From the NCBI GenBank assembly GCA_021794655.1, contig JAJYQJ010000131.1, forward strand, positions 1-41,033: 41,033 nt of DNA, read 5' to 3'. This document shows positions 1 to 41,033 of the stretch, piece by piece. Each line of letters starts with the position of its first letter. The stretch's first letter is position 1. A model generated the notes under the pieces. That model saw nothing but the letters and a program-made list of their open reading frames with translations. It was not told the DNA's origin and made no database searches. Source of the stretch: Actinomycetes bacterium. Lineage in GTDB: Bacteria; Actinomycetota; Acidimicrobiia; Acidimicrobiales; RAAP-2. Made by a program: the position numbers and the translations under genes.

Positions 1-1785
1 TATACTGCCCGATATGAACTCCGATGTCAAGGAGCTGCGATGAACGATGAGCGTTTCAGTCTCACCCACGAATTGGTCGGATGTCTTCCGATCGTGAACT
101 GGTTCGTCGAACGCGTGGGACTCACAGAGATCTTGGAGCGCCACCTTCCTCGTGACGATGTCCGGCTACGTATTTCCCCTGCAGCGGTGGTCGGCCTCGT
201 AGTCCGCAACCTCATCTGTAGTCATCGGCCGCTCTATGCACTTGGTGAGTGGGCTAGCCCCTACGAGCCTGCAGTGCTCGGGTTCAAACCAGGCGAGATC
301 GAGGGACTCAACGACGACCGTGTAGGTCGCACGCTTGACCGCCTCTTTGACTGTGACAGAGCGAGCCTCGTCACCGAGGTAGTGCTTTCTATGGTCGCAG
401 AGTTCGACCTCGATGTTTCAAGATTCCATAATGATTCCACAACCGTCACCTTCCACGGCGCCTACGACCAAGCTGACGGCTACACAAGAGGGGGTAAGTC
501 GACGCCAGCAATTCGACATGGTCACAACAAGGACCACAGGCCAGATTTGAAGCAACTGCTCTACATCCTTACGATCTGCGCAGACGGGGCGGTCCCGATT
601 GCCTATCGCAGTGCTGATGGCAACACCGTCGACGACGTCACCCACGTTAAGACCTGGGACTCGCTCGTGAAGTTGGTCGGGAACTCTAGCTTCACCTACG
701 TCGCAGACTCCAAGCTCTGCTCGGCAGAGGCGATGGGCCACATAGCGCGACTTGGCGGGCGCTTTGTCACGATCATCCCCCACGGACGCAAGGAGGACAC
801 CTGGTTTCGTGAGTTCGCCCAGACCCATGTGCCAACCTGGGAGGAGGCCTACCGCAAAGAAGGCGCACGACTTGGTGACCCAGACCAAGTCTGGCGCACC
901 TTTGTCGCTCCGACTCCATCAACTGAAGGGTATCGGGTGATCTGGGTCCACTCGACCTTAAAAGCTGCTCGTGACGCAAACAGCCGCCAGGCGAGGATCG
1001 AGGCTGGGCTCGCAGCAATCGAGGCTGTCCAGGCCCGTCTCTCATCTCCTAAATCGCGCCTTCGCACCAAGGTGGCCGCAGAAGAGGCAGCGACAGCGGC
1101 CCTTGGAGTTGCCCGGGCGAGCCGCTGGGTTGGTTTCGTCGTCAACGAAGACCAACAAGAGACCTACTCTCAGGAAAAGCGCGGGCGCCCCGGCGCTGAG
1201 ACCCGCTATCGAAAACGAGTCAAGACGGTGTTTAACATCGAGGCGGTGACCAAGGCCGACGTGATCGCCTATGACGCGGCGACCGATGGTTGCTTCCCGT
1301 TGATCTCTAATGCAGACGAGGCCACGCCCGCCCAGGTGCTCGAGTTCTACCGTTACCAGCCAAACCTCGAACGACGCAACCATATGCTAAAAGGCCCCCA
1401 AATGGTCGCACCGGTGTTCATCGAGCACCCGCACCGAATCGAAGCGATCCTGCTCTGCCACTTCTTGGCAATGCTTATCGAGGCCCTCATCGAACGAGAG
1501 ATCCGAACCTCAATGAAGAAAGAGGGCCTCACCGGCATTCCTCTCTACCCCGAGCTACGCAACTGCCCCTCTCCAAGCGCCCCGCGGATCTTGAACATCT
1601 TCGCCAGTCAAGAGCGTCACCACCTCGTCAGCAAAGGAGAGACTGTCCAGGTCTTCGACCCCCAACTCACCCAACTCCACCAGCAGGTTCTCGAACTCCT
1701 GCACATCCCTGCCAGTGTCTACGCCTCGCCGACGACCTCGTGAGGTGGGGGCGTATATGGGTCATGAAAAGTGCGGAACGTCAGA
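1..1785 (+). mobile_element. IS1634-family insertion sequence, left end outside the window
   Basis: The element is inferred from its single transposase gene. The right terminus probably lies at about 1759-1780, where the stretch gtcatgaaaagtgcggaac follows the transposase stop closely and looks like an IS end. The matching left terminus should read gttccgcacttttcatgac and is not in bases 1-39, so the left end is probably outside the window. The adjacent ISKra4-like element inserted just beyond this right end, as shown by its target duplication beginning at 1786. The exact boundary is inference because only one end is visible. Confidence 0.6.
40..1743 (+). CDS. IS1634-family transposase (DUF4277 N-terminus plus DDE domain)
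   Basis: This 567-residue protein catalyses cut-and-paste movement of its own insertion sequence. Residues 1-110 match the N-terminal helical region typical of IS1634 transposases (start MNDERFSLTHELVG, then an ISPAAVVGLVVRNL segment). The RNase H-like core contains FHNDSTTVTF (first catalytic Asp near residue 132), the RHGHNKDHRPDLKQLL block, YVADSKL (second Asp) and the C-terminal YRYQPNLERRN motif carrying the Glu. Length fits the family (about 500-600 residues) and there is no internal stop or frameshift, so it may be active. The ATG at 40 follows aaggagctgcg, a good ribosome binding site. It is the only gene of the element. Confidence 0.93.
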   Translation: MNDERFSLTHELVGCLPIVNWFVERVGLTEILERHLPRDDVRLRISPAAVVGLVVRNLICSHRPLYALGEWASPYEPAVLGFKPGEIEGLNDDRVGRTLDRLFDCDRASLVTEVVLSMVAEFDLDVSRFHNDSTTVTFHGAYDQADGYTRGGKSTPAIRHGHNKDHRPDLKQLLYILTICADGAVPIAYRSADGNTVDDVTHVKTWDSLVKLVGNSSFTYVADSKLCSAEAMGHIARLGGRFVTIIPHGRKEDTWFREFAQTHVPTWEEAYRKEGARLGDPDQVWRTFVAPTPSTEGYRVIWVHSTLKAARDANSRQARIEAGLAAIEAVQARLSSPKSRLRTKVAAEEAATAALGVARASRWVGFVVNEDQQETYSQEKRGRPGAETRYRKRVKTVFNIEAVTKADVIAYDAATDGCFPLISNADEATPAQVLEFYRYQPNLERRNHMLKGPQMVAPVFIEHPHRIEAILLCHFLAMLIEALIEREIRTSMKKEGLTGIPLYPELRNCPSPSAPRILNIFASQERHHLVSKGETVQVFDPQLTQLHQQVLELLHIPASVYASPTTS

Positions 1786-1794
1786 CTAAAGGAA
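1786..1794. repeat. Target site duplication, left copy
   Basis: The 9-mer ctaaaggaa abuts the left inverted repeat of the ISKra4-like element and is repeated directly at 3774-3782. Confidence 0.9.
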
Positions 1795-1813
1795 GGGTGT
1801 GGCTCCGCTGGAG
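1795..1813 (+). repeat. Left terminal inverted repeat of the ISKra4-like element
   Basis: The sequence gggtgtggctccgctggag is a perfect 19/19 inverted match to 3755-3773. The next base inward breaks the match. It lies just downstream of the transposase stop codon at 1821. Confidence 0.93.
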
Positions 1814-1820
1814 GGTCCGT

Positions 1821-3345
1821 TCAGGCAACCCCGGGGATGACCCCACCTGCGTAACGAGAGGCGTGTACGCGCCTGTGCTCTTGTGCCAAGTGGAAGGCGA
1901 AGTACTCGGGCCAGTCTCCGTTCGAACGCACGGCTCGTAGCTTGAGGATCGCCTCTGCACCGTTGACGGACCAGCGTGCCCCGGTCACGTCCATGCGATC
2001 TCTCACCAAATGGGCACATGCGCCTTCGATCACCCCCGTGGCGATTGGCCACCCAGCAGCAAGGGCCTTTGGGTAGTCGAGGTAGGGCTTCTTGTTCTTC
2101 AAGTAGCGGGCGCACTCGTCGGCCCGCTCGCGTGCCTTGGGCTCGAGGTGACACATGGTGGCCTTACGCCGGATGGCTCCAGCGACGATGCCGGCCTTGC
2201 CCTGAAGGACTGCGAGTGCCTTCTCGGCGACGAAGGCCTCGCCTAAAGGATCAGCCTCGGGGAAAAAGCAGCGGGCCGCTGCCCAGATGTATTCCACCAC
2301 GTGGATCCAGTCGACGACGATCGTAACCGCGATGTTGCGCCGTCGTGCCTCGGCGTTGATCACGTCGATCTGGTGCTTGGCTCCATCGACCAGGGCCACC
2401 CAGGAGCGTAGGTGACCAGGGTCTCTGCGCTCGGCTTCATCAAACGCTGCTGCGATCACATCTTTCGCGTCGTCTGCGACACTCGCCATCAGCCACTTTC
2501 CCTTGGCAACCGGACCAGGCGGCTTGGGGCCGTCTTCTGATCGAGCTATGACCCCGGTTGGGCTTCTCGCCACCGGGGAGCAGTCGTAGACCACCGCGAG
2601 TTCGGCCATGCGCTTGCGGTCCTTCTTCTCTCCGCGGGTGAGGCGGGTCTTCAGCTTATGGCGGGTCGCTTCGGCGGCCTTCTTGGTCGCTTCGCGCAGC
2701 TCGCCTGGGCGCATGACGATCCCCTTGCCATCCACCGAGATCACGAGCGTATCGCTGTCCGGGGCTGGTTCTGGCTTTGCTTGGGTGTAGAAGTCCTCGA
2801 CGTCTGTTGCCGCGCGAGCGACAAGCTCCTCGACCTGGCGCTTGCCGAGGGAGACACCGGTGCTGCGACAGATCGCGGCCTGCGCCTCTTCGTAGCTGCC
2901 CCGGGTGGCTTCTATGGCCGCCAGCTCACGCAGGCCGTGAGAGTGGACCTCCTCGGGCAAGTTGAGCGCCGCGTCGGCAAGGTGCAGGTTCTCGCTTCCC
3001 TTGGCCCTATAGGCAAGGCGACTGACCCCTCACGGAGCCAAAGATCGTCTCTAAGGGGCGGCGGTGGTCCGGCTCCACGGCGCCACGGCGCTTGTCGTCT
3101 GCGTCGCGTACCTCAACAGCGCGTGTCTCGCGCAGCGCACGCAGATCCAAGTGGTCTTGGTAGAGCTGGCGCAGGAGTTCCCGGCCGTCTACATCGAGGC
3201 GGGCTTCCAGCTCGCAGTGGGTGAGTCCTGCTGCCTCTTCACCCGTGAGGAAGCCTACGACCCCCTGGTAGAGCTCGTCGGAGGCCGAGAACGGGTTCGC
3301 TTTGTTGTTGTCGGGCGCGGTGTCAGGCTGTTGACCAGCTCGCTG
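1821..3345 (-). pseudogene. ISKra4-family transposase with frame disruption
   Basis: The C-terminal 379 residues (start near 2960, stop at 1821) are recognisably ISKra4: NLPEEVHSHGLRELAAIEA, VSLGKRQVEELVARA, the DDE-core LVISVDGKGIVMR, VVDWIHVVEYIWAAARCF and TGVIEGACAHLVRDRMD. The missing N-terminus (ANPFSASDELYQGVVGFL to RPLETIFGSV) lies upstream in a different frame, about 3035-3295. The frames join if one G is removed from the GGGG run at 3026-3029 (minus strand), giving GSVRVSRLAYRAKGSENL. So there is one extra base, a +1 shift in translation. The N-terminal frame also has no ATG, GTG or TTG near its start. The copy is either inactive or relies on frameshifting. A base-calling error in the G run is a third possibility. 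Confidence 0.82.
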
Positions 3346-3608
3346 AGGCCGGTCTCCCCCTCTTTCTCCAGGCGAGCGCGCGCCTCTCGATAGCGCTGCG
3401 TCGCCTGACGAACCGCTTCCACTACCTCCTGGGGAAGCGTCAAGAACCTGGTCCGGCTCGCCTGGGAGTAGCTGAGGACCACCCGCACGTGCAGCGCCTC
3501 TCCGCTCGCGCAGTGACAGTTCGGCTTCCCGCAGCGGCGTCGGTGGGTGATCACCGTCCCCCGCAGCATCTCCGGCACCCTCACCGGCGTAGCGCTTTGC
3601 ACCCTCAC
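3255..3608 (-). CDS. DUF6788-type small IS accessory protein
   Basis: This 117-residue ORF contains RRCGKPNCHCASGEAL, a Cys-x4-Cys-x-Cys cluster that may bind zinc, then VVLSYSQASRTRFLTLP, a pattern I associate with DUF6788, a small family found beside transposases. Its role is unknown. A DNA-binding or regulatory function is inference. It is the first ORF inside the ISKra4-like element. Its C-terminal third overlaps the transposase N-terminal reading frame, which is open through the same region at -1. The last 25 residues (rich in Thr, Arg, Pro and Ser) look like out-of-frame read-through rather than conserved domain, so the true product may be a fusion made by a -1 slip near acaacaacaaag. 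Confidence 0.62.
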   Translation of the reverse strand: MRVQSATPVRVPEMLRGTVITHRRRCGKPNCHCASGEALHVRVVLSYSQASRTRFLTLPQEVVEAVRQATQRYREARARLEKEGETGLSELVNSLTPRPTTTKRTRSRPPTSSTRGS

Positions 3609-3754
3609 GTCTCATAGCATACCTCCTAACTGGCAGCGGATCACTACCAGATTCTCCCGCATGGGAGGTGAAAGGTGGTGGATGCTGTGGGACTCAGCCC
3701 GCCCCCGAGAGTGGAACAGCTACCCGACGAGGGCAAACGAACGAGAGAAGCTCA

Positions 3755-3773
3755 CTCCAGCGGAGCCACACCC
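3755..3773 (-). repeat. Right terminal inverted repeat of the ISKra4-like element
   Basis: The sequence ctccagcggagccacaccc is the reverse complement of 1795-1813. It marks the promoter-proximal end of the element, about 145 bases upstream of the DUF6788 ORF start. Confidence 0.93.
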
Positions 3774-3782
3774 CTAAAGGAA
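3774..3782. repeat. Target site duplication, right copy
   Basis: The 9-mer ctaaaggaa abuts the right inverted repeat and is identical to 1786-1794. Confidence 0.9.
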
Positions 3783-4156
3783 CGCAACTGAAGCGTACGC
3801 TGCGATCTGGGCATACCTCGGTTCTTCACTCGCTGGCCTGGAAAGTCCCGCCCTTTATACGGCGTTGAACTGGGACAACTCGTTTTGACGCCGCTCTATT
3901 GACCCTCGTCGACGTGAGATAAGCCGCAACAGCGCTATAGGGACTTGACGGAGCGTATAAACTGGTCTTACGGCCGATCTGTGCTCGAAGATGTGCTCGG
4001 CGTCGATCATATCGGGAGGCGACCGTCTAGTCCGTGGACGCCCGCGGTCGAATGTTAGATCCATTGTAGCTGCGAGACGGCACACGTGCCTGTGAATTCT
4101 TGACTGACGAGGAAGACATACCAGGGAAGGCTTGGGATAACTTGGCGAAGGAACGA
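3783..4156. other. Intergenic region upstream of the sigma factor
   Basis: No convincing gene lies here. The reading frames present have poor starts and no family resemblance. The stretch contains TTGAC-like hexamers (ttttgacgcc near 3885, tattgaccc near 3900, acttgacgg near 3946), but none has a good -10 hexamer at 16-18 bases, so no promoter is called. The sigma factor promoter presumably lies here. The ISKra4-like element ends about 320-375 bases upstream of the gene. Confidence 0.5.
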
Positions 4157-5077
4157 ATGGAGAGAGACGACGAAGACCTCGTACGTCTGTACCTGACCGA
4201 CATCGGTCAGTATCCCCTGCTCACCAAAGACGACGAAGTGCGCTTGGCCCAAGCGATCGAAGCGGGGCGCGAGTCGGTCGAGGAGATCAAGAACGCGACA
4301 AAATTGACTCCGGCCAAGAAGCGGGAGTTGCGCAGGGTGGTGATGAACGGGGAGCGTGCCCAGCAGACCTTCGTCCAGTCGAACCTTCGGCTCGTCGTCT
4401 CGATCGCCAAGAAGTATCAGGCCTCCGGGCTCCCACTCCTCGATCTGATCCAGGAGGGAAACCTTGGGCTGATGCACGCCGTCGAGAAGTTCGACTGGCG
4501 CAAGGGGTTCAAGTTCTCCACCTACGCGACGTGGTGGATCAGGCAAGCTATCACGAGAGGCATCGCGAACACCGGCCGCACCATCCGACTTCCGGTCCAC
4601 GCGGGCGACACTCTCGCTCGGGTCCAAAAGGCTCAGGCCCGACTGGAACTCAAGTTCGGACGGCCCGCGACACTAGCCGAGCTAGGTATCGAAGTCGAGA
4701 TGCCAGAAGACAAGCTCGTCGAGGCCCTCCGTTTTCGCGCCGAGCCTCTCTCGCTTTCGGAACCTTTGCGAGAAGACGGAGACGCCGAGCTCGGCGACGT
4801 CGTAGAGGACAGAGGCGCCGAGTCTCCGTTCGAGACCGCCGCAGTCGCACTTCTGCCAGAAGAGATAGGCCGGCTCCTCTCGCCACTCGACGAGCGCGAG
4901 CGCGAGATCTTGAGACTCCGTTTCGGGCTCGACCGGGGCGAGCCCCGGACTCTCGAAGAGGTCGGAGAGCACTTCAACTTGACCCGGGAGAGAATCCGCC
5001 AGATCGAAGCCAGGGCGATGTCCAAGCTCCGACACCCGTCCTCCGACACCGGCGCCCGGGATCTACTCACCGTCTGA
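4157..5077 (+). CDS. RNA polymerase sigma-70 factor, RpoD/SigA-like without region 1.1
   Basis: This is a promoter-recognition subunit of RNA polymerase. Region 1.2 reads DLVRLYLTDIGQYPLLTKDD, region 2 runs from NLRLVVSIAKKYQASGLPLL through FDWRKGFKFSTYATWWIRQA (2.3/2.4) to RTIRLPVH, region 3 follows, and region 4.2 is the helix-turn-helix TLEEVGEHFNLTRERIRQIE. The protein is about 306 residues and lacks the long acidic region 1.1 of many primary sigma factors, which suggests a group 2 (HrdB/SigB-like) factor. The ATG at 4157 is preferred because gaagga precedes it by four bases. An in-frame TTG at 4100 would add 19 residues but has no ribosome binding site. It stands alone on the plus strand, and I cannot say whether it is the essential housekeeping sigma. 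Confidence 0.92.
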   Translation: MERDDEDLVRLYLTDIGQYPLLTKDDEVRLAQAIEAGRESVEEIKNATKLTPAKKRELRRVVMNGERAQQTFVQSNLRLVVSIAKKYQASGLPLLDLIQEGNLGLMHAVEKFDWRKGFKFSTYATWWIRQAITRGIANTGRTIRLPVHAGDTLARVQKAQARLELKFGRPATLAELGIEVEMPEDKLVEALRFRAEPLSLSEPLREDGDAELGDVVEDRGAESPFETAAVALLPEEIGRLLSPLDEREREILRLRFGLDRGEPRTLEEVGEHFNLTRERIRQIEARAMSKLRHPSSDTGARDLLTV

Positions 5078-5222
5078 CGCTTCGAGCGTGCGAGGGTCTG
5101 TCCCGGGAATCCCAGGCACCTTCAACAGCGGTATTTTTCTGAGGAACGAGCCTCGCGAAACGGCCTCACCTGGCAGAAGCGGCCGAGGAGACGAGGTTCG
5201 AGACTTGGACTAAGATCACCGC

Positions 5223-5297
5223 ATGAAGAAGATCATCGTTATCGCAATACTCGTCACGCTCGGCATCGTCGCGGCGAAGCGCCTCCGGGCCGCCTGA
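5223..5297 (+). CDS. Possible 24-residue membrane micropeptide
   Basis: An ATG-initiated ORF encodes MKKIIVIAILVTLGIVAAKR followed by LRAA and TGA. It has a Lys-Lys start, one hydrophobic helix of about 15 residues and a basic tail, the usual layout of a single-span membrane micropeptide. It recalls the N-terminus of the actinobacterial DLW-39 family but is too short to contain the DLW motif. It lies 145 bases downstream of the sigma factor on the same strand. No strong ribosome binding site is visible (aagatcaccgc precedes the ATG), so expression is uncertain. Confidence 0.35.
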   Translation: MKKIIVIAILVTLGIVAAKRLRAA

Positions 5298-5311
5298 GTC
5301 AGCTCGACCTT

Positions 5312-5339
5312 TAGGGTCTCTCGAATAGGGTCTCTCGAA
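5312..5339. repeat. Tandem 14-bp duplication
   Basis: tagggtctctcgaa occurs twice in immediate succession (5312-5325 and 5326-5339). It lies in the non-coding gap between the convergent sigma factor and HAD genes. Confidence 0.9.
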
Positions 5340-5382
5340 GGCCCTTCGGCTGGGGATGAGTAACGGGGCCGACTTGGGTAGG

Positions 5383-5410
5383 CTAGATCCCTGGGGCTAG
5401 ATCCCTGGGG
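5383..5410. repeat. Second tandem 14-bp duplication
   Basis: ctagatccctgggg occurs twice in immediate succession (5383-5396 and 5397-5410). It is followed by a third, imperfect 14-base duplication starting ttggttccatgggg at 5411. Unit length matches the repeat at 5312-5339 although the sequence differs. Confidence 0.9.
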
Positions 5411-5452
5411 TTGGTTCCATGGGGTTGGTTTTGGGATGTGGCGGCCAGACGG

Positions 5453-6244
5453 CTAGACGGCCAGCCGGGAAGCGATTCGCGCCTTGTGCCCGTGTCGCCA
5501 GATGATCCACGCTGCGCCGGCGACCGCAACTCCTGTCGTGAGCACCGGGGTTGTCCGGGTGACGCGGTGGCGCAGGCGAACAGGTTTTGTGAACTGCATC
5601 ACTTTCCAGCCTCGCTCCTTGGCGACCTTCGCGAGGACGCGATCTGGATTCACCGCAACCGGGTGTCCGACGGACTCGAGCATCGCTATGTCGGTTGCCG
5701 AGTCGGAGTAGGCACTCGACGCGTCGAGGTCGATACCCTCCTTGCAGGCGAGCTCTCTTATCGCGTCTGCCTTGCTCGGGCCGTATGCGTAGAACTCCAT
5801 CTTCCCCGTATAGCGTCCTTCGTCGTCGATCTCACCTCGCGAGCAGATCGCGCCGTTGACCCCGAGCATCTCCGAGAGGGGCTCGACTATCTCTTCGGGA
5901 GAGGCCGAGACGAGGTACACGCGGTGCCCCTCGTTGCGATGCATCTCGATCAGATCGAGGGCTTCGGAGTAGATGATCGGCTCGATCGTCTCTAGAAGAG
6001 TCTCCCGGACGATCTGCTGGACCCTTTCGCGCTCCCAACCTTTTGTGAGCGCGAGCATCGCCTCCCGAACGCGGGCCAAGCGTTTCTGGTCGGCCCCGAA
6101 GTGTAGGTAGATGAGCTGCGACGTGATCGCGCGGACGACTATCCGTCTCGTAATCAGGCCTCCGCGGCGAAACGGTCGTCCAAACGCCGCGATGGATGCG
6201 CGATCGATTACCGTCTTGTCGAGATCAAAGAACGCAGCTTCCAC
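5453..6244 (-). CDS. HAD-IB family phosphatase (SerB-like) with C-terminal membrane helix
   Basis: This is a predicted phosphomonoester hydrolase of the haloacid dehalogenase superfamily, subclass IB. Motif I is FFDLDKTVID at residues 5-14 (nucleophile Asp7), motif II is VYLVSASPEEI, and motif III/IV is SAYSDSATDIAML, so all catalytic elements are present. The all-helical cap lies between motifs I and II. Unlike phosphoserine phosphatase, the protein ends in a hydrophobic stretch (TTGVAVAGAAWIIW) and a basic tail, suggesting a membrane anchor with the enzyme on the cytoplasmic side. The substrate is unknown; HAD-IB relatives in actinobacteria act on phospholipid head groups or phosphoserine. 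The start is GTG at 6244. It lies 99 bases downstream of the TrkA pair on the same strand. Confidence 0.85.
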   Translation of the reverse strand: MEAAFFDLDKTVIDRASIAAFGRPFRRGGLITRRIVVRAITSQLIYLHFGADQKRLARVREAMLALTKGWERERVQQIVRETLLETIEPIIYSEALDLIEMHRNEGHRVYLVSASPEEIVEPLSEMLGVNGAICSRGEIDDEGRYTGKMEFYAYGPSKADAIRELACKEGIDLDASSAYSDSATDIAMLESVGHPVAVNPDRVLAKVAKERGWKVMQFTKPVRLRHRVTRTTPVLTTGVAVAGAAWIIWRHGHKARIASRLAV

Positions 6245-6343
6245 GTATCTATTCTACGGCATGTGGGCCCCGAAAAACGCGATGTGCGATGCAACCGCAG
6301 GTACCTGCGCTGTAGCACCGTCTTGACGTGGTGTCACGCGTCG

Positions 6344-7006
6344 TCAACGTGCGACAAGGAGTTGTTGAACGTCGCCTTCTGCTTCAGCGGTGACCAGGAT
6401 TAGCACCTCGTCATCGGGGTACAAGACGGTGTCGCCTCTTGGGACGACCAGGCGGTCGTTTCTGACGACGGCGACGACCGTCGCGTCACGGGGGAACTCC
6501 AAGTCCGCTATCGCGCGACCTGTCGACGGCGAGTCTTCGGCGAGCGTGACTTCGACTAAATGTGCGGAGCCTCCCTCGAATCTCAGCAGCCTAACGAGTG
6601 AGCCTACCGATACCGCTTCTTCAACTAGTGCGGTCAGCAGTTGGGGTGTCGAGACGGAGACGTCCACTCCCCAGCTCTCGTTGAACAGCCACTGGTTCTT
6701 CGGGTGGTTCACTCGCGCGACTACTCTTGGTACCGCAAACTCTTGTTTCGCGAGCAGCGATATGACGAGGTTGTCTTCGTCGTCACCGGTCGCCGCGACG
6801 ACCACGTCTACGTTTGCCAATCCCGCCGCTTCGAGCGAGGAGGCTTCGCACGCGTCGGCAGCGACCCAAGTTATCTCCAAGCTGTCCTTCAAACGTTCAA
6901 CTAGGTCGGGATCCTGCTCTATCACCAAGACGTCGTGACCGTTTAAGTGGAGGTCGCTCGCGATAGAGGTCCCGACACTTCCAGCGCCCGCAATCGCAAC
7001 TCTCAC
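6344..7006 (-). CDS. trkA: TrkA-type K+ uptake regulator, second gene of the pair
   Basis: This cytoplasmic regulatory subunit senses NAD(H) and nucleotides and gates a potassium transport system. Residues 1-130 form a Rossmann TrkA-N (RCK) domain with the glycine motif GAGSVGTSIA and an acidic residue at the end of beta 2 (VLVIEQDP). Residues 140-220 form a TrkA-C domain ending DDEVLILVTAEAE. The 220-residue length is normal for single-RCK TrkA proteins of Gram-positive bacteria. The GTG start overlaps the stop of the upstream trkA paralogue as GTGA, implying translational coupling. The arrangement recalls ceoB/ceoC of mycobacteria, which also lie beside an APC permease. Confidence 0.9.
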   Translation of the reverse strand: MRVAIAGAGSVGTSIASDLHLNGHDVLVIEQDPDLVERLKDSLEITWVAADACEASSLEAAGLANVDVVVAATGDDEDNLVISLLAKQEFAVPRVVARVNHPKNQWLFNESWGVDVSVSTPQLLTALVEEAVSVGSLVRLLRFEGGSAHLVEVTLAEDSPSTGRAIADLEFPRDATVVAVVRNDRLVVPRGDTVLYPDDEVLILVTAEAEGDVQQLLVAR

Positions 7007-7701
7007 CGTCGTGGACCGCCAACTGTGTCGCCGTCGGGCTGGGAGTCGTCCGCGTCTAGTGCGAGCTTGTGCTCCAACGTGTCAAGACCAACTTTTGTAA
7101 CCGCTAAGTGCAAGATGTCACCCTCCTGGCCGATTAGATCCCGAGCGTCTATGCGGGGAACGCCGGCTCTCGTGAGCGCGACGACGCTTATCAGACGGTC
7201 CTCTTCGAGCTCTCGTAACGGCCGGCCGGCCCAAGCTGCGGGCAGGTTCTGCTCGACTATCGCGAGCTGTCCGGTAGCGTCGGACCAGCTCTCCATAGTC
7301 GTCTCGTCGACCAGGCGCCGGCGGACCTGATCGATCGTCCACGTAACGGTGGCGACCGTCGGTATCCCGAGGCGTTGGTATATCTCGGCTCTGCGAGGGT
7401 CGTATATCCGGGCTACCACGTTTGGAATCTCGTAGGTCTCGCGGGCGATTCGAACGGTCAAGATGTTGGTGTTGTCCCCACTCGTGACGGCGGCGAGCGC
7501 TCCCGCACCGACCGCCCCCGCTCTTTCCAAGTCGTCGCGATCGAAACCCGATCCCACAACTCTTTCGCCGGGGAAAGAGTCCGGGAGCCTCCGGAAAGCC
7601 CTGGCTGACTTGTCAATTATGGATACGCTATTGCCCTGATCTGCCAGGGCGGCTGCCAACCCAGAACCTACCCGCCCGCATCCAACTACGACGATGTGCA
7701 C
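7003..7701 (-). CDS. trkA: TrkA-type K+ uptake regulator, first gene of the pair
   Basis: This 232-residue RCK protein is probably a partner of the overlapping downstream paralogue. The Rossmann domain starts MHIVVVGCGRVGSGLAAALA and has SIIDKS after beta 2. The TrkA-C domain (about residues 150-222) ends GDILHLAVTKVGLDTLE, followed by a short acidic and glycine-rich tail. The start is GTG at 7701. The two TrkA genes form an operon reading away from the APC permease, and the 149-base divergent gap holds control signals for both directions. No TrkH/TrkG membrane subunit is in the window, so the partner transporter is either encoded elsewhere or is the adjacent permease; the latter is inference. 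Confidence 0.9.
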   Translation of the reverse strand: MHIVVVGCGRVGSGLAAALADQGNSVSIIDKSARAFRRLPDSFPGERVVGSGFDRDDLERAGAVGAGALAAVTSGDNTNILTVRIARETYEIPNVVARIYDPRRAEIYQRLGIPTVATVTWTIDQVRRRLVDETTMESWSDATGQLAIVEQNLPAAWAGRPLRELEEDRLISVVALTRAGVPRIDARDLIGQEGDILHLAVTKVGLDTLEHKLALDADDSQPDGDTVGGPRR

Positions 7702-7821
7702 CTAGATAGTGCAACACGCTCAAGAGTTCCTGTAAAGCTCGCTACAAATTGGCCTCCCATCTTGGCGTCTACAGTGGCGTGGAGCTTTGATCACACCACA
7801 AGACTGCTTTGGAGGATGTCG

Positions 7822-7854
7822 ATGGGTGAACCAGGACCCGAGTCGGGGCCGTGA
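7822..7854 (+). CDS. Possible leader ORF overlapping the permease start
   Basis: An ATG at 7822 follows a strong ribosome binding site (ggagg at 7811-7815, six bases upstream) and encodes MGEPGPESGP before TGA at 7852. The stop overlaps the GTG start of the permease as GTGA. The permease GTG itself has no clear ribosome binding site, so its translation may depend on ribosomes finishing this ten-residue peptide. Alternatively a missing base splits what was once the permease N-terminus. Nothing in the peptide suggests amino acid-specific attenuation. Confidence 0.4.
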   Translation: MGEPGPESGP

Positions 7855-10349
7855 GTAACGTCGAGGAAGAGGTGCCTGGACCGTCTCACGACTCGCGGTC
7901 TTGGCGCGCGCCGGGGCCGTCACCGGCGTTTTCAGCCGCGGAGTTTCCCGAGACCTTGCGCTACCGGCTCAAGAATAAGATTCTCGGTCCCCCGCTCGTG
8001 ACCGAACAGCTGAGCAACGAGCGTTTGGGTAGGCCGAGCGCTCTCGGAGTCCTCGCTCCAGACTGCATCTCGTCGTCCGCGTACGGCACCGAGGAGATGC
8101 TCACCCAGCTCGTCCCTTACGTCGGACTCGCCGCGTTTACTCTCGTCGTCCCCGTGACGCTGGCAATTCTCGGCGTCCTGTTTTTTGTCACGCTCTCCTA
8201 CCTTGAAGTGATCCAGCTCTACACGAAGGCCGGCGGCTCATATGTCGTCGCCCGCGACAACTTCGGACCCAAGATCGCGCAGATCGCGGCCGTCGCACTC
8301 TTGATCGACTACACGGTGACGGTCGCCGTTCAGACCGCCGCTGGCACCGCCGCTCTCACCAGTGCGTTTCCGTCGTTGGTGCGCTGGACCGTCGCGATAA
8401 CCGTAGGGGTGGTGATCTTGTTGCTCATCGGAAACCTGCGCGGGATCAAAGAGGCGGGCCGCTGGTTCGCGTTCCCGACCTACTTCTTCATCATCAGCCT
8501 TGCGGCCGTGATCGTAACTGGCTACATCGAGGCCGCGTTGGGAGATCTGCATCCAATCCCGCTGCCTCCCGCTCGTCTCCTCTTCGAGGGAAAGATCGGC
8601 ACACCCGGAGGTGGGCTCCTTATGGGACTTGCTTTTATCTCGCTCCTTCGATCGTTTGCGAACGGTGGATCATCTCTTACCGGGCTCGAGGCAATATCCA
8701 ACGGAGTGAGCAGTTTCAAGAGACCAGAAGCACGCCACGCTCGTCAGACGCTCGTCTTGATGAGCTCTGTGCTCGCGTTCTTAGTACTCGGCGTAACCCT
8801 CCTCGCCCGCTGGACTCACGCAGTCCCCTACGCTGCTGGAACCCCGACTGTCGTCGCGCAAGAGGTCCGGGCCGTCCTCGGTCACGGCTTCATAGGGAAC
8901 ATGCTTCGCTACGTTGTCCTTTTCGCTACGGTCCTCGTCCTCTATACAGGTGGGAACACGAGCTTCAACGGCTTCCCGTTCCTCGCGAGTTTCGTCGCCG
9001 GTGACTCGTTCCTTCCACGGCAGCTCACAAAGAGAGGTCACCGCCTCGCGTTCTCCAACGGTATCCTCGTTCTCGCCGTCGTAGCTATAACGCTTATCCT
9101 CGTGTTCAACGCAAACGTCGACAGCCTCGTCGCACTCTACGCTATCGGTGTGTTCACGGGGTTCGCGATGGCAGGGTCCGGGATGGTCAAGCACCACTTG
9201 AACGCTCGTGGCTCCCACTGGAAACGCAGCGTCGTTGTCAACGGGTTCGCCGCGGTCTTGACCGCGAGCGTCGTCATGATCTTTGCGATCGCGAAGTTCA
9301 TGGAAGGCGCCTGGGTCGTCGTCGTGTTGGGTCCCATCATGTACTACGGGCTCTTGCGGATGAACCGAGAGTACGTCGCGGAAGCTGAACAGCTCGAGGT
9401 GGGAGCAGCCAAGGCCTGTGAAGCGCCGGTCTTGAGGCACCACGTAGTCGTCGTGTTAATAGATCGACTCGACATGGCCGCAGCACGGGCGATTCGTTAC
9501 GCGAGAACCTTGACCCCAGACGACCTGCGGGCCGTCCACTTCAACATCGACGACCAGGCGGCTACGTCGTTGGAGCACGAGTGGAGCCGTCTCGGGCTCT
9601 CACGACTCCCGCTAGACATAATCGAGTGCCCAGATCGTCGTCTTGCTCGGGCCGCTATCGAGTTGGTCGCCGACGCGGTGTCAGACGACGAGACAGAGTG
9701 CACCGTCTTGCTCCCGAGGAGAGGTTTTGCGTCCGGGTGGCGGCGGTTCCTCCACGACCGCACCGCGGACAAGATAGCGGCCGTCGTCAGCCAAGTTCCC
9801 CACGTGAGCGCGACGATCGTTCCCTACAACCTAAAAGGCAGTTGGGAAACGAGAGGACACCGCTACCGACGAACGCTCCAACGAGAGGCCGTGTCTCGCC
9901 CTCTTGACGCAGACGGTGCGTCGCGACCTCTCGACGCTCCCTTGGAAACTGCTGGTTCGGACACTCCTGGCCCGAATGCTCACGGCTCGAACACTCCCGG
10001 GACTCCCTCAGACACTTCTGTCTCGGGCAAACACCGTTCGCGAGACGACCTCGTCGCGGACGGCGTCGAGCCGATCGCGAACGTCGAGTGGCGACAGCGC
10101 GTCCGGGTTGTCGGACGGTTGAAATCGGTGCGCGTCCAACCGCGAACTGGAACGTCGAACCTGGAGTGCACCCTCGTCGACGACTCCGGGTCCTTGCTGA
10201 TCGTGTTCCAAGGTCGTCCAAAGATCCCCGGCATAGTGCCTGGCGCCAAGATTGCAGCCGAGGGACGAGTTGGATCGTGGAACACGAAACTCGCAATCTT
10301 GAATCCAGACTACGAGCTACTCGCTGGCCACGAGCGAGCCAGGAGTTAG
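7851..10349 (+). CDS. APC-superfamily permease fused to UspA-like region and C-terminal OB fold
   Basis: This 832-residue protein has three parts. Residues about 50-510 are an APC-superfamily transporter with roughly 12 membrane segments, including the early SSSAYGTEEML signature and ALLIDYTVTVAVQTAAGTAA. Residues about 525-660 form a cytoplasmic alpha/beta region (HHVVVVLIDRLDMAAARAIR and later ECTVLLPRR) like those following KUP/APC-type transporters. After a low-complexity linker rich in Pro, Ser, Thr and Asp, residues about 742-828 form an OB fold (RQRVRVVGRLKSVRV, DDSGSLLIVFQGRPKIPGI, AAEGRVG) resembling the stand-alone OB-fold protein encoded near this permease and ceoBC in mycobacteria. 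The substrate is unknown; the TrkA neighbours suggest a potassium or amino acid link. The start is GTG at 7851. Confidence 0.88.
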   Translation: MSNVEEEVPGPSHDSRSWRAPGPSPAFSAAEFPETLRYRLKNKILGPPLVTEQLSNERLGRPSALGVLAPDCISSSAYGTEEMLTQLVPYVGLAAFTLVVPVTLAILGVLFFVTLSYLEVIQLYTKAGGSYVVARDNFGPKIAQIAAVALLIDYTVTVAVQTAAGTAALTSAFPSLVRWTVAITVGVVILLLIGNLRGIKEAGRWFAFPTYFFIISLAAVIVTGYIEAALGDLHPIPLPPARLLFEGKIGTPGGGLLMGLAFISLLRSFANGGSSLTGLEAISNGVSSFKRPEARHARQTLVLMSSVLAFLVLGVTLLARWTHAVPYAAGTPTVVAQEVRAVLGHGFIGNMLRYVVLFATVLVLYTGGNTSFNGFPFLASFVAGDSFLPRQLTKRGHRLAFSNGILVLAVVAITLILVFNANVDSLVALYAIGVFTGFAMAGSGMVKHHLNARGSHWKRSVVVNGFAAVLTASVVMIFAIAKFMEGAWVVVVLGPIMYYGLLRMNREYVAEAEQLEVGAAKACEAPVLRHHVVVVLIDRLDMAAARAIRYARTLTPDDLRAVHFNIDDQAATSLEHEWSRLGLSRLPLDIIECPDRRLARAAIELVADAVSDDETECTVLLPRRGFASGWRRFLHDRTADKIAAVVSQVPHVSATIVPYNLKGSWETRGHRYRRTLQREAVSRPLDADGASRPLDAPLETAGSDTPGPNAHGSNTPGTPSDTSVSGKHRSRDDLVADGVEPIANVEWRQRVRVVGRLKSVRVQPRTGTSNLECTLVDDSGSLLIVFQGRPKIPGIVPGAKIAAEGRVGSWNTKLAILNPDYELLAGHERARS

Positions 10350-10659
10350 AGGCCGAGCAACGAGCACGTGGCGCGCCCGGTGCCACCGGTTGGCCTATCG
10401 GGCGAGTGGCGAATGAAAACCTCCGTTGGCGGGAGTGTCCGAGCTACTCTGGATCGGAAAAGACGATATCGCTGGTCGTAGGCGCTGTTTGGATCAGGGT
10501 GCGAGCGGGAATTGCCCCGTTTGCGACCTTTTTCGGTCGTCGCTAGGGACCGATTTATCGACCATCCTTGCCATATGGGCTCAGTAATGGCTATCGTCCC
10601 CCGAGCAAGGGTGGTCGCAGCCGTCGTCTGGCGCGCCTAGTGTTGGCCGACCCGAAGTA
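10350..10659. other. Intergenic region between the permease and the pyrophosphatase
   Basis: No reading frame here resembles a protein. A weak inverted repeat (cgcccg and cgggcg around 10375-10405) might end the permease transcript, but it has no T-tract. The promoter of the pyrophosphatase gene occupies the right end and is listed separately. Confidence 0.4.
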
Positions 10660-10688
10660 TTGACACCGTGACCGGCATCGGCTGGTAT
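10660..10688 (+). promoter_or_regulatory. Candidate sigma-70 promoter of hppA
   Basis: A perfect -35 hexamer ttgaca (10660-10665) is followed after 17 bases by tggtat (10683-10688), a weak -10. The start codon is 38 bases further downstream, and aaggga at 10710-10715 may serve as a somewhat distant ribosome binding site. Confidence 0.45.
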
Positions 10689-10726
10689 CTGTGTCCTTTA
10701 TGGAGCAGAAAGGGAATAGCGGATAA

Positions 10727-13060
10727 ATGAATCACTTCCTAGTTGCCGAGGGAGGCTACCAGGCTTTCGTCTTGCGCGGGGTGGACAAGATATGGCTGTT
10801 GGTACCCTTGATAGCCGGTGTAGTCGGGATCATCACCGGACTGCTCCTGGTACGCAACGTTCTCTCCGCCGACCAGGGAACTCCCAAGATGCGCGAGATT
10901 GCGAAGGCAGTTCAAGAGGGAGCGGAAGCGTTCTTGAAGCGGCAGTTCCGGACGATAGTTGTGATCGTCGTCCCGCTTGCGATACTGATCTTTTTCACCG
11001 CGACGACGGTGACAGGACCGCACGGGAAGACCGAGATGAGCTTCGCACAGGCCGGCATCTACAGGGTCATATGCTTCCTGTTTGGAGCGGCATTTTCCGG
11101 ACTGACCGGGTTTATCGGGATGAGCATTGCGGTGAGGGGAAACGTGAGGACGGCCGCGGCGGCAGCGAAGGGTGGCGGTATGGCGGGCGCGCTGCGTGTT
11201 GCGTTTCGGACCGGCGCGGTAACTGGAATGCTCTGCGTCGGTCTGGGACTGACGGGAGCGACCGCAATCGTTCTCATCTTCCAGAACTCGGCAACAGCTG
11301 TCCTGATCGGATTCGCGTTCGGGGCTTCGTTGTTGGCACTTTTCATGAGGGTAGGTGGAGGGATCTTCACGAAGGCCGCTGATGTCGGAGCGGACTTGGT
11401 CGGAAAGGTGGAAGCAGGTATCCCAGAAGACGATCCACGCAACGCGGCGACGATTGCTGACAACGTCGGCGACAACGTCGGCGACTGCGCGGGGATGGCG
11501 GCCGACCTCTTCGAGTCCTACGAGATAACGATCATCTCGTCGCTGATCTTGGGGTACTCGGCTTTCCGGGCGATCCATTTGAACCCGACCCCGGCGGTTC
11601 TTTACCCGTTGATCGTTCCGGCGCTGGGGATCATCTCGTCGATCGTCGGTGTCCTCGTGGTACGGGCGAGGGACAAGGATCGTCATGCGATGGCTCCGAT
11701 AAATCGTGGCTATTGGACGGCTTCTTTCATGACCGTCGTCGGAGCGTTCTTGGTAGCCCAGTTCTACGTCCACGATCTGAAGGTTTTTTACGCGGTCCTA
11801 ACCGGAGTCGTTCTTTCGCTAGCGTTCAGCCAGATCACGGAACACTTCACCTCGACCGAACGCGGTCCAGTGCACGAGATAGCCGAGTCAGCGCGAACGG
11901 GCCCAGCGACGACCGTGCTGTCTGGATTCGCAATCGGTCTCGAGTCGTCGGTATGGGCGATCATCGCGATCGCGATCGCGATCGCAGTCGCAGTAGGGCT
12001 CGGAGGGGGAAACATCGAACTGTCCCTCTACCTCGTAGCGTTGATCGGTATCGGACTACTGGCGACCGCAGGGATGGTCGTCTCCGAAGACAGTTTCGGT
12101 CCGGTGTCGGACAACGCTGCTGGAATAGCGGAGATGTCCGGGGAGTTCACGGGCGAGGCTGAACGGATCATGGTGAGCCTCGACGCAGTTGGGAACACGA
12201 CGAAGGCGATCACCAAGGGTGTCGCGATAGGTTCCGCCGTCATAGCAGCGGTCGCGCTCTTCGCTTCGTTCATCGAGACGATAGGCTCCCAGCTGCACCT
12301 CCCGAGCGTCGGCCTCTTCAAGAACCCCCTCACCCAGATCAACGTCTCGAATCCAACGACGTTCATAGGACTACTCATCGGTGGTTCGATCGCGTTCATC
12401 TTCTCGGCGCTCGCGATCCGGGCCGTCGGGCGTTCGGCAGGTACGGTCGTCCAAGAGGTGCGTAGGCAGTTCAGAGAGCATCCCGGGATTATGGACTACT
12501 CGGAGAAGCCCGAGTACGGTCGCGTCATATCGATCTGCACGGCGGCCGCGCAGCGTGAACTCGCGACTCCCGCGTTGCTCGCGATCCTCTCCCCGGTCAT
12601 CGTGGGTTTTGGAATCAACTACCTTGCTCTCGGGGGATTTCTCGCGGCCGCGATACTGACGGGCCAGCTGATGGCGAACACTCTTTCCAACTCTGGAGGA
12701 GCTTGGGACAATGCGAAGAAGTTCATCGAAGACGGCAACGAAGGCGGTAAGGGCTCCGAGGCGCACAAAGCGGCCGTCATCGGAGATACGGTAGGTGACC
12801 CGTTCAAGGACACCGCTGGGCCCGCGCTTAACCCGCTGATCAAGGTGATGAACCTGGTCTCACTTCTCATCTTGCCGGCGGTCATCACACTTCGTCATAA
12901 CCAAGCAGCGCGACTTTCGATAGCAGGTGTCGCTCTCGTCGTCCTCTTGATTGCGATCGCGTTCTCGAAGCGAAAGTCCGGTGGATTGGACGGTGGCGAG
13001 GCGAGCTCGGTTCTCGCGACTTCAGTTCCCGCCGGCTCGTCACCTGGAGGAGGATCCTGA
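10727..13060 (+). CDS. hppA: Membrane-bound proton-pumping pyrophosphatase, K+-independent type
   Basis: This integral membrane enzyme hydrolyses inorganic pyrophosphate and pumps protons out of the cytoplasm. The 777 residues predict about 16 membrane segments. The catalytic loop is intact: ADVGADLVGKVEAGIPEDDP and the adjacent NVGDNVGDCAGMAADLFESY, with the second acidic cluster DNAKKFIEDGN and GDTVGDPFKDTAGPALNPL near the C-terminus. The subtype can be read from GNTTKAITKG at residues 489-498: Lys where K+-dependent enzymes have Ala is the established mark of K+-independent H+-PPases. Such pumps recover energy from pyrophosphate made in biosynthesis and suit acidic or energy-poor habitats. 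The gene is monocistronic by spacing, with its own promoter, and precedes topA. Confidence 0.95.
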   Translation: MNHFLVAEGGYQAFVLRGVDKIWLLVPLIAGVVGIITGLLLVRNVLSADQGTPKMREIAKAVQEGAEAFLKRQFRTIVVIVVPLAILIFFTATTVTGPHGKTEMSFAQAGIYRVICFLFGAAFSGLTGFIGMSIAVRGNVRTAAAAAKGGGMAGALRVAFRTGAVTGMLCVGLGLTGATAIVLIFQNSATAVLIGFAFGASLLALFMRVGGGIFTKAADVGADLVGKVEAGIPEDDPRNAATIADNVGDNVGDCAGMAADLFESYEITIISSLILGYSAFRAIHLNPTPAVLYPLIVPALGIISSIVGVLVVRARDKDRHAMAPINRGYWTASFMTVVGAFLVAQFYVHDLKVFYAVLTGVVLSLAFSQITEHFTSTERGPVHEIAESARTGPATTVLSGFAIGLESSVWAIIAIAIAIAVAVGLGGGNIELSLYLVALIGIGLLATAGMVVSEDSFGPVSDNAAGIAEMSGEFTGEAERIMVSLDAVGNTTKAITKGVAIGSAVIAAVALFASFIETIGSQLHLPSVGLFKNPLTQINVSNPTTFIGLLIGGSIAFIFSALAIRAVGRSAGTVVQEVRRQFREHPGIMDYSEKPEYGRVISICTAAAQRELATPALLAILSPVIVGFGINYLALGGFLAAAILTGQLMANTLSNSGGAWDNAKKFIEDGNEGGKGSEAHKAAVIGDTVGDPFKDTAGPALNPLIKVMNLVSLLILPAVITLRHNQAARLSIAGVALVVLLIAIAFSKRKSGGLDGGEASSVLATSVPAGSSPGGGS

Positions 13061-13084
13061 GACCGGGGGACTCTCCTGGGTCTC
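13059..13084 (+). terminator. Possible hairpin terminator after hppA
   Basis: gagacc (13059-13064, overlapping the hppA stop) can pair with ggtctc (13079-13084) across a 14-base loop. There is no T-tract, so it could equally be a processing or attenuation hairpin. Confidence 0.25.
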
Positions 13085-13139
13085 TAACGCCATGTCTGAC
13101 TCGATCTCCAGTGGCCCGAATAAGAGCTAATGGGTGCTG

Positions 13140-15980
13140 ATGGGTAAGGCACTCGTAATCGTCGAGTCCCCCGCGAAAGCTCGCACGATCGGAAAACTCC
13201 TGGGGCCAGAGTTCATCGTCGAGTCCTCGATTGGCCACATCCGAGACCTTCCCCGGGCTGCCGACGAGGTTCCATCCGCCTACAAGACGGAGAGCTGGGC
13301 CCGTCTCGGTGTCGACACCGATAACGGGTTCAAGCCCCTCTACGTCGTTCCTTCCGAGAAGAAATCGGTCGTCAAGAATCTGAAACGCCTGTTGAAAGGT
13401 GTCGACGAACTCTACCTCGCGACCGACGAAGACCGCGAGGGAGAGTCGATCGCGTGGCACCTCTCAGAGGTGCTCTCCCCGACGGTTCCGGTCAAGAGGA
13501 TGGTGTTCCACGAGATAACTCCCAGCGCGATCAAAAGAGCCGTCGAAGAGTGGCGCGAACTCGACAGGCGTCTCGTGGACGCCCAAGAAGCTCGTCGTAT
13601 CCTGGACCGCCTCTTTGGTTACGAGGTCTCTCCCGTTCTGTGGAAAAAAGTCATGCCTCGGCTCTCGGCCGGACGAGTCCAAAGCGTCGCGACACGAATG
13701 GTCGTCGAACGAGAACGCGCTCGGATGGGCTTTCACTCCGCGACGTGGTGGGGAGTCGAGGCGAACTTTACAAAGTCTGGTGAGGGTTCTTCGGAGCCAA
13801 GAGGAGATCTGGGACGTAGCGCGGAGATATTCAAGGCGTCTCTCGTAGCGCTCGGTGGCACGCAGTTGGCGACCGGTAGGGACTTCACCGAGATGGGCGA
13901 GGTGAGGTCCCCCGATACGGTCCGGGTGCTAGACGAACGAGAAGCTCACCTCCTCGTGCGGGACTTAGAAGGCGCAACGTTCAAGGTGGTCTCGGTCGCC
14001 GAGAAGCCGTTCCGGCGAACGCCTTCACCGCCGTTCATGACGTCGACTCTCCAGCAAGAGGCGGGAAGGAAACTCCGCTTCAGCGCCCAAAGAGCGATGC
14101 AGGTCGCGCAACGCCTTTACGAACAGGGTTGGATCACATACATGAGGACCGACTCGACGACGCTCTCCGAAGAGGCGCTCGCGGCGGCACGCAAGCAGGT
14201 TGTAGACCTCTACGGGAAAGCGTACGTTCCCGAAAAAGCGCGCCGATACGAACGAAAGGTGAAGAACGCTCAAGAAGCCCACGAGGCGATCCGTCCCGCT
14301 GGAGATTCGTTCCGTACTCCAGAGATGGCCGCGTCGGAGCTGAGTGGAGACGAGCTCAAGCTCTACGATCTCGTGTGGAAGAGGACCGTCGCGTCTCAGA
14401 TGAACGACGCGACCGGGATGAGTGCCCAAGTACGCCTGGTTTCGACCGTTTATGGCGCCGGTGCTCAGTCTCTCGGAGGGAGCGCAGACGCTGGGGTAGA
14501 TGCGGAGTTCGCGGCGAGTGGCCGGGTCATCAGTTTCCCGGGATTTCTGAGGGCTTACGTAGAAGGTGAGGACGATCCCGAAGCTGAGCTCGCCGACAAG
14601 GAGGTGGTTCTTCCGTCACTGCGGGAAGGCGATCCCTTGAGCGGGAGTGACTTCGAGCCAGGTGCGCACTCGACTCAGCCTCCGGCTCGCTATACCGAGG
14701 CGTCGTTAGTGAAAGCTATGGAAGAGCTCGGGGTAGGGCGACCTTCTACCTACGCGAGCGTGATCTCCACAGTTCAAGACAGAGGGTACGTCTGGAAGAA
14801 GGGCTCCGCGCTCGTTCCGAGCTTTACAGCGTTCGCGGTCGTCGGTCTCTTGGAACGCTACTTCTCGCACCTCGTCGACTACGGGTTCACCGCCTCGATG
14901 GAAGACGACCTCGACGAGATCGCACGCGGTAGCGAAGAGGCACTCCCTTGGCTCACCCGGTTCTACTTCGGAGGCGAAAGGGGCACTCCAGCTGGTGGTA
15001 GCGACGGTGACTCCCAGGAGAGCCTGGGATTGAAGGCGTCCGTCGCGTCCCATCTGAGTGACATCGACGCACGGGAGATCAATTCAATCCCGGTTGGCAC
15101 CGGCAGCGACGGTGAGGCGATCGTAGTGAGGGTCGGACGTTACGGTCCGTACCTGCAGCACGGCGACGAGAAGGCGTCGATTCCCGACGACGTCACACCG
15201 GACGAGCTGACGACCGAGCGAGTTCTTGAGATGCTGGCCGCACCGAGCGGTGACAGAACGCTCGGCGTCGATCCCGACAGCGGGTTACCAGTGATCGTCC
15301 GCTCGGGGCGGTTTGGTCCCTACGTTCAACTCGGCGAGACGGGAGACCTAAACGACGCGAAGGGGAGGAACAGCAAAGATAAGCCGCGTACGTCTTCGCT
15401 CTTTTCCACGATGTCGATCGAGACAATCACACTCGAGCAAGCTCTCGACTTACTGCGCATTCCAAGGTTGATCGGGACGGACCCGGAGTCCGGCGAGGAG
15501 ATATTCGCGCACAACGGGAAGTTCGGGCCTTACTTGAAGCGTGGATCTGAGACAAGGAGCCTCTCTACAGAGGACCAGTTGCTCACCGTCACCCTGGAAG
15601 AAGCAGTGGAGGTCCTCTCCCAACCCAAGACCCGGCGTGGTCGGACTCCCGCCGGTCCGCTTCGCGAGCTCGGAGTCGACCCTGGAACGGGTCTCCCAAT
15701 CGTGATCAAGGACGGTAGATTCGGGCCTTACGTCACCGACGGGACGACTAACGCGTCGCTACGCCGGGGGGACGACGTCGACTCGGTCACTGCCGAACGA
15801 GCTAGTGAACTACTGGCCGAACGCAGAGCTGCCGGACCTTCGACGAGGCGGCGAACGGCCAAGGCCACCACGAAGAAGGCGGCGAAGAAGGCTACTAAAA
15901 AGGCGGCGAAGAAGAAACCGGCGGTCAAGAAGGCGGCGAAGAAGGCTGCCGGGGTGAAGGCGGAGGAGACGGGGAGTTGA
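13140..15980 (+). CDS. topA: DNA topoisomerase I (type IA)
   Basis: This enzyme relaxes negative supercoils by single-strand passage. The Toprim domain begins GKALVIVESPAKARTIGKLL and continues with the acidic triad in LYLATDEDREGESIAWHL. The active-site tyrosine lies in GWITYMRTDSTTLSEEAL, about residue 334 from the chosen ATG. The C-terminus has no Cys4 zinc fingers. It carries four glycine-aromatic repeats (GRYGPYLQHG, GRFGPYVQLG, GKFGPYLKRG, GRFGPYVTDG) and a Lys/Ala-rich tail of about 40 residues, the usual actinobacterial architecture, where the basic tail aids DNA binding. The ATG at 13140 is chosen over GTG at 13134 because MGKALVIVESPAK matches the family start. TGA is immediately followed by the tmk start. 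Confidence 0.96.
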   Translation: MGKALVIVESPAKARTIGKLLGPEFIVESSIGHIRDLPRAADEVPSAYKTESWARLGVDTDNGFKPLYVVPSEKKSVVKNLKRLLKGVDELYLATDEDREGESIAWHLSEVLSPTVPVKRMVFHEITPSAIKRAVEEWRELDRRLVDAQEARRILDRLFGYEVSPVLWKKVMPRLSAGRVQSVATRMVVERERARMGFHSATWWGVEANFTKSGEGSSEPRGDLGRSAEIFKASLVALGGTQLATGRDFTEMGEVRSPDTVRVLDEREAHLLVRDLEGATFKVVSVAEKPFRRTPSPPFMTSTLQQEAGRKLRFSAQRAMQVAQRLYEQGWITYMRTDSTTLSEEALAAARKQVVDLYGKAYVPEKARRYERKVKNAQEAHEAIRPAGDSFRTPEMAASELSGDELKLYDLVWKRTVASQMNDATGMSAQVRLVSTVYGAGAQSLGGSADAGVDAEFAASGRVISFPGFLRAYVEGEDDPEAELADKEVVLPSLREGDPLSGSDFEPGAHSTQPPARYTEASLVKAMEELGVGRPSTYASVISTVQDRGYVWKKGSALVPSFTAFAVVGLLERYFSHLVDYGFTASMEDDLDEIARGSEEALPWLTRFYFGGERGTPAGGSDGDSQESLGLKASVASHLSDIDAREINSIPVGTGSDGEAIVVRVGRYGPYLQHGDEKASIPDDVTPDELTTERVLEMLAAPSGDRTLGVDPDSGLPVIVRSGRFGPYVQLGETGDLNDAKGRNSKDKPRTSSLFSTMSIETITLEQALDLLRIPRLIGTDPESGEEIFAHNGKFGPYLKRGSETRSLSTEDQLLTVTLEEAVEVLSQPKTRRGRTPAGPLRELGVDPGTGLPIVIKDGRFGPYVTDGTTNASLRRGDDVDSVTAERASELLAERRAAGPSTRRRTAKATTKKAAKKATKKAAKKKPAVKKAAKKAAGVKAEETGS

Positions 15981-16634
15981 GTGGCTCCTCGATCTATCGT
16001 GGCTCCTGAGAGACGTGGACGCCTGATAGCCATCGAGGGGATCGATGGATGCGGAAAGTCTACGCAGACGGCGTTGCTCGCCGAGAGAATCGGAGCAGAG
16101 GCGACCTTCGAGCCCGGGGCGACCGAGCTCGGCGCTTCGCTTCGCGAGCTACTCCTTCAAAGAAGCGCTCGAATCTCCGCGCGGAGCGAGGCGTTGTTGA
16201 TGATCGCCGATCGGGCGCAGCATGTCGAGGAGGTGGTGCGCCCCGCTTTGGAGCGAGGAATGTGGGTCGTGACAGATCGATTCTCCGCATCGACGCTTGC
16301 ATACCAGGGTACTGGACGTGGGCTCCAACCCTCTGTCCTTAAAGAGTTGATCGACTGGGCGACCTCGGGACTCTGGCCCGATCTTGTAGTCTTGCTCGAC
16401 GTGCCAACATCACTCGCTCGTGAGAGATTGCGCGGGTCAAGAGCGGACCGCTTGGAGCTTCTAGGTGACGGATTCCAAGAGAGGGTCAGGAGGGGATTCT
16501 TGGCCCAGGCGATGAACCACCCGGAGTCTTGGGCCGTCGTCGACGCAGCTCGCCCGGCCGAGGTTGTAGCCTCCGAGGTGGCGACGATCGTCCAATCGAG
16601 GCTGGGTTCTCTCGACGCAGATCACAGGAGGTGA
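15981..16634 (+). CDS. tmk: Thymidylate kinase
   Basis: This enzyme phosphorylates dTMP to dTDP with ATP, the step committing thymidylate to DNA synthesis. The P-loop is EGIDGCGKSTQTALLAERI at about residues 19-37. The dTMP-binding arginine motif appears as FEPGATELGASLRELLL, where most family members have REPGGT, so Arg is replaced by Phe and the second Gly by Ala. The DR motif is VTDRFSASTLAYQG and the lid region is RLRGSRADRLE. Length (217 residues) is normal. The GTG start directly abuts the topA stop behind a purine-rich ggaggagacggggag, and the stop overlaps the holB region as GTGA, so topA-tmk-holB is one operon. Confidence 0.93.
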   Translation: MAPRSIVAPERRGRLIAIEGIDGCGKSTQTALLAERIGAEATFEPGATELGASLRELLLQRSARISARSEALLMIADRAQHVEEVVRPALERGMWVVTDRFSASTLAYQGTGRGLQPSVLKELIDWATSGLWPDLVVLLDVPTSLARERLRGSRADRLELLGDGFQERVRRGFLAQAMNHPESWAVVDAARPAEVVASEVATIVQSRLGSLDADHRR

Positions 16635-16636
16635 GT

Positions 16637-17737
16637 GTGGACTCGTCGGTGGGGAACTACCCAGCTTCGAACCTGTACGCCGACGTCGTCGGGCAAGAGG
16701 ACGCCGTCTCGTTGCTTCGAGCCGCGAGTCGCCAACCCGTCCACGCGTACTTGTTCCAAGGGTTAAATGGGGCGGGTCCTCGAAGGGCGGTGAAGGCGTT
16801 CGCCGCGTCGCTCCTGTGCCCCGAAGGTGGCTGCGGCCACTGTTCGCACTGCCAAAGAGCACTCGCTGGTATCCATCCAGACTTCGTCATTTTGGAGCGC
16901 GTCGGGGCTTCACTCGCAGTCGACGAGGCGCGCCACCTGGTAACGCTCGCACAACGTCGCCCCCTAGAGGCGGCGCGCCAAGTCCTCGTCTTGACCGACG
17001 TTCATCTGGCGGCCCGCTCGATTCCGGTCTTGTTAAAGACCTTGGAGGAGCCGCCGGGACCTACGGTATTCGTACTCCTTGCCGACGATCTCTCGCCGGA
17101 CTTGGATACGGTGGCGAGCCGGTGTGTGAAGGTCGTCTTTCCTCCCGTGAAGCAGTCCACGGTACTGGAGTGGCTCATATCACGAGGCGTCGCTGCGGAA
17201 AAGGCAGCCCTCGTCGCCGAGAGCTGCGGCGGCGATATCGATAGGGCTGAGCTCCTATCGGACGACGAGAGGTTTGTCTCACGACTCGAGCTGTGGCGTT
17301 CGGTGCCCGACGCTCTCAGCGGTTCCGGATCGGAGTGCGCGCGCCTCGCCCGGCTCCTGCTTGAAGCGGCCGATTCGGCTCTTGAACCGCTCCGAGCTCG
17401 CCATGGCGAGGAACTCGACTCCTTCGACGAGGACTCTAAAGTTCTAAGAGATCGCAGCGTCGCGAGACGAAAGGAGATATCAGACAGGCACCGGCGAGAA
17501 GAGAGACGGTGGCGGGTTGAGGAGATACGTTCTGGCATGGGAGTACTAGCACGCGTCTACAGAGACAGGATCCTCTCGTTGTTGCGACGTCGAGACGGAT
17601 CGGAGACCGTCGGAGTACTGCGATGCCAAGAGGCGATCTCGCTCGTAACGGACGCTTCCCGGTCTCTAGTTCGCAATCCCAATGAGACCCTGTTGCTCGA
17701 GTCGTTGTTTGTCAAGCTGACTACCCTCGAATTCTGA
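16637..17737 (+). CDS. holB: DNA polymerase III delta-prime subunit
   Basis: This is a clamp-loader subunit that helps place the sliding clamp on DNA. It begins MDSSVGNYPASNLYADVVGQ; VVGQEDAV and HAYLFQGLNGAGPRRA form the AAA+ start, with a Walker A loop lacking the usual GK, as expected for the non-hydrolysing delta-prime subunit. A zinc module of four cysteines, CPEGGCGHCSHC, follows, then LLKTLEEPPGPTVFVLL and the ASRC motif of clamp loaders. The C-terminal third is helical and charged, including an Arg/Glu-rich stretch around residues 255-300. The GTG at 16637 is chosen because aggagg (16626-16631) precedes it by five bases. A GTG at 16631 would overlap the tmk stop. Predicted length is 366 residues. 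Confidence 0.9.
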   Translation: MDSSVGNYPASNLYADVVGQEDAVSLLRAASRQPVHAYLFQGLNGAGPRRAVKAFAASLLCPEGGCGHCSHCQRALAGIHPDFVILERVGASLAVDEARHLVTLAQRRPLEAARQVLVLTDVHLAARSIPVLLKTLEEPPGPTVFVLLADDLSPDLDTVASRCVKVVFPPVKQSTVLEWLISRGVAAEKAALVAESCGGDIDRAELLSDDERFVSRLELWRSVPDALSGSGSECARLARLLLEAADSALEPLRARHGEELDSFDEDSKVLRDRSVARRKEISDRHRREERRWRVEEIRSGMGVLARVYRDRILSLLRRRDGSETVGVLRCQEAISLVTDASRSLVRNPNETLLLESLFVKLTTLEF

Positions 17738-17755
17738 GTCCTGCTTGAACCGTAG

Positions 17756-18175
17756 CTAGGTGTTCATCTCGCGACGGGTGCTTCCATACGCTGTTAAGCC
17801 GTATATCACCATGAGGTCGACCGCGATGATGATCACCGACCAAACCGGATAGCTTCTCAAGAAGGCGAGCTGGCCCACCGTGTTCAGTGAGACGAGGACT
17901 ATCCCAAACGCCGCCGCCCAAGTTGATCCCCGAAAGATGAGGAGGCCTGCGAGGACTTGTAACAGGCCAAATACGACCAGTATCCAACCCCACGTCGCGA
18001 AGTTGCTCCACAGCAGGTGGTTGGACAGGTAGGACTTGTAGGTGAGTGCTACCACCCCATCGAGTAGGTTAAAGACGCCGCCGAGGAGGATCAACGTCCC
18101 CGCGAACGCACGCCACCCCGAGCCGGGTGGCTCGACGTAACGTGTTCCACTCGTAGATCCCTCTTTCTTGCCCAC
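17756..18175 (-). CDS. DUF7144-type four-helix membrane protein
   Basis: This small protein of about 139 residues has four hydrophobic segments: FAGTLILLGGVFNLLDGVVA, WGWILVVFGLLQVLAGLLIF, an AAFGIVLVSLNTVGQLAFL helix and VWSVIIIAVDLMVIYGLTAY. The pattern GW-FAGTLIL-GGVFNLLDG is characteristic of a widespread actinobacterial membrane family (DUF7144) of unknown function. It is convergent with holB and separated from it by only 18 bases. A TTG at 18178 and a GTG at 18175 both lie behind aaaggaggggtt; the GTG has the better spacing. Confidence 0.8.
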   Translation of the reverse strand: MGKKEGSTSGTRYVEPPGSGWRAFAGTLILLGGVFNLLDGVVALTYKSYLSNHLLWSNFATWGWILVVFGLLQVLAGLLIFRGSTWAAAFGIVLVSLNTVGQLAFLRSYPVWSVIIIAVDLMVIYGLTAYGSTRREMNT

Positions 18176-18382
18176 CAACCCCTCCTTTGCTCACGGCCCC
18201 AACGGGGTCAACCAGTTTTCAGTTCATATTCGCTATTTGAACCCGAACGCTACCAGGCGTTAGCGCTGGGTGTGGGCAACTTCGGGTCCAACGCGGGTTG
18301 GGTAGCTAATCGGCGGTGACGGTAACGCTATCGCTGATGGCGCAACTATCCCTGCATCAGCAACCCGCTGGTGGTTCGCTTA
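18176..18382. other. Intergenic region, left part
   Basis: No gene is supported. It includes the ribosome binding site of the DUF7144 gene at its left edge and short GC-rich inverted segments without a T-tract. Confidence 0.4.
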
Positions 18383-18470
18383 CGGCTTTAGAGGTTGCCT
18401 GACGGGCCTCCGAAGAGACAGCCAGGAAGACCTTCAAAATCCCCGGCTAAAGCCGTGGAGAGGAGGTCAA
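18383..18470 (+). other. Possible relic of an IS200/IS605-type right end or omega RNA
   Basis: The segment ends aatccccggctaaagccg followed by tggagaggaggtcaa. The short stem cggc-taaa-gccg, a purine-rich stretch and terminal tcaa resemble the right ends of IS200/IS605 elements, where the omega RNA of TnpB finishes. The nine bases ctaaagccg (18447-18455) are also the exact reverse complement of cggctttag (18383-18391), allowing an alternative longer-range pairing. No tnpA or tnpB gene is nearby, so at most this is a solo end or decayed fragment. The assignment rests on pattern memory alone. Confidence 0.3.
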
Positions 18471-18498
18471 ATACCGGAATCCAGGGGTGGTTTGCTCC

Positions 18499-18894
18499 CT
18501 ATGCGGTGACCGCCTCGGCGACCTTTGTAGTACGGGCGAGAGCGCGATCAGTGGTGAGCATCCGCACGCCGAGCCGGTGGGCTAGCTCCACGTAAAGCGC
18601 GTCGGCGAGCCGGATCCTGCTCCGGCGCTCCCACGCCCCCCGGATTAGGTCGGGAAGCGCATGCCGGAGGATCGGGGCAGCCGCGATCGCGGCTAGTTGG
18701 TGGGTGACCACCGGTGCGGTCAGCCTCCCGGATCGATGCAGGCGTCCGAGCCCTGAGAGGACCTCAGCGTCGACATGTGCGGGGGCGTGAAGGACAACGC
18801 CGTTAATACGCGCTTGCACCGCAGCGCTCAACCCGTTGCCCAGGAGGAGATCGACGAGCGCAGATGCGTCGACTACGAGGTGCTCGTCGCTCAC
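18499..18894 (-). CDS. vapC: VapC-family PIN-domain toxin
   Basis: This is a predicted ribonuclease toxin of a type II toxin-antitoxin pair. The PIN fold is clear: LVVDASALVDLLLG holds the first acidic residue, HVDAEVLSGLGRLHRSG the second (Glu), RLADALYVELAHRLGV the third, and MLTTDRALAR the fourth. The 131-residue length is typical. The GTG at 18894 overlaps the antitoxin stop as GTGA, so translation is coupled. VapC toxins cleave tRNA or rRNA; the target of this one cannot be read from sequence. Neutralisation by the upstream ribbon-helix-helix protein is inferred from the arrangement. Confidence 0.88.
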   Translation of the reverse strand: MSDEHLVVDASALVDLLLGNGLSAAVQARINGVVLHAPAHVDAEVLSGLGRLHRSGRLTAPVVTHQLAAIAAAPILRHALPDLIRGAWERRSRIRLADALYVELAHRLGVRMLTTDRALARTTKVAEAVTA

Positions 18895-19148
18895 GCCGGC
18901 CGCAACCGTCCCTTGGGTACGGGCCACTCGTCTCCCGCCTCAGCACGGACGGCATCGAGTGCGGCAATGACCTCATCGTGGGTGACGTCGGTGTTGGGCA
19001 GCTTGCGTATCGTCTCCAACCACGCCGTCGTGCGGCGACCAGCTAGCTCCCGTCGTAGTGCCTCCTGGGTGATGCTCGAGACATTCAGCCCAACTTCCCG
19101 CGTCTCCTCGGCAAGGTCGTCGGGAAGGTATATGTTCATTCGTGCCAT
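18891..19148 (-). CDS. vapB: VapB-type ribbon-helix-helix antitoxin
   Basis: The N-terminal region MARMNIYLPDDLAEETREVG followed by LNVSSITQEALRRELAGR is a ribbon-helix-helix (MetJ/Arc) DNA-binding domain. The C-terminal 40 residues, including DVTHDEVIAALDAVRAEAGD, would wrap the toxin. The protein has 85 residues from the ATG at 19148; a GTG at 19154 is also possible. It is first in the operon with vapC. The direct repeats over its start codon suggest it represses its own transcription, as is usual for these modules. Confidence 0.85.
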   Translation of the reverse strand: MARMNIYLPDDLAEETREVGLNVSSITQEALRRELAGRRTTAWLETIRKLPNTDVTHDEVIAALDAVRAEAGDEWPVPKGRLRPA

Positions 19149-19168
19149 ACACACATCCTACACACATC
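19148..19168 (-). promoter_or_regulatory. Direct-repeat operator candidate at the vapB start
   Basis: The 10-mer tacacacatc occurs at 19148-19157 and again at 19159-19168, an 11-base period that places both copies on the same face of the helix. The repeats overlap the vapB start codon and ribosome binding region. Tandem ribbon-helix-helix dimers bind such direct repeats, so autoregulation is a reasonable inference. Confidence 0.5.
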
Positions 19169-19459
19169 GGTCGTCAGGTGCGTCGTCTTTCGCGATCCTG
19201 CCCCTCTTGAACGGGAGATCCGAATAACCACCATCCCGTCATGGGGTCGGCGTGGCGCATCCGTCGCTCTTCGCGGGTGGTCGCCCCGCCACGCACTTCC
19301 ACTGAGTGGGCCGAGGTTCGGCTAAGATCAAAGATCAGACATGCAGCGTTCGGGATGCTGATGTCGTTGGTCAAGATCGCGCTTTCCCAACCATGAGGGT
19401 CCGTCCGAGCTAGGGGTTTCCAATGGGTTCGTGGAAGCAGGTTGCAGGATCGGTAGCCC
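19169..19459. other. Intergenic region between vapB and tRNA-Thr
   Basis: A 66-codon minus-strand frame (19174-19374) has a TTG start without a ribosome binding site and no recognisable domain, so it is not called as a gene. The duplicated aagatcaaagatcag near 19324-19338 is the only obvious local repeat. Confidence 0.4.
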
Positions 19460-19535
19460 GCCTGGGTAGCTCAGTTGGCAGAGCAGCGCACTCGTAATGC
19501 GCAGGTCAGCGGTTCAAATCCGCTCCCAGGCTCCA
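19460..19535 (+). tRNA. tRNA-Thr, anticodon CGT
   Basis: A full cloverleaf can be folded by eye. The acceptor stem is gcctggg paired with cccaggc, the D-loop contains agctcagttggcagagc, and the anticodon stem gcgca/tgcgc has loop ctcgtaa giving CGT, which reads ACG (Thr). The T arm contains ggttcaaatcc. The discriminator base is T and the 3' CCA (19533-19535) is encoded. It lies just downstream of the vapBC region and on the opposite strand from it. Confidence 0.95.
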
Positions 19536-19609
19536 GCAAGCTGGACAACCAAGTGCCCGGCTGGCGCGGTAAGGTCTGTCCGTTGGATCGCGCCCAGAAC
19601 AGTCGGGTT

Positions 19610-20872
19610 CTAAACTCCCAAGGACTCCAGTCCGGCAAGAACTCGCCTGGAGGCATCTTCATGAAAGGTGGACCACTGCTTAGCCGACGTGTCGAACTCG
19701 GATGCCTCCAGCCACAACGATCTCTCGATCGGGGCCAGGACGGAGCGGACCGCTTCGATGTAAGGAGGGTCGTTTTCAACTTGGCGGCGAAGTTCATCGA
19801 AGCGTTGCCAGGTGCTCTCGCTTGCGAGCTCTCTGGGCGCGGCGTGTGGAGGCAGTACCGGGATGAACACGGAGGAGCAGGGACTCCCGAGCGCCACCCA
19901 CGCTCTTGGCGACTCGCCTTCGCCAGAAGGTAGAAAAGCCAGCATCGACGCGGCGGTTGCAATAAAACCGCGAACGTGCATGCATATAGTGACCCCGGTG
20001 CCGTCGGGAAGCAACACGGTAGGCGGAGGTACTGCGTCGTCGAGCTCTCGCAACGGGTTGCCCCACCGTCCGGTTCCATGGTCGCGCATGTGGGCTGCGA
20101 ACTCACCGATCTCGTCTAAGACGTCTTCGTGTACGAAGTTCGCTTCGCGACGGGGATCGCGCCCGCCGTCAGAGTGGTTGTCGAGCGAGGCGAGGAAGGA
20201 TTGGCTGGCTGAGAGGCGTACGTCGGCGTGTCCGGTGGGCGCCGCCGGACTGCGCCATGAGTCGAAGTCCGAGCCGGATGGCACGTCGGGCGAGGATACT
20301 TCCCAGTTGCGACCCAACGTGAGCCTGTTCGATATCGCGGCGATCCCGTCGTGGGAGGCGTCTACCCTGTGGGCAGCCCAGGTCTTGTAAGAGGTCTCGA
20401 GGATCCATGCTTCTATTGGATCTGCGATCAGAAACGACGACCAGTACGGCTCGTTAGCCTTAGCGTCGCCAACCCCTCCCTGGCCGTAGCGGTCCAACAG
20501 ATCGGTAATGACATCGAGGGCTTCACGAGCCGTTCGGCCGCGTTCGAGGCCCAGTCGCACGAGATCCATGCCCGTAAGCGCCGGCGGGGCTTCATAAGGG
20601 TCATCGATCGTAAACACCTTCTCGTTCCCGATTACGACCTTGTTTGAGTTGATGCCGTGTTCTGCACCCCAGAGCCACACGGGGCGAGAGAGTAGGCAGG
20701 CCAGCGAGCCGGTCCTCTCAACGGTCAAGTACTGCGTGCGCGTAGTTGTGGCTCCAGAGGGAACGGACTCGGCAGGAAAGGTCTCTACTATCTGAGGTTC
20801 TCCGACCGGCCTGTCGGAGCTCTTGGCGAATATAGTGCCGCGATCTGTTACACGACAGAGTGAGTCGCACAT
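19610..20872 (-). CDS. Secernin-like C69-type dipeptidase
   Basis: This is a predicted Ntn-hydrolase peptidase. The ATG at 20872 gives MCDSLCRVTDRGTIFAKSSD, which matches secernin/C69 proteins: after Met removal the N-terminal Cys is the nucleophile, and the T-RGTIFAK-SDRP segment is the family hallmark. A GTG 12 bases upstream would hide the Cys, so the ATG is preferred. The body includes EPQIVE, LWGAEHGINSNKVVIGNE and ISNRLTL, all typical, and the 420-residue length fits. Peptides or acyl-amino acids are likely substrates. It lies in a neighbourhood with an aminotransferase, an amino acid permease and the opp transporter, which supports a role in using imported peptides. Confidence 0.85.
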   Translation of the reverse strand: MCDSLCRVTDRGTIFAKSSDRPVGEPQIVETFPAESVPSGATTTRTQYLTVERTGSLACLLSRPVWLWGAEHGINSNKVVIGNEKVFTIDDPYEAPPALTGMDLVRLGLERGRTAREALDVITDLLDRYGQGGVGDAKANEPYWSSFLIADPIEAWILETSYKTWAAHRVDASHDGIAAISNRLTLGRNWEVSSPDVPSGSDFDSWRSPAAPTGHADVRLSASQSFLASLDNHSDGGRDPRREANFVHEDVLDEIGEFAAHMRDHGTGRWGNPLRELDDAVPPPTVLLPDGTGVTICMHVRGFIATAASMLAFLPSGEGESPRAWVALGSPCSSVFIPVLPPHAAPRELASESTWQRFDELRRQVENDPPYIEAVRSVLAPIERSLWLEASEFDTSAKQWSTFHEDASRRVLAGLESLGV

Positions 20873-21011
20873 ATGAAAACCCACTCTAACCCAAGTGCGG
20901 TGACTCTCGTCGCGTGGAGAAGTGGTGGAGCCTTCGCGTTTGTTGGAAATGTTCTAAGGTGGACGGGCATGAGACAAACGTCTCGAGCCAACAGGTAGGA
21001 GGGGAAGGGAA

Positions 21012-22373
21012 GTGGCGAAAGACAGTGAACCCGTGCAGGGTGGGGGCACGGTTCCAGTTGGCGACAGTGCTACCTCGGTGGAGGCGGTCGATACGAAGAA
21101 GCGAGCCTTAGAGCTCTTCGCTCGCCACATCAATCCTCAAAAGGTTCGGGTGATGAGGGCGGCAGGCCTGGACATCATTGAATCGAAGAGGGAAGGCCCC
21201 TGGGTGTACGACGCGGACGGCCGGAAGCTACTCGACTGCTTCACCTCTGCGGGCTCCTTCAACGTGGGAAGGCGACATCCAAGAGTAGTGAAGGCGATGC
21301 ACGAAGCGGTGGATCGCCTCGATCATGGTAACTTCCTTCTCTGCTCGAAGGAAAAGGCGGAGTTGGCAGCCAAGCTCGCGCAGATAACGCCTGGAGATCT
21401 TTCGTGTGTCATGTTCGGGACCGGCGGCGGCGAGGCGGTCGATTTTGCCATAAAGCTTGCCCGTGGAGCGACGCAACGTCCCAAGATCGTTTCTACAGTC
21501 AACGGCTACCATGGCCTAACAGGGTTCGCTCTTTCCGCAGTCGGCCGGGACGCGTACAGGCTCCCCTTCGAGCCGCTCATGCCCGGATTTGAGCGAGTGG
21601 AGTTTGGTGACGAGAAAGCCGCGGCATCGGTTATAGACGGATCAACAGCGGCTTTTCTTGTCGAGCCGATACAGGGTGAAGGCGGTGTGAGGGTACCGCC
21701 TCGGGGCTATTTGAGCGCGATTAGGCAGATCTGTGACGAGCAGGGTGCGCTCTTGATACTCGACGAGATCCAGACGGGCTTCGGTCGTACCGGGCGGTGG
21801 TTTGCGTCCGAACACGACGGGGTTGTGCCAGACATCATGACCGTCGCGAAGTCCCTTGGCGGATCTATGGTATCGATCTCGGCCACCGTCTTTACCGAGG
21901 AGCTGAGGGAGTTCCTCATCCCGAACCCCTTCATCCATGTGTCTACCTTTGGAGGCTCAGATCTTGCCTGCGCGGTGGCAATGGCCGTGATCGAAGTTAT
22001 AGAAGAGGATGGGTTGGTAGAGCGTGCGGCCCAGATGGGCGAGATGCTCCACTCCGGGTTGCGTGAAATTGCCAAGGAATATCCAGAAGAAGTGTTGGAG
22101 GTGAGGGGCATGGGACTCATGGCTGGTCTCAAGCTGAGTGACGACTCGATGGGACCGAGGCTCTCGTTCAACCTCTCCAACCACGGTGTGCTCGCAATTT
22201 ACTCGGGAAACGAGCCGTCGGTCATGAGGCTAATGCCTTCTTTGGTAGTTAAGAGCGCGGAGGTGGAGTTCTTGATCGACTCGACTTCAGGAGCGATCAA
22301 AGACATGCTGTCGGGTAAAGGCATGCCCGAGCCCGAGCCTTCGCGCCGTGTGCGGAGGCGGCCCGCGAGGTGA
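21012..22373 (+). CDS. Class III PLP-dependent aminotransferase
   Basis: This fold type I aminotransferase has 453 residues. PLP contacts are readable: FGTGGGEAVDFAIKLAR (phosphate-binding loop, where Gly replaces the usual Ser of GSEA), NGYHGLTGFALS, FLVEPIQGEGGVRVPPRGYL, LILDEIQTGFGRTGRWFA with the ring-contacting Asp, and the Schiff-base Lys in MTVAKSLGGS. It resembles the ornithine/4-aminobutyrate/diaminobutyrate group, but the donor cannot be fixed. GTG at 21012 follows ggaggggaaggga. The gene starts a plus-strand run with the SCP2-domain gene (37 bases on) and an amino acid permease, and is divergent from the secernin gene. The C-terminal Arg-rich tail is unusual. Confidence 0.88.
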   Translation: MAKDSEPVQGGGTVPVGDSATSVEAVDTKKRALELFARHINPQKVRVMRAAGLDIIESKREGPWVYDADGRKLLDCFTSAGSFNVGRRHPRVVKAMHEAVDRLDHGNFLLCSKEKAELAAKLAQITPGDLSCVMFGTGGGEAVDFAIKLARGATQRPKIVSTVNGYHGLTGFALSAVGRDAYRLPFEPLMPGFERVEFGDEKAAASVIDGSTAAFLVEPIQGEGGVRVPPRGYLSAIRQICDEQGALLILDEIQTGFGRTGRWFASEHDGVVPDIMTVAKSLGGSMVSISATVFTEELREFLIPNPFIHVSTFGGSDLACAVAMAVIEVIEEDGLVERAAQMGEMLHSGLREIAKEYPEEVLEVRGMGLMAGLKLSDDSMGPRLSFNLSNHGVLAIYSGNEPSVMRLMPSLVVKSAEVEFLIDSTSGAIKDMLSGKGMPEPEPSRRVRRRPAR

Positions 22374-22410
22374 GCGTGATGGAGAGCCATGCAAGAGAGG
22401 AGGACGCGAG

Positions 22411-22767
22411 TTGGCCAATTGGGACGAGTTAGCAGAAGCGCTCGCTGACTACCAGACAACCTGCAACGGTAACGCGCGGCTGCGAAAGATGCAGAAGGAC
22501 TGGTCGAAGCTTCTGCACTTCATTGCTGAAGACAACGGAGTCCGGTTCACCATGGTGGTAGACCACGGTGAGATAGTGGAGTACGGGCAGGACCATACCG
22601 GCGTTCCCGACATCATCGTGACCACCGACTCTGAAACGTTCTGCGATATGTTCTGGGGCGACTTGAACCCGGTCGCTAAGTACCTGAGAGGGGAGATCAA
22701 GGTCAAGGGATCACAGGAGGACGTCATGCGCCTTGACGCGATTTCGTTCGTCATCTGGCCGGACTAG
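22411..22767 (+). CDS. SCP2 sterol-binding domain protein
   Basis: This 118-residue protein matches the SCP2 fold, a hydrophobic-ligand pocket: LRKMQKDWSKLLHFIAED, RFTMVVDHGEIVEYGQD, IIVTTDSETFCDMFWGDLNP and the final LRGEIKVKGSQEDVMRLDAI. The ligand is unknown; bacterial SCP2 proteins are implicated in binding lipids or acyl-CoA. The start is TTG at 22411 behind gagaggagg at 22395-22403 with seven bases of spacing, which is better supported than any upstream in-frame codon. It lies between the aminotransferase and the permease, with only 12 bases before the latter, so the three are probably co-transcribed. Confidence 0.83.
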   Translation: MANWDELAEALADYQTTCNGNARLRKMQKDWSKLLHFIAEDNGVRFTMVVDHGEIVEYGQDHTGVPDIIVTTDSETFCDMFWGDLNPVAKYLRGEIKVKGSQEDVMRLDAISFVIWPD

Positions 22768-22779
22768 AGTCCGAAGCCG

Positions 22780-24303
22780 ATGGGTACTTCGAACGGCGAC
22801 GACACTGGAACACATCGTCGTTCAACTGGTCGTTCAGCCGGTAGTTCAGCGACCGGAGTGCCTGAGCCCGCCGATGGAGGTTCGCGAGGCACTACCGCTG
22901 CGCCCGGCGAGGTGAGGCTCCGGCGCGCGCTTGGCCTGACTGGGGCCACCATGACGAGTACCGGCCTCGCATTTGCGGTAATCGATTACATCGCAGTTGT
23001 ATCGGTTCTCACCTACGCGGCTGGGGTGAGCGGCTGGATGGCGGTCATGATCGCGGGTCTTCTCGTTGCGGTGGTGGCGGGAGTCTTCGCTGAACTCAAC
23101 GGACTCTACCCGACGGCGGCAGGAATTAGGCTCTATATCTCCCGCGCTCTATCTGAGCGGTCGGCGCTGGTGATCACGTTCACCTACTTGACGACCGTCG
23201 TTCTCGTTATCGCTGCCGATGCGTTCTTGATAGGGTCTGCAATCCGTCATGTAGTAGGTGGCCCGCCTATCGCCGCGTACGGCTGGATCATCGGTCTTTT
23301 AGTTCTGGCGGTCGTCGCGAACCTGTTCGGCGTTCGACTTGCCGGGACGGTGCAGACGATCGTGACTTTGACCGTCTTGGTTGCGACCTTTGTACTGTCG
23401 GTCGTCTCACTTTTTACCGTGCATGCAAGCTACCCTCACCCGTTCGGACTTTTCCACGGAGGCATCTTCCACGGACTCCAGGCTCTTGTCTTTGCGATCT
23501 TCCTATACGCCGCGTTTGAGTGGGTGACTACCGGAGCCGAAGAGGTAAGTCGCCCGGCAGTGATCACAAAGGCGCTTTTCATCGCCCCGGTGCTCTTGTT
23601 CGCCGTTCTCGGGGTCTTCTCGCTAGCGCTCGCCCACGCCGTTTCGTTCTCCAGCTCCCACGGCAGTGCCTATCCGCAGCTCTTGCTCGGGAAGGCTGCC
23701 CTTGGTGAGGTGGGAACCATTTGGATGCTTGGAGCAACCGTCCTAGCTGCGATGAACACTTTCAACGGAGGCTTCCTGGTGGCTTCCAGGTTCATCTACG
23801 CCGCCGCTCGAGAAGGCCTTCTCCCACGGGTTTTTTCAAGGCTGAATATCCGGGCAGTCCCTTGGGCGGCGGTGATAGCGCTCGGTGTCACCTCTGCGGT
23901 CGTCGCTGCCTTGGTGTTTGCGACCAAACAGTGGCTGTTGCTGGTCGCGGTCGGCTCTGTGCTCGAAGCGGGGATCTACGCAGTTGCCGGTTACTGTGTG
24001 TACGCGCTGAGACGTAAGGACAGGGCTCGCGAGCGACCGTTCGCTCTCAAGTTTGCAACCTTTTTCTCGGTGTTCTCGATGGTGGTCTTTGGAGTGCTTG
24101 CCCTTGTAGGAGCGTTCTCGGACCCCCAACACCCTTCGCACCTCTCGGTACTGCCTGCGCTGGTCGTCGTGATTCTGGCGGCACTGTCTTTGCTGTACGT
24201 ACGCGCTGGAGTACCACGCATTCGGGCAAAGGCTGAGGCACGCTCTGCTGCATCCAGGCCTCGAAGGAGGCCGCCGCGGGAGAGTCCTCCCTCTGTCGCG
24301 TAG
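22780..24303 (+). CDS. APC-family amino acid permease
   Basis: This integral membrane transporter is predicted to move amino acids with protons. It has about 12 membrane segments starting at residue 50 (ALGLTGATMTSTGLAFAVID), the family motif region FAELNGLYPTAAGIRLYISR, and the central FEWVTTGAEEVSRPAVITKA. Residues 1-45 are a hydrophilic extension rich in Ser, Thr and Gly without homology that I recognise, and the tail is Arg/Pro-rich. Length (507 residues) is normal. It is distinct from the permease at 7851, lacking both the alpha/beta and OB regions. It is third in the run with aminotransferase and SCP2 protein, which favours amino acid uptake for transamination. Confidence 0.88.
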   Translation: MGTSNGDDTGTHRRSTGRSAGSSATGVPEPADGGSRGTTAAPGEVRLRRALGLTGATMTSTGLAFAVIDYIAVVSVLTYAAGVSGWMAVMIAGLLVAVVAGVFAELNGLYPTAAGIRLYISRALSERSALVITFTYLTTVVLVIAADAFLIGSAIRHVVGGPPIAAYGWIIGLLVLAVVANLFGVRLAGTVQTIVTLTVLVATFVLSVVSLFTVHASYPHPFGLFHGGIFHGLQALVFAIFLYAAFEWVTTGAEEVSRPAVITKALFIAPVLLFAVLGVFSLALAHAVSFSSSHGSAYPQLLLGKAALGEVGTIWMLGATVLAAMNTFNGGFLVASRFIYAAAREGLLPRVFSRLNIRAVPWAAVIALGVTSAVVAALVFATKQWLLLVAVGSVLEAGIYAVAGYCVYALRRKDRARERPFALKFATFFSVFSMVVFGVLALVGAFSDPQHPSHLSVLPALVVVILAALSLLYVRAGVPRIRAKAEARSAASRPRRRPPRESPPSVA

Positions 24304-24368
24304 GAGACAGGTAGCCGCGTCTTGTCGAGCGAGCAAGGGCCGATATCGCATCGAGGAGCTCGGACTTT

Positions 24369-25418
24369 TCAGGCGAGAGGGTGGTGGCAACCGACAAAGT
24401 GTCCGCTACGAAGTTCTCGCATAGGTGGCTGCTCTGATTCGCAGGTGGCGTCCGCATAGGGACACCGCGGGTGGTACCTGCATCCAGACGGCGGGTTAAT
24501 AGCTGATGACACGTCGCTTGGGGGTTCTAAGGGCTGGGTAGTCGTTGCGGGGTCTGGCCCACTTGCCTCACTTTCCCCACTCTCCCCACTTTGAGGCTCG
24601 TCTAGCTGTGTGCCAGGGATGGAGTCGAGCAGGAGGCTCGTGTAGGGGTGTAGCGGCTGTTTGTATACGGCCGCGGTCTGCCCAGTTTCGCACAGCCTTC
24701 CCATGTACATGACGGCTATCTTGTCGCTGATGTTGTGAACGACCGATAGATCGTGCGAGATAAAGAGCATCGCGAGCTTGCGTTGCTCGCGTATGTCGTG
24801 AAGAAGGTTGAGGATCTGCGCCTGGATTGAGACGTCCAGTGCGGATACCGGCTCGTCGCAGATGAGAAGTGTCGGTGAAACACAGAGCGCCCGAGCAATG
24901 CTCACCCGCTGGCACTGACCGCCGGAGAGCTGGGATGGGAATCGCCCTTTGATCAAGGAGGGATCGAGCCCCACCTCCTCGAGCAGTTCCATTGCTCTTG
25001 GAGCACGCTGGTCGGGCTCCAAGGTGTTCCAGACGGCCATGGGCTCGATCAGCGAGTTGAGTATGGTTCTCCTCGGGTTGAGCGAGGAGAGGGGGTCCTG
25101 GAAGACAAGTTGGGCGTTACGCCGGGCCAGCCGCAACTCCCTGCCCTTAAGGGTGGTGATACTACGACCGGCTATCGTGACGCTACCCCGGGAGGGCTTT
25201 ACGAGCCCGACGATCGTCTTTCCAAGCGTCGACTTTCCACAACCCGACTCACCGACGAGACCGAGGGTTTCGTTCTGCCGTAGCGAAAATGATACTCCCG
25301 AGACAGCGTGAACCTTTCGCCGGTAGCCCAGTGGCAGCTCGACTGTGAGGTCATCGACTTCGAGGATCACGGGATCCTCTGGCGGGCCTCCTTGTGAAGC
25401 AGCGGGAACGGGGTTCAC
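24369..25418 (-). CDS. oppF: Oligopeptide ABC transporter ATP-binding protein OppF/DppF
   Basis: This is one of two ATPases powering the peptide importer. The Walker A loop is GLVGESGCGKSTLGKTIVGL, the Q-loop region VFQDPLSSLNP, the signature LSGGQCQRVSIARAL (Cys where Gln is usual), Walker B LLICDEPVSALDVSIQAQIL, and the switch His is in LFISHDLSVVHN. The C-terminal oligopeptide domain has four cysteines, starting CRYHPRCPYADATC and ending VGCHHPLA, after an acidic Ser/Glu/Pro insert. Similar cysteines in related OppD proteins bind an iron-sulfur cluster; that is not established here. The GTG at 25418 overlaps the oppD stop as GTGA; longer upstream frames run inside oppD. The protein has 349 residues and is last in the operon. 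Confidence 0.93.
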   Translation of the reverse strand: MNPVPAASQGGPPEDPVILEVDDLTVELPLGYRRKVHAVSGVSFSLRQNETLGLVGESGCGKSTLGKTIVGLVKPSRGSVTIAGRSITTLKGRELRLARRNAQLVFQDPLSSLNPRRTILNSLIEPMAVWNTLEPDQRAPRAMELLEEVGLDPSLIKGRFPSQLSGGQCQRVSIARALCVSPTLLICDEPVSALDVSIQAQILNLLHDIREQRKLAMLFISHDLSVVHNISDKIAVMYMGRLCETGQTAAVYKQPLHPYTSLLLDSIPGTQLDEPQSGESGESEASGPDPATTTQPLEPPSDVSSAINPPSGCRYHPRCPYADATCESEQPPMRELRSGHFVGCHHPLA

Positions 25419-26470
25419 TTGACGGCCAACTTGGCGAACTCGTCCAAAGCCGCGGACGCAGGGTGCCAGCAGGCGTATAGATGCCGCTGATCCTCGCTGG
25501 ATGCGGTGAGCTCGGGTCTTTCTTCGAAGCAGCGTGAGTCTGCGTGGGGACATCTTGGAGAGAATGCGCAACCGGGTCCGAGATCTAAGGGATCGGGTGG
25601 GCGTCCCGCTATAGCGTTGAGTCTGGCGTGCGGGGTCTGGTAGAGGCGCGGGGACGCCAGGAGGAGAGCTTCCGTGTAGCGCATCCGGGGATGGCCGATC
25701 ACCTCTCGGGCCGGACCGATCTCTACAACGCGGCCGGCGTACATCACTGCGATGTCGTCCGAGGCAGACGCGGCGACTGCGAGGTCGTGGGTCACCATTA
25801 TCACGGCGATGCCGGCGCTGTGGGAAAGTTGGTTGACGAGGGAGAGGATCTGTGCTTGGACTGTCACGTCCAGGCCCGTTGTGGGCTCATCTGCCAGGAT
25901 CAGTTTGGGGCCGTTTGCGATGGCTATCGCGATCGCAACCCGTTGGCGCAACCCTCCCGATAGCTCATGGGGGTACCTGGAATACCTCTGTTTGGCATCC
26001 GCTATGCCGGCGGACTTGAGAGCTGAAATAGCTCTCTCCTTGGCGGCCGACCGAGCCATATGGAGCCTTCTCCTCGGGCCCTCCGCGACCTGATTGCCGA
26101 CCCTCATGACCGGGTTGAGAGAGCTCATCGGGTCCTGGAAGACCATCGCAATCCGGGTTCCCCACAGCTCGCTCATCTCTAAGTCGTCAAGTTCGAGCAG
26201 TTGCTGGTCGTCAAAGATGACCTGCCCGTCAACGTGGACCTTGGACGTCGGGAACAGGCGCATGATAGAGCGGCAGAGAGCGGTCTTGCCGGAACCGGAC
26301 TCACCTACGACACTTAGAACCTTGCCTCCTTCCAGCGAGAAAGATACGTCGTCAACGACTCTCAAGCTGCCACGTTCCCCGACGTAGCTTGTAGTGAGGG
26401 AGCGCACCCTTAGCAGTGGAGCAGAGCTGGTGGCATCTTCACCAAAGGAAGTCGCGGCTCGCGCCTTCAC
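25415..26470 (-). CDS. oppD: Oligopeptide ABC transporter ATP-binding protein OppD/DppD
   Basis: This is the second ATPase of the importer. Walker A is VVGESGSGKTALCRSIMRLF, the Q-loop VFQDPMSSLNPVMRV, the signature LSGGLRQRVAIAIAIA, Walker B LILADEPTTGLDVTVQAQIL and the switch His is in MVTHDLAVAA. The C-terminal domain contains CAFSPRCPHADSRC plus CWHP, the four-cysteine pattern of OppD/DppD. All catalytic motifs are intact and length (351 residues) is normal. GTG at 26470 overlaps the oppC stop by four bases, and the next gene overlaps its stop in the same way. Confidence 0.94.
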   Translation of the reverse strand: MKARAATSFGEDATSSAPLLRVRSLTTSYVGERGSLRVVDDVSFSLEGGKVLSVVGESGSGKTALCRSIMRLFPTSKVHVDGQVIFDDQQLLELDDLEMSELWGTRIAMVFQDPMSSLNPVMRVGNQVAEGPRRRLHMARSAAKERAISALKSAGIADAKQRYSRYPHELSGGLRQRVAIAIAIANGPKLILADEPTTGLDVTVQAQILSLVNQLSHSAGIAVIMVTHDLAVAASASDDIAVMYAGRVVEIGPAREVIGHPRMRYTEALLLASPRLYQTPHARLNAIAGRPPDPLDLGPGCAFSPRCPHADSRCFEERPELTASSEDQRHLYACWHPASAALDEFAKLAVK

Positions 26471-27420
26471 AGTTTTGCCTCTCGCGACCCGAAGCGCTCA
26501 CCGAGCTTATCGGCCGAGAAGTTGAGAGCGAGTAGCAGGCTGAACATGGCGAGTGACGGTATGAGGGATATCCACGGGTCAACAGCGAGGAAGGTGCGAC
26601 CCTCCGCGATCATATTGCCCCAAGACGGGGTGGGGAGGGCGACTGACAGTCCTAAGAACGCTAGCGATCCCTCCCCCACGATGACGATCGCGACCCCGAG
26701 TAGCGCGTAAGAGATAACCGAGGGCAGGACGCTCGGGAGTATCTCACGAGTTAGGATCCTGAACCGCCCTGCACCGCTTGCTACCGCCGCCTGCACGAAC
26801 TCCCTATTCGCGACCGCCAGTGTGGCTCCTCTCGTGACCCTGAACAGCGGAGCGAGACTGAGGAAGGCAAACTCCGCCACGAGCTTCGGCAACGTTTGTT
26901 TGGAGAAAGCGGCAATCGCAAGCAGCAACAGCAAGGGAGGAAACGCCAAGATGATGTAAGCGAGCGCGTTTGCCATCCAGTCAACGACTCCTCCGACGTA
27001 GCCCGCTACTATTCCAAGGCTCCCTCCGATGGCCGTTCCGATCGCGATTGAGGCAAAACTCACAACGAGCGATACGCGTGTGCCAAATATCAACCGGGAG
27101 AGCAGATCCCTACCGAGCTCGTCGGTGCCGAGAAGATGCGCAAGGCTCGGTCCAGCCATCGCGGGTCCTGCTCCGGTGAGATTGGGGTTTGGAAGCGGAA
27201 GGAGGTTTGCGAAGATCGCAGCCAACGCGATGATAGCGATCCATCCCACAGCTATCCAGAAGGCCGGACCGAGAACTCGTTTCCCCGGTTCTTGGCTGTT
27301 CGCTTCCATCACGCCAGCACTTGTCTTATCACGAGCCCGGGCGCCGCCGTGGCCGTGAGCGTCGTTGTGAAGCGTATCTGGGTCGATATCGACCTGGTGA
27401 CTTTCAGTGCCCTCAGGCAT
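26467..27420 (-). CDS. oppC: Oligopeptide ABC transporter permease OppC/DppC
   Basis: This is one of two membrane subunits forming the translocation path. The hydrophilic N-terminus of about 45 residues precedes the first helix (AFWIAVGWIAIIALAAIFAN), and the periplasmic start of the core is HLLGTDELGRDLLSRLIFGT, the classic OppC motif. The cytoplasmic coupling loop reads REFVQAAVASGAGRFRILTR followed by EILPSVLPSV. Six membrane segments are predicted over 317 residues. The ATG at 27420 overlaps the end of oppB by eight bases. Confidence 0.93.
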   Translation of the reverse strand: MPEGTESHQVDIDPDTLHNDAHGHGGARARDKTSAGVMEANSQEPGKRVLGPAFWIAVGWIAIIALAAIFANLLPLPNPNLTGAGPAMAGPSLAHLLGTDELGRDLLSRLIFGTRVSLVVSFASIAIGTAIGGSLGIVAGYVGGVVDWMANALAYIILAFPPLLLLLAIAAFSKQTLPKLVAEFAFLSLAPLFRVTRGATLAVANREFVQAAVASGAGRFRILTREILPSVLPSVISYALLGVAIVIVGEGSLAFLGLSVALPTPSWGNMIAEGRTFLAVDPWISLIPSLAMFSLLLALNFSADKLGERFGSREAKL

Positions 27421-28366
27421 GGCGAACTCTCGGATCTATAACTCTGTAGAGAATGTCTGCGAGAAAGTTGACGAGAACGAAAGCGACCGCAAGAGTCAAG
27501 ATCACACCTTGGACCATGACGTAGTCACGGGAGTAGATGCCGTTAACGAGCAAGAGGCCCATACCGGGCAGCCCGAATAGGTATTCGACTACAACAGCAC
27601 CCCCGAGTAGCGAACCCACATTTATTGCGGTAGCGGTGAGAACAGAGAAGGTGGAGGGTCTCAGAGCGTGGCGGTACATAACCTCTCTATTGGAGAGCCC
27701 TTTTGAACGAGCGAGCGTGATGAACTCTTCCTGGAGCGTAGCGATGAGATCCGTCCTCAGCAAGCGGTAGTAGATCGCTACGGATCCAACTGCGAGCGTG
27801 ATGGAAGGGAGGATCATCTCGTGAAGATTGGTAATCGGTTGACTGTATATGGGGGTGTAGCCGGTAGCGGGAAACCAGTGGACGGTCACCGCGACCGCAA
27901 GGACGAGTGGAACGCCGATGACGAACGCTGGTAGTGAGAGCATTCCAAACGATGACATCGTGAAGATGCGATCGAGGATACTTGCCTGTCTCCTCGCCGC
28001 GGTGATGGCCATCGGAATCGCGAGAGCGAAAGCGATCAACTGGGACAAGATCACTAGCTCCAAGTCAACGGGAAACGCGTGTCCTATCGTTGTCGACACA
28101 GGCTGTTCGGTGAGGTAAGAAGTGCCCAAGTTGCCGTGCAGCGCTCTTGTTAGCCAAGTCACGTACTGGTCAATAAGAGGCTTGTTGAGTCCGAGCTGGC
28201 GAGTCACTTTCGCAACCGCCAAAGGGGTAGCTCCGGGACCGAGGATCGCATACGCCGGGTTTCCGGGTAGGAGGTGCAGGAGGAGGAAGACTCCGATGCT
28301 TATGACAAATACGATCACCACTAGGGTGAGCACTCTAAGAGCAACGGATACCAGAATCCTCGTCAA
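27413..28366 (-). CDS. oppB: Oligopeptide ABC transporter permease OppB/DppB
   Basis: This is the partner membrane subunit, 317 residues with six predicted helices. The first helix carries VIVFVISIGVFLLLHLLPGN, the hallmark of OppB/DppB, followed by QLGLNKPLIDQYVTWLTRAL and GNLGTSYLTEQPV. The coupling loop is TLARSKGLSNREVMYRHALR and the C-terminus is NFLADILYRVIDPRVR. The start is TTG at 28366 with a weak ribosome binding site. The gene begins 122 bases after oppA, and the gap holds a stem-loop that may lower expression of the membrane and ATPase subunits relative to the binding protein. Confidence 0.92.
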   Translation of the reverse strand: MTRILVSVALRVLTLVVIVFVISIGVFLLLHLLPGNPAYAILGPGATPLAVAKVTRQLGLNKPLIDQYVTWLTRALHGNLGTSYLTEQPVSTTIGHAFPVDLELVILSQLIAFALAIPMAITAARRQASILDRIFTMSSFGMLSLPAFVIGVPLVLAVAVTVHWFPATGYTPIYSQPITNLHEMILPSITLAVGSVAIYYRLLRTDLIATLQEEFITLARSKGLSNREVMYRHALRPSTFSVLTATAINVGSLLGGAVVVEYLFGLPGMGLLLVNGIYSRDYVMVQGVILTLAVAFVLVNFLADILYRVIDPRVRHA

Positions 28367-28420
28367 TCTAGTTGTCCGTTTAGATAGTCATCCGTCTAGC
28401 TATTTAGAGACCGAGCGGAG

Positions 28421-28436
28421 GGTGGGCGATCCCACC
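28421..28436 (-). promoter_or_regulatory. Stem-loop between oppA and oppB
   Basis: ggtggg and cccacc form a perfect six-pair stem over a four-base loop (cgat) in the 122-base gap. There is no T-tract. A processing or attenuation hairpin after the binding-protein gene is common in ABC operons and would allow more binding protein than permease. The role is inference. Confidence 0.45.
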
Positions 28437-28488
28437 GTCGCCTTCTCTCAGCATCGAACGGTGATGTCGGCCGGACACTCGAGCGCGC

Positions 28489-30216
28489 CTATCCACTTAG
28501 CCCCCCATCTATCCAGATCTGAGTTGGCCAGATCACGCCGTTTTTCAGCCCGAGAGCCTTGCCTCCGTCTGGCGAGGTGGGAGCGTTGAAGTTCATGACG
28601 CCTGGGCGAGCCATGATCGCAAAAAGATCCGAGTTGGTCCAGATATAAGGAAGGTCCACTGCCAGACGTTTCGAAATCGCCTGGTAGGCGTACTTGCGGG
28701 TGGTCGGATCCGAGTTCGTCCGGCCGACATGGAGGTAGTGGTTTATCTCCGGATCGTTGTTGCTTGGGAAGTTGGTGAGCGACGGGTAGTGCCAGAACGC
28801 CCAGTTGCAGTCTGGATCGGGGGCCGAGAACTGTGCCCATGAGGATGCCTGAAAACTGTGATTGATAGCGTTCTGGATGAGTACGGCCTCTTCGACGTAT
28901 GTGAGATTGACTTTCATACCGGCCGTTTGCCACATGCTCTGGAAGAGCTGTCCGATCTCTGACTCCGTGGTGTTACCCGAGGTCGCTGTGTAGGTGAAGG
29001 CAAGCGGCTTGCCCGTCGTCGATTCGTACTGCTTTACGAGCGCCGCCGCCTTCTTGGCATCAAACGTTGGATATCCAGTTGGAGTGTGGTAGGGGTTCCC
29101 GGGTGGGAACAAACCTGTCACAAGTTGGGGAAGGCTGTTTGCCACCACCTTGTTAAAGGTCTCCAGATCGGTACCGTAGGCGAGTGCCTGGCGCGCCAGA
29201 AGGTTGTCGAAAGGAGGTTTCTTTGTGTTGAGCATAATGAAGTTCACGCCGGGCTCGCCGATGTTGACGTGAGACGTATCAATGTAGGAGTAGTGAGGGT
29301 TGTGCATGTATTCAACCATCACTTGCGTGGTTGCATCCATCATGATGTCTAGAGCGCCCGACTGCAGGCTGTTCGAGCGCGATGCGGAGCTCGTGATCGG
29401 CTTGTACTCGATCTCGTCGAGATAGGGAAGTCCCTTTCGCCAGTAGTGAACGTTCTTTGTAGCTATCATGTGGTCGTTCGGGATCCACTCGACGAATTTG
29501 AACGGTCCCGTGCCGATCGGGTGTGCCGCTCCGGTCTTGCTCTTCAGCATCGAAGGAGCTGAGATCCACCCCACCTGAGCACCGACCGAGCCCGTGAGGA
29601 GTGCAGGGAACGGCACCCAGGGTTCGTTCATCTGGACCTCGAGCGTGAGAGGGCCGGTAACGGTTACCTTGCTCATGTTAGTGAGGAAAACCACGAACTC
29701 GCTTTGCCGGAAGTGGTCGAGGTTGTAGGCGACGGCCTTGGCATCGCAGGGTGTGCCGTCGTGGAAGACGACGCCTGGTCTCATGGTGATGGTCCACACG
29801 GTGTAGTCGGTGTTCGGGGTTATCGACTGTGCAAGGTATGGACGTACGGTCCCGTCGGCCATGAGGATCGCAAGGGGATCGAACAGTGCTCTGGCGTAGT
29901 TGACACCGCTTGGAGACCACGGCGACACCGACGGGTTGAAGCCCGCAACTTCGGAGTCGATCCCGAAGACGAGCTTGCCCCCAGGCTTTGGGGGAAGCGA
30001 ACTAATCCCATCGGATAGCGGCTTGCCCATCGAGGCAGGAGCCGAGTTCGAACAACTTGATAAGAGGACCGAACCTCCTGCAAGCGCTGTGCCCATTCCG
30101 AGAGCCGCCCCCAGGAACTTCCTACGGCCAAAGCCCTGTTTTTCAGCTCCCGATGACACTTGATGATTCCACAGGGCTTGTGAGCCCTCAGGTTGCGAAG
30201 ACTGATCACTTGCCAT
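28489..30216 (-). CDS. oppA: Oligopeptide-binding lipoprotein OppA (SBP family 5), Tat-type signal
   Basis: This extracytoplasmic receptor captures peptides for the OppBCDF importer. The N-terminal signal has twin arginines (GFGRRKFLGAALGMG), a hydrophobic stretch and a lipobox LSSC, so the protein is probably exported folded by Tat and lipid-anchored at the Cys. The mature part matches SBP_bac_5: GGKLVFGIDSEVAGFNPSVS, YTVWTITMRPGVVFHDGTP, HPIGTGPFKFVEW, NFIMLNTKKPPFDNLLARQA. The ATG at 30216 gives 575 residues. An in-frame TTG at 30264 would add 16 residues but sits in a ttgaca hexamer that may be promoter sequence. It is first in a five-gene operon and divergent from a Gfo/Idh/MocA gene. 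Confidence 0.92.
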   Translation of the reverse strand: MASDQSSQPEGSQALWNHQVSSGAEKQGFGRRKFLGAALGMGTALAGGSVLLSSCSNSAPASMGKPLSDGISSLPPKPGGKLVFGIDSEVAGFNPSVSPWSPSGVNYARALFDPLAILMADGTVRPYLAQSITPNTDYTVWTITMRPGVVFHDGTPCDAKAVAYNLDHFRQSEFVVFLTNMSKVTVTGPLTLEVQMNEPWVPFPALLTGSVGAQVGWISAPSMLKSKTGAAHPIGTGPFKFVEWIPNDHMIATKNVHYWRKGLPYLDEIEYKPITSSASRSNSLQSGALDIMMDATTQVMVEYMHNPHYSYIDTSHVNIGEPGVNFIMLNTKKPPFDNLLARQALAYGTDLETFNKVVANSLPQLVTGLFPPGNPYHTPTGYPTFDAKKAAALVKQYESTTGKPLAFTYTATSGNTTESEIGQLFQSMWQTAGMKVNLTYVEEAVLIQNAINHSFQASSWAQFSAPDPDCNWAFWHYPSLTNFPSNNDPEINHYLHVGRTNSDPTTRKYAYQAISKRLAVDLPYIWTNSDLFAIMARPGVMNFNAPTSPDGGKALGLKNGVIWPTQIWIDGGLSG

Positions 30217-30362
30217 GACCGAGACACTACTACCGGTCGGATCGCCGTGCCGGTTGTTTGTCAAGTAGCCTATCGGCCAGAGCAGGCGAGCGTATCGGGC
30301 GGTTGCATCACGGTGTCTGCGACTTGGGATCGAAGGCCGCTTGGGCAGAAGGGATCGTCAAT

Positions 30363-31418
30363 TTGCGGATAGGTTTTCTCGGCACCGGACTCATTGCGTG
30401 GGCTCATTCGTTGGCGCTGAAGGCTATGAAGGACAGCGGCATCGTTGATGTGTCGATAGAGGCTTGCTTCGACTCGGACGCCAACCGGTCGTCAGGGTTC
30501 GCGTCTATTCAGGGCTGCAGTGCGAAGGACTCTCCAGGTGAGGTGCTAGACGCGGTGGATGCCGTCTGGATATGCACATCCACAGCAGCTCACAGGGAGC
30601 TCGTCGCCCTGGCTTGCGAGAAGGGCGTCGCTGTATTTTGCGAGAAGCCTTTGGGTCGAGACCTCGAGGAGGCAACCGCTATCGGCGATCTCGTCGCCTC
30701 CAGCGGGATACCGGCGCAGGTTGGTCTCGTACTGAGAAGCTGCCCCGTCTTTCGGTCACTAGAGGCCGTTATCGGATCCGGCGAGTTCGGAAGGCTCATG
30801 GCGATCTCGTTGAGAGATGACCAGTTCTTTCCCATCCAGGGCCACTACGGCTCGACCTGGCGGGCAGACGTATCCAAAGCCGGTGGAGGTACCGTAATAG
30901 AGCACTCCATCCACGACCTCGACATCTTGAGGTTCTGCGTCGACGTTCCAGCGACTATCTCGGCCACCACTTCGTGCTTTTCGGGATATGAAGGTATAGA
31001 GGACTCGGCTGTCGCATCTATATCTTTTGAAGGCGGAGCGTCGGGAGTCCTCGTGAGCACGTGGCACCAGATCCTCTCGAGGCCGTCTACGCGCCGGGTG
31101 GAGGCAATTTTTGAAAACGGCATCGTCTGGTTCGAAGACGACTTCACCGGGCCGATGCACATCATTAACGATGGTGGGAACGAGGTGCGTGCGTGTGATT
31201 CCCCTGACTGGGTTACAGAGCTCCCTCTATCAAAGGACGAGATCGGCTTGGCGATCAGGATGTACGCCGCGGCCGATCGAGGCTTCGTAGACGCGCTCAT
31301 GGCCGGCAAAGCGCCCTCCCCGTCGATAGCAGAAGGGGTCTTCGCTCACAAGCTCGTGGAGGCGGTATATGCATCTGCTCGCGGCGGGGGAGTACCCATA
31401 GACCCGAGATCGCTCTGA
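30363..31418 (+). CDS. Gfo/Idh/MocA-family NAD(P)-dependent oxidoreductase
   Basis: This is a predicted dehydrogenase of sugars, inositols or related polyols. The Rossmann motif is LRIGFLGTGLIAWAHSLAL at the N-terminus, VAVFCEKPLGRDLEEA holds the conserved EKP, and the C-terminal dimer domain contains GGGTVIEHSIHDLDILRF with the catalytic-type His/Asp pair. Length is about 351 residues. TTG at 30363 is chosen because agaaggga (30347-30354) lies eight bases upstream and the Rossmann strand begins right after it. It diverges from oppA with 146 bases between start codons, which hold both promoters. The substrate is unknown. Confidence 0.88.
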   Translation: MRIGFLGTGLIAWAHSLALKAMKDSGIVDVSIEACFDSDANRSSGFASIQGCSAKDSPGEVLDAVDAVWICTSTAAHRELVALACEKGVAVFCEKPLGRDLEEATAIGDLVASSGIPAQVGLVLRSCPVFRSLEAVIGSGEFGRLMAISLRDDQFFPIQGHYGSTWRADVSKAGGGTVIEHSIHDLDILRFCVDVPATISATTSCFSGYEGIEDSAVASISFEGGASGVLVSTWHQILSRPSTRRVEAIFENGIVWFEDDFTGPMHIINDGGNEVRACDSPDWVTELPLSKDEIGLAIRMYAAADRGFVDALMAGKAPSPSIAEGVFAHKLVEAVYASARGGGVPIDPRSL

Positions 31419-31421
31419 CGT

Positions 31422-32021
31422 CTAACGTCTAAACGGCGGCAACGGCCGCTCACCAGTTTCAGGTGCGCTAGACGGCGTATCGCCGGCGTCAGCGTGCTCG
31501 CTTGTCGTCTCTCTCGCAGTTGCTGTGCCGCCGACATTGGGTGGAGTCAAGGGAAAAGATCCACCGATCGCAGTAACACCGGCCGATGGCTGGGACATAA
31601 GTGGATCGGAACTCACGACACCGTTTGTCGCTACGTGATGCGACCACGCAGATCCACTCCAGAACCGGTAGTGATGGCGACCGTAGGGATCGGGATGCCA
31701 GCCCGGAGGAGACGACGGGGGAGGCGGAACTAACGGTAGTGACGAACCCGACAGCGCGGCCAGGTTGGGATCGGTCCACGTCGTCTGCCTTCGAGACGAG
31801 ATAGAGCCGGAGTTAGTGGTGTACACGGCTATCAGGCATGTGAGAGATCCAATAATCCCGAGGACGAGTCCTATGACGAGCCAGATAATGGGATGGATTC
31901 CCCAAGGGTTCCGCCCGGTTCGCTGCTTGAAGTTCCATGCGCGTGCGAACGCGAGTCCAGCGAACACGAGGAAGGCGACCAGGTACCCGGGACTGAAGAA
32001 GAACTCACTTGCCGTCGCCAC
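31422..32021 (-). CDS. Membrane protein with DUF2510 domain
   Basis: This 199-residue protein has two N-terminal membrane helices (YLVAFLVFAGLAFARAW and IIWLVIGLVLGIIGSLTCLI), a Pro/Ser linker, then the DUF2510 motif PPGWHPDPYGRHHYRFWSGS followed by AWSHHV. DUF2510 is a short Trp-rich module found almost only in actinobacterial membrane proteins; its function is unknown. The C-terminal 55 residues are low complexity. The start is GTG. It is convergent with the Gfo/Idh/MocA gene, with three bases between stop codons. Confidence 0.82.
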   Translation of the reverse strand: MATASEFFFSPGYLVAFLVFAGLAFARAWNFKQRTGRNPWGIHPIIWLVIGLVLGIIGSLTCLIAVYTTNSGSISSRRQTTWTDPNLAALSGSSLPLVPPPPSSPPGWHPDPYGRHHYRFWSGSAWSHHVATNGVVSSDPLMSQPSAGVTAIGGSFPLTPPNVGGTATARETTSEHADAGDTPSSAPETGERPLPPFRR

Positions 32022-32107
32022 TCCAATAGCCTAAGCCCGACGACTACCTCGTGCAACGGAAACTCCAAACAGCGAAGCTTCCCCCTCGCAGACGAGCTCA
32101 GCCAGTC

Positions 32108-33322
32108 CTACTCTCGAAAGAAAGCAGGACTTGCGACACCGGCTGGAATCTTCTCGAGTGGTGTCGACACTTCTGATACGAGCGGGCCGACTCGTGCAGC
32201 TATCGGCGCCAAGCGTGAGAGGTCGAACCCGTAGACCGAGGCGGCGTTCCCCGAGAGAATTCGGTCGAGGTCAGAGACGTCGGTTCCCGAGAAAGTTCTG
32301 CGAAGCGACTCTTTGGTGTACGGCCACGTACCCTCCCTGTGCGGGTAGTCACTTCCCCACATGAAGTGGTTGACGCCGACTTTGGGAACTGAGCGCGCAT
32401 CGGGAGGCCCGGGAAAGCTGACCGCTGCGTAGCAGTTTCGTTCGAAGTACGTGCTCGGGGGTAGCGGAGGGAGTTGTTCTGGATCCACACCGAGCTCTCC
32501 GAAGCTTCCACCAGATGTGATCTGAGCATGAAAAGCGTCGAGCATCGCGAGGGTCCCAGGGATCCACGATCCGCCTTGTTCGGTGAGGACGAGGCGCAAA
32601 CGTGGGAACCGTTCGAAGACTCCACCGGTGATCATGTGCGTGAGGATGCGTCGGGAGAAGAACGCCGTCTCGGCCAGCCAGACGATGCTCGCCGCCGGAT
32701 AGGGGCCGTAGTCGGGGGTACCGGTCCCCGAATGGTGGTTGATGACGACGTTCATCTCTTCACACGCTCGCCACAACGGGTCGTAGTGAGGAGAGTAGAG
32801 CGGTTCGAGCCACGTTACGTCGGGTGGGATAGCCGGTACGAGAACCCCGCCGTTCAGCCCGTTCTCGGCGGCAAATCGAACTTCGCCGATCGCGTCGTCG
32901 AGATCGTTCAAGAAGATCTGCGCCACCCCGGCCAACCGGTCTGGGTGGCGCCCACACCAGTCGGCGAGCCAGCGGTTGTGAGCGCGGATACCTGCCATAC
33001 GGAGCTCGTACTCGTCCGCCGTCGGCGGTCTCGCTGCGATGAGCGCCGTTGGAAAGAACGGCGGCACGGTATTGGGGAAGATCACCTCAGCGACCGTCCC
33101 GTCCGACTCGAGCTCTTCGAAGCGACGCTCTATGTCCCAGTTGCGCGGCCTGCCGTCACCTTTTAGATCCTGCCAAGGGCTTTCGTACGAGGAGCGCCAG
33201 CGATCGAAGTCCTCGTGATACTTCTTCTCGAGGTACTCCTTGTACCCGTTGATGCTCGCTCCTGCGTGGCAGTCGGTCGAGATAAGTATGTACCGTTCTC
33301 CTTCGGGTGAAGATACTGTCAT
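32108..33322 (-). CDS. Amidohydrolase-2 family metal-dependent hydrolase or decarboxylase
   Basis: This TIM-barrel protein of 404 residues is related to ACMSD-type enzymes (Amidohydro_2). Metal-site features are YILISTDCHAGASINGY (N-terminal Asp and His), VVINHHSGTGTPDYGPYPAA, LRLVLTEQGGSWIPGTLAML and the late Asp in HFMWGSDYPHREGTWPYTKE. The ATG at 33322 overlaps the stop of the preceding amidohydrolase as ATGA; longer upstream frames are read-through of that gene. The substrate is unknown. The acyl-CoA ligase and MarR regulator next to it point to catabolism of an aromatic or cyclic acid, which is inference. The protein may work with the adjacent homologue as a heteromer. Confidence 0.83.
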   Translation of the reverse strand: MTVSSPEGERYILISTDCHAGASINGYKEYLEKKYHEDFDRWRSSYESPWQDLKGDGRPRNWDIERRFEELESDGTVAEVIFPNTVPPFFPTALIAARPPTADEYELRMAGIRAHNRWLADWCGRHPDRLAGVAQIFLNDLDDAIGEVRFAAENGLNGGVLVPAIPPDVTWLEPLYSPHYDPLWRACEEMNVVINHHSGTGTPDYGPYPAASIVWLAETAFFSRRILTHMITGGVFERFPRLRLVLTEQGGSWIPGTLAMLDAFHAQITSGGSFGELGVDPEQLPPLPPSTYFERNCYAAVSFPGPPDARSVPKVGVNHFMWGSDYPHREGTWPYTKESLRRTFSGTDVSDLDRILSGNAASVYGFDLSRLAPIAARVGPLVSEVSTPLEKIPAGVASPAFFRE

Positions 33323-34197
33323 GACTGTCCTTTCTCGTCGAGTTTGAATACACGAATAGCGTTTTCTCTCAAGAACTTCGGCCAGACGTGGTCCCGGAAC
33401 GGCACGTCGGGCAGTTCCTCGAAGATTCGGTCGAGGCTCAGTCCCATCGGGTAGTAGCCCGCGTACATGATCTTGTCGGCACCGCGGGTGTTGGCAAAGT
33501 GGACGATCGCCTCCGGGTAGTATCGCGGTGCAAACGCGCTTGTCATGTAGTACAGCCCAGGCCACTTCAGCATCAGCTTGACGGCAAGTTCCTCCCACGG
33601 CTCTGCGCCGTGGCGCATCACGACTCGTAGCTCTGGGAAGTCGTAGCAGATCTGATCGAAGTGGATGACGTCCTGGCAGGCAGTTGGGAGGCGAGGGCCA
33701 GCGACACCCGCATTCAATACGATCGGAATATCGAGGTCTATACAGACTTGATATATCGGGTAGTAGCGCCGATCGCTGACTGGCACCTGGGGGGTACAAC
33801 CGGCAGGGAAGCTGGTTACTGCGACGATCCCGTGCTCATCGTACGCCTCGCGAATTTGGCGGACGGTTTTTGTGATCTCGTTCGGGTCAACTTCGAGCGT
33901 TGCCCGGAATCGGTCCGGGTGCTCTTTTATAGCGCGGGTTGCCGACTTCCCACCGAGACCTACGAGGCCAACGTCTATTCCGAAGCGATCCATCTCCGAC
34001 AAGGTCACCTCGACTGGATCTATCTCTTCGTCGATTCCCTTCGGTACATCTTTGAACATGTACTCTGCCGGAAAGTTCATAGTCTTGCTCTCGTCGTCGC
34101 GAAACTGAGACTGCATGAACTCGTAGTAACGCTTCATGTTGGCGCTCGGGAACCCGATCATCAGGTCGACTACCCCGATCCCAGTAGGCATCGCCAT
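33319..34197 (-). CDS. Amidohydrolase-2 family protein lacking the N-terminal HxH motif
   Basis: This 292-residue TIM-barrel protein is homologous in fold to its downstream neighbour. The expected N-terminal Asp-x-His-x-His is replaced by VVDLMIGFPSANMKRYYEF. In the middle, IPIVLNAGVAGPRLP stands where a metal-binding His is usual. LRVVMRHGAEPWEELAVKLM and ADKIMYAGYYPMGLSLDR mark the later barrel strands. A subgroup of actinobacterial proteins with this same VVDLMIGFP start exists in my memory, so it is probably a genuine variant rather than decay. It could be metal-free or a partner subunit. It starts three bases after the marR stop and overlaps the next gene by four bases. Confidence 0.8.
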   Translation of the reverse strand: MAMPTGIGVVDLMIGFPSANMKRYYEFMQSQFRDDESKTMNFPAEYMFKDVPKGIDEEIDPVEVTLSEMDRFGIDVGLVGLGGKSATRAIKEHPDRFRATLEVDPNEITKTVRQIREAYDEHGIVAVTSFPAGCTPQVPVSDRRYYPIYQVCIDLDIPIVLNAGVAGPRLPTACQDVIHFDQICYDFPELRVVMRHGAEPWEELAVKLMLKWPGLYYMTSAFAPRYYPEAIVHFANTRGADKIMYAGYYPMGLSLDRIFEELPDVPFRDHVWPKFLRENAIRVFKLDEKGQS

Positions 34198-34200
34198 CTT

Positions 34201-34686
34201 CTATACGCCTCCCATCTCGGTCAAGTCTGGATCGAGGTAGCGGTGTGAGCGCAGGTCAGCGACGAGCTTTGGAAGCAGGCGCGCCAAGTCGCTTCGATCC
34301 TTTTTCGACCACGAATGAAGTACATCGCTCAGGTGCCTCGCTCCTACCTCAGCGATACGAGAATGAATCTCCTTGCCCTTCACCGTGAGCGAGATAAGCG
34401 AGACTCTCCGATCTCCTGGATCTTCGCTGCGTTCCACGAGAGCCATCTCCTCGAGGCCTCTTACCTGCCTGCTCACCGCCGATGGGTCCATATGGGCAAG
34501 CCTGCCCAGATCGCCCAACGTCACCGACCCGCGCTCTCCGATATGGCCCAGGAGGTCGAATGCAGATCGAGAGAGGACAGTTCCCGACGCAGCAGACCAC
34601 TCCGCAAACGCCCGTCTGCTCGCGTAGAGACGTACTAGTTGGTAAGTGGCGCTTTGGACCGTGATCGCTTCCTGGGCTTCCTCCAT
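34201..34686 (-). CDS. MarR-family transcriptional regulator
   Basis: This 161-residue winged-helix repressor contains the core SRSAFDLLGHIGERGSVTLG, then DLGRLAHMDPSAVSRQVRGL (recognition helix) and the wing EDPGDRRVSLISLTVKGKEI. It is dimeric by family. It is the first gene of a tight unit with the two amidohydrolases and lies directly downstream of the acyl-CoA ligase on the same strand. By analogy with MarR regulators of aromatic acid pathways, it probably responds to a pathway substrate or CoA thioester and represses these genes; that is inference from context. Candidate operator sequence lies just upstream. Confidence 0.9.
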   Translation of the reverse strand: MEEAQEAITVQSATYQLVRLYASRRAFAEWSAASGTVLSRSAFDLLGHIGERGSVTLGDLGRLAHMDPSAVSRQVRGLEEMALVERSEDPGDRRVSLISLTVKGKEIHSRIAEVGARHLSDVLHSWSKKDRSDLARLLPKLVADLRSHRYLDPDLTEMGGV

Positions 34687-34689
34687 GAG

Positions 34690-34729
34690 TTAAGTGTAAC
34701 ATTAATAGGTGGACACAATCAAGTATTAA
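34690..34729 (-). promoter_or_regulatory. Candidate MarR operator region
   Basis: This AT-rich stretch stands out from its surroundings. It contains ttaata (34702-34707) and its inverted copy tattaa (34724-34729), an outer ttaa at 34690-34693, and gtgt/acac (34694-34697 and 34713-34716) in inverted order. It begins four bases upstream of the marR start codon, where an autoregulatory site is expected. Binding is inferred from position and symmetry only. Confidence 0.4.
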
Positions 34730-34845
34730 ATCAAATAAGATACTGAAGAGATACAGCGGGTGGTATTGATGAGGAGAGCAACGAGAAGAGCTGGCAACCG
34801 CCGCCGTTGCCTCTTGTCGAGCCTCGAACAGGTCCCGACCGGGAA

Positions 34846-36504
34846 CTAGCCAGCTCGCAGCTGATCTCGCAAGACCACCTTTTTCACCTTCCCCGAGGGG
34901 GTTCTGGGGAACTCGTCGACAGCCCGTATCTCTTCAGGCCACTTCTGACGCGTGAGCCCCGCGGCTTCAAGGTGGCGTCGTATCTCGGCAAGGTCTGGAG
35001 CGGGCGAACCCTCGCGCATGCGAAAGATCGCACAGCCGTGCTCGCCAAGACGCGCATCTGGCGCCGCGACAACTACGACTTCGGCGACTCCGTCCATCTG
35101 AGACAGGAGTCCTTCGACTTCGGCGGCGCTGATGTTCTCACCGCCGCGGATGATGATGTCCTTCTTGCGATCCGTGACTATCAGGTATCCGTCAGGGTCG
35201 AACCTCCCTACATCTCCGGTGTGGTACCAGCCGTCGTCGTCGATAGCCTCCTGTGTCAACTTGGGATCTGTATAGCCGATGAACCGATCCGGACCACGGC
35301 TGAAGATCTCCCCTGCCTCACCGGCCGCCACGTCATGCCCGTCGTCGTCGACGATGCGAAGTTCGATCTCGTCGAGGATCTTCCCGTCGGTGAAGAGCCG
35401 TTTCGACGCGGGGGCTGAATGGCGCGACCCAGTAACCGATGGGTGTTCGGTCGAGCCGTAGGAACGCACGAGGGAGATTCCGAGTCGCTCAGCGCGTTCG
35501 GCGACCGCGGTTGGTATGGGAGAACCCCCTAGGCCAACCATGCGCATCTTTTCCAAGTGCTCAGGTCGGAACTCGTCGGCATCGAGCAGGCTGGTCAGGA
35601 AGTACGTCGACCCTGTTCCCGCAGCGAGGTCCGCCTCGAGCATCGCTGCCAGGACAGTTTTTGGATCCCAGACGTCGGTCAGGTGTAGTGGGAGCCCTCT
35701 GTAGAGGGGAACGAGGAGTCCCGAGAGCATCCCTATACCATGGCCGACCGGCGCGCCGGTCAGGTTCGCTCTCGTACGTTCGTTCTGAAGCGTCGATAGC
35801 TGGTCGATCTCGAAGCAGAGCGTTCTGTGAGCGTGAACGACACCCTTTGGGTCAGCGGTTGTGCCAGAAGTGTACGCGACGAGCGCAGGCAGGGATGAGT
35901 CAAGGGCAGTCGGCGATGCGAGCGGACTACCGGAGTCAAGGAGGTGATCGAACGCGACGTCGCCGGCCGGAGGGTCCCCTACGACTATCACGCGTTCGAG
36001 GTTAGCTAGATCAGCTCTGAACTCCTCTAGACCTTCGAGGTAGTCGCGCTTTGCAAATCTATCCGCCGTTATCAGTGCCTTTGCTCCGCTTTGATCCAGA
36101 ATGAAGCGAACTTCCTTAGGGCCGTAGAAGTGGACGATCGGAACTAGCACTGCCCCGAGCATCGCCAACCCGTAGAAGGTGATCGCGGCCTCTATCCAGT
36201 TGGGCAGTTGGAATGCAACGATGTCGCCCGGTCCAATCCCTTCGCTCATCAGTCCCGCTGCGAGTTGCCGCGCGCTCTTATGGAGATCGCCTGCGGTGCC
36301 AGTATAGGGATGTCCCTGTGACCAGATCCGAACCGTTCGTGAAGGATTTGAGAGAAGGCAGCGGTCGACTAGCTGGCCTAGAGTCTCACTTCCCCACCAC
36401 CCTTTCTCCAAGTACTCCTTCGCGAGGTCCGTAGGCGGCTCTTTCAGGCCCCAGCGCCGGGCGAGATCCGTTGTTCCACCCGCGGAACCATATCTTGAGT
36501 ACAT
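34846..36504 (-). CDS. AMP-forming acyl-CoA synthetase (ligase)
   Basis: This adenylate-forming enzyme activates a carboxylic acid with ATP and joins it to CoA. The P-loop is YTSGTTADPKGVVHAH, the A5 motif SYGSTEHPSVTG, A7/A8 is WYHTGDVGRFDPDGYLIVTD followed by RKKDIIIRGGENISAAEVE, and the catalytic Lys is in PRTPSGKVKK near the C-terminus. It resembles medium-chain, cyclohexanecarboxylate or fatty acid ligases. The ATG at 36504 is chosen because ggaggtgag precedes it; an ATG at 36516 lies upstream of that site. The protein has 552 residues. It is upstream of marR on the same strand, separated by a 159-base gap. Confidence 0.92.
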   Translation of the reverse strand: MYSRYGSAGGTTDLARRWGLKEPPTDLAKEYLEKGWWGSETLGQLVDRCLLSNPSRTVRIWSQGHPYTGTAGDLHKSARQLAAGLMSEGIGPGDIVAFQLPNWIEAAITFYGLAMLGAVLVPIVHFYGPKEVRFILDQSGAKALITADRFAKRDYLEGLEEFRADLANLERVIVVGDPPAGDVAFDHLLDSGSPLASPTALDSSLPALVAYTSGTTADPKGVVHAHRTLCFEIDQLSTLQNERTRANLTGAPVGHGIGMLSGLLVPLYRGLPLHLTDVWDPKTVLAAMLEADLAAGTGSTYFLTSLLDADEFRPEHLEKMRMVGLGGSPIPTAVAERAERLGISLVRSYGSTEHPSVTGSRHSAPASKRLFTDGKILDEIELRIVDDDGHDVAAGEAGEIFSRGPDRFIGYTDPKLTQEAIDDDGWYHTGDVGRFDPDGYLIVTDRKKDIIIRGGENISAAEVEGLLSQMDGVAEVVVVAAPDARLGEHGCAIFRMREGSPAPDLAEIRRHLEAAGLTRQKWPEEIRAVDEFPRTPSGKVKKVVLRDQLRAG

Positions 36505-36516
36505 TCTCACCTCCAT

Positions 36517-36836
36517 ACGTTCTTTGTGTCGATGAACGGCTTCACGCCGGGATGTCCGGCAGCTGAGACCTCGGGCCGGTTATCTCGAAGAGTCCGAGTA
36601 ACCGCGCCGAAGGCAGCAAAGTGTCTGCTCGATCCTAGTGGAAGCTAATGCCTCTGTCGGAGGCTCCGAGGATAACGGCGATCCTACGATCGTCGAACGC
36701 GTCGGGGGCCGCTACTTCTGCCGATGGATGCTTCTCGCGCTGTGAACTGGCATGTTTAGCCCTCGACATCCAACTGTAGCGGTTTCCTATTGTGATGAAT
36801 AACAAATCATCTGTCTAGTTTCCGTGTTCTCCCCAG
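36517..36836. other. Divergent intergenic region
   Basis: No gene is supported in this gap. It holds the ribosome binding site of the ligase at its left edge, AT-rich sequence around 36780-36820 (gtgatgaataacaaatcatc) and the promoter of the secreted protein at the right. Minus-strand frames overlapping its right side are shadows of the protease gene. Confidence 0.5.
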
Positions 36837-36865
36837 TAGACGCTCTCTTACCTCCGCCCTATAAT
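36837..36865 (+). promoter_or_regulatory. Sigma-70 promoter of the secreted S8 protein
   Basis: tagacg (36837-36842, 4 of 6 to consensus) and a perfect tataat (36860-36865) are separated by 17 bases. The predicted leader is about 60 bases and ends in agggggtgtcg before the ATG, a good ribosome binding site. This is the best-matching promoter in the window. Confidence 0.65.
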
Positions 36866-36930
36866 CCTCAGTTGAGTGCACCGGCTGAGTCGCTGCACCG
36901 GCCGAGCCAGAGACGCGCCAGGGGGTGTCG

Positions 36931-39900
36931 ATGTTCCAATCTTCGAGGAGGCGGTTTTCGCAGCTGGCAGTCGTGGCGTTGGCGCCGTTGTTGGTGGTCA
37001 CAACCACCGGCTTAGCCATGGGCGGCACCGGCTCGCTCTCCGCCGGGGCGGCGCAGGCGACCACCAGCTCGTACCCGCCGGCCCCCCAGTGGGTGTCGAC
37101 CTCGCCGAACACGCCCCACCGACCGACTACCTGCCCGCCGGTACCGAACGATCCAAACACGCCGACCGCGGGCCAGACCGCCACCGCCACCGGTTCGGTT
37201 CCCTGGCCTCCGGCCCCGAGCGGCACCAACCCGCTCGACTTCGCCGCCTACGCCCACACCGCCACCCAGTTCCCCCCGGTTCGCCCGGCCAACTGGAACC
37301 AGCAGGGCAACAACGTGAAGCTGACCTCGGCCCGGGCCAACCCGTCGAGCGATCCGAACCTGGCCAAGAACCCCCAAGAGCTGTGCGGCGTGATGGGGAG
37401 TTCGGTGGACACCGCCTGGCAGACCACCACCGGCCGCCCCTCCACGGTGATCGCCGTCACCGACTCGGGGATCGAGTGGTGCGACCCGGCAATCGTCAAC
37501 AAGATCGCGCTGAACATAGGCGCGCTCCCGCCGCCGGAGAACGCAGCCGGTAAGACCAAGGCGCAGCTGGAGGCGTCGGGGACCAAATTCTCCGACACCG
37601 ACCCCTACGACCTGATGGGTACCGGGGTTGTCAACGCAGCTCAGTACACCAACGACCCCCGGGTGCTGGCCACCGCCGCCGCCTACGGCGGCCTGTTCTG
37701 CGCTACCGCCCGCGGCTCCTACCCCGCCCAGCCCGGCCTGGTCTCACCGATGGATCTGATCCGCGCCTTTGGCACCCCGACCCTGCCGAACGGATCCGCC
37801 AACCCCTTTTACTACGGCAAGCAGTCGCCGGCCGGTTTCACCGAGGCGATCGCCGGGTGGAACTTCGTGAACAACAACAACAATCCCTACGACTCCGTCC
37901 ACTTCGACCACGGCACCGGCGAGGCGCAGGACTCGGGAGGTGCGGCCAACAACTCGGCCGCCGAGGTGGGCGCCTGCCCCAACTGTATGATCCTACCGAT
38001 CCGGGTCGGAGACTCATTCATTACCTCCTCGAACCTCTTCGCCCAGGGGGTGCTGTTCGCGGTCGATTCAGGCGCATCCATCGTCCAGGAGGCCCTCGGT
38101 ACCTACGACGTCACCGCGCCGGCCCGTGAGGCGATCGCCTATGCAGCGGCCCACGGTGTTCCCGTGGTGGCAAGCGCCGCCGATGAAGAGGCCTCCCATG
38201 TCAACGAGCCATCGGGTCTGGCCCACACCATTGTGGTCAACTCGGTCACCCCGGCCACCAACTTCAACCCGCCGAGCCAGCTCTACCTCAACGGGTGCAC
38301 CAACTACGGCGGCAACATCGCGGTGAGCGTGGAGAGCACATCGTGCTCGTCGGAGGCGACCGGTAAGGCGGCCGGGATAGTCGGACTTGCCGAGTCGGCC
38401 GCGGCGAACGCCATGGCGGCGGGGACTATCTCCCCCTACCCAGGTCTCACCACGGTGTCCGGCGCGCCGGTCGCGTTGTCCGCCAACGAGATCAAACAGC
38501 TCATCACCATGTCGGCCGATCCCGTCGACTTTGGCAAGGCGGCGCCTCCGTACGGTCCGGCCAACAACTACTCGGTGTCGGGGACCGGCATCCCCCTGGC
38601 CACCACGACCCGCTACCCGAGCCAGGCGGGGTTCAACCAGTACTTCGGCTACGGCAGGGTGAACGCCACCACAATCGTGGACCGGGTGGCCGCCGGTCAG
38701 ATCCCCCCCGAGGCACAGATCAACTCACCGTCGTGGTTCGGGATCGACAGTCCTACCGGCACGCTCCAGATCACCGGCATGGTCGGCACCCCGACGTCGC
38801 TCGCCTCGGGCTGGAACTACCAAGTGGACGTGGGGGTGGGGGTGCAGCCCGCGGTGGGAAGTTGGCACGTGGTCGCCTCCGGGTCAGGCACCGGGGTGCG
38901 GACCGGGCCGCTCGCCACCCTCGACTTGGCCCAGGTGGCCGCCCTCTTCCCCTCGGGGACCAGCTTCAGCGGGGGACCGGTGGGCGTCGGCGGGAGTCCG
39001 TCGACCAACCGGTTCACCTACTCGATCCGGGTGGTAGTGGAGGCGACCGGCGGGAAGACCGCAGGAATGATCGGGATCGCCCGACGGGCAGAGTATCTCC
39101 ACACCAGCCAGAGCCAGACCACCAGCGTCCCGCACCACTTCGCCAGCTCGATCGATGCTTCCCCCACCTTGGCGCCCCTCGGACCGGGAGAGACCAACGT
39201 CCTGCTTGTCCCGACTGCGGACGGGTCGATCTACGCCTACGAGCCGAACGGCTCGGAGTTACCCGGCTTTCCGGTGCACACCAACCCGCTTCCGTACCAC
39301 GCCGGTGAGGCGGCCTTCACCTCGGGCGCGGTAGGCACTGGCCCCCCCGGGACCGTACCGCGGGGCGAGATCATCGGGGGTGTCGCCGTCGGCGACCTGG
39401 CCCATGCCGGGGGTAGCGCGCTCGATGTGGTGACCTGTGACTTGGCCGGCTTGTGCTACGCGTGGAACGCACGCGGGCAGATGCTCCCGGGCTTTCCGGT
39501 CCGGACCAACCCCGCATTCTCGAGCCCGTCCGCCGTCAACTCCAATAACCGGTTACTGCCGGGCATCTTCGGCGCCCCAGCGCTGGCCGACCTGACCGGA
39601 AACGGCCAGTTGGACGTGGTCGCCGCCTCGATGGACCGCCACGTCTACGCATGGGGCCCGAACGGCGCCCCGGTCCCCGGATGGCCGGTGTTAGTGGTAA
39701 ATCCGTCCCTGGTCACCGCGGTCAACTCGGTGACCAACCAGGTGACCTTCTCCGCGACGGCGAACGTGGCCCAGGGGACCAAGCTGATGGACACCCCGGC
39801 TATCGGGAACCTCGCCGGTGGAACTGGCCCTCCCGACGTGGTCGTGGGATCCAACCAGGAGCAGTACGGAACCCCCAACGCCAACCTGGGGTCGAGTCCG

Positions 39901-41033
39901 CTGAGCCTGCTGCTGTCGGTATCAAAGGGGGCGAACGCCGACCTGTTCGCACTCGAGCCAAACGGCACCTTGCACCCGACGAGCACCGGTTCGACCGCTC
40001 CGCCCGGCACCGACGCAAACGCCCTGGTGCCCGGGTGGCCCGCGTCCGTCGCCGACTTGCAGCCGGGGTTGCTTCCCGATCTCGGGGACGGGATCGTGAT
40101 GAGCCCGGTGCTCGGCGACGTGGCCGGCAACGGGCAACTCGAAGTGGGGGTGAACAGTGCGGCCGGCCCAGAGTACGTCCTGAAGCCTAATGGCTCTTCG
40201 TTTCTCGGGACCTCGTCGAGCGGGTTGGCCAACGTCGCCGCCTCGACGGGACCGGGGCCGTTCTCCAACTCGACCGGGGTGCTCGCGACCAGCCTGCCGG
40301 CCCTAGGTGGTCCGGTACTCGCTCCGCTCGGGTCAGGGACAGGGGTGAGCCTGATGGCGCCGGCAGTGAGCATCGGCGGGCTGTTGAACCAGGCGATGCC
40401 TGCCCAGCAGACTCCGTCCCAGAGCCAGGTGGACGCGTGGAGCGCCACTACCGGCGCTTTCGACCCGGGCTTCCCCCAGCAGATGAACGACGTCGGGTTC
40501 ATCGTTACCCCGATCGTGGCCGACGTGGCCGGCTCCACGCCCTACGTGGTAGAGGGCAGCGCGACCTCGGACATCCGGGCGGTAAACGTGAACGGGCAGG
40601 AGGCCCCCGGCTTCCCCAAGTTCACCGGCGGTTGGATGGTGAACAGCCCTTCGTACGGACCGTTCGGGACGCTTGGCACCCAGGTGCTCGCGGCAGGTAC
40701 CCGCCAGGGGCAGCTGTTCGTCTGGAGCACCTCGACCCCCGCGTGCGCCTCGAGCGGGCCGTGGCCGCGTGAGCACCACGACCTGTTGAATACCGGGAAC
40801 CTACAGACCACCAACGCGCCCGAGCCGGCATGCCCGTCACTAGCTGCCGGGTACCGCGCCGTCGCCTCCGACGGGGGTGTGTTCGCCTTCGGCGACGCCG
40901 GATTCTTCGGCTCGATGGGCGCTCAGGCGTTGAACAAGCCGATCGTCGGGATGGCCTCGACCCCTGACGGCAAAGGTTACTGGCTCGTCGCCTCCGACGG
41001 GGGTGTGTTCGCGTTCGGCGACGCCGGGTTCTT
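36931..41033 (+). CDS. Secreted subtilisin-like (S8) protein with propeller repeats, 3' end outside the window
   Basis: One frame of 1367 codons stays open from the ATG at 36931 to the window edge. The N-terminus ([20 protein letters not shown]) is a signal peptide, possibly Tat-type, with a likely cleavage near residue 45. Residues about 170-500 form an S8 domain: Asp178 in [15 protein letters not shown], His327 in [13 protein letters not shown] and Ser474 in [15 protein letters not shown]. The oxyanion position reads [13 protein letters not shown], with Asp418 for the usual Asn, so activity may be altered. About 780-1270 are FG-GAP-like repeats ([30 protein letters not shown], each near a PGFPV or PGWPV). 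VASDGG repeats begin near 1311. Scattered Cys pairs fit an extracellular protein. Codons are more GC-rich than in neighbours, suggesting transfer or distinct selection. Confidence 0.85.
40861..41033 (+). repeat. Start of a 126-nt coding repeat array (VASDGG repeats)
   Basis: Bases 40861-40907 and 40987-41033 match at 45 of 47 positions, a period of 126 nt or 42 residues. The unit reads [20 protein letters not shown], then a variable part with [19 protein letters not shown]. The array continues beyond the window. I associate this repeat with secreted proteins of Acidimicrobiia, where many units probably form a beta-propeller or a long surface domain. Confidence 0.85.

What the first reader, a model, noticed from the sequence alone, without database searches (positions are those of the whole stretch)
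36931..41033. Giant secreted S8 protein with propeller and VASDGG repeats
A frame of at least 1367 codons joins an export signal, a subtilisin-like domain, FG-GAP-like repeats with PGFPV/PGWPV motifs and a VASDGG repeat array. The combination suggests a surface protease whose long repeat domains bind a partner or substrate. It is easily missed because it has no stop in the window and shadow frames crowd it.
Basis: partly seen in the sequence, partly recalled or inferred. Interest (0 to 1): 0.6.

Follow-up and report, generated by a model that had tools for sequence, protein, structure and literature searches.

The report
Propeller-tagged secreted protease of an actinobacterium
The window ends inside a gene for a secreted subtilisin-type protease that has an unusual acidic residue at its active site and ends in a repeat tag shared by dozens of other proteins of the same bacterium, probably a common docking tag whose target is unknown.

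Summary
The ORF at 36931-41033 (1,367 codons, open at the contig end) encodes an export signal, an S8 fold, a beta-sandwich, an FG-GAP-like propeller and the start of a 42-residue VASDGG repeat array. The contig stops in near-identical repeats; contig C65 holds the probable 3' end. The S8 part belongs to a clade found in several phyla: among 81 aligned sequences, triad Asp and His are in 81, Ser in 80 of 80 readable, and all 81 have Asp in place of the oxyanion Asn, as in sedolisins and PC2. The model of S8+sandwich+propeller is confident (pLDDT 92, pTM 0.94).

The array is not specific to this protease. The genome holds 53 array ORFs (30 whole, 23 cut by contig ends), joined to kelch, BNR, sedolisin, acylase, GH43, CHAP, SpoIID and other domains. 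In the 35 scanned with Pfam no best-scoring stretch above cut-off lay in an array. Six units is the commonest count in relatives (26 of 43), with scatter. The fold is probably a propeller, but that model is weak (pLDDT 60). Best reading: a secreted, perhaps acid-adapted protease docked at the cell surface or matrix by a shared tag. The ligand is unknown.

The parts
36931..41033 (+). ORF of the finding, 1,367 codons, 3' end beyond the contig (ATG 36931; AGGGGG upstream; alternative GTG 36925)
36931..37059 (+). export signal (residues 1-43; SRRRF twin-arginine-like start, hydrophobic core, AQA end); Sec or Tat not decided
   Evidence: sequence; crude scans
37279..38694 (+). S8 (subtilisin-fold) domain, residues 117-588
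   Evidence: PF00082 54.2 bits; thermitase 2.5e-25; Z 35.7 to 1thm
37462..37464 (+). catalytic Asp178
   Evidence: Asp in 81 of 81; two outlying relatives in the order set have Glu
37909..37911 (+). catalytic His327
   Evidence: His in 81 of 81, (one of the two scan patterns required this His)
37975..37986 (+). CPNC motif, residues 349-352, clade signature
   Evidence: Cys in 80 of 81 and 78 of 81
38182..38184 (+). Asp418 at the oxyanion position (Asn155 of subtilisin)
   Evidence: Asp in 81 of 81; aligned on the thermitase Asn; 6 of 6 ordinary S8 compared have Asn
38350..38352 (+). catalytic Ser474 in CSSEATG (GTSMAxP in ordinary S8)
   Evidence: Ser in 80 of 80 readable
38698..39102 (+). beta-sandwich between S8 and propeller, residues 590-724
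   Evidence: strands in the model; two furin rows reach model residues 594-598
39109..40731 (+). FG-GAP-like propeller with PGFPV/PGWPV motifs, residues 727-1267, probably eight-bladed
   Evidence: designed protein Cake8 (6tjg) Z 37.3, rmsd 1.9, 319 of 320 residues (that Cake8 is eight-bladed is recalled)
40849..40974 (+). VASDGG unit 1 (42 codons)
40975..41033 (+). VASDGG unit 2, cut by the contig end; matches the end of contig C65 (1 mismatch in 115 bases, window 40919-41033)

Best explanation
A secreted serine endopeptidase. Shown by sequence and model: an S8 fold with an intact Asp-His-Ser triad, joined through a beta-sandwich to a propeller in one well-defined model, followed by a VASDGG array. 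Inferred: the protease cuts proteins outside the cell; the oxyanion Asp, as in sedolisins, must be protonated to stabilise the intermediate, so the enzyme works best at acid pH; the first propeller restricts or presents substrates; and the VASDGG array folds as a (mostly six-bladed) propeller that docks this and dozens of other exported proteins on the cell surface or matrix.
For: Triad and oxyanion Asp conserved in 81 aligned sequences from several phyla by record title, against Asn in 6 of 6 ordinary S8 compared. Model pLDDT 92.4, pTM 0.94; thermitase Z 35.7 and Cake8 Z 37.3. Serine-carboxyl peptidases show the same Asn-to-Asp change (PMC11593635, section 2.4 read), and PC2 has an oxyanion Asp (PMC7144994, passages). 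Array: 53 ORFs in the genome; 22 of 27 array ORFs of 200 aa or more with their 5' end in hand begin with an export-like signal by a crude scan, against 0 of 17 control ORFs chosen by me; partners of unrelated function; 27 of 30 whole arrays end at or near the C-terminus and 3 are N-terminal or internal, so it is not a strictly terminal sorting signal; 6 units in 26 of 43 complete arrays of sampled relatives; most named Foldseek rows for the weak array model are WD-repeat propellers.
Against: No assay, and no pH or ligand evidence. The array model is poor (pLDDT 59.7, pTM 0.57, 5 sequences); its best VIA row has Z 12.1 at rmsd 4.7, in a range where the tool warns that repeats can match by arrangement alone. 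Unit counts scatter: in the one-contig genome G055 the five ORFs read have 4, 5, 6, 7 and 10 units, and the 30 whole arrays of this genome have 1 to 7, six in 15. 31 of 34 homologues with a complete C-terminus lack the array, and 27 of those 31 show no membrane anchor by a crude scan, so anchoring is not essential to the protease. The acid-pH step rests on analogy; PC2 and sedolisins differ in other ways.
Confidence: 0.55

Rival explanations
1. The VASDGG array binds substrate or an environmental polymer (as a lectin-like propeller or CBM does), bringing the enzymes to food and not to the cell's own surface.
For: Several partners are hydrolases (sedolisin type, GH43, penicillin amidase). Tachylectin-like and VCBS actinolectin propellers of Actinobacteria occur in secreted proteins, some with catalytic domains (PMC8023676, passages).
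Against: One module on partners with very different expected substrates, including CHAP and SpoIID proteins and kelch/BNR propellers, fits a common location better than a common substrate. No sugar-site motif was tested.
Confidence: 0.25
2. The S8 domain is not a working protease: the oxyanion and Pro225 changes make it a scaffold or binding protein, as in inactive protease homologues.
For: Two positions that are Asn and Pro in the ordinary S8 compared are changed. Two outlying relatives (L022, L027) have Glu for the catalytic Asp and no HGT motif.
Against: Asp, His and Ser are kept in all readable members of the 81, which is hard to explain without catalysis. PC2 and sedolisins are active with Asp at this position (recalled; the position itself).
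Confidence: 0.15
3. The array is a fold-only spacer or a product of unit amplification with no shared ligand.
For: Units within an array are on average more alike in DNA (75%, 60 pairs) than between arrays (58%, 2,020 pairs, one of them 97.6%; 25 arrays), so arrays seem to re-amplify. New propellers are known to arise this way (PMC9218822, passages). Unit counts scatter.
Against: Presence on 53 ORFs, mostly export-type where it could be tested, the modal count of six, and motifs conserved between arrays point to selection.
Confidence: 0.1
4. The array at the window end is an assembly artefact: the true gene stops after the propeller, as its paralogue on C128 does.
For: The contig ends in the array. 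The C128 paralogue stops directly after the propeller.
Against: The frame is open and unbroken into the array. The C2 paralogue and two G056 homologues carry six units inside contigs. C65 supplies a matching 3' end.
Confidence: 0.03

Closest known systems
Thermitase / S8A subtilisins
   Same: fold, order and identity of the Asp-His-Ser triad
   Different: oxyanion Asp for Asn, CSSEATG for GTSMAxP, CPxC and further conserved Cys, no I9 propeptide seen, fused propeller
Sedolisins / serine-carboxyl peptidases (S53)
   Same: Asp at the oxyanion position
   Different: here His is the base and the triad Asp is in the subtilisin place; no Pro-kumamolisin domain found. The genome has two separate ORFs with that domain, both with VASDGG units
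Proprotein convertase PC2 (S8B)
   Same: S8 triad with an oxyanion Asp (PMC7144994, passages)
   Different: animal enzyme with a P-domain and 7B2 partner (same passages); no second propeller domain (recalled)
Highly repetitive beta-propellers (Pereira and Lupas, PMC9218822, passages)
   Same: near-identical blades amplified within one gene; Actinobacteria are among the most prevalent groups
   Different: the main text has no word beginning with 'acidimicrob' or 'DGG'; supplements not seen, so this family may be in their data
CWB2 cell-wall-binding motifs of Clostridium difficile (PMC4973711, abstract and outline)
   Same: works-like analogy: one tandem-repeat tag shared by many surface proteins
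   Different: ligand of CWB2 (PSII) is known, that of VASDGG is not; no sequence relation was tested

Membership tests
Subtilisin-fold serine peptidases (S8, clan SB) | subtilisin fold | tested here: met
   predicted model: thermitase Z 35.7, rmsd 1.7, 262 aligned; PF00082 above cut-off
Subtilisin-fold serine peptidases (S8, clan SB) | catalytic triad in the order Asp, His, Ser | tested here: met
   D178, H327, S474
Subtilisin-fold serine peptidases (S8, clan SB) | peptidase activity | not testable with these tools
   no assay
Classical subtilisin signature (S8A type) | Asn at position 155 and GTSMAxP around the Ser | tested here: not met
   Asp in 81 of 81; Gly for the Pro in 78 of 80 readable; 6 of 6 ordinary S8 compared have Asn and Pro
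Classical subtilisin signature (S8A type) | N-terminal I9 inhibitor propeptide | tested here: inconclusive
   no Pfam I9 match up to E 1; residues 44-150 have no named domain
Sedolisins (S53) | Ser-Glu-Asp triad with Glu as base | tested here: not met
   His in 81 of 81 at the base position (partly imposed by a scan pattern); His327 in the window itself
Sedolisins (S53) | oxyanion Asp | tested here: met
   literature
Sedolisins (S53) | Pro-kumamolisin activation domain | tested here: not met
   absent from the Pfam result up to E 1
FG-GAP / integrin-type propeller (residues 727-1267) | closed multi-blade propeller | tested here: met
   predicted model: Cake8 Z 37.3, 319 of 320 residues
FG-GAP / integrin-type propeller (residues 727-1267) | FG-GAP family score above its cut-off | tested here: not met
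   FG-GAP_3 17.8 bits against 26.9
Beta-propeller fold for the VASDGG array | closed ring of four-stranded blades | tested here: inconclusive
   weak model, pLDDT 59.7, three strands per unit seen; Foldseek rows mostly WD-repeat, TM by query length 0.42-0.60 in the 50 listed
Any named repeat family for the VASDGG array | library match above cut-off inside an array | tested here: inconclusive
   Pfam: 35 of the 53 array ORFs scanned, best stretch of every family above its cut-off lies outside the array, further stretches are not listed by the tool; NCBIfam: 7 of 53, nothing above cut-off; PHROGs: three sequences, E up to 0.01, nothing; PDB sequence profile best E 0.14

The most novel reading that the evidence does not exclude
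The VASDGG propeller is an undescribed, lineage-wide surface-display tag of Acidimicrobiia: tens of otherwise unrelated exported proteins per genome are placed on one common cell-envelope ligand by it, much as SLH, CWB2 or the T9SS C-terminal domain do elsewhere, and one of its cargoes is an acid-adapted subtilase with a sedolisin-type oxyanion Asp.
Probability: 0.33. Interest if true: 0.72.

Novelty: new variant of a known kind. Interest (0 to 1): 0.52.

Why it matters
How Acidimicrobiia (largely uncultured; recalled) hold enzymes at their surface is, as far as my paper searches showed, little described. A module on dozens of ORFs of one 2.7-Mb genome, present in 106 of 298 sampled genomes of the order and not named by the Pfam and NCBIfam scans made here, is a direct handle on that question. 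The protease clade is a natural test of what Asn-to-Asp at the oxyanion hole does while the His base is kept, one of the steps that separate subtilisins from sedolisins. The arrays also help explain broken assemblies: 23 of 53 array ORFs in this genome are cut by contig ends.

Tried and rejected
Rejected: the 'array' as chance or shadow coding (codon bias and stops; complete copies in paralogues). Rejected: a substrate domain specific to this protease (the array is on 53 ORFs of the genome; of 46 homologous ORFs in the order set 40 show none, 9 of these 40 being cut at the 3' end). Considered: sedolisin membership (base is His, no Pro-kuma domain). Considered: twin-arginine export as a clade feature; only 14 of 81 N-termini carry RRx[FLVIM] by a crude scan, so Tat is left open. 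Considered: array-less homologues carrying another anchor in the same place; 4 of 31 and 4 of 63 complete array-less ORFs, in two overlapping sets, have a C-terminal membrane segment with basic tail, a few with LPxTG-like motifs, against 0 of 3 complete array-bearing ORFs: suggestive, too few to prove replacement.

Limits of the counts. One search read 44 loci (L222-L265; one, L222, is from this genome), chosen as best hits or by me; rows with summed score under 40 bits and arrays cut by a locus end were dropped before the 43 were counted. By genome: the nine G855 ORFs have six units in 7, five in 1, seven in 1; the five G055 ORFs 4, 5, 6, 7 and 10. In one search the 23 cut arrays were left out of the histogram (30 whole: six in 15, four in 5, five in 4, three in 2, one in 2, seven in 1, two in 1); one ORF held twice (L010 and L220) was counted once. 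The 17 control ORFs were chosen by me; transporters and the binding protein of the window were left out. In one search one of two patterns required the His, so its conservation there is partly imposed; Asp178, Asp418 and Ser474 were not required. One search compared the 6 ordinary S8 that held both motifs among the 30 loci. In the separate order set of 46 ORFs two outliers (L022, L027) have Glu for Asp178, and their alignment at the oxyanion site (SNDFD) is ambiguous. The start of units at GYW was imposed by my pattern.

Literature: the listings of searches showed no paper on the VASDGG unit or on this S8 clade; four VASDGG-type strings gave 0 papers in the held open-access library. That is no proof of absence from print. 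PMC2447325 (abstract) describes other 42-residue surface repeats, named RIVW and LVIVD. The promoter/terminator scan of the C65 end gave counts near those of shuffles. The 50 rows show no sedolisin; that absence is not used as evidence. On re-check I corrected four statements of my draft: the number of units that C65 adds, the array status of the window's family, the extent of the library scans, and the scatter of unit counts in G055; for the last I lowered the novel case from 0.35 to 0.33.
Full report
Setting. The window is a whole contig, C137 (1-41033), of a 2.7-Mb draft genome in 155 contigs.

The gene. The ORF from ATG 36931 is open to the contig end, with strong third-position GC; the other five frames hold 11 to 42 stops over the same stretch. 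The contig stops in near-identical 126-base repeats. Among the 100 matches listed for the 3' part in this genome, only C65 reaches 99% (the rest 78% or less). Window 40919-41033 agrees with the C65 end at 114 of 115 bases. C65 starts inside a unit, holds one full unit and a last one ending ...GRALNKPVVGLTGTG and a stop; by the simplest overlay the gene has three units, but identical copies may have collapsed, and most relatives have more.

The protease. Pfam S8 is above its cut-off, and a profile of 33 clade sequences finds thermitase at 2.5e-25. A model of residues 115-1294 with 47 sequences has pLDDT 92.4 and pTM 0.94. Its first part aligns with thermitase (Z 35.7, rmsd 1.7, 262 residues), and residues 613-1153 of the model align with the designed propeller Cake8 (Z 37.3, rmsd 1.9, 319 of 320), which I recall as eight-bladed. 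Between them lies a beta-sandwich.

A clade with an altered active site. Relatives occur in 47 of 397 sampled genomes of the order at 1e-20, this one included. With the window, 81 of 81 have the catalytic Asp, 81 of 81 the His and 80 of 80 readable the Ser. All 81 have Asp where subtilisin has oxyanion Asn155, followed by Glu in 81, with a His four residues after that Glu in 80; 78 of 80 readable have Gly for the Pro of GTSMAxP. Four Cys positions (349, 352, 456, 472) are kept in 78 to 80 of the 80 or 81 readable. Six of six ordinary S8 compared have Asn and Pro. In the order set of 46 ORFs, two outliers have Glu for the catalytic Asp. The Asn-to-Asp change marks the serine-carboxyl peptidases (PMC11593635, section 2.4), and PC2 has an oxyanion Asp too (PMC7144994, passages). 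From this I infer catalysis favoured by acid pH; it is not shown.

The VASDGG module. It is separable: 6 of 46 order homologues carry it, 3 of the 34 with a complete C-terminus, and of the copies in this genome the one on C128 ends without it while the one on C2 has six units (a further match on C132 is an N-terminal piece, probably of the C128 copy). In this genome, 53 ORFs carry units (54 rows, one a duplicate; two have a single unit): 30 whole and 23 cut by contig ends. Because cut pieces can belong to one gene, the number of genes is about 40 to 53. Partners above Pfam cut-offs include kelch, BNR/Vps10, PQQ, fn3, two Pro-kumamolisin proteins, penicillin amidase, GH43, SpoIID, CHAP and arylsulfotransferase (35 of the 53 ORFs scanned). 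Of 27 array ORFs of 200 aa or more with the 5' end in hand, 22 start with an export-like signal by a crude scan, against 0 of 17 control ORFs chosen by me. Whole arrays lie at or near the C-terminus in 27 of 30 and N-terminally or internally in 3. In the Pfam scans the best stretch of each family above cut-off lies outside the arrays (further stretches are not listed); NCBIfam (7 of 53 ORFs) and PHROGs (three sequences) named none, and the PDB sequence profile gave nothing better than E 0.14.

Shape of the module. In 44 loci read, 26 of 43 complete arrays have six units, 11 five, 3 four, 2 seven and 1 ten. In the four-contig genome G855 seven of nine have six; in the one-contig genome G055 the five ORFs have 4, 5, 6, 7 and 10, so the count is not fixed. 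Whole arrays here: six in 15 of 30, the rest 1 to 7. Several complete arrays (L011, L016, L122, C65) end at PxVG just before the stop, as a propeller closed by strand exchange might; the GYW start was imposed by my pattern. The AlphaFold model is weak (pLDDT 59.7, pTM 0.57); most named Foldseek rows are WD-repeat propellers, best VIA Z 12.1. Units within an array are on average 75% identical in DNA, between arrays 58% (25 arrays), in line with ongoing amplification of blades (PMC9218822, passages).

Distribution. The array profile hits 106 of 298 genomes of the order at 1e-15, 24 of 148 of the class and 21 of 396 of the phylum at 1e-10; these samples overlap. Of 11 other same-family genomes shown in these lists, only G014 and G164 have matches (two and one); G016 of the same family, not among them, has three units on its protease homologue (L063). 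The dozens of copies here therefore look like an expansion, not followed up.

Conclusion. It is best read as a secreted, active S8-fold protease of an oxyanion-Asp clade with a built-in propeller, carrying a general tag used by much of this genome's exported proteome. The catalytic inference is fairly strong. The propeller nature of the tag is likely. Its role as a surface anchor is an inference, with substrate binding as the main rival. Novelty lies in a combination and in a module that the scans made here do not name, not in a new kind of system.

Noticed in passing
genome G000, 53 array ORFs: 23 of 53 VASDGG array ORFs are cut by contig ends, so these repeats are probably a main cause of the broken assembly.
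   Followed up: yes
same-family genomes; L063: This genome has dozens of arrays; of 11 other same-family genomes shown only G014 and G164 have one or two matches, while G016 (not among them) has at least one array; expansion or acquisition is open.
   Followed up: partly
L184 and L216: Two proteins with a Pro-kumamolisin (sedolisin-type) domain also carry VASDGG units, both cut by contig ends.
   Followed up: partly
L022 and L027: A related S8-like group has Glu for the catalytic Asp and no HGT motif, perhaps inactive.
   Followed up: no
L089, L101, L079, L174: Some array-less homologues of the protease end in a membrane segment, a few with LPxTG-like motifs (LPTTG, LARTG, LPFTG).
   Followed up: partly
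L255-L259 (one-contig genome G055): Variant array units with a longer loop (such as NTYTLGLTGLGGSRPL) and varying unit number.
   Followed up: no
window 1-1743 and 1821-2960: Two transposase-like ORFs at the other contig end, which may have broken the assembly there (label from recall, not searched).
   Followed up: no
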